From contig JAUMUE010000005.1 of NCBI GenBank assembly GCA_030530845.1, positions 1 through 59,552 of the forward strand: a stretch of 59,552 nucleotides of DNA. The letters run 5' to 3'. The notes below the pieces were generated by a model. That model ran no database searches and was not told where the DNA came from. It worked only from the letters and a program-made list of their open reading frames with translations. Positions 1 to 59,552 of the stretch are shown one piece after another (the first letter of the stretch is position 1; the number at the start of each line of letters is the position of its first letter). This DNA is from Limosilactobacillus sp. Lineage in GTDB: Bacteria; Bacillota; Bacilli; Lactobacillales; Lactobacillaceae. A program made the position numbers and the translations under genes.

Positions 1-17
1 ACCTCCATTTTGGAGGT
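1..17 (-). terminator. partial hairpin downstream of rplS
   Basis: ACCTCC and GGAGGT form a perfect 6-bp stem around a 5-base loop, about 50 bases beyond the rplS stop. In the minus-strand direction any T-run would lie outside the window, so the terminator call is only partly supported. Confidence 0.45.
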
Positions 18-68
18 AGCTATAACTCTTCACCAATACGATTTGACAAAGAGCCGATATAACTCGGA

Positions 69-434
69 TTACTTTTCGAGGTCTTGACGACGTTCAGCAA
101 TACGAGTTGCCTTACCAGTACGTGCACGTAAGTAGTACAACTTAGCACGGCGTACACGACCATGGCGGAGAACTTCGATCTTAGCAACACGTGGTGAGTG
201 TACTGGGAAAGTACGTTCAACACCAACACCGTTACTGATCTTACGAACGGTGTAAGTAGCGCTGATACCAGCACCGTGGCGCTTGATAACAACACCTTCG
301 AACATTTGGATACGTTCGCGAGTACCTTCAACGATCTTGGCGTGAACACGAACAGTATCACCAGCACGGAATGCTGGAACATCATCACGTAATTGAGCTG
401 AAGTAATCTTTTCGATTAACTTGTTTTGACGCAT
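69..434 (-). CDS. rplS: 50S ribosomal protein L19
   Basis: L19 sits at the 30S/50S interface of the ribosome. The 121-residue product starts [10 protein letters not shown] and carries the typical [16 protein letters not shown] and FEGVVIKR segments and a basic tail. The frame is open 10 codons further upstream, but the ATG at 434 has an AGGAAAG ribosome binding site at normal distance and gives the family's usual length, so I chose it. In most Firmicutes rplS directly follows trmD. Here an amino acid permease gene lies between them, and rplS has its own promoter and leader (435-546). Confidence 0.97.
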
Positions 435-510
435 AAAAATTTCTTTCCTTTCGCCGACATTCATGTCCGTCTGGGCAGCGGAATACCGTTAATCACGGCT
501 AAAATAGCCA
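435..510 (-). promoter_or_regulatory. candidate L19 leader (5' UTR of rplS)
   Basis: Between the rplS promoter and its start codon lies a leader of roughly 75 bases. It contains two short perfect stems: GGCTA/TAGCC at 497-509, and GACAT/ATGTC at 456-467 just before the ribosome binding site. Low-GC Gram-positives often carry an autoregulatory L19 leader here, so position fits. I could not match it to the family consensus by eye. Confidence 0.4.
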
Positions 511-516
511 ATAAAT

Positions 517-546
517 ACTATAACATTATTTGCCCCTGACTTTCAA
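517..546 (-). promoter_or_regulatory. rplS promoter
   Basis: On the minus strand TTGAAA (541-546) is followed after 18 bases by TATAGT (517-522). It lies immediately past the permease stop codon, giving rplS its own transcription start. Confidence 0.6.
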
Positions 547-549
547 GGG

Positions 550-1980
550 TTAATCATGATGTTTATTGATATTTGAGTGACGAATTCCGTAAACGAAGTA
601 AATCACTACCCCGATCACAAACCACCACAGCATCATGATTTTCGCATCGTGGTTTAATCCCCAGAAGATCACAACGGAGAACAGCGCTGAGACAACTGGC
701 AGAACTGGGTACAGAGGCATCTTGAATTGTGCATCTGGCAGGTCCTTACCCTCTCGTGGCCGTAGTGCGTAGATCCCCAGTGAGACGAAAATGAAGGCCA
801 CCAGGGTACCGGCTGAAACCAGGGTCGCCAGGAATGTGAATGGGAAGACGGAACCAAGGATCATGGCGAGGAAGGTAATAATCCAAAGCGCGTGACTTGG
901 AACGTGCTTGTCATCCACTACCCCAAGGAACTGTGGCAGTAAACCATCACGTCCGAACGCGTAGATCAGACGTGATGAGGCCAACAGAATTGCGATTAAA
1001 GCGGAGAAGATCCCAACAATCGCAACAACGGACAGGAGATTAGCCGTCAGATAGTGTCCAGACTGACGGAGTGCCCAGGCAGCGGGTTCAGCGTTATTGG
1101 CGTAGCTCGAGTACTTGAACATCCCCACCAGAACGAGTGAGACGGCGATAAAGAAGAAGGTTCCAAGTACCAGGGTGCCGATCAATCCGCGGGGCATCGT
1201 CTTTTGTGGGTTGCGCGTTTCAGCCGTATTAGCCGCGATCGCATCGAAGCCGACGTAGGCAATGAAGATTTGCGCAGTCCCGGCCAAAATCCCCTGCCAG
1301 CCGCCGAATGTCGTACCAGGACGGTATGCGGGGATAAATGGCGTGTAGTTCTTCGTCTGAATGGCGGTTGCACCAACGATAACGAACAAGATGATTACCA
1401 ATAATTTGATCGAGACAATGAAATTCTCAATCTTGGAAACTTGGTGAACACCCCGTGAGATCAAGATCCCAACAATCAATATGGCGAATGCCGCTAAAAT
1501 ATCGACGTACGAACCCTGGTGTGGATCGAACCCACCGGCCAGCGCAGTCGGAAATTTGACCCCGAGGCTGCTGAGAAATCCGCGCATGTAAGCAGACCAG
1601 CCCGACGCCACGAAGGCCACGGAGATGAAGTACTCTGCTAACAGCGCCCAGCCAGCGATCCAGCCGAGGAATTCACCGAACAAGACGTTGATCCAGGAGA
1701 ATGCGGAGCCCGCAAATGGCAGCACGGAGGAAGTCTCGGCATAGGCTAAAGCGGACAGGCCCGCACCAATCGCAGCTGCAATAAAGGCGAGCGGTACAGC
1801 GGGTCCCGTGTGCTCAGCGGCCACAATCCCCGGCAAAGTGAAGATCGCGGTGCCGACTACCATCCCCGTCCCCAGTCCAATCAGGTCAATCGTGCGCAGA
1901 CTAGGCGTCAACTTGGCATCCTTTTGTTGGTAAACTGAAGGATCCTGCTTGAGGAAAAGTCTTTGAAGTAATTTTTTCAC
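550..1980 (-). CDS. amino acid permease, APC superfamily
   Basis: A 476-residue integral membrane transporter of the APC superfamily, probably a proton-coupled amino acid importer of the cationic amino acid transporter type. The first membrane segment (about residues 31-52) contains the family's GLGTGMVVGTAIF motif. About a dozen hydrophobic segments follow, and a conserved stretch reading FIAYVGFDAIAANTAE sits near the middle. The substrate cannot be read from sequence. The start is GTG at 1980 with GGGAGAAG upstream overlapping the trmD stop, 11 bases after trmD. It is therefore probably co-transcribed with the ribosome/tRNA-modification genes, which is an unusual location for a transporter. 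Confidence 0.88.
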   Translation of the reverse strand: MKKLLQRLFLKQDPSVYQQKDAKLTPSLRTIDLIGLGTGMVVGTAIFTLPGIVAAEHTGPAVPLAFIAAAIGAGLSALAYAETSSVLPFAGSAFSWINVLFGEFLGWIAGWALLAEYFISVAFVASGWSAYMRGFLSSLGVKFPTALAGGFDPHQGSYVDILAAFAILIVGILISRGVHQVSKIENFIVSIKLLVIILFVIVGATAIQTKNYTPFIPAYRPGTTFGGWQGILAGTAQIFIAYVGFDAIAANTAETRNPQKTMPRGLIGTLVLGTFFFIAVSLVLVGMFKYSSYANNAEPAAWALRQSGHYLTANLLSVVAIVGIFSALIAILLASSRLIYAFGRDGLLPQFLGVVDDKHVPSHALWIITFLAMILGSVFPFTFLATLVSAGTLVAFIFVSLGIYALRPREGKDLPDAQFKMPLYPVLPVVSALFSVVIFWGLNHDAKIMMLWWFVIGVVIYFVYGIRHSNINKHHD

Positions 1981-1991
1981 TGATCTTCTCC

Positions 1992-2750
1992 CTAATCTGG
2001 CAGGTCCGGATCTTGTTCTAACTTGAGGTCTTGGAGCATGATTTCTTGTTCCCGGGTCAGCTTGGCGGTTTCAAGCAAATCAGGGCGACGTTCTAATGTC
2101 CGACGCAATGATTCACGCATCCGCCATTCCTTGATCTTTTGGTGGTTTCCACTTGTCAGAACTTCAGGCACCTTCATACCGCGGAAGTCAGCGGGACGGG
2201 TGTATTGTGGGTGTTCAAGCAGGCCGTTGCTGAAGGAATCACCCATTGGAGAAGCCATGTTGCCGAGGACGCCCGGTACGAAACGGACGGTCGCATCGAT
2301 CATCACCATCGCAGCGAGCTCACCACCAGTCAGGACGTAATCCCCGAGTGATGCTTCGTCGGTCACCAGCTCGCGGATCCGTTCGTCATAACCTTCGTAG
2401 TGGCCACAGATGAAGGTCAGGTGTTCTTCTTGTGCCAGCTCCATTGCGTAGTGTTGGTCAAAACGCCGGCCGGCAGGGTCCATCAAAATCACGCGGCCCT
2501 TAGGATACTTGCCTTCGATTTCCTTATCAATCGCGTCCATAGCATCGAAAATTGGTTGTGGTTGTAGCAACATCCCCGCCCCACCACCAAACGGAGCATC
2601 GTCAACGTGATTGTGCTTGTCGGTGGTGTAGTCACGGAAGTCGGTCACCTTGATATCCAAAAAGCCGTTTTCTTGGGCCTTACCGACGATTGATTCACCC
2701 ATTGTGGCTTGGAACATATTAGGGAAGAGACTCAAAACATCAATACGCAT
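1992..2750 (-). CDS. trmD: tRNA (guanine37-N1)-methyltransferase TrmD
   Basis: TrmD methylates N1 of G37 next to the anticodon of several tRNAs using S-adenosylmethionine, preventing +1 frameshifts. The 252-residue protein shows [10 protein letters not shown] at 51-60, the knot segment [10 protein letters not shown] at 116-125 and [12 protein letters not shown] at 137-148, which together form the trefoil-knot SAM site. Its ATG shares one base with the TAA of rimM (TAATG), so the two are translationally coupled. Confidence 0.97.
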
Positions 2751-3256
2751 TATTCTAACCCCTCCATCATCTCAACGAGGACGACGCCATTGTCGAGGTC
2801 GACATCCTTGACCACATCATCAATCACTGGCAAGAGGAGGTCCTTCTTCCCTGGACGTGCCACGACCCAAACATCATTGGCACCGGGAGAGAGAATTTCC
2901 TTGATCTTACCAAGTTCTTCGCCATCAGTCGTCTTTGCAGTCAGACCGATGATTTGGTGGTAGTAGTATTGGCCGTCTTCCAGTGGTTCCTGGTCCTCGC
3001 TTGATACCATCAGTTCATGGTTGCGGAACTTTTCGACGTCGTTAATGTTGTCATATCCAACAAACTTAACCAACATGAAAGCCTTGTGTTGACGAGACTT
3101 TTCGATCGTCAACTCCAGCCGTTCACCATTAATTTCGATGTAGAGTGTTTGGTCGGGAGCGAACCGTTCGTCAATGAAGTCGGTGGTTGGCATCACACGC
3201 ACTTCGCCCCGGATTCCATGGGTATTCACAATTTTACCAACGTTATAAAATTCCAT
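2750..3256 (-). CDS. rimM: 16S rRNA processing / ribosome maturation factor RimM
   Basis: RimM binds ribosomal protein S19 and assists maturation of the 30S head. The 168-residue product has an N-terminal RimM β-barrel (begins [19 protein letters not shown]) and a C-terminal PRC-barrel (about residues 95-165, with [18 protein letters not shown]). Length is normal. GGAGGA lies 5 bases before the ATG. A terminator-like hairpin separates it from khpA upstream, so it may be expressed below the level of rpsP and khpA. Confidence 0.96.
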
Positions 3257-3280
3257 ATTTTCCTCCTAAAAAATGAAAAA

Positions 3281-3310
3281 ACTCCCACAGGATTGGTGTG
3301 GGAGTTTTTA
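3281..3310 (-). terminator. intra-operon hairpin between khpA and rimM
   Basis: A perfect 9-bp stem (ACTCCCACA at 3281-3289 with TGTGGGAGT at 3297-3305, 7-base loop) starts 7 bases beyond the khpA stop. On the minus strand it is followed by six T. The rimM ribosome binding site comes right after. This has the form of an intrinsic terminator, probably partial because rimM and trmD have no evident promoter of their own. Confidence 0.8.
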
Positions 3311-3312
3311 TA

Positions 3313-3573
3313 TTAGTGACGTTGATCATTAATCAGTAACCGGACTTTTTTAGAGTTGGAACGCTGAGAGCGGGCACCTTCAACAATGGTACGCATCGCC
3401 GCAGCAACATGTCCCTGCCGTCCAATCAAACGGCCTACATCATCCGGATCAACATCGACGATATATTGGTGGTACTTACCATCATCCTCTTGGGAAATCG
3501 TCAACGCGTCCGGATGCTTCAAAAGCGGGGTAACTAAACTACGAATCAGCGTCTCTATATTTGTCTCAGTCAT
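3313..3573 (-). CDS. khpA: KH-domain RNA-binding protein KhpA (YlqC)
   Basis: A small RNA-binding protein that in streptococci and lactobacilli partners with KhpB (EloR/Jag) to regulate cell elongation. The 86 residues form a single KH domain with the GxxG loop GRQG at 51-54 inside DDVGRLIGRQGHVAAAM. It lies 12 bases after rpsP, the conserved Firmicutes order, and shares the rpsP promoter. Confidence 0.93.
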   Translation of the reverse strand: MTETNIETLIRSLVTPLLKHPDALTISQEDDGKYHQYIVDVDPDDVGRLIGRQGHVAAAMRTIVEGARSQRSNSKKVRLLINDQRH

Positions 3574-3585
3574 GATAATTCATCA

Positions 3586-3861
3586 CTACTTCTTTGCGTA
3601 CTTAGCTTCGTGGTACTTCTTCATAACGCCAGCTTGTTGAAGCATGTTACGAACAGTATCGGATGGTTGAGCACCCTTACCAAGCCATTCCATAACAGCG
3701 TCTTCATCAAACTTGACTTCCTTAGGAGTAGTCAATGGGTTGTAAGTACCTAAGCTGGTAATGAAACGACCATCACGTGGAGAACGTGAGTCAGCTACGA
3801 CGATACGGTAGAAAGGACGCTTCTTTGAACCCATACGCTTTAAACGAATTTTAACAGACAT
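3586..3861 (-). CDS. rpsP: 30S ribosomal protein S16
   Basis: S16 is an early-assembly protein of the 30S body. The 91-residue product starts [20 protein letters not shown], diagnostic of the family, and ends in a basic tail. The ATG is preceded by a strong GGGAGGTG site (3867-3874). It is the first gene of the rpsP-khpA-rimM-trmD cluster and lies directly behind a good promoter. Confidence 0.98.
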
Positions 3862-3895
3862 GTTTGCACCTCCCTGAATTCTTTTAACAGATAAT

Positions 3896-3924
3896 AATAT
3901 ACCAGTCTTTTTAGAGAATGTAAA
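3896..3924 (-). promoter_or_regulatory. rpsP operon promoter
   Basis: TTTACA (3919-3924) and TATATT (3896-3901) on the minus strand are separated by exactly 17 bases, about 35 bases upstream of the rpsP start. Confidence 0.75.
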
Positions 3925-4040
3925 GTAGTTTTTCTTGACAGTCTCAATTATTTTTTTGACGCGGTTTGTGCGGGCTTTACTTCAGTTGAAATAAGTGACG
4001 CAAGAAGCTGATATCACGCTATTTTGAATTTTTAATAAGT

Positions 4041-4064
4041 AAAGCCCACAGTGAATGTGAGCTT
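4041..4064 (-). terminator. terminator after ffh
   Basis: An imperfect stem of AAGCTCACA with TGTGGGCTT and a TTCAC loop lies just past the ffh stop, followed on the minus strand by a weak T-rich tail. It separates the ffh cluster from rpsP. Confidence 0.6.
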
Positions 4065-4071
4065 CAAAAAA

Positions 4072-5514
4072 TTATTTTTTACGGAGCTTACGCAGCTTCT
4101 TAATCCGCTTTTGCTTGTCCCGTTTCATCTTCCGTGCCATGGAGTTCATTGCCATTTGGCCCAACTTACCACCAGGCATTTGGCCACCGAACATGTTTGC
4201 CATACCACTCATGTTACCATTCGTGATTTGCTTCATCATCTTGCGCATCTGGTTGAATTGCTTGATCATCCGGTTGACTTCGACGATTGGACGACCGGCA
4301 CCAGCTGCTAAACGACGGCGCCGACTTGGATTCATCAAGTCTGGGTTTTCACGTTCTTCCGGCGTCATGGAGTAGACGATCGCCTTGATGTGGTCGAATT
4401 GCTTTGAATCGATGTTAAGGTTCTTCAGTGCTGGGTTGTTAGCCATCCCCGGCATCATCTTGAGGATATTTTCCAGTGGACCCATCTTAGTGACCTGGTC
4501 CATTTGTGCGAGGAAGTCGTTGTAGTCAAACGTATTTTCCCGCATCTTATCCATGGTAGCTTGGGCCTGTTCCTCATCGAAATTCTTTTGGGCCTTTTCG
4601 ATCAGGGTCATCATGTCACCCATGCCGAGGATCCGTGATGCCATCCGGTCTGGGTGGAAGACGTCTAAGTCAGACATCTTTTCCCCTTCACCGACGAACT
4701 TGATTGGCTTACCAGTAACGGCACGAATTGACATGGCCGCACCACCACGGGTATCACCATCGAGCTTGGTCAGTACAACACCGGTGATGTCGAGCTTGTC
4801 GTCAAAACCTTGGGCCGTGTTGACCGCGTTTTGACCAGTCATGGAGTCGATTACCAGCAGGATTTCATCTGGGTTGGTCAATTCCTTGATCTTGGCCAAT
4901 TCTTCCATCAGCTGTTCATCGATTTGCAGACGACCGGCAGTATCAATGATCACGTAATCGTTGTGATTTTGCTTGGCAACTTCCATACCCTCGCGAACGA
5001 TTTCGACTGGGTCAACGTCCGTCCCCTTTTCAAAGACTGGAACTTCAATTTGAGAGGCCACTTGTTGCAACTGAGTGATGGCGGCTGGACGGTAGACGTC
5101 GGCCGCGATGAACATTGGACGCGCGTTTTCTTCATTCTTCAAACGCAGGGCCAGCTTACCGGCAGTGGTCGTCTTACCGGCCCCTTGAAGACCAGTCATC
5201 ATGATCACAGTTGGGATGTGTTCAGACTTATTGAGCGGAACTGCCTCTTCACCCATCAGTTCGGTCAATTCGTCGTTAACGATCTTGACGATTTGTTGAG
5301 CGGGGTTCAATCCCTTCAATACTTCCGCACCGGCAGATTTTTCACGAACTGTCTTCACGAAATCCTTTACAACGGAGAAGTTAACGTCGGCTTCTAACAG
5401 TGCCAAACGAATTTCCCGCATGGTTTCACGGAGATCAGCTTCGGTCACTTTTGGCTTACGCCGGAGCTTTTCCATTGCCTTTTGCAGGCGTTCAGTTAAT
5501 CCTTCAAATGCCAT
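4072..5514 (-). CDS. ffh: signal recognition particle protein Ffh
   Basis: Ffh is the GTPase and signal-sequence-binding subunit of SRP and works with 4.5S/6S RNA and FtsY to deliver membrane proteins co-translationally. The 480-residue protein has the N domain (1-95), the G domain with GLQGAGKTTT at 108-117, a DTAGR motif and TKLDGDTRGGAA, then a methionine-rich M domain from about residue 300. The M domain contains PSRRRRLAAGAG, the RNA-binding segment, and a lysine-rich C-terminus. It begins 3 bases after ylxM. Confidence 0.98.
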   Translation of the reverse strand: MAFEGLTERLQKAMEKLRRKPKVTEADLRETMREIRLALLEADVNFSVVKDFVKTVREKSAGAEVLKGLNPAQQIVKIVNDELTELMGEEAVPLNKSEHIPTVIMMTGLQGAGKTTTAGKLALRLKNEENARPMFIAADVYRPAAITQLQQVASQIEVPVFEKGTDVDPVEIVREGMEVAKQNHNDYVIIDTAGRLQIDEQLMEELAKIKELTNPDEILLVIDSMTGQNAVNTAQGFDDKLDITGVVLTKLDGDTRGGAAMSIRAVTGKPIKFVGEGEKMSDLDVFHPDRMASRILGMGDMMTLIEKAQKNFDEEQAQATMDKMRENTFDYNDFLAQMDQVTKMGPLENILKMMPGMANNPALKNLNIDSKQFDHIKAIVYSMTPEERENPDLMNPSRRRRLAAGAGRPIVEVNRMIKQFNQMRKMMKQITNGNMSGMANMFGGQMPGGKLGQMAMNSMARKMKRDKQKRIKKLRKLRKK

Positions 5515-5517
5515 TGT

Positions 5518-5859
5518 TTATTCTTCCTCCAAACTTTCTAAACGGTTCACTAACTCGTTTAGCTTTGCGTCATCTGGGTAATGCTTGCTGACGTATTGCT
5601 GAATCTCGTCAGCTTGCTTGCTTTGTGCTTGGAAGGTCGCAAAGAGGTGTAACTTGTCCTCATAATCTTCCAAAATCGCTTCCGTCCGTTTGATATTATC
5701 ATAAACCGCCTGGCGACTAACATTGAAATTTTCGGCAATTTCACCAAGGGAATAATCATCCCCGTAGTACAAATCCAAGTAGTCGTTTTGCTTCTTGGTC
5801 AGCAGTGGTTGGTAAAACTCAAACAGTGAATTAATCCGGTAATTCTTTTCAATTTCCAT
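5518..5859 (-). CDS. ylxM: SRP-associated HTH protein YlxM
   Basis: A 113-residue sigma-70-region-4-like helix-turn-helix protein ([21 protein letters not shown], about residues 36-56) of the UPF0122/YlxM family. It is nearly always encoded next to ffh and is reported to stimulate the SRP pathway in streptococci. Here it lies between ftsY and ffh. The tail is an acidic amphipathic helix (NRLESLEEE). Confidence 0.93.
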
Positions 5860-5870
5860 TTGGCATACCC

Positions 5871-7274
5871 CTATACTTCGACAAGACCCTTGAAGAGGCC
5901 GTATACAAAGTCGCTGGCGTCAAACTTCTGCAAGTCGTCAACCTTTTCACCGAGTCCGACATACTTGACTGGCAAGTGGAGTTCGTTGCGGATGGCCAGA
6001 ACAATACCACCACGGGCAGTACCATCGAGTTTGGTCAAGACGATTCCAGAGACGTCCGTGCTTTCCTTGAAGAGCTTGGCTTGGTTCAAGGCGTTTTGAC
6101 CAGTTGTGGCATCGAGAACTAAGAGCACTTCATGAGGGGCGTCCGGAATTTCACGCGTCAAGATCCGCTTCATCTTGGCCAATTCGTTCATCAAGTTGAC
6201 CTTGTTTTGCAGACGGCCGGCAGTATCGACGAAGAGGATGTCGTAATCTTCCTTCTTAGCCTTTTGTACCGCGTCGAAAACAACGGATGCAGGGTCACAA
6301 TTTTCTGGACCAGTCACGATGTCAACACCATCACGTTCAGCCCAAACTTCGAGTTGTTCAGTCGCACCGGCACGGAAAGTATCGGCAGCGGCCAAGAGAA
6401 CCTTCTTGCCTTGTTTCTTGAAGAGAGCGGCCATCTTACCAATCGTGGTCGTCTTACCGGCACCATTGACACCGACAAACATGATCACAGTAGGACCTTC
6501 AGCAGCCATTTGCAGGTCAGGGTTTTCGTCCGTGCCCGCAGCTTCGTAAATGTCGACCATCTTTTCGATGATGACGTTAGAAACATCTTGCTTGCTCTTG
6601 GCGTTTTCGAGCTTCACTTCTTCACGCAGGCTGTCAGAAAGCTTCATTGCCATGTCATAACCTACATCAGATTCAATCAGCATATATTCGAGATCTTCAA
6701 AGAAATCTTCGTCGACACTCCGGAAGTTAGCCAAGAAGCTGTTGAGCCGTGCACCGAATCCAGTCCGTGACTTCGCTAAACCGCGGTCGTACTTGCTTTC
6801 GGTTTCTTCAGCAGGCGCAGGTTCTTCTGCGGGTGCTGGTTTCTCTGCAGGCTCTTGTGCTGGCGCTTCGTCTGCGGTGGTTTCTTCTTCCACTTCCGGT
6901 TCGGCTTCTTCTTCATCAGACGCAGGTTCTTCAGTAGCCGGTTCTGCCGGAGCTTCTTCTACCGTAGTCTTTTCTTCTGGAGCTGCGTATTCTTCGGAAG
7001 ATTCTTCGTCAGCTGATTCTACTTCTGCTTCCGTTTCTGTGGCTTTTTCCACGGGAGCTGAATCTTCGTCTGCGGTTTGTGTCACTGATTCGTCGGTGAC
7101 TTCTTCGTCGACAGGTTGTTCAGCTTCTTCGTGAGCCGGTTCTTGGGTGTCTTCTGTTGCCGGTTGATCTGCAGGTTGTTCTTCTACTTGATCAGCGACT
7201 TTTTCTTCTTCAGCCGGCTTTTGTTCAGGTTCTTCCTGTTTCTTTTGACGGCGGAAAATATCAAATAATCCCAT
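5871..7274 (-). CDS. ftsY: signal recognition particle receptor FtsY
   Basis: FtsY is the membrane-associated SRP receptor GTPase. The 467-residue protein starts with a short basic amphipathic stretch ([12 protein letters not shown]). A very acidic Glu/Ala/Pro/Thr-rich region follows at about 14-160 with no regular domain. The conserved NG core comes next, with [10 protein letters not shown] at 268-277, DTFRAGA, DTAGR and [10 protein letters not shown]. The A-domain is much longer than in Bacillus FtsY (about 330 residues in total). The gene sits 11 bases after smc. Confidence 0.97.
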
Positions 7275-7285
7275 TGAACTTCCTC

Positions 7286-10200
7286 CTATTCTTCATTTTC
7301 ATTGAGGGTATCAACCACGTCAACTGAGACCATCTTGGAGATCCCAGATTCTTGCATGGTGACACCGTAAAGTACGTCGGCCCCCATCATCGTACCCTTC
7401 CGGTGGGTGATAACGATAAATTGTGGACCGGTCTTACCAAATTTAGTCAGGTAGTTAGCGAAACGTTGGACGTTCACTTCATCCAGTGCGGCTTCCGGTT
7501 CATCCAGAATTGCGAATGGAACGGGGCGCACCTTGAGAATGGCAAAGAGCAGCGTGATCGCCGTCAATGCACGTTCCCCACCTGACAGCAGGTTCATGTG
7601 TTGGTTCTTCTTGCCAGGTGGTTGAGCGATGATGTCGACACCAGAAGTCAAAAGATCATCTGGGTCGGTCAATTCAAGTTTAGCACGACCACCGGCGAAG
7701 ATTTGACGGAATGTTTCGTCGAAGGCAACGGAAACCTTCTTAAATGTATCGAGGAATCGTTGCTTAACTTCGCCGTCCATCTCATCCATGGTTTGCTTCA
7801 GTTGATCACGAGACTCGAGCAGGTCGGTTTGTTGGCCCTTCAAGAAGTCGTAACGTTCCTTGACCCGGTTGTACTCGTCAATCGCACTAATATTGACATC
7901 GCCGAGTTCGTCCAGGCCCCGCTTCAAGAGTTTCAAACGGGTCGCAAGGTCTTGGTCACTAATCTCAGCATCGGCCTTGTCGCGGGCTTCGTCGATATCC
8001 ATCGAGTAATGCTCGTTCAGGCGGTTGAGAAGTTGGTCAATTTGCGCTTCGGAACGGACACGACGCTCGTTTAACTGGTTGAGGTTGTCGGATGCGGCAT
8101 GTTGCAGGCCTTGAATCCGGTCTTGGCTCGCCTCGGCATCCCCGATCTTTTCTTCCAGCGTTTCGAGCTTGTCATTGTGTTCGCTCAAGACGCCCTGTTG
8201 CAAATCAAGCAGTTGTTGGGCGCTTTCCAGGGCTTCCTTGGTGCTTTGACCATCGTTGGTTTGCGCTGAAATATTCTTGGATAATTCGTCCAGGTCCTGT
8301 TCCAGCTTCTTGATGGTGTCTTGCTTGCCTTGGATTTGACCGCGCAGAGCAATTTCTTGTTGGCGGTATTGTTGGCCACGTTCGCGTGCAACCGCCAGCC
8401 ATTGATTGAGCTGATTGAGTTGCTCGTTTTGATTATCAGCGTTGGTTTGCAGTTGACTAATTTGATCGTTGGCTTGCGCGGTTTCAGCTTTGATGTCAGC
8501 CAGCTTTTGGTCAGTTTCATCCTGGGCCGCCTTGTTCTTGGCCACGGAGTCTTGGTATGACTGGTGCTGGTTGTTTTGTTCACCATTTTGAAAACGCAGC
8601 GCAGCAATTTGCCGTTCTACATCGCTCACTTGGTCAGCTAAACGTTGGGCCTGAGCCTTGCTTTCTTGCAGGACTGATTCTTGTGCGTGAACAGTCTCTT
8701 GCAGTTCAGATAACTTAGCTTGGCCGCGCTCGGATGATTGTTGGAGTTTTGCCACGGCTTCTTCGAGTTCCTTAGCCTGTTGTTCTTGCTTGGCTAATAA
8801 TTCCTCAAACTGCTTACCAGAATTCTTTTGGCTCAGCAGACCGTTTTGTTGGTGTTTGTTTGCACCCCCGGTCATGGCCCCGCTGGCATTGATCAATTGG
8901 CCGTCGAGTGTTACAACCCGGACTTGGTGACGACCAGACCGCGCGATTGCCGTGGCGTTGTCGAGGTTATCGGCTACCACAGTATTTGACAGCAAGTGGT
9001 CGACAATAGTCTGATACTTCTTATCGAATTTCACCAGGTCCACTGCCCGACCGACGTATCCTGGCATGCCTTCGATGGTGGCCCAGATGTTGAGCGGTTG
9101 GCGCTTACGCAAGGTATCGAGTGGCAGGATCGTCACACGTCCGGCGCGTTGGCGAATCAGGAATTGAATGATCGCCTTACCGGTTGCCTGTGTATCCACG
9201 ACCAGTTGTTGGAGCTGGCCACCGAGGACGGTTTCAATCGCGGTTGTCAGGTCACTTGGCACGTCAATCAATTCACTAACTGCACCGGCTAACCCAGCGA
9301 AGTTGTTCCGGCTCTTGAGGACTGATTGAACCCCACGGTAGTAGCCGGCGTACTCTTCTTCCATTGATTGGAGCGCCTTGATCCGTGATTGGGTTGAATG
9401 GGCATCCCCGAGCACTTGGTACCATTGACGTTGCGTCTTTTGGTAACGGTCATTCAGATCAGACAGCTTCTTTTGAACGGTTCCCATTTCCTTTCTGGAA
9501 TCTTCCAGAGTGATGGTTTGTTGCTCGATTTCTGCCTGCTTGGCCTTAACCTGTTCTTCCAATTCCGCCTTGCGTTGTTCACTCGCCTGCAATTCGCTGT
9601 TGCTTTGCTTTTGCTGGCTCAGGCTTTGTTGGTGACTTTGTTGTAAGAAGGTCGCCTCGTTATGCAAGGTGGTTTGTTTTTGCAGGAGGTCGATTTGTTG
9701 GTTACGCAGATCAGCCAGTCGCGCTTGCAACTTCTTGATCCGTTCACCAGCCGTCAACTTCTTGGCAGCTTCTTGCTCTTCTTGGTGCTTCACGACATCT
9801 GCTGTGTGGTCCTTAATGGTCGCAAGAAGCTTATCCAATTGTCCTTGTAAGTCGGCTAACTCTTCCTTGTTGGCTGCTAACTGACTGTCCAAGCGTGACT
9901 TCTCTTGGGCCTGTTGCTGTTGCTTCACTGAAGAGAGTGACCGCTCGTTTTTTATGTCTGCGATCAGTTGGGTTTGTTCAAGAATCGTCTGCTGGGTGGC
10001 GTCCTTATCCTTGAGCAATTTTGCCCGCTCCTGTTTCAGTTGAGTGAGTTGCTTTTCGGCTGAAGCCAACTCTTGCATGTACTTATTGGACATATCCTGT
10101 GCAGAAGACAATTCGCCACGGACCTGCTTGAGTAGATCGTGCTTGGAATCATAGTCACGCACAATCCGAGTTTGGTCGAAGCGGTCGAATTGTTCTTTTT

Positions 10201-10852
10201 GTTCCAGGTAATCCTTAGCCAGCGCACTCTGGTCAGCTAACGGTTCCAACTGGCCGGAGAGCACACTGATGATGTCATTGACCCGGTTTAAGTTGTCCAT
10301 TGTGGAAGACAGGCGCTTTTCGGCAGTTTCCTTGTTCTTACGGTATTTGGCCACACCGGCGACGGTTTCAATAATCGCACGCCGATCTTCAGGCTTACCG
10401 TTAAAGATTTCTTCAATCCGCCCCTGGGAAATGATCGAGAATGATTCACGACCCAAACCAGAATCGATGAAGAGGTCCACGATGTCTTTCAAGCGGACCT
10501 TTTTACCGTTAATCAGGTATTCAGAGTCCCCGTTACGAAAGAGTTTCCGCGTAATTGTAATTTCTGTAAATTCACTAGCAATATAGTGGTCACTGTTATC
10601 AAGCGTGATTGAAACCATTGCCCGGTTCAGTGGTGCGTGGGAGGTAGATCCGCCGAAGATCACGTCAGCCATCTTGTCACCACGTAATGAGCGCGCAGAT
10701 TGTTCACCCAATACCCAGCGAATTGACTCAATGACGTTACTCTTCCCACTACCATTTGGTCCGACAATCCCGGTCATCCCCTGTTCGAAGTTGATGGTGG
10801 TCTTGCGGGCAAATGATTTAAATCCGTCAATTGTTAAAGACAATAATCGCAT
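7286..10852 (-). CDS. smc: chromosome partition protein SMC
   Basis: The structural-maintenance-of-chromosomes ATPase, which with ScpA and ScpB loads on DNA and extrudes loops for chromosome segregation. It has 1188 residues, the family's normal length. The Walker A motif GPNGSGKSN is at 31-39, followed by long Gln/Lys/Glu-rich coiled coils. The hinge spans about 505-665 and ends near SGAMTGGA. The C-terminal ATPase half carries the signature LLSGGERAL near residue 1090 and the Walker B motif AILDEPEAALDE. It follows rnc by 19 bases, the usual rnc-smc-ftsY order. Confidence 0.98.
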   Translation of the reverse strand: MRLLSLTIDGFKSFARKTTINFEQGMTGIVGPNGSGKSNVIESIRWVLGEQSARSLRGDKMADVIFGGSTSHAPLNRAMVSITLDNSDHYIASEFTEITITRKLFRNGDSEYLINGKKVRLKDIVDLFIDSGLGRESFSIISQGRIEEIFNGKPEDRRAIIETVAGVAKYRKNKETAEKRLSSTMDNLNRVNDIISVLSGQLEPLADQSALAKDYLEQKEQFDRFDQTRIVRDYDSKHDLLKQVRGELSSAQDMSNKYMQELASAEKQLTQLKQERAKLLKDKDATQQTILEQTQLIADIKNERSLSSVKQQQQAQEKSRLDSQLAANKEELADLQGQLDKLLATIKDHTADVVKHQEEQEAAKKLTAGERIKKLQARLADLRNQQIDLLQKQTTLHNEATFLQQSHQQSLSQQKQSNSELQASEQRKAELEEQVKAKQAEIEQQTITLEDSRKEMGTVQKKLSDLNDRYQKTQRQWYQVLGDAHSTQSRIKALQSMEEEYAGYYRGVQSVLKSRNNFAGLAGAVSELIDVPSDLTTAIETVLGGQLQQLVVDTQATGKAIIQFLIRQRAGRVTILPLDTLRKRQPLNIWATIEGMPGYVGRAVDLVKFDKKYQTIVDHLLSNTVVADNLDNATAIARSGRHQVRVVTLDGQLINASGAMTGGANKHQQNGLLSQKNSGKQFEELLAKQEQQAKELEEAVAKLQQSSERGQAKLSELQETVHAQESVLQESKAQAQRLADQVSDVERQIAALRFQNGEQNNQHQSYQDSVAKNKAAQDETDQKLADIKAETAQANDQISQLQTNADNQNEQLNQLNQWLAVARERGQQYRQQEIALRGQIQGKQDTIKKLEQDLDELSKNISAQTNDGQSTKEALESAQQLLDLQQGVLSEHNDKLETLEEKIGDAEASQDRIQGLQHAASDNLNQLNERRVRSEAQIDQLLNRLNEHYSMDIDEARDKADAEISDQDLATRLKLLKRGLDELGDVNISAIDEYNRVKERYDFLKGQQTDLLESRDQLKQTMDEMDGEVKQRFLDTFKKVSVAFDETFRQIFAGGRAKLELTDPDDLLTSGVDIIAQPPGKKNQHMNLLSGGERALTAITLLFAILKVRPVPFAILDEPEAALDEVNVQRFANYLTKFGKTGPQFIVITHRKGTMMGADVLYGVTMQESGISKMVSVDVVDTLNENEE

Positions 10853-10871
10853 GCTAATCTTCTCTCAAAAA

Positions 10872-11570
10872 TTATTTGTTAGAACGTAACGCATCGAGGG
10901 CTCGTTGTGCAGCTTGCATTTCGGCTTGCTTCTTTGATGAACCCGTACCGTCAGCAATCACCTTGCCGTCAGCGGAGACGTTCACGTGGAATTCTGGGGC
11001 GTTTTCTGTCCCCTTTTCATCCAGGATGTGGTATTCAATCACGACATCCCCGTCACGTTGGAGGAATTCTTGCAGGCTGGTCTTTGCGTCAACAGCGTGA
11101 TCAAACCATCCCATGTCCAACTTAGGGAAAATGACCCGACGAATAAACTTTTCAACAGTTGGGCGCCCTTGATCCAGGTACAAAGCTCCGATGAATGATT
11201 CAAAAATATCACAGAGCAGGCTTGGACGTTGGCGGGCACCGGCTAATTCTTCACCGTGGCCCAGACGAATGTATTGGTCAAAATGACATTCCTTCGCAAA
11301 CTTGGAGAAGCTGTCTTCACACACCATTGCGGCACGCAGACGGGTCAAATTCCCCTGCGGTAATTCTGGGAAACGTTTGAAAATATATTCCGAAACGATC
11401 AGTTCCAACACGGCATCGCCAAGAAATTCGATTCGTTCGTAGAATTTGAGGTTTTGATGTGGGTGTTCATTAACGTATGAAGCTTGTGTAAAGGCCTCTG
11501 CTAACAAACTTGGGTTATCAAAATGAATATCAAATTCCTTGGCCAAGTAGTCTTGCAGTTCTTCGATCAT
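10872..11570 (-). CDS. rnc: ribonuclease III
   Basis: RNase III cleaves double-stranded RNA in rRNA precursors and regulatory duplexes. The 232-residue product has the catalytic signature ERIEFLGDAVLEL at 45-57 and a second acidic cluster near CDIFESFIGALYLDQG. A C-terminal double-stranded-RNA-binding domain (about 160-230) ends in the GSSKKQAEMQAAQRAL helix. It is the first gene of rnc-smc-ftsY-ylxM-ffh, and two terminators lie between it and acpP. Confidence 0.97.
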   Translation of the reverse strand: MIEELQDYLAKEFDIHFDNPSLLAEAFTQASYVNEHPHQNLKFYERIEFLGDAVLELIVSEYIFKRFPELPQGNLTRLRAAMVCEDSFSKFAKECHFDQYIRLGHGEELAGARQRPSLLCDIFESFIGALYLDQGRPTVEKFIRRVIFPKLDMGWFDHAVDAKTSLQEFLQRDGDVVIEYHILDEKGTENAPEFHVNVSADGKVIADGTGSSKKQAEMQAAQRALDALRSNK

Positions 11571-11621
11571 GTGTAAAATCCTTTCCGACAGTTAAAACTA
11601 TACATACTTATTTATTATACT

Positions 11622-11649
11622 AAAAAAGCCCGCTTAACGCAGGACTTTT
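11622..11649 (-). terminator. second terminator between acpP and rnc
   Basis: On the minus strand AAAG-T-CCTGC pairs with GCGGG-CTTT around GTTAA, with one bulged T and one G-T pair, followed by six T. It stands about 25 bases downstream of another terminator. Confidence 0.7.
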
Positions 11650-11672
11650 CCTTAAATATCTGAATATATAAA

Positions 11673-11698
11673 AGGGTCAACGAAAATTCGTCAACCCT
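11673..11698 (-). terminator. terminator after acpP
   Basis: On the minus strand AGGGTTGACGAA pairs over 12 positions with TTCGTTGACCCT, including two G-T wobbles, and is followed by TTTTAT. The wobbles would be mismatches on the plus strand, which shows it serves minus-strand transcripts. Confidence 0.8.
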
Positions 11699-11705
11699 CG
11701 CAAAA

Positions 11706-11960
11706 TTAATTTGTGTGTGATTGGATGTAATCAACAACTTCTCCGATAGTGCTGAGCTTATCAGCTTCGTCATCAGAGATTTCTGCACCAAAGACGTCTT
11801 CAAGTTCGAGGACGAATTCAACGATATCGATTGAGTCGGCGTCAAGGTCAGTCCGCAAATTCAATTCATCGGTGATCTTGGCACGGTCAATGTCGAACCG
11901 TTCCCCTACAATTTCAGAAACCTTATTGAAGATGTCAGTGCGCTTTTCATTTTCAGCCAT
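11706..11960 (-). CDS. acpP: acyl carrier protein
   Basis: An 84-residue acidic acyl carrier protein that holds growing fatty acyl chains on 4'-phosphopantetheine. The attachment serine is Ser43 in DLDADSIDIVEF (DSI rather than the commonest DSL). It lies 39 bases after plsX, the usual lactobacillus pairing, and is closed by two tandem terminators. Codon use and length are ordinary. Confidence 0.95.
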   Translation of the reverse strand: MAENEKRTDIFNKVSEIVGERFDIDRAKITDELNLRTDLDADSIDIVEFVLELEDVFGAEISDDEADKLSTIGEVVDYIQSHTN

Positions 11961-11999
11961 GGTTAATAACCTCTCCTTATTAAATACGATTATATTTTA

Positions 12000-13031
12000 T
12001 TAGTTTTCTTCGCTCTTGTCTACAGAAGATTCTTGGCTGAAGAATTCAACAGTCTTGTCAATTACGCCGGATTCAAGCATTGCGTGGATTTGACCGATTG
12101 TGCTCTTTACGGCGTCAGCATCTGATGAACCGTGAGTCTTGACCACTGGGGCCTTCAAACCGAGCATTCCAGCACCACCGTAGTTAGAAGTCTTCATAAC
12201 CTTACCGATCTTGTGGAAGACTGGCTTCAAGAAGAGGTAACCAATCTTGGCGCGGAGTCCACCATTCATGATACCGTTCTTGATCAAAGTCAGTAACATC
12301 TTAGCAGTACCTTCAGTGGCCTTCAACGCAGCATTGGCGGTCCAACCATCGCTGACAACAACATCTGCGTGGCCGTAAAGCAGGTCGCCGGATTCGATGT
12401 TACCGACGAAGTTCAGGCCTTCTTCCTTGTTGAGTGCTTGCCAAACAGCCTTGTGGAGCTTATCACCCTTATCTTCTTCGGCACCGTTGTTCAGCAGTGC
12501 GACACGGGGGTTTTCGACATTGAGGACGTTTTCGGCGTAGAACTTACCCAGGTAAGCGTAGTCGACCAGGTTACGTTCCTTACTTTCGGCATTGGCACCG
12601 GAGTCGAGGTAAACGAAACTCTTGCGGTCAGATCCTGGTTGGGTGATTGGCAAGATACTAGTCAAGCCAGGACGGTCGATTCCCTTGATCCGACCAACTA
12701 CGAAGATCCCGGCAGCTAATACGGCACCGGTGTTACCTGCAGAAAGGAAGGCATCTGCTTCGCCGTCCTTGACCGCCTTAGCAGCACGGACGATGGATGA
12801 ATCCTTCTTCTTGCGGATTGCACGAACGGGTTCTTCACCCATTTCGATTTCTTCAGTCGTTTCTACAATTGTCAAACGGTCTTCGTTCTTAATGAATGGC
12901 TTAACCTTTTCAGGGTTACCAAACAGCAAGAATTCGATGTCTGAGTACATATCACGAGCTTGTTCTACACCTTCAATAATGGCTTGAGGAGCATTGTCCC
13001 CACCCATTGCGTCAACAGCAATTTTCATCAT
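12000..13031 (-). CDS. plsX: phosphate acyltransferase PlsX
   Basis: PlsX converts acyl-ACP to acyl-phosphate, the acyl donor for PlsY in phosphatidic acid synthesis. The 343-residue product begins KIAVDAMGGDNAPQ. It contains VRAIRKKKDSS, FLSAGNTGAVLAAG and NYGGAGMLG, all typical. Two ATG codons are in tandem (13031, 13028), and GGAGAG upstream fits either. It follows recG by 12 bases. Confidence 0.96.
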   Translation of the reverse strand: MMKIAVDAMGGDNAPQAIIEGVEQARDMYSDIEFLLFGNPEKVKPFIKNEDRLTIVETTEEIEMGEEPVRAIRKKKDSSIVRAAKAVKDGEADAFLSAGNTGAVLAAGIFVVGRIKGIDRPGLTSILPITQPGSDRKSFVYLDSGANAESKERNLVDYAYLGKFYAENVLNVENPRVALLNNGAEEDKGDKLHKAVWQALNKEEGLNFVGNIESGDLLYGHADVVVSDGWTANAALKATEGTAKMLLTLIKNGIMNGGLRAKIGYLFLKPVFHKIGKVMKTSNYGGAGMLGLKAPVVKTHGSSDADAVKSTIGQIHAMLESGVIDKTVEFFSQESSVDKSEEN

Positions 13032-13043
13032 GTTTATTCTCTC

Positions 13044-15080
13044 CTAATCAAAGTGTGTTTCGAGTTGGTGCCGCTGCAAATAGAGCACCAGAGGTTGATT
13101 GTCGTCTTCTTCGTCCCAGTGCGGTGTCTGAAGCAGACTAGCAGCGTCAGAACGGGCAATTTGTAAGATCTTCAAATCGCCAACCGGGTCACCGACTTTA
13201 AAATCAGGAACACCGGATTGCTTGTTACCGAGGATGTCACCAGCACCACGCAGTTCCATGTCCTTTTGTGCCACAACGAATCCGTCATTGGTCGAAACCA
13301 TCGTCGTCATCCGCTCCTTACCTTCGTCGGTCTTAGGATCAGCCAACAAAAGACAGTATGATTGGCGGTCACCACGACCAACCCGGCCCCGCAGTTGGTG
13401 GAGCTGAGCAAGTCCGAAGCGGTCGGCATTGTAGATCATCATCACGGTGGCGTTGGGATTGTCGACCCCAACTTCGATCACCGTGGTGGAAACCAGGACT
13501 TGGACGTTGCCAGCTTGGAATTCATGCATCACCGCATCCTTTTCATCCGCCGTCATCCGTCCGTGAAGGAGTCCAACCTTGTACTTAGGTTCAAAGTACT
13601 TATCTAATTCATTATACAGGTCCGTGGCGTTTTGCACATCTAAAGCTTCCGATTCTTCAATCAGCGGACTGACAATATATGCCTGCGCACCTTCTGCCAA
13701 CTGGTCGGTCAAAAAGTGGAGTGCTTCGCTTTGTTGGTTAACCTTGAGCCAGCGAGTTTCAATGGGCTTCCGTCCCGCAGGCAGTTCGTCGATAATCGAC
13801 ACGTCCATTTCACCATAGGCAGTGATTGCCAGGGTCCGGGGAATCGGGGTCGCGGTCATAGCGAGAACATCGGGGTTATTTCCCTTCTCCCGCAAGGTTT
13901 GACGTTGATTAACCCCGAATCGGTGCTGTTCATCGGTGATCACAAGACCAAGGTTGGCGTACTCGACGTCATCCTGGATCAGTGCGTGGGTCCCAATGAT
14001 CAGATTGATGTCGCCACGCTTGATCGCAGTGTTGAGCTGGTTGTGCTGCTTCTTGGTTAAGGACCCTGTCAGCAGGCCAACCTGGACATAAGTGCCATCA
14101 AAGACTTTAGCCAGTTTCTCGGCGTGCTGGGCAGCCAGAATTTCCGTCGGTGCCATCAATGCAGCCTGATAACCAGCAGAAATGGCAGCAAAAATCGCAA
14201 TCGCAGCGACAATCGTCTTACCAGAACCAACATCCCCTTGCAGAAGGCGATTCATCTGGTATGGCGCGCGCAGGTCACGACAAATTTCGTTGACAACCCG
14301 CTTTTGGGCGCCCGTCAGTTCAAAGCCGATACTGGAAATAAAGTCCTTCAGCTCATCGTTACGGTAGAGAATCTTGTTTCCATCCTTTTGCCGGTTAGCT
14401 TGGCGAATCGACTGGAGTCGGAGTTGGAAGAGGAAAAATTCTTCGTAGGTTGCTGTCCGCCGTGCTGCTTGGGCAAGGCTAGAATTAGCGGGGAAATGAA
14501 GGTCCTTAATCATCTCACGGCGGTCCATCAAACGGTAATGGTCACGCAGAGCCTTTGGGAGCAGAGTTGGAATGACGTTTTGGTAGTCATCGTATGCTTG
14601 CTTGATTAGGCTCTTGAGCGTTGACTGCTTGATGTGCTTGTTGACAGAATAGATCGCACCGGAGTCCTTCTTATCAGGGTCGGCGCTTTCGATCATCTTA
14701 TTAGCGGTCACCTGCATCCGCTGTGCATCCCACTTACCCAGCACCGTGACGGTCTTGCCGAGCTCCACCTTCTTTTCCAGGTAGGCTTGGTTGAAAAAGG
14801 TCACCATGATTACTTGTTGACCGACCTGCATCCGGAATGCTAACCGACTGCGCCGATATCCGAACCGGCTGAGGAGTGGTTCAGAGACGATTTCACCTTC
14901 GACAGTCACCTTTTGCCGGTCCTTGGCAGTCGTCAAATCGACCGGTGTGACGTCATCGTAGCGAGTTGGGTAATATGAAAGCAGGTCTTCAATGGTATCA
15001 ATACCGAGCGTTGCTAAATCCGCAACCCGCTTGGGACCAACACCCTTAAGTTCTGCGACTGAATCTTGCAGGCTTTTCAC
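13044..15080 (-). CDS. recG: ATP-dependent DNA helicase RecG
   Basis: RecG remodels stalled replication forks and Holliday junctions. The open frame reaches 15131, but that stretch overlaps a terminator hairpin and has no ribosome binding site. GTG at 15080 has GAGGAG 8 bases upstream, so I place the start there, giving 678 residues, the usual size. It has an N-terminal wedge/OB domain, then superfamily 2 helicase motifs: Walker A GDVGSGKT near 281-288, DEQH near 381, AMTATPIPRT and QLRGRVGRG. It lies downstream of fakA across the hairpin and is followed by plsX. Confidence 0.96.
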   Translation of the reverse strand: MKSLQDSVAELKGVGPKRVADLATLGIDTIEDLLSYYPTRYDDVTPVDLTTAKDRQKVTVEGEIVSEPLLSRFGYRRSRLAFRMQVGQQVIMVTFFNQAYLEKKVELGKTVTVLGKWDAQRMQVTANKMIESADPDKKDSGAIYSVNKHIKQSTLKSLIKQAYDDYQNVIPTLLPKALRDHYRLMDRREMIKDLHFPANSSLAQAARRTATYEEFFLFQLRLQSIRQANRQKDGNKILYRNDELKDFISSIGFELTGAQKRVVNEICRDLRAPYQMNRLLQGDVGSGKTIVAAIAIFAAISAGYQAALMAPTEILAAQHAEKLAKVFDGTYVQVGLLTGSLTKKQHNQLNTAIKRGDINLIIGTHALIQDDVEYANLGLVITDEQHRFGVNQRQTLREKGNNPDVLAMTATPIPRTLAITAYGEMDVSIIDELPAGRKPIETRWLKVNQQSEALHFLTDQLAEGAQAYIVSPLIEESEALDVQNATDLYNELDKYFEPKYKVGLLHGRMTADEKDAVMHEFQAGNVQVLVSTTVIEVGVDNPNATVMMIYNADRFGLAQLHQLRGRVGRGDRQSYCLLLADPKTDEGKERMTTMVSTNDGFVVAQKDMELRGAGDILGNKQSGVPDFKVGDPVGDLKILQIARSDAASLLQTPHWDEEDDNQPLVLYLQRHQLETHFD

Positions 15081-15104
15081 TTTTACCACTCCTCTCTTTA
15101 TGAC

Positions 15105-15133
15105 AAAAAAGGATGTGACATACGCCAACATCC
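15105..15133 (-). terminator. hairpin between fakA and recG
   Basis: GGATGT and ACATCC form a 6-bp stem with an 11-base loop, followed on the minus strand by six T. It lies 13 bases past the fakA stop and 25 bases before the recG GTG, so it is probably a leaky intra-cluster terminator. Confidence 0.65.
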
Positions 15134-15146
15134 CTTTGCTTTGTGA

Positions 15147-16862
15147 TTATTCTACTGAGATCAAGTATGGGTAAACTGGTTGGCCACCCGAGTAGATTTG
15201 AACATCGATTTCGTCATCAATGTCTTCTACTGCTTCTTGGATTGCCTGTGCAGTTTCTTCGTCACCATCTTCACCGTAGAGGATCGTCACAATTTCACTA
15301 TCTTCATCTAACATCTTCTTGACCATTTCGATCGCCGCGGTCTTCAGATCTGGATCAGTTTCCACAATCTTACCGTCGACGATACCGAGATAGTCATTTT
15401 GGTGGATTTCCAAACCGTCAATCGTGGTGTCACGAACGGCGTGGGTCACTTCACCACTGGCTACTGAATCAAGGTTAGATTCCATGTTTTCCTTGTTAGT
15501 GTCAAGGTCAGCTTCTTGGTTATATTCAAGCATTGCGGACATGCATTGTGCAATCGTCTTTGCGTGAACAACCGCAGTAGGAATGTCTGCCACTTCAGCA
15601 GCTTGTTCAGCGGTCATAAAGATATTACCGTTGTTAGGAAGTACCAGGGCCTTCTTTGCACCAGAATTGTTAATTGCATCAACGATATCTTGGGTACTTG
15701 GGTTCATAGTTTGGCCACCGGAGATGATGTGAGTAACACCAAGGCTCTTGAGCAGCTTGATGATACCGTCACCAGAAGCAACCGCAATCACAGCAGTATC
15801 AACTGTTTCTTGTTGTTCCTTCTTTGCACGTTCGATTGGACTCTCTTCTTGTGCTTGTTCACTAGATTCTTCGTCGTGTTCCATGATTTCTTCTTGTTGC
15901 CATACCATGTTGTGGATTTCAACAGTTTGAAGATCACCAAATTGTTGACCCCAACTTAAGACCTTGCCTGGGTGTTCAGTGTGAACGTGGACACGGACAA
16001 CAGAATCGTCGTTGAGTACAAGGAGACTGTCACCTAAGTCAGCCAGGTAGTTGTAGAAGGTGTCGTAGTCGAACTTTTGCGTAACTTGCTTACCCTTACC
16101 AATGCGGACCAACATTTGAGTACAGTATGTGTACTTGATGTCAGCTGGGTCGAGCTTACCTTGGACACTTTGGCGATCCATGGCATTGACCATTTCATCT
16201 ACTTCGGCCTTAGCGGGCTTGTAATCATCACTCTTAGCAACTTCTTTACCACTAAGAGATTCGTCAAAGGCTTCTAAGACGTATACCAAACCTTGACCAC
16301 CAGAGTCGACAACGCCAACTTCTTTCAGAACTGGCAAGAGGTCTGGAGTCTTTTGCAGTGCGACCTTACTTGCTTCGTAAATGGCGTTAACGATTTCTAA
16401 GAGGTCACCGGTTTCTTTGATCTTGTTTAAACCAGCTTGGGCAGATTCACGGACAACAGTCAAAATCGTACCTTCAGTAGGCTTCATAACCGCCTTGTAA
16501 GCGACCTTAGCACCATTAGCGTATGCTTCGACAAAATCGCGGGCAGTCAAGATGTCCTTGCCTTCTGCACCCTTAGCAAAACCACGGAAAATTTGGGAAA
16601 GGATAACACCGGAATTACCGCGGGCACCCATCAAAAGTCCCTTAGCTAAGGCAGCACTCAAGTCGCCTACCTTGTCACTGGATTCTTCTCGTTCGTACTT
16701 AGCACCACTAGCCATGGATGAAGCCATGTTGGTCCCAGTATCACCATCAGGAACTGGGAAAACATTCAAGGAATTGATGAATTCTGCTTGTTGATTTAAC
16801 TTATCAGCAGCAGCTTGAACCATTTTGCCAAATTCGAGCTTTGTAATTTGTGTAACAGCCAA
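15147..16862 (-). CDS. fakA: fatty acid kinase catalytic subunit FakA (DAK/DegV family, YloV)
   Basis: FakA phosphorylates fatty acids carried by DegV-type FakB proteins, giving the acyl-phosphate used by PlsY. The 571-residue protein has an N-terminal DAK2 (DhaL) domain with the nucleotide/Mg motif VPDGDTGTN at 37-45 and GNSGVILSQ. A middle linker is rich in Glu and Gln, and the C-terminal domain contains ISGGQTMNPS and VLPNNGNI. The start is TTG at 16862 with GGAGG 9 bases upstream. It follows yloU/asp23, the standard order, and shares a lipid theme with plsX and acpP downstream. Confidence 0.93.
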   Translation of the reverse strand: MAVTQITKLEFGKMVQAAADKLNQQAEFINSLNVFPVPDGDTGTNMASSMASGAKYEREESSDKVGDLSAALAKGLLMGARGNSGVILSQIFRGFAKGAEGKDILTARDFVEAYANGAKVAYKAVMKPTEGTILTVVRESAQAGLNKIKETGDLLEIVNAIYEASKVALQKTPDLLPVLKEVGVVDSGGQGLVYVLEAFDESLSGKEVAKSDDYKPAKAEVDEMVNAMDRQSVQGKLDPADIKYTYCTQMLVRIGKGKQVTQKFDYDTFYNYLADLGDSLLVLNDDSVVRVHVHTEHPGKVLSWGQQFGDLQTVEIHNMVWQQEEIMEHDEESSEQAQEESPIERAKKEQQETVDTAVIAVASGDGIIKLLKSLGVTHIISGGQTMNPSTQDIVDAINNSGAKKALVLPNNGNIFMTAEQAAEVADIPTAVVHAKTIAQCMSAMLEYNQEADLDTNKENMESNLDSVASGEVTHAVRDTTIDGLEIHQNDYLGIVDGKIVETDPDLKTAAIEMVKKMLDEDSEIVTILYGEDGDEETAQAIQEAVEDIDDEIDVQIYSGGQPVYPYLISVE

Positions 16863-16887
16863 TTAAAGTTTCCTCCCGTGCAACATA

Positions 16888-17250
16888 TTAGTCTTCGGTT
16901 GAGCGCACACCTTGTACGCACACGTTAACTGCATCTGCAGTAATGCCCAGCATTGATTCGAGGTTGTACTTCACCTTTGCTTGGACACTCTTTGACACTT
17001 CTGAAATCTTGGTGCCGTAGCTAACAATAATGTGAACGTCGACAACGATTCCATTATCTTGTTGGCGAACAACAACACCCTTGTTGAAGTTTTCACGACG
17101 GAGAATTTGGTTCACACCGTCACGAACTGGGTTACGGCTTGCCATACCAACAACACCGTAATTATCCGTAGCAGCACCACCAACAACTGATGAAATCACA
17201 TCATTATCAATGTCGATTGTTCCAGCCTTTGTCTTAATCTTTACCGCCAT
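16888..17250 (-). CDS. Asp23/Gls24 family envelope stress protein (YloU)
   Basis: A 120-residue member of the Asp23/YloU family (DUF322), small alkaline-shock-type proteins usually encoded directly before fakA. The core reads VISSVVGGAATDNYGVVGMAS, with a later VDVHIIVSYGTKI segment. The frame is open 7 codons further, but ATG at 17250 has AGGAGG 8 bases upstream. The molecular role is not established. It is a paralogue of the gene at 36918-37355. Confidence 0.92.
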   Translation of the reverse strand: MAVKIKTKAGTIDIDNDVISSVVGGAATDNYGVVGMASRNPVRDGVNQILRRENFNKGVVVRQQDNGIVVDVHIIVSYGTKISEVSKSVQAKVKYNLESMLGITADAVNVCVQGVRSTED

Positions 17251-17362
17251 CGCTATGGCCTCCTGTCTCATTTTAAAAATTCAAGTCATACTCATTAACA
17301 ATATGATAGCATAGCACATTATTAATAGAAAGTAACCCCGGTTAACCGTGTTACTAACCATT

Positions 17363-17392
17363 CAAAAAAATAAGCCGCCCAGATTGGACGGC
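17363..17392 (-). terminator. rpmB terminator
   Basis: GCCGTCC pairs with GGGCGGC (one T-G pair) around AATCT, then TTA and seven T on the minus strand, just past the rpmB stop. Confidence 0.8.
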
Positions 17393-17404
17393 ATCATTTT
17401 TTAA

Positions 17405-17590
17405 TTAAACCCGAGTCACTTTACCGGACTTTAAGGTACGTGCAGTAACGTAAACCTTCTTAGGCTTACCGTTAACCAAGATGGTTACCTTTTGCAAATT
17501 AGGCTTCCAGCTACGACGACTTGAGTTAAGGGCGTGAGAACGCTTGTTACCAAAGCGTGTCCGTTTACCGTTGATAAAATCTTTAGCCAT
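17405..17590 (-). CDS. rpmB: 50S ribosomal protein L28
   Basis: L28, 61 residues, starts [20 protein letters not shown] and contains TRTSWKPN-like [12 protein letters not shown], as in the family. There is no Cys pair in the N-terminal part, so this is the zinc-free form. It is monocistronic, with its own promoter and terminator. In Bacillus the orthologue faces away from yloU, but here both read in the same direction. Confidence 0.97.
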
Positions 17591-17655
17591 TGGTGATACC
17601 CTCCTCTTTAATTCATTATTAATATACGCATTTCTGCGAGATAACTCACCTAATT

Positions 17656-17684
17656 AATTTACCATAGCACTCAAAACATTGCAA
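17656..17684 (-). promoter_or_regulatory. rpmB promoter
   Basis: TTGCAA (17679-17684), 17-base spacer, TAAATT (17656-17661) on the minus strand, with a TGG just before the -10 (extended -10 form). Confidence 0.6.
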
Positions 17685-17714
17685 CAGTTTGTTTCAAGTA
17701 TTTTTCCTTGACAC

Positions 17715-18371
17715 TTAATTACCGAGTTGATCGCAGGATTGAATTACTGCGATAACCCCGTCTGTAAAGGAAAAGTGGTTCTTTTCGCCAACAAATTCAT
17801 TGCTTGACCAAGAGAACGGAATGTTGCCTGACCAATCCTTTAAGGGGTATTTTTCGTCGACCAGGGTCAGGCCACGTACTGGCGTCAAGTTGACGAATGC
17901 CAGGTACTTCATCCCCGCCAACTTAGTGATTTCATATTCACCCGGTCGGTAATAGTTGACCGTGTTTTGCCGGTCAATGAACTGGATCTTGGTCAGGTAA
18001 TCTGCAAAGTCCTCCTCTAATGGAAGAAAGAGGTTTGACAGCAAGTGATCCAGTCGGCCTCCAGTCGCACCAAAGATATCGATCTGGTCTGGTTGGTACT
18101 TGTCGATTGCCAGCTTAACCCCGAGCTGGGTGTCAGTGAAGTCCTTTTCTGGCGGGAAAATTTCGATTTCTGCGAGTTGTGACTTCAATTTGGCGAATTC
18201 GTCATCACTGGTGGAATCAAAATCGCCAATCGCTGCCACCGGTTTAATTCCCCACTGTAGCAGTCTGGTAGCGCAGTAATCAGCAGCCACCCACGGCTCA
18301 TCTTTTCTATTTAAAATTTCATCTTGTGGAACCATCTCAACTGGTCCACCCACGAGGATATTTACCCGCAT
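17715..18371 (-). CDS. thiN: thiamine diphosphokinase
   Basis: ThiN transfers diphosphate from ATP to thiamine to make the cofactor TPP. The 218-residue product has the family's GDFDSTSDDE motif, FPPEKDFTDTQLG and IFGATGGRLDHLLSN, which together bind Mg-ATP and thiamine. It lies downstream of rpe, as in other Firmicutes, but a terminator-like hairpin separates them, so expression may be lower than for the upstream genes. Confidence 0.95.
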   Translation of the reverse strand: MRVNILVGGPVEMVPQDEILNRKDEPWVAADYCATRLLQWGIKPVAAIGDFDSTSDDEFAKLKSQLAEIEIFPPEKDFTDTQLGVKLAIDKYQPDQIDIFGATGGRLDHLLSNLFLPLEEDFADYLTKIQFIDRQNTVNYYRPGEYEITKLAGMKYLAFVNLTPVRGLTLVDEKYPLKDWSGNIPFSWSSNEFVGEKNHFSFTDGVIAVIQSCDQLGN

Positions 18372-18385
18372 GACATACTCCTTAA

Positions 18386-18415
18386 CAAAAAGAGCCCCGC
18401 AAAATAGTGGGACTC
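18386..18415 (-). terminator. hairpin between rpe and thiN
   Basis: GAGTCCC pairs with GGGGCTC (one T-G pair) over 7 bp, followed on the minus strand by five T and then the thiN ribosome binding site AAGGAG. It has the form of an intrinsic terminator at an internal operon boundary. Confidence 0.7.
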
Positions 18416-18422
18416 GAATAAA

Positions 18423-19076
18423 TTACTTAGTAGCTTGGCGAATTGCTTCGATGCGATCTGCAGGATCATCGGCGTTGAAGACGTATGAACCAGCAACAGC
18501 AACAGTGGCACCGGCCTTGTAGCAGTCAACAACAGTTTCGTTGTTAATACCACCGTCGATTTCGATATCGAAGTCGTAGCCCTTTTGCTTCTTGATTTCG
18601 TTTAATTGTGCAATCTTTTCAACAGATTCTGGCAAGAACTTTTGACCACCAAAACCAGGGTTCACAGTCATGATCAATACTTGGTCAACCATGTGAAGGA
18701 CTGGTTCGATAGCAGAAACTGGAGTACCTGGGTTGATAACAACTTCAGCCTTTACCCCACCGTTCTTGATGATTTGAAGTGCACGGTGAATGTGTTGGGT
18801 TGCTTCGACTTGAACACCGATGATGTCGGCACCTGCGTCGATAAACATTGGCAAGATGTGTTCTGGGTTTTGGACCATCAAGTGAACATCCAATACCATC
18901 TTAGTGATTGGGCGGATGGCCTTAACGAAGCCTGGTCCGTAAGAAATACTTGGAACAAAGGTACCATCCATAACATCGATGTGCAGTAATTCAGCGCCTG
19001 CCTTGTCTACCTTTTCGATGTCCTTTTGTAAGTTAACGTAATCAGCACTCAAAATTGAAGGTGCAACCTTAATCAT
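18423..19076 (-). CDS. rpe: ribulose-phosphate 3-epimerase
   Basis: Rpe interconverts ribulose 5-phosphate and xylulose 5-phosphate, the substrate of phosphoketolase in heterofermentative lactobacilli. The 217-residue TIM barrel starts MIKVAPSILSADY. It has the metal/catalytic residues in LHIDVMDGTFVPSISYG (about 31-47), a second conserved segment MTVNPGFGGQKF, and EIDGGIN. The frame is open 24 codons upstream, but ATG at 19076 has GAGGAG and matches the family's N-terminus. It follows rsgA by 10 bases. Confidence 0.97.
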   Translation of the reverse strand: MIKVAPSILSADYVNLQKDIEKVDKAGAELLHIDVMDGTFVPSISYGPGFVKAIRPITKMVLDVHLMVQNPEHILPMFIDAGADIIGVQVEATQHIHRALQIIKNGGVKAEVVINPGTPVSAIEPVLHMVDQVLIMTVNPGFGGQKFLPESVEKIAQLNEIKKQKGYDFDIEIDGGINNETVVDCYKAGATVAVAGSYVFNADDPADRIEAIRQATK

Positions 19077-19086
19077 TCTAAACTCC

Positions 19087-19962
19087 TCATTTCTTGTAAT
19101 TTGGTTTCTGGTTGACGATGATGTCGTGGAATTGAACGTAATCGTCATACCGGCTCTTCATGATTATACCATTTTCTAAAGCATCCTTCACGGCACAGTG
19201 AGGTTCTTTTAGGTGTAAACATCCCCGGAACTTGCAATTAGCCGATAATTCCAACATTTCTGGGAAGAGCCGTGGCAGTTCTTCTACCGCCATGCTAAAT
19301 GTTTCGTATGAAGAAAAACCGGGCGTATCAGCAATCAATGCCCCTTCGACGTTCAGAAGTGAAACCTTCCGTGTCGTGTGACGTCCCCGCTTCAAGGCCT
19401 GTGAAATTTCACCGGTCGCAAGTTCGAGCTCAGGAGCCAGGTGGTTGAGTAGCGTGGACTTACCTGCACCAGTCTGGCCCATCATGGTAACAATCTTGCC
19501 ATGTAAGCTCTTGATCAATGCGTCGAGCTGTTCCTTTGAAAATGGGTCACGGTTGTAGTACACGTCATAGCCGATCTTTTCGTAGCCATCCGCTACCACC
19601 TGCATCTGTGCGAAAGTTTCGTCATCAAGCAAGTCGACCTTGGAGAAGAAGATGACTGGAGTGATCCCCTGTTCTTCGAGTCCGATTAATTGCCGATCGA
19701 GCAGGTTTGGTGAAAATACCGGTTGGGTCGCAGCTGTCACAACGACGGCCACGTCAATGTTGGCAACTGGTGGACGGACAAGCATATTGCGTCGATCAAG
19801 CACCTTGAGCAGGTATCCGTCCTCGAATTCTACCCGGTCACCAACGACTGGCTTGATCTTCTTGGCACGGAAATTGCCCCGCCCCCGCGTCCGGTATAAT
19901 TCTCCGTCAGCTAAAACGTCATAAAATCCACTTAATGATTGCTGGATAATCCCTGTTTTCAC
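19087..19962 (-). CDS. rsgA: ribosome small subunit-dependent GTPase RsgA
   Basis: RsgA is a circularly permuted GTPase that acts late in 30S assembly. With the GTG start at 19962 (GGAGG six bases upstream) it has 291 residues. An N-terminal OB fold is followed by FSKVDLLDD (G4), GQTGAGKST (G1) and DTPGF (G3) in permuted order. The C-terminal zinc knuckle is [14 protein letters not shown]. It lies 16 bases after pknB, an arrangement conserved in Firmicutes. Confidence 0.96.
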
Positions 19963-19978
19963 TTCACACCTCCATAAA

Positions 19979-21916
19979 TTATGCGGTAATGTTGACCGCA
20001 CTCATGATTGTCCGACCGTTACGTACGACTCTGTAGGCACCCATTTGGCCGTTCTTCAGAGTAAATGGCACGTTAATGGTCGTTTCTTGGTTAATCGTAA
20101 TGTCTTGGTATTCCATGCCGAGGTTGTGACGGGCGTCCCTGATATAAATCTGGACACGGTTTTCCGTCTTCCCGCCATTACCGTCGAACGGAATGTTAAT
20201 TTGAATATTTGTCGTCTTGGTGTTATTACCTGTAGATGACAATGTCACAGTCAGTGTATCGCCGTGTGTCAGGTATTGTCCGGCAGTTGGCGTTTGACTG
20301 ATGACGTGGTTGTTGGCCACTGACTTCGATTCCTTTTCTTGGGTTGTCAGTTGCAGGTGGTGCTTGTTAGCAAATTGCTGTACCACCGTGATGTCTTGGT
20401 CCTTGAAGTTTGGTACCTTGATTTGTTCTTTACCCGCAGAAATCGTCAGCTTGATGGTGTCCTTGTCAGTGTAGACCATCTTACCCTTTTTCTTGTTTTG
20501 CTTGATGATCTTGCCCTTAGCGACATCATCAGAGTAGACAGTCTTGGTCTCGACATGGAAACCTTTGCCACGCAGGTATGCGGCAATAGATTTACCGTTT
20601 TCACCAACGTACTTGCCCATCTTCATCGACTTCACACCCGCACTCAATTCTAGGTCAACAGTACCATTCACACGTTTCTTTGTACTGTATTCTGGCGACG
20701 TAGAAATGATGTGATTCTTAGCAACGGATGCATTCATCGAACGGGTAATGTTGCCGACTCTGAGGCCGTGCTTGTGAAGAACCTTTTCCGCTTGAATTGC
20801 GGTCTTGCCTTCAACATCGGGCACAACCACTTCACGGAACATGAACCACCATGATAATCCGGAAGCGATGGTAAGGACAACAACAATTGCCAAACCAATT
20901 AGTCCCTTCTTGAGTCGAGGGTCCATTGGCTTTTTCGGCTTCTTATCTGCAGAACGATGTGATTCTTCCTTTGGTTCGTCCTCTTTGTCGTCTTCCATTT
21001 CGGTTGCCTTGAGCTGCTTAGAAATTTCCGCAGCAGAAAGCACCTTGGTCTTACCATCATCCCCGGCAGAATTCCAGCGTGGTTCCTCCGCCCGGTCAGA
21101 ATTCAAACTAGTCGAAAGATCAACTGCCATTTCACGGACACTACCATAACGTTCGGCTGGAATCTTGGCAGTTGAACGTAACACCACGTTTTCTAATGCT
21201 TGTGGGATGTGCGCATTAACCGTCCGAACTGATGGCATGTCTTCTCTAAAGTGCTTGAGGGCAATGGCAACAGCCGTCTCGCCTTCAAATGGTACTGAAC
21301 CTGTCAGCAATTCAAAGAGGATGATCCCCAATGAATAAATGTCAGATTGCTTGGTCGCAACACTACCCCGCGCCTGTTCTGGGGAGAGGTAGTGAACTGA
21401 ACCCATCAGCGTATTTGTCTGGGTCAGTGAATTTTGGGATGTTGCAACTGCGATCCCAAAATCGGTAATTTTTATATTTTTATTTTCGTCAATCAAAATG
21501 TTTTGTGGCTTCAAGTCACGGTGGATGATGCCATGTGCGTGCGCTGCTTCAACCGCTGAAAGGATTTGCTTCATAATATCCACCACTTGTGGCAATGGGA
21601 TTGGATAATTTTGCTTGATATAGTCCTTCAAGTCGGTCCCTTGAACGTATTGCATAACCATGTATTGGAGGCCGTTGTCTTCACCGACATCGTAAACTCC
21701 AACGATGTGTGGGTCGTTCAATTGGGTTGCTGAGAGCGCCTCTCTGTGGAAACGACGCATGGTGCTTGGATCATCGCGCAAGTCCAAACGCAGTAACTTC
21801 ACAGATACATCGCGATCTAATACCGTATCATGAGCCAAGTAAACATTAGCCATTCCACCCTCACCGAGTGAACGGATAATCCTGTATCGGCCACCGATTA
21901 TGTTTCCAGGATTCAT
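19979..21916 (-). CDS. pknB: Ser/Thr protein kinase with PASTA repeats (PknB/StkP)
   Basis: A membrane sensor kinase that responds to peptidoglycan and controls cell wall growth and division. It has 645 residues from ATG at 21916, which I preferred over the in-frame TTG at 21922 because AGGAGG is 7 bases upstream. The kinase domain has glycine loop GEGGMA, Lys40, HRDLKPQN at 132-139, DFG at 152-154 and APE-like SPE. One membrane helix lies at about 338-360. Three PASTA repeats follow at about 361-427, 428-495 and 496-561, then a distinct β-rich tail (570-645). Its phosphatase partner stp lies 15 bases upstream. Confidence 0.96.
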
Positions 21917-21931
21917 ATACAACCCTCCTGG

Positions 21932-22663
21932 CTATTTGTCATTAATTCCAATTAATACGGTAATGTTGTCTGGTCCGCCAGCTTCATTCGCCATCTTTAT
22001 CAGGCGTGAACACTTATCAGCTACGGACTCATCTGAAGTCAGCACTTCTTTCAGTGACTCCTTATCGACGGTCTTTGATAAACCATCTGAGCACATGAAA
22101 AGTAGGTCACCACTTTCAAACTTGAAGCGGTTAACCTCAACTTGTGCATCGGAGCTAATACCGATTGCCCGCGTGATGATATTACGTTGGGGCATTTTAA
22201 GTGCTTCTTCTTCGGTGATATCACCGTTTTTCACGAGTTCATTTACTAGGGAATGGTCAATCGTCACCTGGGTCATCAAACCGTCGTGGAGTAGGTAACC
22301 CCGACTATCACCAATATTGGTAACTACCAAGGTATCAGGAAATGACATCGCTGCTACCAGGGTGGTTCCCATCCCATGATATTGAGTATTTTCTTTTGAT
22401 TTTTTCAGAATTTCATCATTAACTAACTGGGCTTCTCTGGCAAACCACCGAATCGCTTCCAGTGGAGTCTCAGGCCCAGCCTCAGTAAAACGAAGACCGA
22501 AGCGGTTTACCGTCGTTTCAGCAGCCACGTCCCCACCGCGGTTTCCGCCAATCCCATCAGCAATCAAAAACAATTGGTTGCCGAGTGCGTTGGTAAATTG
22601 GGCGACACGGTCCTGGTTATCAGACCGTTGTTGTCCAACATCTGTTTGGTAAGCAACTTTCAT
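21932..22663 (-). CDS. stp: PP2C-family Ser/Thr protein phosphatase
   Basis: The cognate phosphatase of PknB, reversing its phosphorylations. The 243-residue protein has the metal-binding motifs of PP2C enzymes: GQQRSDNQDR, IADGIGGNRGGD, VTNIGDSRGY, CSDGLSKTV and GGPDNITVL. It lies between rsmB and pknB, the standard order. Confidence 0.96.
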   Translation of the reverse strand: MKVAYQTDVGQQRSDNQDRVAQFTNALGNQLFLIADGIGGNRGGDVAAETTVNRFGLRFTEAGPETPLEAIRWFAREAQLVNDEILKKSKENTQYHGMGTTLVAAMSFPDTLVVTNIGDSRGYLLHDGLMTQVTIDHSLVNELVKNGDITEEEALKMPQRNIITRAIGISSDAQVEVNRFKFESGDLLFMCSDGLSKTVDKESLKEVLTSDESVADKCSRLIKMANEAGGPDNITVLIGINDK

Positions 22664-22680
22664 AATGTGCTAGTTCCCTT

Positions 22681-24024
22681 CTACAGATTGCGCTGGAGAC
22701 TACTAATAAAGAATCCATCAGAGCCATAGTCAGATGGAAGAATAGTCAACGTTGCTGAATTTCGATCATCTTTAAGCTTCCGTGACGTCTCAGTCTTGAG
22801 CAAGGTGAAATCAGGGTGGTCAGCTAAGAATGCTTGGACCGTCTGATCGTTTTCTTGCTTGAGAATCGTGCACGTGCTGTATGTAATTATACCGCCTTTT
22901 TTCACTTTTGTGGCGACCGCATTTAAAATACTTTGTTGAATATGCTGTAAATTAGTGCTGTCGCTGAGTTGCTTCGTGTAGCGAATTTCGGGCTTTCGTC
23001 TCAAAAGTCCCATCCCCGAACATGGCGCGTCAACTAAGATCTTGTCAAAACTTTCGTCCGCAAATTCTTCGTCAACCTTGCGTGCATCGAGTGTGTGGGT
23101 GATCACCCGGTCGTCCACCTTCATCCGCTTGGCATTCTTGCGGATCAACTTGGTCTTGTGCTCGTGGATATCTAAGGCGTGGACCTCACCGCCAGCAGCG
23201 GGATCAAGCTGTTCAGCGATCTGAATCGTCTTCCCACCCGGTGCAGCACAGGCGTCAAGCACACGGTCGCCTTTTTGGATGTCCATTGAGTCAACGGCTA
23301 ACATTGCGCTTTCGTCCTGGACAGTAATTAGCCCCTCTTCGAATAAGCGTGAGCCGATAATGCTGCCCTTGGTGATCCGGAGTGTATTTGGCACCACCTG
23401 GCTATCCACAAATTCGATCCCCATCGCAGTCAATTCTTCCTTGATCTTGTCGAGGGTCGTCAATGCCGTGTTAGCGCGGATGATCAGGTGTGCGGGATCA
23501 TTAATTGCCAGCAAGTCCTTTTCCGCTTGTTGCTCACCATATTGGTCAATTAATTCGGTCACGATCCACTCAGGGACACTGTTTTGAATTGACAAACGCG
23601 TGGTAACGTCAGGTATTTGGGTCAAGTCGGACAATCCCTTGCGCAGGATGGCATGTAAGACACCGGTCACGAATTTACGGATGCCGGGATTGCCCCAGTG
23701 CTTAGCGATTTCGATGGCTTCATCGGTTACCGCCCAGTCTGGGACCCGCTCCAGGTAATGGTATTGGTAGATCGACATTAAGAGCAAGGTCTCCACCCAT
23801 GAATCGAGTTTCTTGCCCTTGACGAATGGTTGAAGCCAGTATTCGAGGGTTAATTGTCGTTGCAATACCCCATAGACCAGGCGCGTGGCGAGTCGGCGGT
23901 CGTTATCATCAAGCTTGTGTTTAACCAGCAACTGGTTGAGCTGGAGGTTGGAGTAAGCGCCGTTTTTCCGTACCCGGTCGAGCGCAGTCAAGGCGACTTC
24001 TCTGGCAGACATTTGCTTAGTCAT
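22681..24024 (-). CDS. rsmB: 16S rRNA (cytosine967-C5)-methyltransferase RsmB
   Basis: RsmB methylates C967 of 16S rRNA. The 447-residue protein has a NusB-like RNA-binding N-terminal domain (about 1-140) and a SAM-dependent methyltransferase domain. That domain carries DACAAPGGKT, the motif with one catalytic cysteine DAPCSGMG, and the second cysteine motif TYSTCTI. Its start overlaps the end of fmt by 8 bases. Confidence 0.96.
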   Translation of the reverse strand: MTKQMSAREVALTALDRVRKNGAYSNLQLNQLLVKHKLDDNDRRLATRLVYGVLQRQLTLEYWLQPFVKGKKLDSWVETLLLMSIYQYHYLERVPDWAVTDEAIEIAKHWGNPGIRKFVTGVLHAILRKGLSDLTQIPDVTTRLSIQNSVPEWIVTELIDQYGEQQAEKDLLAINDPAHLIIRANTALTTLDKIKEELTAMGIEFVDSQVVPNTLRITKGSIIGSRLFEEGLITVQDESAMLAVDSMDIQKGDRVLDACAAPGGKTIQIAEQLDPAAGGEVHALDIHEHKTKLIRKNAKRMKVDDRVITHTLDARKVDEEFADESFDKILVDAPCSGMGLLRRKPEIRYTKQLSDSTNLQHIQQSILNAVATKVKKGGIITYSTCTILKQENDQTVQAFLADHPDFTLLKTETSRKLKDDRNSATLTILPSDYGSDGFFISSLQRNL

Positions 24025-24970
24025 CGGTTACCGCCTGTCCTCCCTCTTTCAGTGCTTGGTGCCCGTTGAGGTAAGCAGTGATGTCCATCGCTTGCTTTCC
24101 GGCAGGCTTCAATCGGTTGATCTTATAGGTTGTACCATCCCCGGCAGCCAGGACAAGTTCATGCTTCGTGGCGCGAACGACTTTACCGGCTTCCAAGTCC
24201 GTCTTTTCGTCCAGCGGCGTCACGTCATAGATCTTGGTGCGCAGGCCATCGATGGTCATGTTCCCCAGTGGCGCAGGACGTAAGCCACGGACCTTGTTAT
24301 CGATTTGTTCGGCAGTCATCGTGTAGTCGATTTTTTCTTCTTCCGTCGAGATGTTTGGTGAAAATACCACTTGTGATTCGTCCTGAGGGGTAGCGGTGGT
24401 CTTACCAGCAATCAAGTCAGGCAAAGTATCGAGCAAGAGGTCACGACCTAAGATACTGAGTTTTTCAAACATTGTGCCGTTATCATCGTCCTTTTCGATT
24501 GGAATGGCACGTTGGGAAATCACATCCCCGGCATCCATCTTCTTTACCATGTACATGATGGAGATCCCGGTTTCCTTGTCCCCGTTGATGATTGAGTATT
24601 GGACTGGTGCCCCACCACGGTACTTAGGAAGCAGTGAACCGTGGACGTTAATAGCCGCGATCTTGGCTGCTTCAAGGAGCTTAGTTGGCAGGAATTGTCC
24701 GTACGCAGCGGTAATCAAGAGGTCCGGTTGCATGTCGATAATTTCTTGCATTTCATCGGACTTGCTCAACTTGGCTGGTTGTAATACCTTAATGTCGTTT
24801 TCCACGGCCAGTTGCTTAACTGGTGACGGGGTTAAAACGTGCTTGCGGCCAACACGGTGATCAGGTTGGGTCAAGACTGCCTTGACGTCGTATTCAGGAT
24901 GGTCGATTAAGCTTTGTAAAATGGGTACTGCGAATTGTGGCGTTCCCATAAAAACGATTGATGTTGCCAT
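24017..24970 (-). CDS. fmt: methionyl-tRNA formyltransferase
   Basis: Fmt formylates initiator Met-tRNA using 10-formyltetrahydrofolate. The 317-residue product starts MATSIVFMGTPQFAVP and contains the catalytic region INVHGSLLPKYRGGAPVQ, followed by a C-terminal tRNA-binding domain with RGLRPAP. The frame opens 6 codons upstream. ATG at 24970 fits the family N-terminus and has an AAGGGA-type site. It follows priA by 18 bases. Confidence 0.97.
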   Translation of the reverse strand: MATSIVFMGTPQFAVPILQSLIDHPEYDVKAVLTQPDHRVGRKHVLTPSPVKQLAVENDIKVLQPAKLSKSDEMQEIIDMQPDLLITAAYGQFLPTKLLEAAKIAAINVHGSLLPKYRGGAPVQYSIINGDKETGISIMYMVKKMDAGDVISQRAIPIEKDDDNGTMFEKLSILGRDLLLDTLPDLIAGKTTATPQDESQVVFSPNISTEEEKIDYTMTAEQIDNKVRGLRPAPLGNMTIDGLRTKIYDVTPLDEKTDLEAGKVVRATKHELVLAAGDGTTYKINRLKPAGKQAMDITAYLNGHQALKEGGQAVTDD

Positions 24971-24988
24971 TGATATCTTTCCCTTCAT

Positions 24989-27415
24989 TTACATAAAGTA
25001 CTGAGGATCTGGATCGATGCTTACCTGCACGTCCTTGAATCCCTTGCTTTGTGTGTCTTGTAAAATTTCCAGCAGCGTTTCATGGAGGGCTGGATCCTTC
25101 TTATATTTAATAACAATTTGGTAGTAATAGCGCCTTTTCATCCGAGCAATTGCCCGTGGCGTAGGGCCGAGGACGATTGTATCTGGGCTCAGGCGTTGTT
25201 CTAACTTGGCCTTAATCGCAGACATCGCCTTGGCTGCTTGGGCTTCTTCAGGGTGCGACGCCATCAAGCGGACCGTGAAGTAGTATGGCGGATAATTTGC
25301 AAAACGCCGTAAAGACATTTCTTGGGCGAAGAATTGCTCGTAGTCGTGTTTTTGGGCGTCTTTGATTGCGTAGTGGTTGGGGTTAAATGTCTGGATGATC
25401 ACTTGCCCCTGCTTGTCCGCGCGTCCAGCACGTCCACTCACCTGGCTTAAGAGGTCAAAGGTGCGCTCGCTAGCACGAAAATCAGGGAGTCCCAATCCCG
25501 TGTCAGCGTTGAGTACACCGACCAGCGTGACGTTGGGGAAATCGAGTCCCTTGGCGATCATTTGGGTCCCGAGCAAGATGTCGGCCTCGTGATTTCCAAA
25601 TGACTTTAAGAGCTTCTCGTGCATTCCCTTCCGGCGTGTCGTATCAACGTCCATCCGGATAATCCGAGCTTGGGGGAGGAGCTGTTGGAGTTCTTGTTCC
25701 ACCTTTTCCGTCCCTGTCCCGTAATAGCGGATGTGACGGCTGTGACACTTAGGGCAAACACGGGGAATCATTTCCTCGTGGCCGCAGTAGTGACATTTCA
25801 TCGTCCGCGTATCCATGTGTAAGGTCAGCGAAATATCACAATTTGGACACTGCAGGACCTCTCCACAGTCACGGCACATCATGAATGATGAAAATCCACG
25901 ACGATTAAGCATCAAAATACTCTGCTCACCCTTTTGCAGGCGGTCGTTGATGGCAGCGAGAAGTGGCATGGAGAAGTTACTTTCACCACGTTGCTTGATT
26001 TCCGGCCGCATGTCGACAACCTTGATTGGTGGCAGGGGATGATCATTAACCCGGTGTGGCAAACGAAGGAGTTCATAAACACCCTTCAATGCCCGGGCCC
26101 GGCTCTCTAAACTTGGTGTGGCAGATCCGAGGACCACGGGAGCATTGTTATATTCACCGCGCCATTTTGCGACTTCCCTGGCGTGATAGCGTGGCGATTC
26201 ATCCTGCTTGTAGGAAGATTCGTGCTCTTCGTCCAGGATGATCAGGCCGAGATTTTTCAGCGGTGCAAACACAGCGGAACGTGCTCCGACAACTACCTTG
26301 GCCTCACCGCGTTCGATCCGGCGCCACTCATCGTATTGTTCACCATTCGAAAGCCCACTGTGGAGAACAGCAACTTGCGAACCGAAGCGACGGCGAACCC
26401 GATTGACGATCTGGGGCGTCAACGAAATTTCTGGCACTAGCATCAGCGCCGTCCGCCCTTGCTCCAACGCATGTGAAATCGACTGGAGATACACCTCGGT
26501 CTTCCCACTCCCAGTGACACCCTGGAGAAGGAAGGTCTGATTTACTTTCTTGTGAACCGCGTCAGAGATGGCATCGACGGCAGTTTGTTGGTCCGCATTT
26601 AAGTCGAGGGGCTTTTGCAGGTGCTCGTTTGGAGATTGTTCCTGGGCATGCGGTGTCCGGTAAACTTCCACAGGCACCTTCTTGAGCCAGCCCTTGTTGA
26701 CACCCTGGTTGAAGGTCGAAGCAGAAATCCCTGTCTTGCGTTCGGCCTCCTTTTGCACGACGGTTTTACCAATGATCGACTGCAGGTATGACAACAGGCA
26801 GTCTTGTGAATGGGCATTCGGGTGCAAGCTTGTCCGTTGTTCTTCTAATTCTTCAAAACCCATCAGTGGTGTAATCCCGGTGATGGTCTTAGCCCGCGCA
26901 CGGTTTTCGACCTCGTAGGAAATGCGAATTTTCCCCATCCGTTTTAATTTCAAGAGCTTACTAATCGCTTCTGGGTCATTTTCAAAGTCGGCGTAATCAC
27001 GCGAATCCTGGCCCTTAAAGAGGTCAAAGTAATCTTGCTCGTCTAACTCGTCAATAACCTCCACAATCCGGTGCGTCTTGGCCTTAAGCAAACTGGGGAG
27101 CATGGTGTAAAGGCAGGCAATCCAAAAAGAGTAAGTGGTATCGGCTAACCACTCACTGAGTTTTAGTAATTCCGTGTTCATTACCGGTTGTAAGTCCATC
27201 ACGGCTTGGATCGGTTTCAGCTTACCCTCGTATGCACTGGAGTCAATGAAACCGACTACGAATCCTTGGACTTGGCGGCTTCCGTTACCAAACGGCACAA
27301 CCACCCGCATCCCGAGTTGGAGCTTCTTTTCTAACAACACTGGCACTTGATATGTATATGGTTGGTTGGTCTGCATTGTTGGGACATCAACCACTACCTG
27401 CGCCAATTCAACCAT
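24989..27415 (-). CDS. priA: primosomal protein N' (replication restart helicase PriA)
   Basis: PriA recognises collapsed forks and reloads the replisome. The 808-residue protein has an N-terminal DNA-binding domain with the 3'-end-binding fold, a winged helix, and helicase motifs GVTGSGKTEVYL and LDEEHESSYK. The zinc-binding cysteines lie in CRDCGEVLQCPNC and CHYCGHEE/CPKC, followed by QMIAKGLDFPNV. Its ATG directly abuts the coaBC stop (TAAATG). Confidence 0.97.
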   Translation of the reverse strand: MVELAQVVVDVPTMQTNQPYTYQVPVLLEKKLQLGMRVVVPFGNGSRQVQGFVVGFIDSSAYEGKLKPIQAVMDLQPVMNTELLKLSEWLADTTYSFWIACLYTMLPSLLKAKTHRIVEVIDELDEQDYFDLFKGQDSRDYADFENDPEAISKLLKLKRMGKIRISYEVENRARAKTITGITPLMGFEELEEQRTSLHPNAHSQDCLLSYLQSIIGKTVVQKEAERKTGISASTFNQGVNKGWLKKVPVEVYRTPHAQEQSPNEHLQKPLDLNADQQTAVDAISDAVHKKVNQTFLLQGVTGSGKTEVYLQSISHALEQGRTALMLVPEISLTPQIVNRVRRRFGSQVAVLHSGLSNGEQYDEWRRIERGEAKVVVGARSAVFAPLKNLGLIILDEEHESSYKQDESPRYHAREVAKWRGEYNNAPVVLGSATPSLESRARALKGVYELLRLPHRVNDHPLPPIKVVDMRPEIKQRGESNFSMPLLAAINDRLQKGEQSILMLNRRGFSSFMMCRDCGEVLQCPNCDISLTLHMDTRTMKCHYCGHEEMIPRVCPKCHSRHIRYYGTGTEKVEQELQQLLPQARIIRMDVDTTRRKGMHEKLLKSFGNHEADILLGTQMIAKGLDFPNVTLVGVLNADTGLGLPDFRASERTFDLLSQVSGRAGRADKQGQVIIQTFNPNHYAIKDAQKHDYEQFFAQEMSLRRFANYPPYYFTVRLMASHPEEAQAAKAMSAIKAKLEQRLSPDTIVLGPTPRAIARMKRRYYYQIVIKYKKDPALHETLLEILQDTQSKGFKDVQVSIDPDPQYFM

Positions 27416-28618
27416 TTAATCACCTGATTTCAATTTCTTGTCGAGGAGGTCAATGAGTTTTTCGGCAACCTGGACCTTTGGCATTGCGGGCCACTTGTCA
27501 GCATCGGATCCGGCAGCCAAGATTGTTACCTGGTCCTGGTCATTTCCAAAAGCACCGTTTTCGCCACTCACGCTATTGGCAACGATCACGTCAGCACCCT
27601 TGGTTTGTAACTTTTTCTGTGCATTTGCGATAAGGTCATGGGTTTCAGCCGCAAATCCAATCACGACTTGGCCATCCTTTTTGGCGTGCGCAACCGTCTT
27701 GAGTACGTCAGTCGTCTCGGTCAGGTCAATTGCCCAATCGTTATGCTCAACGGATTTTTTTACTTTGTGATCAGCGACGTTGACTGGCTTGTAGTCCGCC
27801 ACCGCAGCAGCCATGATCAATGCGTCAGCGTCAGTAAAAGCCTTATCAACAGCTGCGTGGAGTTGTTCGGTGGTTTCAACAGAGATCACTTCCAGGCGTG
27901 GTGATTGTGGTAATGGCACGCTGACTTGCCCGACAATCAGTGTCACCTTGGCACCAGCATTAATTGCAGCTTGGGTTAAAGCGACACCCATTTTGCCAGA
28001 TGACCGGTTACCAATGAAGCGGACGGGGTCGATTGGTTCTCTCGTGCCACCTGCTGTAATGACCACACGACGACCGGCTAATGGTCCTTTTGCCGTCAGT
28101 TGGGCAGTCAAGAATGCGACGATCTCGTCAGGTTCTGGCAGGCGTCCCTTTCCGGAGTAGCCTTCTGCCAGGCGTCCTGATGCAGGTTCCATGATAACGA
28201 CACCATCGGACTTGAGAGTGGCAAGGTTGCGTTGGGTGGCGGGTGCAGCCCACATGTGACTATTCATTGCGGGCACGACTACCTTGTTCGCAGCAGTGGC
28301 TAGCAGTGTCGTCGAGGCCGCATCGTCTGCGATTCCATTGGCCATTTTCGCAATAATGTTAGCAGTTGCCGGCACCACCACCGCTAATTCTGTCCAATCC
28401 GCCAACTCGATGTGAGGAATCGGATCCTTTTCATCCCACAGCGAAGTCAAAACCGGGTGCTTGGTGAGTGCAGCTAAGGTTGTTGGTCCCACTAATTTCG
28501 TCGCAGATTCGGTCATCACGACTCGAACATCGTGTCCCTTTTTCTGCAGACCGCGGACCACTTCGACGCCCTTGTAAGCAGCCACACTGCCGGTCAAATA
28601 TACAGTTACATTTGCCAT
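27416..28618 (-). CDS. coaBC: bifunctional phosphopantothenoylcysteine decarboxylase / phosphopantothenate-cysteine ligase
   Basis: CoaBC carries out two steps of coenzyme A synthesis from phosphopantothenate. It has 400 residues. The N-terminal FMN-dependent CoaC half carries LTGSVAAYKG, the active-site-type HIELADW and PAMNSHMW. The C-terminal CoaB half begins near residue 185 with VVITAGGTREPIDPVRFIGN and SSGKMG. It is the first gene of the long coaBC-to-rpe cluster and has a promoter upstream. Confidence 0.96.
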   Translation of the reverse strand: MANVTVYLTGSVAAYKGVEVVRGLQKKGHDVRVVMTESATKLVGPTTLAALTKHPVLTSLWDEKDPIPHIELADWTELAVVVPATANIIAKMANGIADDAASTTLLATAANKVVVPAMNSHMWAAPATQRNLATLKSDGVVIMEPASGRLAEGYSGKGRLPEPDEIVAFLTAQLTAKGPLAGRRVVITAGGTREPIDPVRFIGNRSSGKMGVALTQAAINAGAKVTLIVGQVSVPLPQSPRLEVISVETTEQLHAAVDKAFTDADALIMAAAVADYKPVNVADHKVKKSVEHNDWAIDLTETTDVLKTVAHAKKDGQVVIGFAAETHDLIANAQKKLQTKGADVIVANSVSGENGAFGNDQDQVTILAAGSDADKWPAMPKVQVAEKLIDLLDKKLKSGD

Positions 28619-28654
28619 TATTTCACCCCGTCATCTCGAAAATCTTACCTGTTA

Positions 28655-28663
28655 ATTATATCA
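28655..28663 (-). promoter_or_regulatory. extended -10 promoter of coaBC
   Basis: TGATATAAT on the minus strand is a perfect extended -10 element, lying between the rpoZ terminator and coaBC. No good -35 is visible. Confidence 0.5.
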
Positions 28664-28677
28664 TCACTTTGCGCAAA

Positions 28678-28704
28678 CAAAAAAGGGCGACGCAATGTCT
28701 CCCT
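28678..28704 (-). terminator. rpoZ terminator
   Basis: On the minus strand AGGG-A-GAC pairs with GTC-G-CCCT around ATTGC, followed by six T. Confidence 0.75.
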
Positions 28705-28726
28705 TGTGATCTGGCATGGCCAAATA

Positions 28727-28939
28727 TTAGTCTTCGTCGTAGTTGTCAGGGTCGATAGTAACCTTGTCAGCCAAGATTTCTTCTAATGCCTTACCAACGG
28801 ACTTGCTGGACTTGTAATCTTCAAGCAGTGGTTGAGCGCCGTTATCTAATTCGTGTGCGCGCTTGCTGGCTAACATAACGAGTGAGTAACGGGAATCAAT
28901 CCGCTTAAGTAATTCGTCAACTGATGGATAAAGAATCAT
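28727..28939 (-). CDS. rpoZ: DNA-directed RNA polymerase omega subunit
   Basis: Omega helps assemble and stabilise RNA polymerase. The 70-residue protein starts [20 protein letters not shown] and has the conserved [11 protein letters not shown] helix. Its ATG overlaps the end of gmk by 4 bases (ATGA), the typical gmk-rpoZ coupling. Confidence 0.96.
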
Positions 28940-29556
28940 TTTTCTGCGTCTCCTAACATTGAAAGATAGCGTGGCATTACCCGAGTGACACGTAAACGTT
29001 CGGTCCGGATAATATCCTTAATTTTTTCAACCGCGTGTGGCACTTCATCGTTTACAACAGCGTAATCGTAGTTTTGCATCATTTGGATTTCACCGAATGC
29101 CTTGTGAATCCGCTTGTTGATAACTTCCATACTGTCGGTACCACGAGTGATGAGCCGTTGCTTTAATTCGTCAAGGTCAGGTGGAGTCAAGAAGATGAAG
29201 ACACCATCAGGAACCTTGGAGCGAACTTGCATAGCACCGTTAACTTCGATTTCCAGGAAGACATCCTTCCCTGAATCTAATGTCTCATTAACATATTTTA
29301 AAGGTGTACCGTAATAGTTGTCAACATACTTTGCATATTCGAGCATTCCACCAGTTTGAATGTGGTGTTCGAATTCTTCTTTAGAAACAAAGTAGTAGTC
29401 CACCCCATTGACTTCGCCTGGTCGAGGCTTTCTAGTGGTCATTGAAACTGAATACTGAAAATCATTGCCATCTTGGTCGAAAATGGCCTTACGAACTGTA
29501 CCCTTACCTACACCGGAGGGACCTGAAAGAACAATTAACATTCCACGATTTGCCAT
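28936..29556 (-). CDS. gmk: guanylate kinase
   Basis: Gmk phosphorylates GMP to GDP. The 206-residue product has the P-loop [16 protein letters not shown] and the GMP-binding segment [19 protein letters not shown]. Two tandem ATG codons (29559, 29556) are possible, and I chose the second for better spacing to AGGAG. It is divergent from the SOS-box gene at 29723. Confidence 0.97.
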
Positions 29557-29659
29557 CATTAAACTCCTATCAAAATTTAAAACGTATTATTAATATAATG
29601 CATCAATCTGGGTACAAAATCAACTATTCATTAGAATCGAACGGGCAAAAAATTTATAC

Positions 29660-29688
29660 TTGATTTTCAGAACATTTGTTCGTATACT
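29660..29688 (+). promoter_or_regulatory. promoter of the SOS-box gene
   Basis: TTGATT (29660-29665), 17-base spacer, TATACT (29683-29688). One LexA-like box lies in the spacer and another just downstream. Confidence 0.75.
29670..29681 (+). promoter_or_regulatory. LexA (DinR) SOS box 1
   Basis: GAACATTTGTTC matches the Gram-positive SOS box GAAC-N4-GTTC exactly in both half-sites and is followed by G. It occupies the space between -35 and -10. Confidence 0.8.
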
Positions 29689-29697
29689 TAATTACAC

Positions 29698-29709
29698 AAA
29701 CAAATGTTC
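29698..29709 (+). promoter_or_regulatory. LexA (DinR) SOS box 2
   Basis: AAACAAATGTTC, followed by G, differs from GAAC-N4-GTTC by one base. It is centred 28 bases after box 1, near the expected transcription start. Confidence 0.65.
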
Positions 29710-29722
29710 GGAGGGCGAAACA

Positions 29723-30058
29723 ATGCAAGAATTAAGAGGACAATCATTATTAAAGGCCACACCTAAGTTTATCAATAAGATGATGGACCAACTCTTTACA
29801 GAGGACGTTCGCCCAGATCATCCCCGCGTTGACCTGCTCAACCCACAGCCAGTAGAGCAACGCAATTTATTTATCGCAATGGCCATCGCTAACCAATATA
29901 AGGTGACCATGCAAGTTACCCCTATCAATGGCAGTGGATATGCTGAAAATGTGAGTGGATACTTGCGCAAGATTAATGACGAGATTTTCAAGCTGACTAA
30001 TAATAACGTCAGTCACATCTTCCGATACAATCAGATTCGCTACATTGCACACATCTAA
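29723..30058 (+). CDS. small SOS-controlled protein, possibly YolD-like
   Basis: A 111-residue protein with GGAGGGCG ahead of the ATG. I do not recognise it with certainty. Its layout resembles the YolD-like family: an RG near the start, a central linker, then a C-terminal stretch VSGYLRKINDEIFKLTNNN ending IRYIAHI. That family is usually encoded beside SOS-induced Y-family polymerases. Here no polymerase gene is adjacent. The promoter carries two LexA-like boxes, so DNA-damage induction is the firmest statement about it. It is convergent with recN and shares a terminator with it. Confidence 0.85.
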   Translation: MQELRGQSLLKATPKFINKMMDQLFTEDVRPDHPRVDLLNPQPVEQRNLFIAMAIANQYKVTMQVTPINGSGYAENVSGYLRKINDEIFKLTNNNVSHIFRYNQIRYIAHI

Positions 30059-30063
30059 ATTAA

Positions 30064-30090
30064 AACGACCGATGATTATCATCGGTCGTT
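30064..30090. terminator. bidirectional terminator
   Basis: AACGACCGATGA and TCATCGGTCGTT form a perfect 12-bp stem with a 3-base loop, flanked by A- and T-rich tails. It serves both the SOS-box gene and recN. Confidence 0.9.
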
Positions 30091-30097
30091 ATTTAAT

Positions 30098-31774
30098 TTA
30101 GTCTTCGTTGTGGGCCATTTTCAGGAGTTCTTGCGCATGTTCGGTTGTCAGCTTGGTGATCTTTTCACCAGACAGCATCCGTGCAAGTTCGTTGACCCGT
30201 TCTTCTTCGCTCAGGGTTGTGACGGTCGTTGTTGTCCGGTCGTCATGAACACTCTTCTTGATCAGGAAGTGGTGTTGGGCAACAGCAGCGACTTGTGGCA
30301 AGTGGGTAATGCACATCACTTGTGAGTGTGCCGCAATCAGGCGGATCTTATCAGCAATCGCCTGTGCGACCCGTCCGCTGACCCCAGTATCCACTTCGTC
30401 AAAGATAATACTCGTGACACCTTCGTTCGCAGCAAAGATCGTCTTCAATGCCAGCATGACACGAGACAGTTCCCCACCAGAGGCAATCTTGGCCAGTGGT
30501 CCCATCGCTTCACCCGGGTTAGTACGAATGTAGAATTCCACATCGTCGATACCGGCAGCAGCGAAGTCTTGCTTAGCAAAGTGTACTTCAAACTCTGCCT
30601 TGTCCATGTAAAGCTCAGCCAATTGTTGGTGGACAAGCTTAGACAGTTGCCGGGCAGCCTTTTGCCGAGCGGCGCTGAGGTCTTCACCCACTGACTTAAG
30701 TTGTGCTTCCGCTGCCGTCAGACGTTCTTCAAGGTCCGAGCTTGAGTCAGCTGCCTTTTCCATTGAATCCAGTTCGGCCTTAATCTTGTCGTAGTATGCG
30801 AGCACTGCAGGCACAGAGTCACCGTACTTCCGTTCCAGGTCACCGATCAGCGTCAGACGTTGGTCGATTTGTGCCAGACGTCCGTCATCAAATTCCAGGA
30901 GGTCCAGTTGGGTACCAGCTTCATTAGCGACGTCCTGGAGAGCATAGTAGGCATCATTCAAGGACTTGCTGAGAGAGTCATACTCATCATCAAATTCTGC
31001 GATACCGTCGATAGCTTCCATGACTGAAGCAATTTGATCCAATACCGGAGCGTCACCCTCGTTAAAAGTCGTGACTGCTTGTTGGAGAGCGTTGCTAATC
31101 TGTTGGAAGTGTTCCAGGCGATCGCGTTCACTCGTCAGCTGGTCTTCTTCGTCGGCTTTTAATTGTGCCTCACCGATTTCATTGACCTGGTAGCGCAGCA
31201 TATCAAGCCGTTGCGCCCACTGTTGTTCGTTCGACTGCTTCTTTGTGACAGCCGACTTGAGTTCAGTGTAGTCACGGTACAATTCAGAATACTTAGCCAT
31301 CAGCGGTGCGACTTCCTTAGAAGCATACTGATCGAGCATTCCCAGGTGCTTTTCTGGTTGCATCAGGAGTTGATGCTCATTTTGACCTTGGATATCTACG
31401 AGGTAAGAACCAATCTGGCGAAGCATGGTCGCATTAACCAATGTTCCGTTGACACGGATGGTATTACGGCCGTTGCGGTGAATTTCCCGGCTGATAATCA
31501 AGTCATGGTCATCATGTTCGATTCCCAGTGAGTCCAACAATTGGCCTAATTCTGGATTGTCGTTTAAGACGAATTGTCCTTGCAGGCAGAGCTTATCTTC
31601 TCCCCGACGGATGAATTCTTGTGAACCACGGCCACCAGCGAGCAAGCCGACCGCATCAATAATGATCGACTTACCTGCACCGGTTTCCCCAGTCAGAACA
31701 GTCATCTGGTCAGAAAATTCCAAGCTTAGGTGCTTGATGATTGCCAAGTTATCAATTGTAAGTTCAGAAAGCAT
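30098..31774 (-). CDS. recN: DNA repair protein RecN
   Basis: RecN is an SMC-like ATPase acting early in double-strand break repair. The 558-residue protein begins MLSELTIDNLAIIKHLSLEF, has Walker A GETGAGKS near residue 32, central coiled coils, and a C-terminal ATPase half with LAKIASGGELSRVMLAL and IIFDEVDTGVSG. It lies 14 bases after argR, the conserved order. I see no SOS box directly ahead of it. Confidence 0.97.
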   Translation of the reverse strand: MLSELTIDNLAIIKHLSLEFSDQMTVLTGETGAGKSIIIDAVGLLAGGRGSQEFIRRGEDKLCLQGQFVLNDNPELGQLLDSLGIEHDDHDLIISREIHRNGRNTIRVNGTLVNATMLRQIGSYLVDIQGQNEHQLLMQPEKHLGMLDQYASKEVAPLMAKYSELYRDYTELKSAVTKKQSNEQQWAQRLDMLRYQVNEIGEAQLKADEEDQLTSERDRLEHFQQISNALQQAVTTFNEGDAPVLDQIASVMEAIDGIAEFDDEYDSLSKSLNDAYYALQDVANEAGTQLDLLEFDDGRLAQIDQRLTLIGDLERKYGDSVPAVLAYYDKIKAELDSMEKAADSSSDLEERLTAAEAQLKSVGEDLSAARQKAARQLSKLVHQQLAELYMDKAEFEVHFAKQDFAAAGIDDVEFYIRTNPGEAMGPLAKIASGGELSRVMLALKTIFAANEGVTSIIFDEVDTGVSGRVAQAIADKIRLIAAHSQVMCITHLPQVAAVAQHHFLIKKSVHDDRTTTTVTTLSEEERVNELARMLSGEKITKLTTEHAQELLKMAHNED

Positions 31775-31788
31775 GGCATAAACCCCTT

Positions 31789-32241
31789 TTATTCAGCGAT
31801 TTCACTAAAGTACTGTTCGAGCTCTTTAGCACTTTTGGCAGAGTCACAAACCACTAAAACGTTGCTGTCATCACCGATTGTTGTGAAAATACGTTCATCT
31901 TCGAGTTGTCGCAACAGGTTAGCCACCACTGGGCCGTTACCGGGACGAACATCAATCGCAATAAAGCGGTCAGACAGTTTCAATTCCAAGAGGCAGTGAT
32001 GGAGTGCCTTCGCAAGTTCTTCTGCTTGATTCTTTTCACGGCTAGCTGGCATCGCATAACGGTAGCCACCTTCGTCATCAGGGACCTTAATCAACTGCAT
32101 ATCGTTGATGTCGCGTGAGATAGTGGCTTGCGTAACTGCCAGGCCTGCTTCATTGAGCTTTGCGACCAAGTCTTCTTGGCGGTCAATGCTGTAGGTAGTA
32201 ATAATTTCGTGAATTTTTCTTTGGCGATCTGCTTTTCTCAT
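31789..32241 (-). CDS. argR: arginine repressor ArgR/AhrC-type regulator
   Basis: A transcriptional regulator of arginine synthesis and catabolism. It has 150 residues. The N-terminal winged helix (RQEDLVAKLNEAGLAVTQATISRDI, with the SR pair in the recognition helix) is followed by the C-terminal hexamerisation/arginine-binding domain with RPGNGPVVANLL and FTTIGDDSNVLVV. The usual GTIAGDDT is altered to FTTIGDDS. It lies between tlyA and recN, as in many Firmicutes. Confidence 0.94.
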   Translation of the reverse strand: MRKADRQRKIHEIITTYSIDRQEDLVAKLNEAGLAVTQATISRDINDMQLIKVPDDEGGYRYAMPASREKNQAEELAKALHHCLLELKLSDRFIAIDVRPGNGPVVANLLRQLEDERIFTTIGDDSNVLVVCDSAKSAKELEQYFSEIAE

Positions 32242-32253
32242 AAAACAATCCCC

Positions 32254-33069
32254 CTAACGATCTAATTCTTGGTCAGCGTTGGCGATTACTTGATCGATAT
32301 CAACGCCTGGTGACATTATTCCTTCCTTATCACTCAAGCGCAGGTGAACGAGAAATTCCATGTTTCCTTGTCCACCCTTGATTGGTGAAAAATCGAGGTC
32401 GAGAATATCAAAATGGTCTTCACGCGCAAACTCGAGAACTTCTTCCAAGACTTGCTTGTGAACCTTATGATCCTTAATGATCCCGTTCTTGCCGACGTGT
32501 TCCTTGCCCGCTTCAAATTGTGGCTTGATCAGGGCAACGACATCCCCGCCTGCCTTCAAGATTCCTGCCAGTGGCGGCAAGATCAAGCGCAGTGAGATGA
32601 AAGACACGTCAATGGAGGCAAATTCTGGTTGGCCAGAGGTGAAGTCTTCCAGCTTACTGTAACGGAAGTTGGTTTGTTCCATCACAACCACCCGAGGATC
32701 TTCACGTAATTGCCAAACGAGTTGGTTGGTACCGACATCGAGTGCGTAGGAGAGCTTGGCCCCATTTTGCAACATCACATCAGTAAAGCCACCAGTTGAT
32801 GAGCCAATATCGAGTACGGTCTTGTCCTTGACGCTGATATTGAATACCTTCAGCGCCTTGGCCAGCTTCAACCCACCACGGCTCACGTATGGCATCTTGT
32901 GGCCCTTCATATGGAGCGTCGTTGTAACCGGAATCTTTTGGCCCGGCTTATCGAGGCGTTCATTATTTTTACCAAGAATTTCACCAGCCATAACGGACCG
33001 CTTGGCTTGTTCACGCGAGTCAAAGAGCCCTTGCTTGACTAGTAAAATATCAACACGTTCTTTTTCCAT
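32254..33069 (-). CDS. TlyA family rRNA 2'-O-methyltransferase
   Basis: A 271-residue protein of the TlyA (YqxC) family, often called hemolysin A but best known as an rRNA ribose methyltransferase. It has an S4 RNA-binding domain (about 1-62, RVDILLVKQGLFDSREQAK) and an FtsJ-type methyltransferase domain with the SAM motif VLDIGSSTGGFTDVMLQ. Catalytic-type Lys and Asp residues are visible in ALIKPQFEAG and SIDVSFISL. It follows ispA. Confidence 0.93.
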   Translation of the reverse strand: MEKERVDILLVKQGLFDSREQAKRSVMAGEILGKNNERLDKPGQKIPVTTTLHMKGHKMPYVSRGGLKLAKALKVFNISVKDKTVLDIGSSTGGFTDVMLQNGAKLSYALDVGTNQLVWQLREDPRVVVMEQTNFRYSKLEDFTSGQPEFASIDVSFISLRLILPPLAGILKAGGDVVALIKPQFEAGKEHVGKNGIIKDHKVHKQVLEEVLEFAREDHFDILDLDFSPIKGGQGNMEFLVHLRLSDKEGIMSPGVDIDQVIANADQELDR

Positions 33070-33080
33070 AAAATTGTTCC

Positions 33081-33956
33081 TTATAATTTAAAATACGCTA
33101 AAAAGTCATCGAATGCATCAAATGATTGTCCAGTAATTTCTGCCAATTGGCTTTGTGACGTCTTGGCAGCATCCAGCGCCTGATGCAATTCTGCCTTGGC
33201 ACCTTCAACACCGAGTAATCCAGGGTAAGTATTCTTTTCTTCGCCAGCATCCTTGCCGACCTTCTTCCCCATCTCCTCGGCAGTCGAGAGGACGTCCATC
33301 AAATCATCATAGATCTGGAAGGCCAGACCATATGCGTCACCGAATTGGGTCAGCAGGTCCTTCACCTCTGCCGGTTGCTTGGTAATGATACCACCGGCCA
33401 GCAATGCATAGTGGAGAAGTGCACCGGTCTTTTGGCGGTGGAGGTAGCGGAGTGCGTCCAGGCTGAGCTTTTGGCCCTCACCCTCGATATCTCGCGCTTG
33501 GCCTGCCACCATCCCCGCCGGACCAGCAGCCTTAGCGAGTTCCAGTGCCAAGTCGGCCTTCACGTCAGCAGGCAGCCCATTACCCGTCACCCACTGAAAG
33601 GCCAAGGTCAACAGGCCATCCCCGGCCAAGGTCGCCATCCCCGCACCGAACTTTCGGTGGTTGGTTGGCTCACCACGACGCAGATCGTCATTGTCCATCG
33701 CAGGCAGATCATCATGGATCAGCGAGTACGTGTGGAGCAATTCCAGCGCACAGGAGGCCCGAATGACGTCATCACTAAGCTCACCGCCGAGCAGTTCCAC
33801 CGTCGCCAGTGTCAGTGTTGGTCGCAGACGCTTACCTCCCGCCAGAGTAGAATATTCCATCGATTGCGCCAATGTCTCCTGATCCACGTCTTTACCTAAG
33901 TGAGTAGCCAGGTAGGATTCAACAACCGACTTTAATTTTTCCAGGGAATCTGTCAT
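33081..33956 (-). CDS. ispA: farnesyl/geranyl diphosphate synthase
   Basis: A short-chain prenyl diphosphate synthase feeding undecaprenyl-phosphate and quinone synthesis. It has 291 residues from the ATG at 33956 (MTDSLEKLKSV). The first aspartate-rich motif is in SLIHDDLPAMDNDDLRRG and the second in FQIYDDLMDV. The frame is open 21 codons further upstream, overlapping xseB. The AGGGG site at the xseB stop supports the shorter start. Product chain length cannot be decided by eye. Confidence 0.93.
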   Translation of the reverse strand: MTDSLEKLKSVVESYLATHLGKDVDQETLAQSMEYSTLAGGKRLRPTLTLATVELLGGELSDDVIRASCALELLHTYSLIHDDLPAMDNDDLRRGEPTNHRKFGAGMATLAGDGLLTLAFQWVTGNGLPADVKADLALELAKAAGPAGMVAGQARDIEGEGQKLSLDALRYLHRQKTGALLHYALLAGGIITKQPAEVKDLLTQFGDAYGLAFQIYDDLMDVLSTAEEMGKKVGKDAGEEKNTYPGLLGVEGAKAELHQALDAAKTSQSQLAEITGQSFDAFDDFLAYFKL

Positions 33957-33966
33957 CACGTAACCC

Positions 33967-34200
33967 CTAAATTTCGCGGTCCTTAACTTCGTAGACCTTT
34001 TCTTCACCATTTTCGTCAATGATGTGGCCGAGCGTCTTTTCCGCAGTGGTCAGTTTCTTTTGCAATTCCTTGGCGAGGTTGGTACCTTCCTTGAATTGTG
34101 AAATGGCTTCTTCTAAAGGCACGTTACCTTGTTCGAGGTGGTCAACAATCGTTTGGAGCTTAGCTAATTGTTCTTCAAAAGTAGGTTCGTTAGTTGCCAT
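33967..34200 (-). CDS. xseB: exodeoxyribonuclease VII small subunit
   Basis: XseB, 77 residues, is the small coiled subunit that surrounds XseA in exonuclease VII. It contains the family helix FEEQLAKLQTIVDHLEQGNVPLEEAISQFKEG in two consecutive segments. It starts 3 bases after xseA. Confidence 0.95.
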   Translation of the reverse strand: MATNEPTFEEQLAKLQTIVDHLEQGNVPLEEAISQFKEGTNLAKELQKKLTTAEKTLGHIIDENGEEKVYEVKDREI

Positions 34201-34203
34201 AAT

Positions 34204-35538
34204 TTATTTCTCCTTAATATCTGTAATCTTAACTGTCACGTCACCGTCAGCGAAGTGCAGGATCATTTCTTCGTCTTTAGCAAGTTGGGCTGCCTTGTTT
34301 ACAACCTTACCGTCTTTGGTTACGTATGTGTATCCGCGGTCCATGATCTTGAGTGGATCGAGTGAATTCAGCTGTTTGACCAACGCCTCAACTTCTTGCT
34401 TACGCTTATCAGAACTGGTAGAAGCGATCCGCTTGAGTCGAAGGTCGAGTTGGTTGACTGCCTCCCGCCCCTGTTCGATCTGCCGTTGTGGCGTGTAGGC
34501 GAGCAGCTTGTTATTTAGTTGCGTCAGTTGGTTTTGGGCCTGTACGAAGCGGTTTTGTTCCACTTGCTTCAGGCGGTCGAATAACTGACTGACGTGCTGG
34601 GTCTGCGTTTCATACAGTCGCTGTGGTTGCTGGAAAATGTAACTGTCCAGGCACCGATCCAGTTGCTTTTTTTGCAATTGGATCAAATTGCGGGTGTTGA
34701 TGTAAATTCGGTTGCCGAGTTCACGAATCAACAAAAGCGTATCATCGTAAGTCCGCGGTGTAACAGCCGCAGCCGCATATGATGGTGTCCCTTCAGAGAG
34801 GTCGGCTACATAATCGGTCAGCGACATATCGACCTGGTGACCAATTGCCGTAATCACCGGCAAGTTACATTCGGAAACCGCCCGGATAACCTTTTCGTCG
34901 TTCCATGTCCAGAGGTCGTCAATTGAACCACCACCACGGGCAACGATCAGGACGTCAAGATTACCAATTTCTTCCGCCCGCTTGATTTGCCGTGCAATGT
35001 CTGCTGGACCGTTTTCACCTTGAACTGTTGCCGGGAACAAAACGACCTGTGCAATTGGGTTACGTTGGTGAATCCCCTTTAAGATATCCCGGATAACCGC
35101 ACCACTCTTACTGGTTACGACACCAATTCGCTTGGGGTATTCGGGGATCTTTTTCTTTTCAAAGTCAAAAATCCCCTCTTCTTGGAGCTTCTTCTTGAGT
35201 TGTTGCAAGGCCAACAAACGTGCACCGTATCCATCTGGTTCCATTGTGTCGACCATCAGTTGAACGCGAGCAGTAGGTTTGTATACTTGCACACGACCCT
35301 TGATCAGCACCTTGTTACCGTCTTCTGGTTCAAAATTAAGCTGCTTGACCTTTCCAGCAAACAGGACACATGGAAAAGTCGAATCGTCGTCCTTAATGCC
35401 GAAGTACTTGTGCGTGGAACGCTTGTTGTAACCGGTGATTTCACCAGTCACGAACACCGTCTGCATATATGGATCGACATTGAATTTACGGTTAACGTAA
35501 TTGGTTAATTGCGATACAGATAAATACTTCTTATCCAT
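34204..35538 (-). CDS. xseA: exodeoxyribonuclease VII large subunit
   Basis: XseA is the catalytic subunit of exonuclease VII, which degrades single-stranded DNA. The 444-residue product starts with an OB fold ([15 protein letters not shown]), then the nuclease domain with [25 protein letters not shown] and [16 protein letters not shown], and a long C-terminal coiled coil. It overlaps folD by 8 bases. Confidence 0.97.
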
Positions 35539-36388
35539 TGCGTCTCCATTCTGCCAGGTCGACAGTTTGTGCGATCAGGCTGGCAATTGTCATTGGGCCC
35601 ACACCACCAGGAACGGGCGTGATCATCCCCGCAATCGGTTCAACAGCATCAAAGTCAACGTCACCGGTCAGCTTGCCGTTTTCCATCCGGTTGATACCAA
35701 CATCGATCACGACAGCGCCCTTCTTGACGTCATCGGCACCGATCATCTTGGCCTTACCGGTTGCGACGATCAAAATATCGGCCTTCTTGGTCAATTCACT
35801 TAGGTTCTTGGTACGACTCCCTGCCAGTGTCACCGTTGCATTGGCATTATTCAAAAGTGCCAGCATTGGACGGCCGACCAGGATACTGCGGCCGATAACG
35901 ACCACGTTAGCCCCTTCTAATTCGACGTCGTATTCATCAAACATCCGCATGATTCCCCGTGGTGTGCAGGCAACTGGGTAGTGTGATGGTTGGTTGGCGT
36001 AGAGCTTACCAAGGTTGGTTGGGTGGAGTCCGTCCACGTCTTTGTCTGGGCGGATGGCGTTGGTGATTGCGATGCCATCCAGGTGATCAGGCAGCGGTTC
36101 TTGGACAATGATCGCGTCGATTTCGTCGTCTTCGTTCAAATTCTTGATTGTGTCTAGCACCGTCTCCTGATTCACGTCGCTTGGGAAGCGGTAAAGGTCA
36201 GACTTCAGCCCAATCTTTTCCGCGAGCTTGTGCTTATTGCGGGTGTAAATCTGACTTGCAGGGTCATCGCCGACTAAGATTAACGCGATACCGGGCTTGA
36301 TACCCTTGGCGATCAGCTTGTCGACTCTGAGCTTGGTTTGCTCATTGACCTTATTGCGTAACTTTTTACCATCGATTAAAATTGCCAT
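35531..36388 (-). CDS. folD: methylenetetrahydrofolate dehydrogenase / methenyltetrahydrofolate cyclohydrolase
   Basis: FolD interconverts 5,10-methylene- and 10-formyltetrahydrofolate with NADP, supplying formyl groups for purines and for Fmt. The 285-residue protein has the typical QEPLPDHL and [10 protein letters not shown] segments, [10 protein letters not shown], the Rossmann motif [13 protein letters not shown] and a [11 protein letters not shown] tail. It is preceded by the nusB terminator. Confidence 0.96.
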
Positions 36389-36426
36389 TACGTTTCCTCC
36401 TCAGATTGCGCCCCATTATTTGCCAT

Positions 36427-36465
36427 AAAAGGGCTCAAAGAACGGACTCCCGCTCTATGAACCCT
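36427..36465 (-). terminator. terminator after nusB
   Basis: On the minus strand a long stem AGGGTTCA...TTGAGCCCT encloses an inner stem AGAGCGG/CCGTTCT, followed by four T, about 40 bases past nusB and before folD. The short T-run suggests partial termination. Confidence 0.65.
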
Positions 36466-36504
36466 ATCAGTGGCAGACACGAAATGTAGCCGTGTGCCCG
36501 CCGA

Positions 36505-36915
36505 TTACAGATTATTTTCTTGTTCGAACTTACCAAGTGCACCGTTGATAAACTTACGGGATTGGTCATTACTGAATGTCTTGGTCAATTCGAGTGCTTC
36601 GTTGATTGCGACTACTGCTGGTACTTCATCAACGTATTGCATTTCGTATAATGCCAAACGCAAAATCGTCAAGTCAGCCTTAGCGAGACGGTTGATGGTC
36701 CAGCCAGAAGCCAAAAGTGAAGTGATCTGTGCATCCAATTCATCTTGGTGCTCCACCACGCCATTAACGACTTGCTTGACATATGCAGGCATGTCAGCGT
36801 CATCGTGTCCGGGAATTGATTGGTAAATTTCTAAAAGATCAGCTTCAGTGTTGTTTTGTAAGGCAAAGAGAACTTGGAAGGCCTCTTCACGAATGGCGTG
36901 ACGAGTAGAACTCAT
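36505..36915 (-). CDS. nusB: transcription antitermination factor NusB
   Basis: NusB binds boxA RNA with S10 in rRNA antitermination. The 136-residue all-helical protein starts MSSTRHAIREEAFQVLFAL and ends with AINEALELTKTF and FINGALGKF, all typical. It lies 2 bases after yqhY, the standard pairing. Confidence 0.96.
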   Translation of the reverse strand: MSSTRHAIREEAFQVLFALQNNTEADLLEIYQSIPGHDDADMPAYVKQVVNGVVEHQDELDAQITSLLASGWTINRLAKADLTILRLALYEMQYVDEVPAVVAINEALELTKTFSNDQSRKFINGALGKFEQENNL

Positions 36916-36917
36916 GC

Positions 36918-37355
36918 TTAATCTTTACCTCCATCATTTTGTGTATCGTCGCCGAATAAATTGTCGGGGTCAAATTGTTGTTCTTCTGGTAAGGCAACAA
37001 CACCCTTCACGTGAACATTGACTTCAGCGACTTCTAAGTTAGTCATCAATGTTACTTGTTGCTTGATGCGCTTTTGGATCTTTGCGGCCACCTTAGGCAC
37101 AGAGACACCGTATTCTACGTAAACATCAACGTCAATAACCAGGTCGTTGTCAGCGTTAACCAACTTAACCCCGCGACGGTGATCGGAACGGCCTAATAAT
37201 TCACTCACACTGTTGGCGAATGAGCCGTACATCTTGGATACGCCATCAACTTCGCTCGCAGCGTAACCAGCAATAATTTCTAATACCCGAGGTGAAATTT
37301 GAATCGTGCCTTGGGTTTGATCATTATCTAAAATAATCTTTGAGTCTTCAGCCAT
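36918..37355 (-). CDS. yqhY: Asp23/Gls24 family protein YqhY
   Basis: A 145-residue second paralogue of the DUF322/Asp23 family, normally encoded before nusB. The core reads ISPRVLEIIAGYAASEVDGV, with DVDVYVEYGVSVPKVAAKIQ and an acidic tail. In Bacillus YqhY is linked to control of acetyl-CoA carboxylase activity; here the role is inferred from family only. A TATACT -10 candidate lies upstream but without a good -35. Confidence 0.92.
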   Translation of the reverse strand: MAEDSKIILDNDQTQGTIQISPRVLEIIAGYAASEVDGVSKMYGSFANSVSELLGRSDHRRGVKLVNADNDLVIDVDVYVEYGVSVPKVAAKIQKRIKQQVTLMTNLEVAEVNVHVKGVVALPEEQQFDPDNLFGDDTQNDGGKD

Positions 37356-37455
37356 TTGTAACCCTCCATCAGCTATTACCAGGTTAATAATTTCTCCGTG
37401 ATGACATCTGCCACCTAGTATACTCTATCTATTTTGCACTATCTGGAGACAAAAA

Positions 37456-38535
37456 TCAACGGGTGACGGGAAGCGATTGGCTCGGTTTTCCCGTCAGTAC
37501 GCGTGGCCCGTTGTGTGTAACAATTACATCTTGTTCGATCCGTACACCACCGAGTCCTTCGATGTAAATTCCTGGTTCGACAGTAATTACTTCATTATTA
37601 ACGAATTTCAAATCAGCAGAATCTGAGCCATAGCGAGCTGGCAATTCGTGGACATCCAAACCGATCCCGTGACCCATACCGTGGTTGAAGTTCTCACCAT
37701 ACCCGCGTTCAGCGATGTAGTCACGTCCAGCGTGATCCATCACGTCGCCGGTTTGTCCGACCTTGATTTTGTCAATCACACGGTTCATGGCAGTCTCGAC
37801 GATCTCGTATATTTCCTTCAAACGATCATCGACTTCACCGACCGCAAACGTCCGCGTCATATCAGCAGTGTAGCCATCAACGTAGTAACCGAAGTCGAGA
37901 GTAACGATATCGCCGTCCTCAATCACCTTGTCACTGGCCGTAGCGTGTGGCTTAGCGGAATTCTCTCCACTTGCGACGATGGTTGGGAAAGACTCACCTG
38001 ACGCACCGTGTTGCTTCATCCAGAAGTCGAGGCGGTTAGCCAATTCACGCTCCGTCATCCCGGCGTGGACCTCGTTGAAAGCAAATTGGTAGCCCTCGTC
38101 ATGGAGCTTGGCAGCCCGCTCGAGTTTGGCGATTTCGGTGCTATCCTTGATCATGCGCATCTTTTCGATCAGGTTAGTAAATGGCACAATCGCAGCTTCC
38201 ATCAATTCGTCGAGAAGATCGAACAGGCGGTATGAAATTGTGTCTTCATAACCTAAAACCGTGATTTTTGAAACCAGGCAGATCTTGTTAAGGTCGCCGT
38301 AGTAGTCTTGACTGATAGTCGCAACGACTTCATCACTGTCGAATTCTTCCAGAGCTAATTGGTAGCGTGCGTCAGTGATGATAATTGCCCGATCCTTAGT
38401 CACAAGCAGGCATCCATCACCTTCCATCAGGTCAAACCCGGTGAGGTAGAAGATGTTCTTTTGATTGGTGACCAAAAAAGCATCAATTGCCAACTTATCG
38501 AATTGTTTTTGTAAGCGCGAAATACGACTTGCCAT
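37456..38535 (-). CDS. pepP: Xaa-Pro aminopeptidase-type M24 peptidase
   Basis: A cytoplasmic metallopeptidase that removes N-terminal residues preceding proline. The 359-residue protein has an N-terminal creatinase-like domain and the pita-bread M24 domain. Metal ligands are visible in TLDFGYYVDGYTADMTRTF (two Asp), GHGIGLDVHE (His), VEPGIYIEG (Glu) and GGVRIEQDVIV (Glu). It could instead act as prolidase (PepQ); the family split is not clear by eye. Confidence 0.92.
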   Translation of the reverse strand: MASRISRLQKQFDKLAIDAFLVTNQKNIFYLTGFDLMEGDGCLLVTKDRAIIITDARYQLALEEFDSDEVVATISQDYYGDLNKICLVSKITVLGYEDTISYRLFDLLDELMEAAIVPFTNLIEKMRMIKDSTEIAKLERAAKLHDEGYQFAFNEVHAGMTERELANRLDFWMKQHGASGESFPTIVASGENSAKPHATASDKVIEDGDIVTLDFGYYVDGYTADMTRTFAVGEVDDRLKEIYEIVETAMNRVIDKIKVGQTGDVMDHAGRDYIAERGYGENFNHGMGHGIGLDVHELPARYGSDSADLKFVNNEVITVEPGIYIEGLGGVRIEQDVIVTHNGPRVLTGKPSQSLPVTR

Positions 38536-38561
38536 CTAAACCATCCTTTCGAAGAGAAAAT

Positions 38562-38596
38562 AAAAAAGGCCGGAGAAAACAGTGTTTCTCACGACC
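38562..38596 (-). terminator. terminator after rpmA
   Basis: On the minus strand GGTCG-T-GAGAAA pairs with TTTCTC-CGGCC, followed by six T. Confidence 0.8.
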
Positions 38597-38607
38597 CTTC
38601 TCATGCT

Positions 38608-38883
38608 TTATTCAGCAACTGGGTAAACAGATACCTTACGCTTGCTGCGGCCCATGCGTTCAAACTTAACAACACCGGCTACCTTAGCGTACAAGGTGTC
38701 ATCACCACCGCGACCCACGTTTTCACCTGGGTTGATGTGAGTACCACGTTGACGGTAGATGATTGAACCAGCAGTAACGATTGAACCATCAGCAGCCTTA
38801 GTACCAAGACGACGACCAGCTGAGTTCCGACCGTTAGCAGTGGAACCACCCCCCTTGTGGTGGGAGAAGAATTGTAAATCCAT
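38608..38883 (-). CDS. rpmA: 50S ribosomal protein L27
   Basis: L27 reaches the peptidyl-transferase centre. The 91-residue precursor starts [19 protein letters not shown]. The Firmicutes N-terminal extension ending LQFF must be removed by Prp before the Ser, and the protease gene lies immediately upstream. I chose the ATG at 38883 over one two codons earlier. Last gene of rplU-prp-rpmA. Confidence 0.97.
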
Positions 38884-38914
38884 AATCATAGTTGTTCACC
38901 TCCAGCAGAGAACT

Positions 38915-39238
38915 TTAATTTAACATTTTAACTTCAATGTTATCTGGATAACTCTCTTGGATGTCGATTAGTCCATTCACGAGAGCATTCAGGAGGAGCT
39001 GACTATCATGGTCAACTCCGAGTGCGGTAACCTTTAGCAGGCCACCGTTTTGATTATCGGCTTCCACCTGAGGCTTAACATGAACAAGGTGTTCAAGAGC
39101 ATTAATAGTGGATATTGAGAGTGCTGAGACAGCCGAACAAACAATATCTTGTCCGTATGGCCCCGCATCAGCATGACCGGTAATCTCGAATGTGGTGATT
39201 CGCTGATTCGAATCTAACATAAAATGTGCCCGAATCAT
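38915..39238 (-). CDS. prp: ribosomal-processing cysteine protease Prp
   Basis: Prp (YsxB) trims the N-terminal extension of L27, an essential step in Firmicutes. The 107-residue protein has the catalytic pair His22 (ITGHADAG) and Cys34 (DIVCSAVSAL) at the positions known for the family. It lies between rplU and rpmA as usual. Confidence 0.96.
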   Translation of the reverse strand: MIRAHFMLDSNQRITTFEITGHADAGPYGQDIVCSAVSALSISTINALEHLVHVKPQVEADNQNGGLLKVTALGVDHDSQLLLNALVNGLIDIQESYPDNIEVKMLN

Positions 39239-39253
39239 TGTCTCACCTCCGCA

Positions 39254-39562
39254 TTAAGCGTTGATCTTGTCGATCGTAACCTTAGTGTATGGTTGACGGT
39301 GACCTTGCTTAGTGTGGGTGTGCTTCTTAGGCTTGTACTTGAAAGTAACAACCTTCTTTTCCTTACCTTGCTTTTCAACAGTACCTTCAACAGCAGCACC
39401 ATCAACAAATGGAGTACCGATCTTGGTATCGTCGCCACCTACGAAGACAACCTTGTCAAAAGTTACCTTGTCACCTTGTGCAGCGTCAAGCTTTTCAACG
39501 AAGATGGACTTGCCTTCTTCTACCTTGTATTGCTTACCGCCAGTAATGATAATTGCGTACAT
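39254..39562 (-). CDS. rplU: 50S ribosomal protein L21
   Basis: L21, 102 residues, starts [17 protein letters not shown], contains [20 protein letters not shown] and ends TVTIDKINA-like. The frame opens 13 codons earlier inside the leader, but ATG at 39562 has GGAGGTG and gives the family's start. Its operon promoter is at 39666-39694. Confidence 0.97.
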
Positions 39563-39660
39563 ATTGTGCACCTCCTTAATATCTAAGACTCGCCGAATCA
39601 AGCAGCAGTGCTTTGAACTTGATAGCGTGCGGTTGTAGTTGTTGGTTCACAAATACAACG
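39563..39660 (-). promoter_or_regulatory. candidate L21 leader
   Basis: A leader of about 95 bases lies between the rplU promoter and start codon and contains ATCAAG/CTTGAT arms around a 15-base region. Firmicutes rplU operons commonly carry an L21 autoregulatory leader in this place. Not matched to a consensus. Confidence 0.5.
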
Positions 39661-39665
39661 TTAGT

Positions 39666-39694
39666 ATAATATCAGATTTTTTTCGATCCGTCAA
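39666..39694 (-). promoter_or_regulatory. rplU operon promoter
   Basis: TTGACG (39689-39694), 17-base spacer, TATTAT (39666-39671) on the minus strand. Confidence 0.8.
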
Positions 39695-39698
39695 CAAT

Positions 39699-39730
39699 AA
39701 AAAAGGCGTGGTGGTAGATTGCCATCACGC
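39699..39730 (-). terminator. terminator after the TetR gene
   Basis: GCGTGATGG pairs with CCACCACGC (with one T-G pair) around CAATCTA, followed by seven T on the minus strand. Confidence 0.85.
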
Positions 39731-39750
39731 GGATTTTAAGATCAGAATTC

Positions 39751-40401
39751 TTATTCTTCTCCTACCCCATCATCAGCAATTGGTTCGTGTGGTAAGAAGA
39801 AGTTTGATACTGAAATATCATTTACATTCAGGTTACCGAAGAGTTGTTCAACACTCTTGTTCATGTAACGAGAAGTATAAATCATGTCATCATCTAACCA
39901 GCGTTGGATTACTCCTAAGAAGGCAGATGCATTAAAAGAAATTTGCAATGGAAGCGGTACTTTTGGCTTCCGATGGTCAATGTTGACTGCGTTAAAGTAG
40001 TTAGTAAGGTATTCAGCAACGCGACCGTAAAATTCATCGTAGAATGTTACGTGCTTTTCGCTGTCTAAGAATACTTCCCATACTTCAGCATCACTTTCAA
40101 TGTAGCGGAATGCCCGCTCAAGGTTAAGTACTTCGCATTGTTGTCCATCTACAACGGTTTTGTAAATGGTGTCATCGAAGAATTCATCAAGGATTGATTG
40201 AGTAGTCTTCTCCATAAAGTCCGCTTTATCCTTAAAGTGGAGGTAGAAAGTTCCCCGAGTGATTCCTGCGATATCTGTAATTTTTTGAACACTGATTGAA
40301 CTAAGATCTTCGTGCTTCATTAAATCAACGAGCGCTCTCCGAAGATTGGTCTTTGTTCTGACGACACGTGGATCGTTTATATTCATTGGCATTTTCATCA
40401 T
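39751..40401 (-). CDS. TetR family transcriptional regulator
   Basis: A 216-residue regulator. The N-terminal HTH reads ISVQKITDIAGITRGTFYLHFKDKADF, a clear TetR DNA-binding domain (about residues 36-62). The C-terminal half, with VWEVFLDSEKHVTFYDEFY and FLGVIQRWLDDDM, resembles the TetR_C group common in lactobacilli. The start is ambiguous among ATG codons at 40401, 40398, 40392 and 40386; AAAGG best suits 40392. It has a near-consensus promoter and no co-transcribed target gene, so its regulon is unknown. Confidence 0.9.
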   Translation of the reverse strand: MMKMPMNINDPRVVRTKTNLRRALVDLMKHEDLSSISVQKITDIAGITRGTFYLHFKDKADFMEKTTQSILDEFFDDTIYKTVVDGQQCEVLNLERAFRYIESDAEVWEVFLDSEKHVTFYDEFYGRVAEYLTNYFNAVNIDHRKPKVPLPLQISFNASAFLGVIQRWLDDDMIYTSRYMNKSVEQLFGNLNVNDISVSNFFLPHEPIADDGVGEE

Positions 40402-40460
40402 CCTTTCCCATTTACTGACTTTTTAACCTAAGTCCTCACCAATCCCCAACTTCTGCATTC

Positions 40461-40490
40461 AGTATAAATTGAGTTAATAAACAATGTCAA
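40461..40490 (-). promoter_or_regulatory. promoter of the TetR gene
   Basis: TTGACA (40485-40490), 18-base spacer, TATACT (40461-40466) on the minus strand. The leader is about 60 bases. Confidence 0.75.
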
Positions 40491-40537
40491 AGATATAGCT
40501 TGAAATTTATTAATCTTGTCACAATTGAAACATTATG

Positions 40538-40566
40538 TTGACTATAATTTCGCTAAATTATATACT
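40538..40566 (+). promoter_or_regulatory. tRNA-Arg promoter
   Basis: TTGACT (40538-40543), 17-base spacer, TATACT (40561-40566), 12 bases before the tRNA. Confidence 0.8.
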
Positions 40567-40578
40567 AGAATCTGTGCT

Positions 40579-40652
40579 GAAGCGGTAGCTCAACTGGATA
40601 GAGCATCGGTCTTCTAAACCGAGGGTTGAGGGTTCAAGTCCCTCTCGCTTCA
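40579..40652 (+). tRNA. tRNA-Arg (anticodon UCU)
   Basis: A complete cloverleaf is visible. The acceptor GAAGCGG pairs with TCGCTTC, including one G-T pair. The anticodon arm TCGGT-CTTCTAA-ACCGA has anticodon TCT, and the T arm is GAGGG-TTCAAGT-CCCTC. The discriminator is A and no CCA is encoded. It reads AGA codons. It stands alone with its own promoter. A weak CCAG/CTGG hairpin with a T-rich tail downstream (about 40669-40710) may end it. Confidence 0.95.
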
Positions 40653-40793
40653 TAGATAATAAACGATTTGGCCAGGAAAGTAAATAGTCTGGACTTTTAT
40701 TTTATTATTTCTTCAATTTTATTTGTAATTATTCTTAATTAACAAATGATAAATATGTTTAACAAAGAGTTAAGAATGTTGTTTCAAGGCCCT

Positions 40794-40823
40794 TTGTGAA
40801 TGCTTTTCGAGCAATAGTATATT
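40794..40823 (+). promoter_or_regulatory. promoter of small ORF
   Basis: TTGTGA (40794-40799), 18-base spacer, TATATT (40818-40823), about 37 bases before the 38-residue ORF. Confidence 0.55.
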
Positions 40824-40860
40824 ACACTAATCACAGATTAAATATGTGAGGTGATTTATC

Positions 40861-40977
40861 ATGTTACCATTAACTATTATTGTTGTGATTCTCTCTGGTG
40901 CATTTGCTGGTCAGTACTTTTTCGGTAACCAGTCAGAAGAGGCTGTTGGTAAACACAGCGCAGAAAGAAAAGCATAA
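40861..40977 (+). CDS. 38-residue single-pass membrane peptide
   Basis: The ATG is preceded by GAGGTGA. The product starts MLPLTIIVVILSGAFAGQYF, one hydrophobic segment long enough to span the membrane, followed by a short charged tail ending SAERKA. It has its own promoter and a strong terminator, which supports a real gene. No function can be named; it is unlike signal peptides of known bacteriocins and has no GG leader. Confidence 0.7.
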   Translation: MLPLTIIVVILSGAFAGQYFFGNQSEEAVGKHSAERKA

Positions 40978-41001
40978 GAATTAAGTACTACTTTTTAAGC
41001 C

Positions 41002-41037
41002 AAAGAGACGAGCATGAAATTTCATGCTCGTCTCTTT
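41002..41037. terminator. bidirectional terminator, perfect 36-bp palindrome
   Basis: 18 bases (41002-41019) are the exact reverse complement of the next 18 (41020-41037), with T-rich tails on both strands. It closes the small ORF and the minus-strand three-gene cassette. Confidence 0.92.
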
Positions 41038-41571
41038 TTAGTTTGCGTATTGGTCGTTAGCTTGGTCGATCATTTCTATGTATGCTTCTTCTATGGATTG
41101 AGTGTCAAACCCAAAGTCGATCAAGCCCATCTTCAAGATCATGTGCCAAGCGTGACTGAAATTAGCTTGCAGCCGATTGGTATAAGCTGTATTCAAGAAA
41201 TTCTTGATTGCCAAGTATTCCCTGTTGAGGTCAGCTAATTGACCCTTCTTCTCGGAGCCAGTGATTCGCTCCCATTGTTCATCAGATAAGACAACCAGGT
41301 GCGTCCACTGTTTCTTTGCGCTGAACAGCAAGAATAGTGACAGGACACGAACATATACCTTCAGCAGTTGTTCTTTATCCAATTCGCGGTTGTGATGCAA
41401 CACGTCCATCCAGCCGGCAGTCTTAGCAAATTCTGCTAATTCTACGTCCAGGCGTGCAAAGATCCCTTGCCGACGTGCATCGGGTCCAATCATCAATTCC
41501 TGTGCGTCATCAATTGATAATTCCAGGTCGATCACAGAGTGCAATAACTTAGTAACATCAATTTTATTCAT
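41038..41571 (-). CDS. all-alpha protein resembling dimeric dUTPase / NTP pyrophosphatase, catalytic residues partly missing
   Basis: A 177-residue helical protein, last gene of an overlapping three-gene cassette. The start ATG at 41571 overlaps the previous stop by 8 bases. Residues near 54-66 (LDVELAEFAKTAGW) resemble the first ExxE motif of all-alpha NTP pyrophosphatases such as dimeric dUTPase. The later helix LLKVYVRVLSLFLLF lies where those enzymes have the ExxD motif, but the acidic residues are replaced by Val and Arg. If related, it has probably lost the usual metal site. The identification is tentative. Confidence 0.75.
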   Translation of the reverse strand: MNKIDVTKLLHSVIDLELSIDDAQELMIGPDARRQGIFARLDVELAEFAKTAGWMDVLHHNRELDKEQLLKVYVRVLSLFLLFSAKKQWTHLVVLSDEQWERITGSEKKGQLADLNREYLAIKNFLNTAYTNRLQANFSHAWHMILKMGLIDFGFDTQSIEEAYIEMIDQANDQYAN

Positions 41572-42577
41572 GAGCATCCTCTTCTTGGTGAGGCATGAAG
41601 ACCTCGGTTGGTTGTTCATATTCTTGTGGTGCATCTTCTTCGTCATCTTGGTCGTCACCCATAACCATCAGGCGGGATTGAACTTCGAGACTTTCGCGGT
41701 TGTCTAGGTACCACTGACTAATCAAGTGGTAGTGCAAGAGCAGGTCAAAGAAGGAAACACGATCACCGGGATCTTGAACTTGGAAGAACCAGCGTGTGGT
41801 GTAATCGCTAGGATCATAGAGCAGGTCCAAATTGATATCATTATCCAACACCAATTCGGCACCGTTGTTTTGTGGTAAGCTCATCAACATGTAATCAGTT
41901 TCGGCAGTCGCAATGAAGAGACGGTCGATAACGCTGGTGTCGAGTGATGAATTATCCAGGTAGAATTCTTCGTTACTGTCGGTGTTGAGAATTCCGAGGT
42001 TAACTAAGAATCCAAGGTCGGTTTGCAATGAATCCGCAAACGCAAGGAGTGTCTTCACAACATCTCGTAATTCAAGGTCGGTGTGCTTCTTGAGGGCACG
42101 AACGATGAAATAGTTGATGAATGCTTGGTTGTTGAACTGAAGGAAGCGGTTTTTCAAATCAAGGTAGAAGAGTGGTTCCTTCCCTTCTTGTTCGATAAAG
42201 GCAACTTCATTTTTCTTTACAACGAACTTGAAGCTGTTTTCAGCAGTGATTGGATCAATCCGTGCGATGAATTCATGGCTGGCAGTTTCACTAATTTGGA
42301 ATGATGTGACACCGCACTTTTCTAAGATTCGTCCCATAAAAATCAGGAAGTAATCTGCTGCCTTGTAATGATTTGGAAAGTTGATAAAGGCATTTTGCAG
42401 GTCAAGCTTAACTAATTCTTCAGTCGCAGAAAGCATATGTTGTGCGTCTTCTGCTTGTGCGAGTTGGTCGAGTAAATCAACGTAGGTTTGACCTGTGTGA
42501 AGAACTTCCTTGAATGAATCGGAAAGTGTCATCAAACGTTGGCTAGGTGTGCCGATCATGTTGTTATTGTTCATCAT
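41564..42577 (-). CDS. unknown protein, middle gene of three-gene cassette
   Basis: A 337-residue soluble protein that I do not recognise. It is rich in Asp, Asn and Leu. It has a helical first half, a patch of alternating β-like residues (FKFVVKKNEVAFIEQEGKEP), and a disordered acidic tail (GDDQDDEEDAPQEYEQP). No nuclease, ATPase or membrane motif is visible. ATG codons are in tandem at 42577 and 42574 with AGGTGA upstream inside the previous gene. It overlaps that gene by 14 bases and the next by 8, so the three products are probably made together. Confidence 0.85.
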   Translation of the reverse strand: MMNNNNMIGTPSQRLMTLSDSFKEVLHTGQTYVDLLDQLAQAEDAQHMLSATEELVKLDLQNAFINFPNHYKAADYFLIFMGRILEKCGVTSFQISETASHEFIARIDPITAENSFKFVVKKNEVAFIEQEGKEPLFYLDLKNRFLQFNNQAFINYFIVRALKKHTDLELRDVVKTLLAFADSLQTDLGFLVNLGILNTDSNEEFYLDNSSLDTSVIDRLFIATAETDYMLMSLPQNNGAELVLDNDINLDLLYDPSDYTTRWFFQVQDPGDRVSFFDLLLHYHLISQWYLDNRESLEVQSRLMVMGDDQDDEEDAPQEYEQPTEVFMPHQEEDAHE

Positions 42578-43457
42578 CGGTCACCTGCTTTTCTTCCTTA
42601 TCGGCTTCTTCGAGCATTGCCAAGTAGTTAGCGTATAAGTTACGGTTTGCTAATTCGAAGTCTTCAAAGCTACCGAACGCATCGATAATACTCTTTTGTT
42701 CGTAACTCAAAATGGTGTTTTCCTTAGAAAGAGCCAACAGAACTTGTTCGTTTTCCTTGATCGTCTTGTTTGCAGACCGAGCTTCATGATCTTGGTCTTC
42801 CAGCTTTTGAATTTGATCAAGCAATTCTTGGCGGGTTTCCTTATTACGGTTTGATTCGAAAATACCAGTCCGGCTGTTGCTTTCCTCGAGTTGGTCTTCG
42901 AGTTGTCTGCGCTTGCGATCACGTTGGTCTTGGGTATCGATCAACTCTTGCAAGTGGTCGTTTTGGTTAGAAACTTGTTCAATCCGATCACTGTTGTAGC
43001 GCTTGTTTTGGCGTGCTAATTCAAAGGACTTGCTGAGCTTTGCGTATTCTTCTTGGTTGAATGCGAAGCGGACGTTCAAAACATCCAATTCACCGAAGAC
43101 ACGACGATCCCACCAGTTACCGAAGTAGATCCGGTAGTGACCCATTTGGTATTCTTCATAGTAGAAAAATGGGTAGGTTTGACCGAGGTACTTAATCAAA
43201 TTTTCACTCAAGTAGTTGCTCAAGTGGTCAGCCATGTCGTCAACGAGACTCATTACCCCTTGGTCGTTAGGTTGTTGTTCACGGTGTTCGATTTCAGCAG
43301 CATAACGACGATTGTCCAAGAGTTGGTAAATCTTTCGGTCATGGTGACTCTCAACTGCTTGGTTCAATTCTTGCAGGTATTTAATTTTGGTTGACACTTG
43401 CCGTTGAATGAGACTACTCATGTCAACAGCTTGTTGTGCGTGTTCTACATTCGCCAT
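42564..43457 (-). CDS. unknown coiled-coil protein, first gene of three-gene cassette
   Basis: A 297-residue protein. The first 140 residues form a globular part with aromatic-rich LGQTYPFFYYEEYQMGHYRIYF-type segments in two blocks. Residues about 140-255 form a charged coiled coil (RKRRQLEDQLEESNSRTG, then LLDQIQKLEDQD). It resembles SbcC/Rad50-type coiled coils in composition only, with no Walker motifs. The ATG follows AAGGAG at normal spacing. It overlaps the next gene by 14 bases. Confidence 0.85.
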   Translation of the reverse strand: MANVEHAQQAVDMSSLIQRQVSTKIKYLQELNQAVESHHDRKIYQLLDNRRYAAEIEHREQQPNDQGVMSLVDDMADHLSNYLSENLIKYLGQTYPFFYYEEYQMGHYRIYFGNWWDRRVFGELDVLNVRFAFNQEEYAKLSKSFELARQNKRYNSDRIEQVSNQNDHLQELIDTQDQRDRKRRQLEDQLEESNSRTGIFESNRNKETRQELLDQIQKLEDQDHEARSANKTIKENEQVLLALSKENTILSYEQKSIIDAFGSFEDFELANRNLYANYLAMLEEADKEEKQVTDDEQ

Positions 43458-43620
43458 AAAAACAAACTCCTTGTCTACATACTAATTTAATTGTAGCCGA
43501 AATTGAGTTAGAACGGATGATCTCCCGTTGATTTTTTCAAAAACTTTACAATTACTACATAGATCAATTATAAGACTTATTGAACTAGATTTCCTGATTT
43601 TTTTGGCCAATTACGGCAAT

Positions 43621-43648
43621 TTGATTTTATAAATAAACGATCTATAAT
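43621..43648 (+). promoter_or_regulatory. promoter of 41-residue ORF
   Basis: TTGATT (43621-43626), 16-base spacer, perfect TATAAT (43643-43648). A small hairpin CAGGTG-TTT-CACCTG (43658-43672) lies in the leader. Confidence 0.75.
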
Positions 43649-43698
43649 ATAAATCGACAGGTGTTTCACCTGCCGGAAGTGAAAAGAGGCGAAGTACT

Positions 43699-43824
43699 AT
43701 GGCACTTAGCAAACAAGAACGCAAGGAAATGGCTCGTAAGGCTATGGAAAAGCGTGGAAACAAGAAGCCTAATGGTTCAGGATTTGCCAAACTTGACTCA
43801 GAAGCCAAGAAACTGAGCGACTAA
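43699..43824 (+). CDS. 41-residue basic peptide
   Basis: The ATG follows AGAGGCGA. The product starts MALSKQERKEMARKAMEKRG, is strongly basic in its first 25 residues and soluble, and ends EAKKLSD. It has a good promoter and terminator, so it is very likely expressed. No known family recognised; a nucleic-acid-binding role is possible from charge alone. Confidence 0.7.
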   Translation: MALSKQERKEMARKAMEKRGNKKPNGSGFAKLDSEAKKLSD

Positions 43825-43860
43825 GCTTTTCACATTCCCATTATTTTCTAAACTAATCAA

Positions 43861-43893
43861 AAGAGGCTAACGCAGATTATGCGCTAGCCTCTT
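43861..43893. terminator. bidirectional terminator
   Basis: AAGAGGCTA-ACGCA pairs with TGCGC-TAGCCTCTT with one mismatch, with A and T tails either side, between the 41-residue ORF and convergent gltX. Confidence 0.85.
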
Positions 43894-43902
43894 TTTCGTT
43901 AA

Positions 43903-45405
43903 TTAAAATGCTGCGATCATACGGTCAAGCAATTCGATATCCGTGTCCTTGGAGTAGATTGCCATGATTTCGTAGATTTGTGGTGCAGAAGTTGAACCAG
44001 TAAATGCCAGGTTCAGTGGGAAGTACAGGTTGCGACCCTTGATACCAGTGTCCTTACCTACTTCCTTGATGGCTTGACTGTAGAAGTCTTCGTCATCCCC
44101 GCCATTAGCGATCTTGTCCTTCAAGCCATTCAAAACAGCTACCACTTCTGCGTTGTCGAACTTGTCGTCGTCAACGAGTTGTGAGTAGTCGAATTGTTGG
44201 TCTAAGACAGTGTAGTAATCCCAGGCGTGTTTTGCGATGTCCATCAAAGTGTTCACGTCGCGTTGGTGAACATGGATGGTCTTGGCTAAGAGTACCTTTA
44301 ATTCGTCAGCTGGGACGCTTTGAAGGTTCTTAGCTTCATCAATTTCACCATCATTTACCCAGTCCATAGTACGCTTAGTTAATTCTTCAACGTCCATGTC
44401 CTTGATGTATTGAGCGTTCATCCAGTCCATCTTCTTTTGATCGAAGTAAGCTGGGGCCTTTGACATCCGGTCTGGGTCATAAACCTTGATCAATTCTTCT
44501 GGTGAGTATATTTCACGTTCGCCAACTGGTGACCAACCTAAGAATGCGATGAAGTTGAAGATGGCTTCTGGAAGGTAACCATGCTTCTTGTATTCGTTGA
44601 TGAATTGAAGAGTATCCTTGTCACGCTTACTCAACTTCTTACGAGTCTTAGGGTTGAAGATCAATGGAATGTGGCAGAAAGTTGGGTGATCCCAACCAAG
44701 TGCTTCGTAAATTGCCATTTGCTTAGGCGTGTTTGAAATGTGGTCAGCACCACGAAGGACGTGGGTGATTTCCATTGAGTGGTCATCAACTACAACCGCA
44801 AAGTTGTAAGTAGGCATTCCATCACTCTTTTCAATGATGAAGTCCCCACCCAGGTTGTCTGAGTTAAAGGAAACGTGGCCACGAGCAATATCGTCCCATT
44901 CGTATTCGTGATCTTCTGGGAAGTGGAAACGAATAGTAGGCTTCAAACCTTGAGCTTCCGCTGCCTTTTGATCTTCTTCGCTACGACCATACCAACGGCC
45001 ATCGTAGTGAGGAGCTTCGCCGTTTGCGCGTTGACGTTCACGCATTTCTTCCAATTCTTCTGGAGTGGAGTAATCCTTGTATGCGTAACCCTTGTCGAGC
45101 AATTCTTGGATGTACTTGTGGTAGATACCCTGTTCATTCCGTTCACTTTGGCGGTATGGAGCATACTTAGGATTTGGCTTGTTAGGACCTTCATCCCAGT
45201 CAATCCCTAACCAGTGCAGGTTTTCACGTTGACTTTCTTCACCGGCGTTAACATTACGCTTGGTGTCAGTATCTTCAATCCGCAATACCATTGTCCCATT
45301 GAAGTGACGTGCGAATAAGTAGTTAAACAGTGCTGATTGAGCATTACCAATATGCAAGTAACCAGTTGGACTTGGTGCATACCGTACTCGAACCTTTTGA
45401 TCCAT
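43903..45405 (-). CDS. gltX: glutamyl-tRNA synthetase
   Basis: GltX charges tRNA-Glu, and in Firmicutes also tRNA-Gln, which is then amidated. The 500-residue class I enzyme starts [20 protein letters not shown] (HIGH motif as HIGN) and has KKLSKRDKD as the KMSKS motif. The frame is open 44 codons upstream, but ATG at 45405 has AAGGAG and matches the family. It is flanked by terminators on both sides, so it stands alone. Confidence 0.97.
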
Positions 45406-45522
45406 TTTACGATTCTCCTTTAGTAACTTGTTAGCGGAAAAATCCGCTAGTGCAACAAATACAATTTTATCGGAATGTCGCAATTTGTCAATGCTCGTGG
45501 CACCTCGATAAAATTTTCCATC

Positions 45523-45549
45523 AAAAAAGACCGACACGCGCCGGCCTTT
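45523..45549 (-). terminator. terminator after glnA
   Basis: On the minus strand AAAGGCCG pairs with CGGTCTTT (one G-T pair), followed by T to a run of six. Confidence 0.75.
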
Positions 45550-45561
45550 TGAAATAATCTC

Positions 45562-46905
45562 TTAGTATTCTTCCATGTAACGCTTAGTTTCCCAATCAGA
45601 AACGTGTTGACGGTAGGAATCATATTCACGAGTCTTTGCTTCCATAAAGCTGTGGTAGATGTGGTCACCAAGCGCACCCTTGATAACATCATCTTCAGCA
45701 AGGTACTTCAATGCGTTGTGAAGAGTATCTGGAAGTGAGTGGATGTCCTTTTCAACGAATTCTTCGTCGGACCACTTGTAGATGTTTTCGTTAACTTCGT
45801 GCAGTGGTGGCAATTCGTTGCGTAAACCATCAAGACCTGCTTCCAATACTGCAGCAATTGCCAAGTATGGGTTAGCGGATGGGTCAGCGGCACGCAATTC
45901 AACACGAGTGCTCATACCACGGTCACTTGGGATCCGGATCAGTGGTGAACGGTTAGAAGTTGACCATGCAACGTATACTGGAGCTTCGAAACCGGGAACG
46001 AGACGCTTGTATGAGTTAACGATTGGGTTAGTAACCGCAGTAAAGTTACGAGCGTGCTTCATCATACCACCGAGGAAATGGTAAGCAACTGGAGAAAGCT
46101 TCTTGTCGTCCTTTTCGTCGTAGAAGGCGTTGTTGCCGTCCTTGTCGAAGAGTGACATGTTAAGGTGCATACCAGAACCGTTAATACCAGACAATGGCTT
46201 TGGCATGAATGTAGCGTGAAGGCCAAACTTCTTAGCGATTGTCTTAACAATGAACTTGAAAGTTTGGATGTTGTCGGCAGCTTCAAGGGCATCAGCGTAC
46301 TTGAAGTCGACTTCGTGTTGGCCAGGAGCAACTTCATGGTGAGCAGCTTCAACGTCAAAGCCCATCTTTTCAAGGGCCAAGACGATTTCACGACGGCAGT
46401 CTTCACCGAGGTCAGCTGGTTCCATATCGAAGTAGTTTTCTTGGTCGTTAACAGTCATAGTTGGCTTGCCATCTTCATCAGTCTTGAAGAGGAAGAATTC
46501 TGGTTCAGGACCGATGTTGAATGAGGAGAAGCCCATTTCTTCCATGTCCTTGAGTACACGCTTAAGGTTGTTACGTGGGTCACCATCAAATGGAGTACCG
46601 TCAACCATGTGTACACTACAGATAACGCGAGCAACCTTGCCGTGTTCTGCACCCCATGGGAATACCAACCAAGTGGACATGTCTGGGTAGAGGTACATGT
46701 CAGATTCTTCGATACGTACGAAACCGTCAATAGAAGAACCGTCGAACATAATGGCGTTATCCATCAACTTGTCGAGTTGGCTTACTGGCAAGTCAACACT
46801 CTTTGTTACACCCAACATGTCAGTAAACATAACACGGATAAAACGAATATTTTCGTCCTTAACTAACTTACGTACTTCATCTTTTGTTAATTCACGCTTT
46901 GCCAT
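45562..46905 (-). CDS. glnA: glutamine synthetase type I
   Basis: GlnA makes glutamine from glutamate and ammonia with ATP. The 447-residue length and lack of an adenylylation loop indicate the GSI-alpha form of Firmicutes. Typical motifs are [10 protein letters not shown], the metal-binding [27 protein letters not shown], the ATP-binding [14 protein letters not shown] and the N-R-S segment [12 protein letters not shown]. The usual upstream repressor gene glnR is absent: miaA precedes it across 216 bases. Confidence 0.97.
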
Positions 46906-47121
46906 AGAATTACAATCCCTTTCAATCTAGAATATGCTACAAATTCACAATATTAAGATCAAGAAGCTTTCTACAGATGTAACTAGACCAATTTCCGAAC
47001 AATTATCTAAACCCGTTTATTTTTCTTGCTTAATACGAGTTTTAGAATAACAACCAATCAATATATAGTCAATCGAATTAATGAACTTACATATAATAAT
47101 AATCAAATACGTTCGGAAACT

Positions 47122-48045
47122 TTATTTTGTTAACCAATCATCCACGGCTAACTTAATATCCTGTATTGTGTCCTGTCCACTAACCAAATCAAACCAGTGA
47201 ACGTCCATCTTATTGCGGAACCAGGTCAGTTGACGCTTGGCGTAGTGGCGTGAATCGAGCTTGATCTTATCAATAGCTTCATCCAGGCTGCATTCGCCGC
47301 GGAAGTATGCAAAGAGCTCGTGGTATCCGATTCCCTTCCCTGCTGGTGAATCCTCGCCACCGTTGTCAAAAAGCCACCTAGCTTCGTCGACCAATCCCTG
47401 TTCGATCATGATATCGACACGCTTGTTGATTCGTTCATAAAGGACTGCCCGGTCGGTATTTAATCCGATCAAGAAGAAGTCAATCTGTGTGTCGTCTTGT
47501 GACTGATCCGAGAACTTCTGACCGGTCTTTTCAATTACTTCCAAAGCTCGAATGATCCGGCGACGGTTATTGACCGGGATCTTCTCACATGCGACAGGAT
47601 CAAGCTCGTGGAGGTGGTCCCAGACGAACTGGTTGCCCTTCTCCTCTGCCACGGCATTCCAGCGCTGACGAATCTGCTCGGACTCTTCATCGAAATGGTC
47701 GTTACCCAGACTCAAGTTGTCAGTGATGGCTTGCAGATAAAATCCAGTCCCGCCGGCAATGATCGGAAGCTTATCACGTCCGGAAATGTCATCGATCCAG
47801 CGAGTAGCTTCCTGCTTGAAGCGAGCAGCAGAATAGCGTTCACCCAAGTCACAAATGTCAATCAGGTGGTGTGGAACCCCGTCCATCTCATCTGGTGTCA
47901 CCTTTGCCGTACCAATGTCGAGCTTGCGGTAGACCTGCATGGAATCACCAGAGATCACTTCTCCATTTTCTTCTTGGGCCAATTTAATTGAGAGTGCCGT
48001 TTTACCGACAGCCGTGGGACCCACAATTGCAATTACTTTGATCAT
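47122..48045 (-). CDS. miaA: tRNA dimethylallyltransferase MiaA
   Basis: MiaA adds a dimethylallyl group to A37 of UNN-decoding tRNAs. The 307-residue protein starts with the P-loop IVGPTAVGKTALS and has GDSMQVYRKLDIGTAK, VPHHLID and the C-terminal KRQLTWFRNK. It is divergent from the DUF3042-type peptide. Confidence 0.97.
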   Translation of the reverse strand: MIKVIAIVGPTAVGKTALSIKLAQEENGEVISGDSMQVYRKLDIGTAKVTPDEMDGVPHHLIDICDLGERYSAARFKQEATRWIDDISGRDKLPIIAGGTGFYLQAITDNLSLGNDHFDEESEQIRQRWNAVAEEKGNQFVWDHLHELDPVACEKIPVNNRRRIIRALEVIEKTGQKFSDQSQDDTQIDFFLIGLNTDRAVLYERINKRVDIMIEQGLVDEARWLFDNGGEDSPAGKGIGYHELFAYFRGECSLDEAIDKIKLDSRHYAKRQLTWFRNKMDVHWFDLVSGQDTIQDIKLAVDDWLTK

Positions 48046-48144
48046 TATTTACATCCTTAAAGACAAATTTTTTCAAATGACTGGTAAAATACCGCTCAGT
48101 CGATCATAATAGAAGTATGCTAACAACAAAAGGAGGAACACCCA

Positions 48145-48321
48145 ATGAAGCAAACTACTAAGGGTTTCTTGATCGGAACTGCATCTACTTTAGCCGCCCT
48201 TGTTAGCGGAGCAGTTGCTTTCCACAAAACCGTAGTCAAACCAGTCGAAGAGGAAGAAATTAAGTTTGATGAAAACCGGCGTGCTGCCACCCGGAAGAAT
48301 CGTTCATCTCACCAATTCTAA
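48145..48321 (+). CDS. DUF3042 family small membrane protein
   Basis: A 58-residue protein with AGGAGGA before the ATG. It starts MKQTTKGFLIGTASTLAALV, one membrane segment, followed by VVKPVEEEEIKFDENRRAA and a basic tail. This layout (GFLIGT, then P-[IV]-EE, then EENR-[RK]A) is that of DUF3042, a family common in lactobacilli. Function unknown. Confidence 0.85.
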   Translation: MKQTTKGFLIGTASTLAALVSGAVAFHKTVVKPVEEEEIKFDENRRAATRKNRSSHQF

Positions 48322-48340
48322 ACACTCTTTATTATAAACG

Positions 48341-48379
48341 AAAAAGGCACAGCAACAAATCCAGTTGCTGTGTCTTTTT
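48341..48379. terminator. bidirectional terminator
   Basis: GGCACAGCAAC pairs with GTTGCTGTGTC around AAATCCA, with A-run and T-run flanks, between the convergent DUF3042-type and rhodanese genes. Confidence 0.88.
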
Positions 48380-48381
48380 GA

Positions 48382-48795
48382 TTAGTATTTCGCTTTCTTG
48401 GTCTTGCCATCCCATTCACGGTAACCGTTTTTTAAGATGTACAAGTCCTTGTAGCCCTTCTTTGCGAGAAAGGCTGCAGCTTGCGTACTCAAAGTCATTG
48501 TCTCATCGTACATGTAAACGGGCATGTCCTGACGTAATTCACCAAATTGTTGGCGAAGGTAAACGTAAGGTAAGCTCCGTGCACCTAAGATATGACCAGC
48601 CTTGAAGTCATTTGCTTGACGAAGGTCGATTACTTGAGCCTTGCGCATCCCATTACGGAAGTCTTCTTGGCTCAAAACAGTAGCGTAGTGCTTACGACGC
48701 CAACTGTTGAAAGCCCAGGTAATCAGCCATGCCAAGATCAAGATAATAATAACAAGGTTGAGTGTTAAGAGTCCTTTACTAACACCAAGTACCAT
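48382..48795 (-). CDS. membrane-anchored rhodanese-like protein, no active-site cysteine
   Basis: A 137-residue protein with one N-terminal membrane helix (about 8-28) and a rhodanese domain: VIDLRQANDFKAGHILGARSLPY near 54-76 and YKDLYILKNGYREW at the end. The active-site loop, normally Cys-x5-Arg/Ser, reads VYMYDETMTLS, so the catalytic cysteine is missing. It resembles YqhL-type proteins. It is probably non-catalytic. It lies downstream of glk. Confidence 0.9.
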   Translation of the reverse strand: MVLGVSKGLLTLNLVIIILILAWLITWAFNSWRRKHYATVLSQEDFRNGMRKAQVIDLRQANDFKAGHILGARSLPYVYLRQQFGELRQDMPVYMYDETMTLSTQAAAFLAKKGYKDLYILKNGYREWDGKTKKAKY

Positions 48796-48816
48796 AGGGC
48801 GTTCTCCCTTTCAATA

Positions 48817-49785
48817 TTATTGGAATTGACGAGCTAATGAAGCGGCACCGATAACACCGGCATCATTACCCAATTGAGCTAACTTCAGCTTGGTTGAAGT
48901 ACGAACTGTTGGGAAGGCGAACTTTTCAAAGTTTTCTTGAACGCGGTTGAGCAGGAATTGACCGGCTGCTGAAACCCCACCACCGATAACGAGGTATTCT
49001 GGGTTCAAGGCGTTTGAAAGGTTAGCACTTGCCAAACCAAGGTAGAAGGCCATCTTGTCAACAACCTTGTTAGCAAGGTAGTCGTTTTCCTTAGCGAGGT
49101 CAAAGACGATCTTTGAAGTGATTTCGTCACCGTTGTCGATCAATGACTTCAGCTTGCTGTTGCCTTCGTATTCTTCTGCCAAGTCTTGTGCGAGGTGAAC
49201 AACACCGGTAGCTGAAGCATATTGTTCAAGACAACCGTGGTTACCACAAGTACAAAGGTAGCCATCTGGTTCAACGATCATGTGACCAACTTCACCACCG
49301 GCACCAACTACACCGTGTACGAGGCGGCCGTTGGAGATGATACCCCCACCGACACCAGTACCAAGGGTGATGAAGGCAACGTCATCACCTTCGTTACCTG
49401 CACCCTTCCAGCGTTCACCGAGACCAGCAACGTTTGCGTCGTTGTCCAATGCAAACTTCATACCAGTACCCTTTTCGATTTGTGACTTAACTTCTTGAGT
49501 AGTCTTCCAGTTCAAGTTGTAAGCACCAACAACAGTACCCTTGTCTCGATTGATAGTACCTGGAGTACCCATACCGATACCAACGAATTGATCTGGGGTC
49601 ATCTTGTAAAGTTCAAGATGGTGGTTGATTGAATCAATAATGTCAGGAACAATGTGGGAACCTTCATCTAAAATGTTAGTACGGATTGACCACTTTTGTT
49701 GAATTTCACCATTTTCAGTAAGAATTGCAAACTTGATTGTAGTACCACCGAGGTCCACACCAAATAATTTCTTTGCCATTATCAT
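48817..49785 (-). CDS. glk: ROK-family glucokinase
   Basis: Glucokinase phosphorylates intracellular glucose. The 322-residue product starts MIMAKKLFGVDLGGTTIKFA (phosphate-binding DLGGTT). It has DNDANVAGLGE with the catalytic Asp, ITLGTGVGGGI, and the ROK zinc motif CTCGNHGCLEQ. Start chosen at 49785 (AGGAG five bases upstream); ATG at 49779 is the alternative. It sits in the yqgQ-glk order typical of Firmicutes. Confidence 0.96.
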   Translation of the reverse strand: MIMAKKLFGVDLGGTTIKFAILTENGEIQQKWSIRTNILDEGSHIVPDIIDSINHHLELYKMTPDQFVGIGMGTPGTINRDKGTVVGAYNLNWKTTQEVKSQIEKGTGMKFALDNDANVAGLGERWKGAGNEGDDVAFITLGTGVGGGIISNGRLVHGVVGAGGEVGHMIVEPDGYLCTCGNHGCLEQYASATGVVHLAQDLAEEYEGNSKLKSLIDNGDEITSKIVFDLAKENDYLANKVVDKMAFYLGLASANLSNALNPEYLVIGGGVSAAGQFLLNRVQENFEKFAFPTVRTSTKLKLAQLGNDAGVIGAASLARQFQ

Positions 49786-49818
49786 ATTCACTCCTAAAAA
49801 ATATTTTTTCAAAGACGG

Positions 49819-50040
49819 TTACTTGGTTCGCCGTTCTTCTTCACGATGTTCTTTGCGCAATACAATTTTTGCCTTCATGTAGGTATCACGGTCGACAACA
49901 CCGGCTCGGTAAAGGTTATCAAGCTCGATTGCCATAAGTTCAATGTCGTATAACCGTTTTCCCACATATACATAGACATTAAATTGTTTCAGTAATTGTT
50001 GGACGTCATATAACGTCCGGTATTCACGTGGTAGTGCCAT
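49819..50040 (-). CDS. yqgQ: YqgQ family protein (DUF910)
   Basis: A 73-residue helical protein containing TLYDVQQLLKQFNVYVYVGKR and LMAIELDNLYRAG, the YqgQ family signature. It is encoded between a rhomboid gene and glucokinase, as in Bacillus. Likely nucleic-acid binding by family, not shown. Confidence 0.93.
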   Translation of the reverse strand: MALPREYRTLYDVQQLLKQFNVYVYVGKRLYDIELMAIELDNLYRAGVVDRDTYMKAKIVLRKEHREEERRTK

Positions 50041-50044
50041 GTCA

Positions 50045-50704
50045 TCAGCTCACTTTTAAGAATAAAACTACCAGGCCTAACAGTAAGACGATGGTGGCGA
50101 TGAGACGCTCCACACGATTGACCTGACCAATCTTCGGTGCACCGACTGTGTAGGCTACTAAGAACCCACCGACAAGCCCACCGAGATGGCCGGCTAAGTC
50201 AATACCAGGCACCATTAAGTCGGTCACGATATTCAGAACGACCAGTACAAGAAACTGGCGACTGAGGTAGCGGATCGCCGGGTATTCACGGAATGTCAAT
50301 CCCAGCATAATAAATGCACCAAACATACCGAATATCGCTGTGCTGGCTCCTGCTGACAAGCTCATCGGCAGCAGGTATGCACTCAGCAAGTTACCCGCAA
50401 GCGCACTAGCAAGGTAAATCACAAGCATCCGCCAGTGTCCAAAGAGCTGCTCAATGTAAATCCCAATAAAATACAGCGTGATGCTATTGATCAGGATATG
50501 GGCAAACCCAATGTGGACAAAGACCGGTGTCAGCAGTCTCCACCACTCACCCGCCTGTACTAGCTGTGTGGATAAAGCTCCAAACTTGAGTAGTACTAAG
50601 TTGTTGGTGGAACCGCCCGCCAAGGTCATCAAGATGAAGACAATCACTTGGATGGTGACCAGGACAGTCGTCACCGGATTGTTCTTCCAAGAATTAGCTC
50701 TCAT
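50045..50704 (-). CDS. rhomboid family intramembrane serine protease
   Basis: A 219-residue membrane protease with six to seven hydrophobic segments. The catalytic serine lies in SAGASTAIFGMFGA (about 116-129), the histidine in LAGHLGGLVGGF, and the conserved H-x3-N of segment 2 in HILINS. It follows the 5-formyltetrahydrofolate cyclo-ligase gene by 3 bases, and precedes yqgQ and glk, as in Bacillus (gluP). Confidence 0.94.
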   Translation of the reverse strand: MRANSWKNNPVTTVLVTIQVIVFILMTLAGGSTNNLVLLKFGALSTQLVQAGEWWRLLTPVFVHIGFAHILINSITLYFIGIYIEQLFGHWRMLVIYLASALAGNLLSAYLLPMSLSAGASTAIFGMFGAFIMLGLTFREYPAIRYLSRQFLVLVVLNIVTDLMVPGIDLAGHLGGLVGGFLVAYTVGAPKIGQVNRVERLIATIVLLLGLVVLFLKVS

Positions 50705-50707
50705 AGG

Positions 50708-51262
50708 CTAATCCTCCTCTAGCATTATCACGCGATCAACCATTTGATCATGCTCTTCGTGTAGCCATTCGTCGGCGGATGCCAGCTGGGTAGTCAGGGC
50801 CATGGAGATCGTCTTACCAGAGTACTTCTCTAGGTAACGATCATAATAGCCACCGCCGAATCCCAGGCGCCTGCCATCCGGCGTAAAGGCAACTCCTGGG
50901 ACGACCATTAAGTCAATCTCGTCAGGGCTAAACACCCGTCCATCCTGAGGCTCAAGAACGCCAAAAGCTGTCTCAACGAAAGCTGTGTCTTCCCTTAACT
51001 CAACGAACTCCATCTGCCGGTGAGGTAAGGTCCGTGGAACCACTACTGTCCGACCTTCATGACGTGCATGAAGAATTAGTGGCGCCGTATCAATCTCGAA
51101 TGACTGGCTCATAGTCAAGGCAATCACCTTGGAGCGTAGCCACTCTGGTTGATTGAATAATCTGGATGCTAAGGTCTTCTGTTCTTTCAGGCGGGTATTA
51201 ACATCCAATTGCTGAAGCCGGGCAATATAGGCTTGACGCAGTTCTGATTTTGAATACGTCAT
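50708..51262 (-). CDS. 5-formyltetrahydrofolate cyclo-ligase
   Basis: This enzyme converts 5-formyltetrahydrofolate to 5,10-methenyltetrahydrofolate with ATP, returning it to the folate pool used by FolD and Fmt. The 184-residue protein has the characteristic GRRLGFGGGYYDRYL motif (about 131-145) and the N-terminal SKSELRQAYIARL. First gene of the rhomboid-yqgQ-glk cluster. Confidence 0.95.
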   Translation of the reverse strand: MTYSKSELRQAYIARLQQLDVNTRLKEQKTLASRLFNQPEWLRSKVIALTMSQSFEIDTAPLILHARHEGRTVVVPRTLPHRQMEFVELREDTAFVETAFGVLEPQDGRVFSPDEIDLMVVPGVAFTPDGRRLGFGGGYYDRYLEKYSGKTISMALTTQLASADEWLHEEHDQMVDRVIMLEED

Positions 51263-51291
51263 CTTCTACAATCTCCCCTTTTGCTCTTTAA

Positions 51292-51305
51292 TACAAACGG
51301 TTTCA
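51292..51305 (-). promoter_or_regulatory. cre-like site
   Basis: TGAAACCGTTTGTA on the minus strand matches the CcpA catabolite-responsive element pattern TGWAANCGNTNWCA at all but two defined positions. It lies just downstream of the -10 of the 51313-51341 promoter. Confidence 0.4.
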
Positions 51306-51312
51306 TGTAAAT

Positions 51313-51341
51313 ATTATCACCGCTTCTCACACTTTTTGCAA
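51313..51341 (-). promoter_or_regulatory. promoter of the cyclo-ligase-glk cluster
   Basis: TTGCAA (51336-51341), 17-base spacer, GATAAT (51313-51318) on the minus strand. Confidence 0.6.
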
Positions 51342-51428
51342 GCGTTTTTTTAAATTCGGCAGGCCAAACAATCGCCCGTCGTTAGCGGAATATCAGTAAT
51401 TTAAACGTTGTAAAGGAAATCTAGAAAC

Positions 51429-51466
51429 AAAAAGATCCTGCCACAGCTTAATGCTATGACAGGATC
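51429..51466 (-). terminator. rpmG terminator
   Basis: On the minus strand GATCCTGTCATAGC pairs over 14 positions with GCTGTGGCAGGATC (two wobble pairs), then five T. Confidence 0.88.
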
Positions 51467-51478
51467 GATGAAACTAAA

Positions 51479-51628
51479 TTACTTAGTTTCGCGGTGTAAA
51501 GTCACCTTTTGTTCCCGTGGGCAGTACTTGTTTAATTCAAGACGGTCGGGATTGTGACGACGGTTCTTACTAGTCAAGTAAGTCCGTTCGTGGCAATTAG
51601 TACATTCAAGTGTAATGTTGACACGCAT
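51479..51628 (-). CDS. rpmG: 50S ribosomal protein L33
   Basis: A 49-residue L33 starting [20 protein letters not shown] and ending [25 protein letters not shown] precedes the ATG. It has the first CxxC pair but only one Cys of the second, so it may not bind zinc fully. Multiple L33 copies are common in lactobacilli. It is transcribed alone. Confidence 0.95.
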
Positions 51629-51667
51629 GAGTCAAAACCTCCAAACATTATTTTAATCTTTAACTTG

Positions 51668-51696
51668 GTTATATAACGTAACCCTAACTCGTACAA
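51668..51696 (-). promoter_or_regulatory. rpmG promoter
   Basis: TTGTAC (51691-51696), 17-base spacer, TATAAC (51668-51673) on the minus strand. Confidence 0.6.
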
Positions 51697-51768
51697 CTAT
51701 ATCATTAATTACTCGTTTTGGCTAGTGGTTTGCCCAAGATTGTTAAGGAAATTTCCTTGACAGAATGA

Positions 51769-53859
51769 TTAATTATCGCTGTCACTGACTGACTTAGAGC
51801 TTTTCACGGTCTTCCAGTACGCTTGGAAAATTTGCTTAGCCATGGTTATGTTGGCCCCACTCTTATCGTTTGTTGAACCAGGAATAGCTAATGCAACAAC
51901 TACTTGTGGGTTCTTAGATGGTGAGAAACCTGCGAAACTCAATGTCGTGGTTTCGTGACCTTCTGAGACAGTTTGGGCAGTACCAGTCTTACCTGAAATT
52001 GATGGTTTTTCAGACTTAAGTGATGAACCAGTAACGTAACGGTTAGTACCGTGAGTAACTTGGTAAAGACCCTTCCAGACCAATTCGAAGTATGACTTTG
52101 GTGCTGGAATGACTTGTTGTACTTGTGGTTGGGTCGTGTATTCTACAGCACCGAGCTTACCGTTGCTCTTGGTACCGCGGATTTGTGAAACAATATATGG
52201 GCGCATCCGGTTACCACCATTTGCGATTGTTGACATGTATTGTGCCAACTGGATCGTGGTGTATCCGTCGTAGTTACCATAGGACAAATCCAGTGCAGAT
52301 CCGACGTGTTTCTTATCTGAAGCACCCTTGTACCCAGTGGTTTCACCAGGAATATCAATCCCCGTCTTTTGTCCGAGACCAAACATATTGAAGTAGTAAC
52401 GAGCCTTTTGGAAAATTGATGGCTTCAAGGTCAGCTTACCGTTGGCCGTGTAGTTCATACCACCCATCTTCATGATTAATTGCATCATGTAGGAGTTGGA
52501 TGAAACTTCCAGGGCAGTCGCAGCATCAACCGCCATATCAGCACTACCAGTAGAGTTGAACCAGGAACTCTTTTGCGAAATTCCTTCAACCTTGATTGGC
52601 TTATCAGTCAGGGTGTTGTTTTCCGGTGTAATCACCTTGGACATCAAGGCACCCATCACCATCGCAGGCTTAACAACAGACCCCATTGTGATTGGTTGGT
52701 TGATCACACCAAGTGGATTGGTGGTCTCCTTACCAGTCTTGGTGTTACGGCTAATCCCCGCCATTGCGTAGATCGCACCAGTATTTGGATTCATAACTAC
52801 CGCATAAACACCAGATGAGTAGCTCGTACCTGCTGCTGAATAGTTCTTTTCCAGGATTTCTTGGACCTGCTTTTGGAACTTCGAATTAACGGTCAGAACC
52901 AGGTTACTACCCTTTTCACCTGCGTACTTAACGGTTTCCTTTGTCACATTGTTACCATTGGTAGTAACCTCTGTCTGTGACTTAGAACCGGCCATAGTAG
53001 CTTGGAATCCCTTTTCCAGGTAGGATTGACCGACGCTATCGTTACGTGAATACCCTTCTGATAAGAGCGAATTGATCGAATCACTAGGCAACCCAGTCGT
53101 GGAAACTGTACCGGTCAGGGCTTGGATTTCGCTACCTTCTGGGTAATTCCGCGTCCAGGAAGTACCAATCTTAACACCCGGCATTTGGCTCAGGTGTTCA
53201 CCGACTTCGGCTAATTCCTTAGCGCTGACGTTCTTTTCTTTAATATATGTTGTTGACAACGCGTAGGCACCGCTCATGGCAGCGTAAATCCGGGCGTTGT
53301 TTTTTTGTTGACTCGTTAATTCCCATGCTGATGGGTGCTTAGAAAGGTAATCTAAGGCCTTATCATACTTGGTATCTTCGGAGTCAGTATCTGAAGTCTT
53401 AACGTGCTTCAAGACGCTCTTGAGACGGCCAGAATCAGCGAGGTAGTAATCCTCCTCATTCCGGTCCGTCAAACGGGAGTCCTTGTTTGAAACCTTCAGA
53501 TAGCGTCCCAAGCGGTTTGCAATCTTGTAGAGGTCTTGTGATGAGACGTTAGAGCCCTTGGTATACGTGATTGCTTGGTGTGATTGGTTACCAACCAGGA
53601 CCTTGCCTTGGGAATCGTAAATCATCCCCCGCTGGACATTGTTGGTCTGAATAGTGGTATCTGACCGCTTAACTTCGGCCTTAAATGATGTCCCATTCAA
53701 GACTTGTAGGTAGAACAAACGTGCCGCTAAGATCAGCAGCAGGATGCCGACAACCCACAACAAGAAGTTTAAGCGAAACGGAATGATTGATTGTGCATTT
53801 CGACTTTTATTACTACGACGAGAACTAACTGCAGCTCTCATTCGATCAAAGACTTTCAA
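51769..53859 (-). CDS. pbp2b: class B penicillin-binding protein (PBP2b-type transpeptidase)
   Basis: A monofunctional D,D-transpeptidase that cross-links peptidoglycan. A cytoplasmic N-terminus and one membrane helix (FLLWVVGILLLILAARLFYL) are followed by a dimerisation domain and the transpeptidase domain. That domain carries the active-site tetrad SVVK (in MGSVVKPAM), SSN (in EVSSNSYMM) and KTG (in SGKTGTAQ). I place the start at TTG 53859, 696 residues, because AAGGAG lies 9 bases upstream. The in-frame ATG at 53877 overlaps that site and has none of its own. rpmG lies downstream, a pairing seen in lactobacilli. Confidence 0.93.
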   Translation of the reverse strand: MKVFDRMRAAVSSRRSNKSRNAQSIIPFRLNFLLWVVGILLLILAARLFYLQVLNGTSFKAEVKRSDTTIQTNNVQRGMIYDSQGKVLVGNQSHQAITYTKGSNVSSQDLYKIANRLGRYLKVSNKDSRLTDRNEEDYYLADSGRLKSVLKHVKTSDTDSEDTKYDKALDYLSKHPSAWELTSQQKNNARIYAAMSGAYALSTTYIKEKNVSAKELAEVGEHLSQMPGVKIGTSWTRNYPEGSEIQALTGTVSTTGLPSDSINSLLSEGYSRNDSVGQSYLEKGFQATMAGSKSQTEVTTNGNNVTKETVKYAGEKGSNLVLTVNSKFQKQVQEILEKNYSAAGTSYSSGVYAVVMNPNTGAIYAMAGISRNTKTGKETTNPLGVINQPITMGSVVKPAMVMGALMSKVITPENNTLTDKPIKVEGISQKSSWFNSTGSADMAVDAATALEVSSNSYMMQLIMKMGGMNYTANGKLTLKPSIFQKARYYFNMFGLGQKTGIDIPGETTGYKGASDKKHVGSALDLSYGNYDGYTTIQLAQYMSTIANGGNRMRPYIVSQIRGTKSNGKLGAVEYTTQPQVQQVIPAPKSYFELVWKGLYQVTHGTNRYVTGSSLKSEKPSISGKTGTAQTVSEGHETTTLSFAGFSPSKNPQVVVALAIPGSTNDKSGANITMAKQIFQAYWKTVKSSKSVSDSDN

Positions 53860-54021
53860 CGGAACATTCTCCTTCATTAGCTAATGAATATTATTTTATC
53901 AAATTTTGGCTTTTTGCGCAGTCCAAAGCCATTACTAACAAATTGAATAATACTCTTTATTGGCCGAAAAATGAACTGTTTCGCAAGTGATTTTACAAAA
54001 TTTGAATTTTTTATTCAAAAA

Positions 54022-54058
54022 GAAAAAGGGCTCCATTTTTTCAAATGAAGTCCTTTTC
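54022..54058 (-). terminator. terminator after the Mub-type adhesin
   Basis: On the minus strand AGGACTTCAT pairs with ATGGAGCCCT (with mismatches or wobbles), followed by a T-run, just past the adhesin stop. Confidence 0.7.
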
Positions 54059-54069
54059 CCGATTAAGGA

Positions 54070-57000
54070 TTAGTCCTCGTCACGCTTCTTCATCTTCAAA
54101 CCAAGAAGTGATAATCCAACGAGAAGCAAGCCGGCTGCTTGTGCTTCTGATGAATCTGCTCGACCAGTTTGTGGAAGAGTCTTCTGAGTTGATTGAGTCC
54201 GAGTTGTGGTTTGGGCTGAGCCGTTAACCTTGTTTGTTGCCTTGCCTTCAGTAGCTTGGCCTTGACCTTGTCCTTGTCCTGCGCCTTGACCTTGACCTGC
54301 ACCTTCACCATTTTCGTGTGATTCAGGTGCTGGAGTTGCGTTCTTAGTGTAGTAGATGTCAACAATTTCGTTGTCACCTGCACTAGGAGTCTTAGCAGAA
54401 ATGTGAGCTGGATCCGCAGTGTAACCCTCTACTTCTGGAGCGTCAAATGCATCCCAGGTACCTTCTACTACTGCATCCCCGTATGTTGCGGTCTTAGTAA
54501 CGTTATCGAAGGAAAGCGTCTTAGTGAATGTCACGGTTTGAGTGATGGTGGTTACAGTACCGTCAACGTTGTGAACATTGATTGTCCGCGTTGCAGTTTG
54601 TTCGACATCATCATTAGTCAACTTACCGTGTCCGAAGTCGATGTAGATAGTTTGGTCGTTGTCACCGAATGTCGTTGGCAATTCAGGCATGTTAGTTACT
54701 TCATAACCCTTTTGCTTCATCTTTTCGGTAATTTGATCAACCACACCAGTCAAGTTGGTGTTAGAACCGGTCTTGCCAGTGATAGTAGTTACATCGATCA
54801 TGGAGTCACCGCCGTCATGGTCACGTGAAATGATCGTGATAGTAGATTCTCCAGCCTTCTTTTCGTGGTAAGTAATCGTGATGTTGACGTTTGGAGTATC
54901 CGCAGTGGTGGTTTGTGCTGGAACCTGCTTGATTGATGGAACGTATCCGTCAATTTCAGGAGCATCAAACGCATCCCAAGTTTGGCTACCCTTAGCCGTC
55001 CATTCGCCGTAGCTTGCAACAGAACCAGTAACTTCGTCGTAGTGAGCAGTACGTTCGTAAGTTACTACTTGTCTAGTCACTGCAGAAGTACCATCAGGCT
55101 TTACAACCGTGATCGTTCTGATTGCCATGTGGGTCAATTCTGTGTCATCAACACCGGATGGCTTGTTAGGGTCATCGTGGTGAACATCAATTACAGCGTG
55201 CTTGAAGTGTACGTAAGCGTATTGGTCGACGGAAGAATCACTGTCGAAGTTAGCTGGAACGTCATCGGTCACGTATTCGTACTTGCTGAACTTGTTCTTA
55301 AGTCCAGATACGATTGCGTCCTTGTCGATTGCAGCGCCGTTTGCACCAGTGATGTCTTCGCTGTCCATTACCTTGCCGTTTGCATCATCATCAACTGCGA
55401 TCACGTGAAGCACTTGATCAGTAGTTGGAGTTGATGGTGTATCAACCTTGGTGTAGGTGATTTCAACGGTTTGGCTACCGCCGTTTACAGTAGGCTTTAC
55501 AGATGGAACAACCGTGATGTTTGGCTTGTATCCATCGAAGTGTGGAGCCTTGAATTCACTCCAAGTGTCATCACCCTTAGGAGTCCAATCAGTGTAAGTA
55601 ATCTTACCAGTCGTCTTATCAAGCGTGAAGTCACGTGTGAACGTTACGTTTTGCTTGGTGGTTTCAGTAGTTCCATCAGGCTTAGTAACTGTAATGGTAC
55701 GAGTTACCGTAGTTGAAAGGTCGCCTTGTGGGTCAATGCTGATGTTCTTGTGGTTGAATCTCAAAGTAATTGTTTGATCTTCGCCAGTGAACTTAGTTGG
55801 AAGTTCATCAGCACCTACAAATTGGTAACCAGCACTAGTCAAAGCAGCCTTGATTGCTTCCATAGCAGATGCAATGTCACCCTTGGTCTTAGTAAAGTCA
55901 TCAGTTTCGTGGCCAGTGAAGGCAGAAGTGATGTCACTAGGAAGAGTGATGACTGCGTTGCCCTTGTCAGTGTCCACAGCTACAACATGGATTGTGCTTT
56001 GGAGGTTACGTTCAAAGATTACATCCACTTCTACATTAGCAGTGTCGTGGTGAACAGTTTGTGCTTCAACAACCGTCTTAGTTGTATCACCGTCAATGGA
56101 CTTGAGCTTGTAGTTTTCACGAGTTGGCGTGAATTCTTGCCAAGTACCAGAGTCAGTGTTTGCGTAAGTTGCGAGAACCATGAACGTTGCTGGAGTTGCA
56201 GGGGTCTTGGTATCCAAGTTTTCCCATGCGCCAGAAAGTGATTCGATAACCTTACCAGTAACAATGTCGTACGCAATTTGACGACCGAACCGGACAGTTT
56301 GTACAGCCATTACACGGTGGTTGTTAGGATCAGTTACATCCACGATCGTCCGAGTTACTTCACGGTAGAAGTCATCCTTAGTTACGTTAGTTGCGTCACC
56401 AGGGAGTTCTTGACCTGGAGTAATCGTGCCGTGCTTGTGTCCAAGAACAATAGTGTAACTGTTCTTAGTAGCGTCTTGGCTAAGAGTAATCGTGTCGTTT
56501 TCGATTGGGTTGCTCTTAACGGTGTAACCCTTCTTGAGCAATGCAGCAACCTGACTACCAGCAACATTTGTCACAGTAGAATCAGTTTGACCAGTTACAG
56601 TGAAGCGATCAAGTACAGTTGGGTTGCCTGATGCATCAAGTTCATCACCGTCCACGATTGTAATCGTAGCGGTTTCCATGAGTGGTACGTAAGTTACGTT
56701 GACAGTAGTGTTTGGCGTGTCTTGGGTAATTGTAGTAACAGCTGGAACAGTTGTACCTTCCTTACCGTCGATCATCGTCTTGTAACCAGACTTGCCAGTT
56801 GGAGTGTATTCACCCCATCCACCATCAGTAAGCTTCCATGGAGTTGCGCTAGTAATTTCACCAGTTACCTTGTCGTAAGTTACAGTACGTTCGAACTTAG
56901 CGCTTTGGGTAATTGGCGTGTTAGGGTTTGCAGAATCGTTAATTGTCCGGGTTACAGTCCGTTCAATATCGTTTTCTGTAAACTTAGCGCCGCCTGGGAT

Positions 57001-59552
57001 CTTACCACCTGGTTGAACTGAGTCTTGTCCGTGGCCCAACTTGATGATGTAAACATTCTTGTCAGCGTCTGCATTCAAGGTAATTTCGTCATCGTTAATT
57101 GGGTTTTCAACGAGCTTGTAACCTTGGTCGATGTATTCCTTGATCTTGTCATTTGCAACACCGGTCTTAGTTTCATCAGTCTTACCAGAGATAGTGTAGC
57201 TAGTAAGTGTTACTGGGTTATCTGGATCGTCAACGTCAACAATCTTGATCGTAGCCACTTGGTCGTTAGCTGTGTAGTTGATAGTTACAGTCTTGTCAGT
57301 AGTATCAGCAGTTGGTGTTTCAGCTGCGACACTAGTTTGACTAGCAGTGTAACCAGGAACCGTTGGAACGTCAGTGTATGCTGGCCATGATGTTTCACTA
57401 CCTGCCTTAACCGTCCAGTCACCGTAAGTTACCTTGTTAGTTACTTGATCAATCGTTGCGGTACGTTCGAAGCTTACTTCTTGCGTCGTAGTCTTCGTAG
57501 TGCCGTCTGGGTTGTTAACGATAATCTTACGAGTTACCGTCTTGTTCAAGTCAGCTTCGTCAACACCAGTTGGGTAGTGACCTTCACCTTGTCCACCAGG
57601 AAGTGGGTAGGTTTCGCTTGGCTTCTTAGGGTTATCTGGAGTTACATTTACTGTTCCGTGAGTGAAGTGGATTGTGTATGTTTGATCCGCATCGTCATCG
57701 GAGTCAAATGTAATTTCAGTTGGAATATCTGATTCAGGAGTTACGAGTGTGTAACCTTGCTTTTGGTATCCAGCAACCTTTTCAGCAGCACCAGTTTGAA
57801 CTGTCTTATCACTGTCGCCAGTAAATGGATCAGTTTCCAAATCAGTATTAGTGACGTCATCGTGGTAAGTGATCGTAGCCTTTTGCTTGTGAGCAGTGTA
57901 CGTGATGTTAATTACTGAATCTTGCGTATCAGCAGTTGGAGTAACTGCATCTACACCGTCTTGAGTAGCAGTGAATCCAGGAAGGACTGGAGTTGTGAAC
58001 TTGTCCCACTTACTATCACTGCCGTCAGCTACAGTCCAGTCAGTGTATGTAACCTTGTTGCCTACTTGGTCAATCTTAGCATCGCGAACGAAGCTTACCT
58101 TTTGTGTTGTCGTAGTGGTCTTACCACTTGGATCAGTCACATTGATTGTCCGAGTGACAATCTTGTTCAAGCTTGCTTCGTCAACACCTTCTGGATAGTT
58201 CTTATCAGTCTTGCCGTCTGGTTGCTTGTAAGTTTCACCAGTTGTCTTAGGATCATCGTGTTTTACAGTGATCGAACTGTGAGTGAAGTACAACTTAACG
58301 GTTTGACCACCAGCCACAAACTTAACTGGTAATTCATCACTATCATCAGCGTCAAATACATAACCCTTAGCGGCTAATGCATCCTTGATTGCTTGAGCAG
58401 TACTGTCCAAGTCAGCGGTCGCATCAGTCTTGCCTGTGACAGAAGTAGTCAAGCCAGTTAAGTCAATTAGCTTGTTGTTATCACTCTTGTCGTAGGCTTC
58501 GATCTTAATAGTTTGATCTTGGGCTGTGTAGTTGATGTCAACATTCTTGTCATTGGTATCAGCAGTTGGTGTTTCTGCTCCGACGCTCGTTTGACTAGCA
58601 GTGTAGCCAGAAACCGCTGGAACGTCACTAAATGCTGGCCATGATGATTCACTACCTGCCTTAACCGTCCAGTCACCGTAAGTTACCTTATTAGTTACTT
58701 GGTCGATCGTAGCAGTGCGTTGGAAGCTGACCTTTTGAGTAGTCGTCTTCGTACCGCTGTGTGGATCATTGACATTGATTGTCCGCGTTACCGTCTTGTT
58801 CAAGTCAGCTTCGTCCACACCATCTGGATAAGTTCCTTCTCCCTTTCCACCAGGAAGTGGGTAAGTTTCACCCTTCTTCTTAGGGTTATCAGGAGTTACG
58901 TTCACTGTTCCGTGAGCGAAGTGGATTGTGTAAGTTTGATCCGCATCGTCATCGGTATCAAATGTAATTTCAGATGGAACTTGTTCTTCTGGAGTTACGA
59001 GTGTGTAACCTTGCTTTTGGTATCCAGCGATCTTATCTGCGGCACCCGTTTCAACAGTGGTTGCACTATCACCAGTAAATGGATCTGCTGACAATTCCTT
59101 CTTGTCGGTATCGTCGTAGTAAACAACCTTAGCCTTTTGCTTGTGAGCAGTGTAAGTGATGTTAATTACAGAATCACGAGTATCTGCAGTTGGTGTTTCA
59201 GATGCAACACTATCTTGACTAGCTGTGTAACCAGGAAGTTCTGGAGTGGTGAATTCATCCCAGACACTCTTGCTACCATCAGCCAAAGTCCAGTCACTGT
59301 ATGTAACATTGTTGGTTACTTGGTCAATCGTGGCATCACGAACGAAGCTTACTTCTTGCTTAGTCGTTGTGGTCTTACCACTTGGATCAGTCACATTGAT
59401 TGTCCGAGTGACAGTCTTGTTCAAGTCAGTTTGGTCAACGCCTGATGGGTAGTTTTGTTCAGTTTCGCCATCTGGTTGCTTGTAAGTTTCACCAGTCGTC
59501 TTAGGTTGATCTGGCGTTACCGTCATCGTCTTGTGAGTGAAGTAAAGCTTGA
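54070..59552 (-). CDS. LPXTG-anchored Mub-repeat surface adhesin, N-terminal part beyond window
   Basis: A large cell-wall protein; 1826 codons of its C-terminal part are visible, and the frame is open at the right edge (no start in window, the Met at 59526 is internal). It is built of tandem repeats of about 175-225 residues, each with an MucBP/Mub-like first half (KGYxLV...IHFxHGT) and a Mub B2-like second half (VTRTINV...FxRTATIDQVTNKVTYGDWT). Eight full repeats and part of another are visible. A Gly/Gln-rich linker follows, then LPQTG at 1784-1788 (numbered from the internal Met), a hydrophobic segment and KMKKRDED, the sortase signal. Mucus binding is inferred from family. Confidence 0.93.
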   Translation of the reverse strand, partial: KLYFTHKTMTVTPDQPKTTGETYKQPDGETEQNYPSGVDQTDLNKTVTRTINVTDPSGKTTTTKQEVSFVRDATIDQVTNNVTYSDWTLADGSKSVWDEFTTPELPGYTASQDSVASETPTADTRDSVINITYTAHKQKAKVVYYDDTDKKELSADPFTGDSATTVETGAADKIAGYQKQGYTLVTPEEQVPSEITFDTDDDADQTYTIHFAHGTVNVTPDNPKKKGETYPLPGGKGEGTYPDGVDEADLNKTVTRTINVNDPHSGTKTTTQKVSFQRTATIDQVTNKVTYGDWTVKAGSESSWPAFSDVPAVSGYTASQTSVGAETPTADTNDKNVDINYTAQDQTIKIEAYDKSDNNKLIDLTGLTTSVTGKTDATADLDSTAQAIKDALAAKGYVFDADDSDELPVKFVAGGQTVKLYFTHSSITVKHDDPKTTGETYKQPDGKTDKNYPEGVDEASLNKIVTRTINVTDPSGKTTTTTQKVSFVRDAKIDQVGNKVTYTDWTVADGSDSKWDKFTTPVLPGFTATQDGVDAVTPTADTQDSVINITYTAHKQKATITYHDDVTNTDLETDPFTGDSDKTVQTGAAEKVAGYQKQGYTLVTPESDIPTEITFDSDDDADQTYTIHFTHGTVNVTPDNPKKPSETYPLPGGQGEGHYPTGVDEADLNKTVTRKIIVNNPDGTTKTTTQEVSFERTATIDQVTNKVTYGDWTVKAGSETSWPAYTDVPTVPGYTASQTSVAAETPTADTTDKTVTINYTANDQVATIKIVDVDDPDNPVTLTSYTISGKTDETKTGVANDKIKEYIDQGYKLVENPINDDEITLNADADKNVYIIKLGHGQDSVQPGGKIPGGAKFTENDIERTVTRTINDSANPNTPITQSAKFERTVTYDKVTGEITSATPWKLTDGGWGEYTPTGKSGYKTMIDGKEGTTVPAVTTITQDTPNTTVNVTYVPLMETATITIVDGDELDASGNPTVLDRFTVTGQTDSTVTNVAGSQVAALLKKGYTVKSNPIENDTITLSQDATKNSYTIVLGHKHGTITPGQELPGDATNVTKDDFYREVTRTIVDVTDPNNHRVMAVQTVRFGRQIAYDIVTGKVIESLSGAWENLDTKTPATPATFMVLATYANTDSGTWQEFTPTRENYKLKSIDGDTTKTVVEAQTVHHDTANVEVDVIFERNLQSTIHVVAVDTDKGNAVITLPSDITSAFTGHETDDFTKTKGDIASAMEAIKAALTSAGYQFVGADELPTKFTGEDQTITLRFNHKNISIDPQGDLSTTVTRTITVTKPDGTTETTKQNVTFTRDFTLDKTTGKITYTDWTPKGDDTWSEFKAPHFDGYKPNITVVPSVKPTVNGGSQTVEITYTKVDTPSTPTTDQVLHVIAVDDDANGKVMDSEDITGANGAAIDKDAIVSGLKNKFSKYEYVTDDVPANFDSDSSVDQYAYVHFKHAVIDVHHDDPNKPSGVDDTELTHMAIRTITVVKPDGTSAVTRQVVTYERTAHYDEVTGSVASYGEWTAKGSQTWDAFDAPEIDGYVPSIKQVPAQTTTADTPNVNITITYHEKKAGESTITIISRDHDGGDSMIDVTTITGKTGSNTNLTGVVDQITEKMKQKGYEVTNMPELPTTFGDNDQTIYIDFGHGKLTNDDVEQTATRTINVHNVDGTVTTITQTVTFTKTLSFDNVTKTATYGDAVVEGTWDAFDAPEVEGYTADPAHISAKTPSAGDNEIVDIYYTKNATPAPESHENGEGAGQGQGAGQGQGQGQATEGKATNKVNGSAQTTTRTQSTQKTLPQTGRADSSEAQAAGLLLVGLSLLGLKMKKRDED
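54325..59552 (-). repeat. array of Mub-type repeats
   Basis: Repeat boundaries on the minus strand: R0 (partial) 59552-59137, R1 59136-58513, R2 58512-57883, R3 57882-57259, R4 57258-56674, R5 56673-55999, R6 55998-55414, R7 55413-54847, R8 54846-54325. R1 and R3 are near-identical, as are the visible part of R0 and R2. R6-R8 are diverged. R5 is longest, with an insert after SGAWE. Confidence 0.88.

Follow-up and report, generated by a model that had tools for sequence, protein, structure and literature searches.

A conserved gene pair of Lactobacillaceae and its third gene, a dimeric dUTPase descendant that has probably lost its enzymatic function in Limosilactobacillus

The window, by which we mean the whole stretch of 59,552 nucleotides of Limosilactobacillus sp. 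that was analysed, carries three overlapping genes on its minus strand, referred to here as genes 1, 2 and 3. Re-reading of the coordinates upheld the original prediction of three genes sharing 14 and 8 bases, and orthologues recur across the genus. The features of the locus and of the gene 1 protein are as follows.

43457-42564, minus strand: gene 1, ATG start, 297 aa
42577-41564, minus strand: gene 2, ATG start, 337 aa
41571-41038, minus strand: gene 3, ATG start, 177 aa
42564..42577, minus strand: gene 1/gene 2 overlap of 14 bases, preceded by a Shine-Dalgarno-like AGGTGA inside gene 1
41564..41571, minus strand: gene 2/gene 3 overlap of 8 bases, with AAGAGGA upstream, within gene 2
41002-41037, plus strand: terminator-like hairpin of 16 pairs, just beyond the gene 3 stop
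Gene 1 protein, residues about 15-135: conserved N-terminal domain (YPFFYYEEY..G..RIYFGNWWDRR.FG.LDVLNVRF)
Gene 1 protein, residues about 140-240: central coiled coil
Gene 1 protein, residues about 240-285: conserved C-terminal segment (LSKENTILSYEQKSI)

The gene 3 start given is the ATG common to its relatives; the list of open reading frames had a longer form beginning with GTG at 41658. The complete trio, with order and strand unchanged, was found in all 30 Limosilactobacillus loci and in 80 of 80 named Lactobacillaceae loci, two sets that have many genomes in common, and this recurrence of orthologues of all three, in order on one strand, shows the genes to be real. The gene 1/gene 2 overlap is kept in 87 of 94 Lactobacillaceae loci, as counted from the most upstream start, and in 13 of the 15 loci of Enterococcaceae-like type. 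Between genes 2 and 3, by contrast, only 24 of 90 loci show an overlap and gaps of 0-15 bases are common, so this feature is not conserved between genera. One locus (L075) has gene 2 in split form. A single Limosilactobacillus genome out of 33 (G029, an assembly 94% complete and 5% contaminated) gave no gene 2 match; gltX sits there in a different gene neighbourhood.

Genes 1 and 2 reach further than the trio. Gene 1 was found in 24 of the 40 Lactobacillaceae genera sampled, and gene 2 in at least eight genera of a second family, called Enterococcaceae-like on the basis of 48% identity between its gene 1 and an E. faecium plasmid record. In 20 further Lactobacillaceae loci the two genes were adjacent without exception and gene 3 was undetected in ten, while all 15 Enterococcaceae-like loci have genes 1 and 2 side by side, again with gene 3 undetected. 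Among the loci examined, genes 1 and 2 were never separated; they are the older core of the trio. The predicted lineage-specific unit is indeed conserved, lineage-restricted and constant in order across the named Lactobacillaceae, but it is not the widest unit, and the separate occurrence of the genes in other genomes, which the prediction had named as evidence against itself, was found for gene 3 and not within the pair. Rate covariation weakly backs the pair as well: in two control sets no pair of genes had a higher partial correlation of distances than genes 1 and 2 (0.78, 20 loci; 0.87, 12 loci), and in a third they ranked fourth (0.66, 16 loci). Gene 3 distances correlated with those of genes 1 and 2 no better than with those of unrelated neighbours.

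The trio had been placed between two tiny open reading frames with strong promoters and terminators, in an otherwise housekeeping region. The names of the neighbours, read from their sequences, support the latter. The two small frames are conserved in part of the loci (the 41-aa frame matched in 38 of 116, the 38-aa frame in 25 of 116), and one hairpin was found, whose T-run lies on the plus-strand side, so that it probably ends mainly the 38-aa frame. The strong promoters are not established, since 13 promoter-like sites, compared with a mean of 10.4 (sd 3.0) in shuffled sequences, are no excess.

The neighbourhood also bears on whether the locus is a defence, toxin-antitoxin or mobile-element module, which we consider highly improbable. 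The gene 1/gene 2 pair does occur on one E. faecium plasmid record, and dUTPase_2 relatives occur in phages, the intact gene 3 of L. plantarum having 31 matches among phage records, each at less than 60% identity. However, in 49 of 115 loci the gene immediately upstream, in the same orientation, is glnA, the tree of genes 1 and 2 mostly agrees with the named genera, and gene 1 matched none of 50,697 phage records. Moreover, the PADLOC and PHROGs scans returned nothing better than E 0.05; the best PADLOC hit (E 0.52) covered 40 residues of gene 1 and places the trio in no known defence system.

Scans of the three window proteins against Pfam, NCBIfam, PADLOC and PHROGs gave sub-threshold matches only. 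For genes 1 and 2 no family model scored above its cut-off, as had been predicted for the trio as a whole; gene 3 departs from this claim through its dUTPase_2 descent, described below. Enterococcaceae-like and other distant copies of genes 1 and 2 likewise gave sub-threshold family matches, mostly in the gene 1 coil. Four profiles, built for gene 1 or gene 2 and searched against PDB sequences, found coiled coils or noise, sequence searches matched no known fold outside the coil, and a profile comparison indicated that the two proteins are unrelated to each other. No natural fusion between any two of the genes was present among the frames examined: no gene 1 frame above 353 aa was found among the matches listed, no gene 2 frame above 377 was seen, and an open frame of 562 aa, rejected as a fusion, turned out to be a gene 2 of 300 aa with gene 1 as a separate neighbour. 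Among the mainly open-access papers listed by a literature search, none was recognisably about the trio, and none was found for the presumed locus numbers lp_1582-1585.

The gene 1 protein is acidic (pI 4.9), and the coiled coil predicted for it was recovered in mid-protein, where the window copy shows a heptad signal over residues 141-196 and where a profile from a chiefly Enterococcaceae-like alignment weakly matched, at positions of about 115-265, the coils of MafG, Rad50, GCN4 and Spc25 (E 0.002 to 0.1). Together with the name 'exonuclease SbcC', which gene 1 bears in the L. fermentum annotation (the one lactobacillus annotation examined), and with weak matches of Enterococcaceae-like gene 1 to SMC and Rad50 profiles, the coil would fit an SMC/Rad50/SbcC-like complex serving chromosome structure or repair. 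We hold this to be very unlikely: the SMC and Rad50 matches are confined to the coiled coil, the 297 residues contain no Walker A motif (G-x4-GK[ST]), comparison with Pfam and NCBIfam gave no ATPase family match, and all three proteins of the trio are acidic. In one genus (g46, locus L173), moreover, gene 1 has only 234 aa and the coil is mostly missing. The coil spans about 100 residues, far fewer than in SbcC, Rad50 or SMC. SbcC is mentioned in PMC8924699 and PMC7391244, which may concern true SbcC.

The gene 2 protein is very acidic (pI 4.3). Its best-kept region is the C-terminal third (VIDRLFIATAE..YMLM....GAELVLD....SFFDLLLHY...WYL), whereas the acidic tail, after about residue 310, is variable within Limosilactobacillus and missing from most other genera aligned. 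The gene 2 profile A9 matched all 20 further Lactobacillaceae loci; sequences of 12 of these were members of the profile, and the eight non-members matched at 8.7e-41 or better. An apparent absence of gene 2 from four genera (g28, g27, g34 and g50) was rejected, as the frames in its place, once aligned, correspond to the C-terminal end of gene 2 across 74 columns of its alignment (probability 93%, E 3e-7). A class-wide search of 398 genomes gave seven weak matches outside both families (E 7e-4 to 9e-3), which we treat as chance, about four being expected at the per-genome limit of 0.01. Six of the seven are frames of 385-419 aa, aligned over only the last ~55 profile positions, which we take to resemble one methyltransferase family.

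Gene 3 of the window is, by orthology, a descendant of the dUTPase_2 family (PF08761), though not a typical member. Among 31 gene 3 members, 14 had a PF08761 match with an E-value no worse than 0.1, the lowest being 4.6e-22. The match spans nearly the whole protein in the L. plantarum copy (5.9e-21), a Levilactobacillus copy (1.2e-19) and an L. mucosae-like one (1.2e-19), and a profile of 12 intact copies found the S. aureus phage DI dUTPase 5myd (3.4e-6), the ExxE and ExxD pairs being in register. These results bear out the distant resemblance to NTP pyrophosphatases originally noted for the last gene. In the PDB only this profile succeeded: profile A6 of gene 3 drew a single match at chance level, and one intact sequence used alone found nothing relevant. 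The window protein does not reach the curated cut-off of PF08761. The residues of ExxE...ExxD correspond to Glu46/Glu49 and Glu74/Asp77 of the C. jejuni dUTPase, which are its Mg ligands according to PMC2954211.

This metal-binding tetrad is intact in 41 and not intact in 80 of 121 aligned gene 3 rows; in unique loci it is intact in 39 of 94. The window copy retains the ExxE pair (E44 and E47) and has lost the ExxD pair (V72 and R75); every other degenerate row lacks at least one ExxE residue, except L001, the window's own duplicate. A C-terminal motif, K..N..RQ...Y, which presumably has a role in nucleotide binding, is carried unchanged by 39 intact rows and with E in place of K by the other two; it is missing from the window protein, and no row of the alignment without the tetrad has it in full. 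Intact copies belong to Levilactobacillus, Lactiplantibacillus and Paucilactobacillus loci and to the L. mucosae group; the remaining Limosilactobacillus loci seen, as well as Secundilactobacillus and Liquorilactobacillus loci, carry degenerate ones, of which a Secundilactobacillus copy (L117) nonetheless passes the PF08761 cut-off (4.7e-7). The state changed at least twice, and six times on the best tree. Given these losses, gene 3 has probably ceased to act as an enzyme in Limosilactobacillus.

It might be argued that the locus is a nucleotide house-cleaning operon, with gene 3 an active, or recently active, dUTPase or NTP pyrophosphatase, genes 1 and 2 helping to clean or monitor the pool, and activity in Limosilactobacillus relying on other residues or another substrate. 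The 39 of 94 unique loci with intact tetrad and C-terminal motif would suit this, as would the nearly full length of the PF08761 matches; a table in PMC5654829 also lists a 'Dimeric dUTPase', which may not be gene 3, among differentially expressed L. plantarum proteins. Nevertheless, a trimeric-family dUTPase (PF00692) was found in 45 of 45 genomes regardless of the state of gene 3, and PF08761 above cut-off in 17 of the 45, always where gene 3 lies, so that another locus probably supplies the catalytic function. Considering also that no tetrad-less row keeps the full C-terminal motif and that many loci have genes 1 and 2 with gene 3 undetected, we judge the house-cleaning operon possible but unlikely.

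Alternatively, only genes 1 and 2 matter, and gene 3 is a formerly useful dUTPase, now decaying and carried along by its operon position. Of the three genes it evolves most rapidly, with a mean distance of 0.91 vs 0.39 and 0.70 for the other two across 42 Limosilactobacillus loci, and in L. oris (L003/L104) it is truncated to 130 aa, with a dN/dS of 0.354 against L062; it is therefore not indispensable, and its non-detection in half of the further Lactobacillaceae loci points the same way. Simple decay appears rather improbable to us, however, as degenerate gene 3 is under purifying selection (dN/dS 0.028-0.161 in 13 of 14 measurable pairs) and gene 3 falls short of 167 aa in only one of 30 Limosilactobacillus loci. 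With the tetrad and the C-terminal motif lost and the protein kept by selection, degenerate gene 3 is most likely a non-catalytic subunit, and it probably has a different job with its two partners.

We infer a physical complex, and give an even chance to the reading that a two-protein core has recruited a dUTPase-fold subunit that is now non-catalytic. Genes 1 and 2 would code for the subunits of a two-part core complex, old, soluble and acidic, that Lactobacillaceae share with the Enterococcaceae-like family and in which gene 1 may serve as a coiled-coil scaffold and gene 2, translated from its overlapping start, would be made together with it. A gene for a dimeric dUTPase, an all-alpha NTP pyrophosphatase, would then have joined as third gene in part of the Lactobacillaceae. 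Copies with an intact tetrad could hydrolyse dUTP-like nucleotides; degenerate copies, such as the window's and those of the majority of Limosilactobacillus loci seen, would bind the products of genes 1 and 2 and perhaps sense a nucleotide, as phage dUTPases act as regulators. We go further only as a speculation to which we attach little probability: the core complex may act on nucleotide supply or DNA replication, with gene 3 as its nucleotide-sensing arm, a dimeric dUTPase turned in place, and in several lineages independently, into a non-catalytic sensor or scaffold.

Genes 1 and 2 represent two protein families that no Pfam or NCBIfam model fits. Gene 3 offers a natural experiment, as the identical position holds an apparently intact dUTPase in some genomes and a conserved dead copy in others, and comparison of the two states would reveal the non-catalytic capacities of the dUTPase fold; the general question of non-catalytic roles of dUTPases is already raised in PMC12524310.

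Among known systems, the SbcC, Rad50 and SMC proteins share with gene 1 its public annotation name and a coiled coil, but gene 1 is far smaller and lacks their ATPase signature. The dimeric dUTPases (5myd; C. jejuni 1w2y), an all-alpha family according to PMC2954211, are matched by gene 3 orthologues nearly over their full length and in both ExxE...ExxD and the C-terminal motif. Unlike them, the window protein goes undetected by PF08761 and has neither ExxD nor that motif, and gene 3 comes third, after two conserved genes that are unrelated to it. Staphylococcal phage dUTPases, which regulate SaPI via the Stl repressor (PMC12524310; PMC5608427), set a precedent by putting the dUTPase fold to regulatory use independently of catalysis; those enzymes are phage-borne, whereas gene 3 is chromosomal and no repressor partner is known for it here.

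The original prediction of three overlapping genes proved correct: re-measurement returned minus-strand frames of 297, 337 and 177 aa, with overlaps of 14 bases (gene 1/gene 2) and 8 bases (gene 2/gene 3), and our reading of the sequence placed the Shine-Dalgarno-like motifs AGGTGA and AAGAGGA each within the upstream gene of an overlap. The trio and two small ORFs beside it are:

43457-42564, minus strand, gene 1 (297 aa)
42577-41564, minus strand, gene 2 (337 aa)
41571-41038, minus strand, gene 3 (177 aa)
43699-43824, plus strand, basic 41-aa ORF adjoining gene 1, 63-98% identity in 38/116 loci
40861-40977, plus strand, 38-aa ORF with one hydrophobic segment, kept at 41-71% in 25/116 loci

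The neighbours' sequences agree with the housekeeping surroundings proposed earlier. Upstream lie gltX and glnA, and the conserved 41-aa ORF, which separates gene 1 from gltX and is also kept in a distant genus (locus L171), is a real small gene; the hydrophobic segment of the 38-aa ORF is probably a membrane segment. The window also holds an L21 leader RNA (Rfam RF00559) ahead of rplU (39576-39644, minus strand), a tRNA gene (40579-40652, plus strand) and a repetitive 1818-aa ORF (54070-59526, minus strand), read as ending in a C-terminal LPQTG and hydrophobic tail and probably encoding a cell-wall-anchored surface protein.

With the single window sequence as query, gene 2 was found in 32/33 genomes of the genus and in 0/23 genomes of the order's other families, and the trio was ordered on one strand in all 30 genus loci retrieved. 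The gene 1 profile matched 268 of 397 Lactobacillaceae genomes (24/40 genera); among named genomes, the trio was in order in 80/80, these being the best 80 of 161 places and mostly Limosi-, Pauci-, Levi-, Lactiplanti-, Secundi- and Liquorilactobacillus. Twenty further loci from other Lactobacillaceae genera, including L177 with its split gene 1, had genes 1 and 2 adjacent in 20/20 and a detectable gene 3 in 10/20, and in 16 sampled genera of the family no match to gene 2 was credible. With a deeper gene 2 profile, 44/246 Lactobacillales genomes matched, 26 of them in 8 genera of a second family (f3), where gene 1 immediately precedes gene 2 in 15/15 fetched loci and gene 3 was detected in none of the 15. 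We call f3 Enterococcaceae-like, since an E. faecium plasmid record (p114-2; L246 6959-8942) matches its gene 1 and has the same overlapping pair, labelled two 'hypothetical proteins' and sitting amid chromosomal-looking genes. Across the class, 398 sampled genomes yielded no gene 2 match above chance outside Lactobacillaceae and f3. By this distribution, the pair is the wider unit and the trio a Lactobacillaceae extension. Hence, the proposed lineage-specific trio stands as regards its conserved order and genes 1 and 2, which are never apart in the loci examined, but not as regards gene 3, which is undetected in many loci. Four f3 loci (L217 6801-7505, L219, L228, L230) carry a Methyltransf_25/11-type methyltransferase directly after gene 2, which could be an alternative third partner there.

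Genes 1 and 2 matched no Pfam, NCBIfam, PADLOC or PHROGs model above cut-off or noise, solved structures gave no convincing sequence match outside gene 1's coiled coil, and profile comparison found the two mutually unrelated. Gene 1 comprises a conserved N-terminal domain, a charged heptad-like middle and a conserved end; the coil may serve as a spacer and not be central to the protein, because the 234-aa gene 1 of one genus (g46; L173 7339-8040) keeps both ends with the coil mostly gone. Gene 2 is most conserved in its last third. Both products are acidic (pI 4.9 and 4.3), a mild argument against DNA binding. In L. fermentum the same trio, downstream of glnA, is annotated 'exonuclease SbcC', 'hypothetical protein' and 'dUTPase'; the name SbcC is unearned, as gene 1 has neither a Walker A motif nor an ATPase family match (Pfam, NCBIfam).

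Family-model scans gave the window's gene 3 no match of its own. Within its family alignment, 14/31 members matched Pfam dUTPase_2 (PF08761, dimeric dUTPase) with E values no higher than 0.1 (4.6e-22 for the best), which bears out the distant NTP-pyrophosphatase likeness noticed earlier. When eight copies were rescanned, those of L. plantarum, Levilactobacillus, an L. mucosae-like copy and L181 gave nearly full-length matches (1e-19 to 6e-21), the degenerate Secundilactobacillus copy (L117) was still above cut-off (4.7e-7), that of L086 fell below it, and L201 and L011 had no dUTPase_2 match. A profile of 12 copies with an intact metal-binding tetrad (ExxE + ExxD) found the phage DI dUTPase 5myd (3.4e-6) with both motifs aligned; these positions correspond to Glu46, Glu49, Glu74 and Asp77, reported as the Mg ligands of C. 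jejuni dUTPase (PMC2954211).

The full tetrad was kept in 41 of 121 aligned rows, which comprise the window protein and 120 loci with duplicates among them, or at 39/94 loci once duplicates were removed. C-terminal K, N, R, Q and Y were kept in 39 of the 41, with E replacing K in two; none of the 80 rows lacking the full tetrad had the full C-terminal motif. The window's copy has E44 and E47, with V72 and R75 at the ExxD positions, and among Limosilactobacillus loci seen, the tetrad is intact solely in the L. mucosae group (L022, L023, L073, L105). On a gene 1+2 tree with a midpoint root only and several rows on very long branches, the tetrad state requires a minimum of 6 changes, or 2 if well-supported branches alone are trusted.

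A neutral relic would be expected to show dN/dS near 1. Among 23 related-locus pairs (17 computable, 6 saturated), degenerate gene 3 gave 0.028-0.161 in 13/14 pairs; the remaining pair, at 0.354, sets L062 against L. oris, whose truncated gene 3 (L104/L003) is 130 aa long, has an altered end and is possibly decaying. Intact gene 3 gave 0-0.012 (three pairs), and the same degenerate pairs, where measurable, about 0.01-0.04 for gene 1 and 0.03-0.12 for gene 2. The gene 3 values are rough, because pairs are non-independent and some mechanically called ORFs start early, including bases common to gene 2; still, they are far below 1, unlike those of a neutral relic. Whatever the state of gene 3, the cell probably covers its need for dUTPase by other means, since a trimeric-family dUTPase (PF00692) occurred in 45/45 genomes tested and dUTPase_2 was above cut-off in 17/45, always directly behind gene 2 (one extra match, weak and below cut-off, lay elsewhere in an f3 genome).

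Our findings go beyond what a first look at the sequence could see: a pair without a family name is common to two bacterial families, and gene 3 changed in place from enzyme to apparent pseudoenzyme. We infer that genes 1 and 2 would form a core complex, because they are never apart in the examined loci, an overlap is conserved (87/94 loci; 13/15 in f3) and, with two of three control sets, no other pair has distances that covary as well as theirs. Against such a complex with gene 3 as a subunit stand the lack of any gene fusion found among the trio, the absent covariation signal of gene 3 and its truncation in L. oris. Since glnA lies directly upstream (same strand, within 1.5 kb) in 49/115 loci, a link to nitrogen is possible, but glnA was found in 0/15 f3 loci, and some loci are too short upstream to tell. 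Gene 3 would be recruited as a subunit to the gene 1-gene 2 core, docking via its dimer or nucleotide face, and dead gene 3 would sense a nucleotide or just hold the complex together. Phage dUTPases, described as regulating independently of catalysis (PMC12524310), offer a precedent for such a non-catalytic role.
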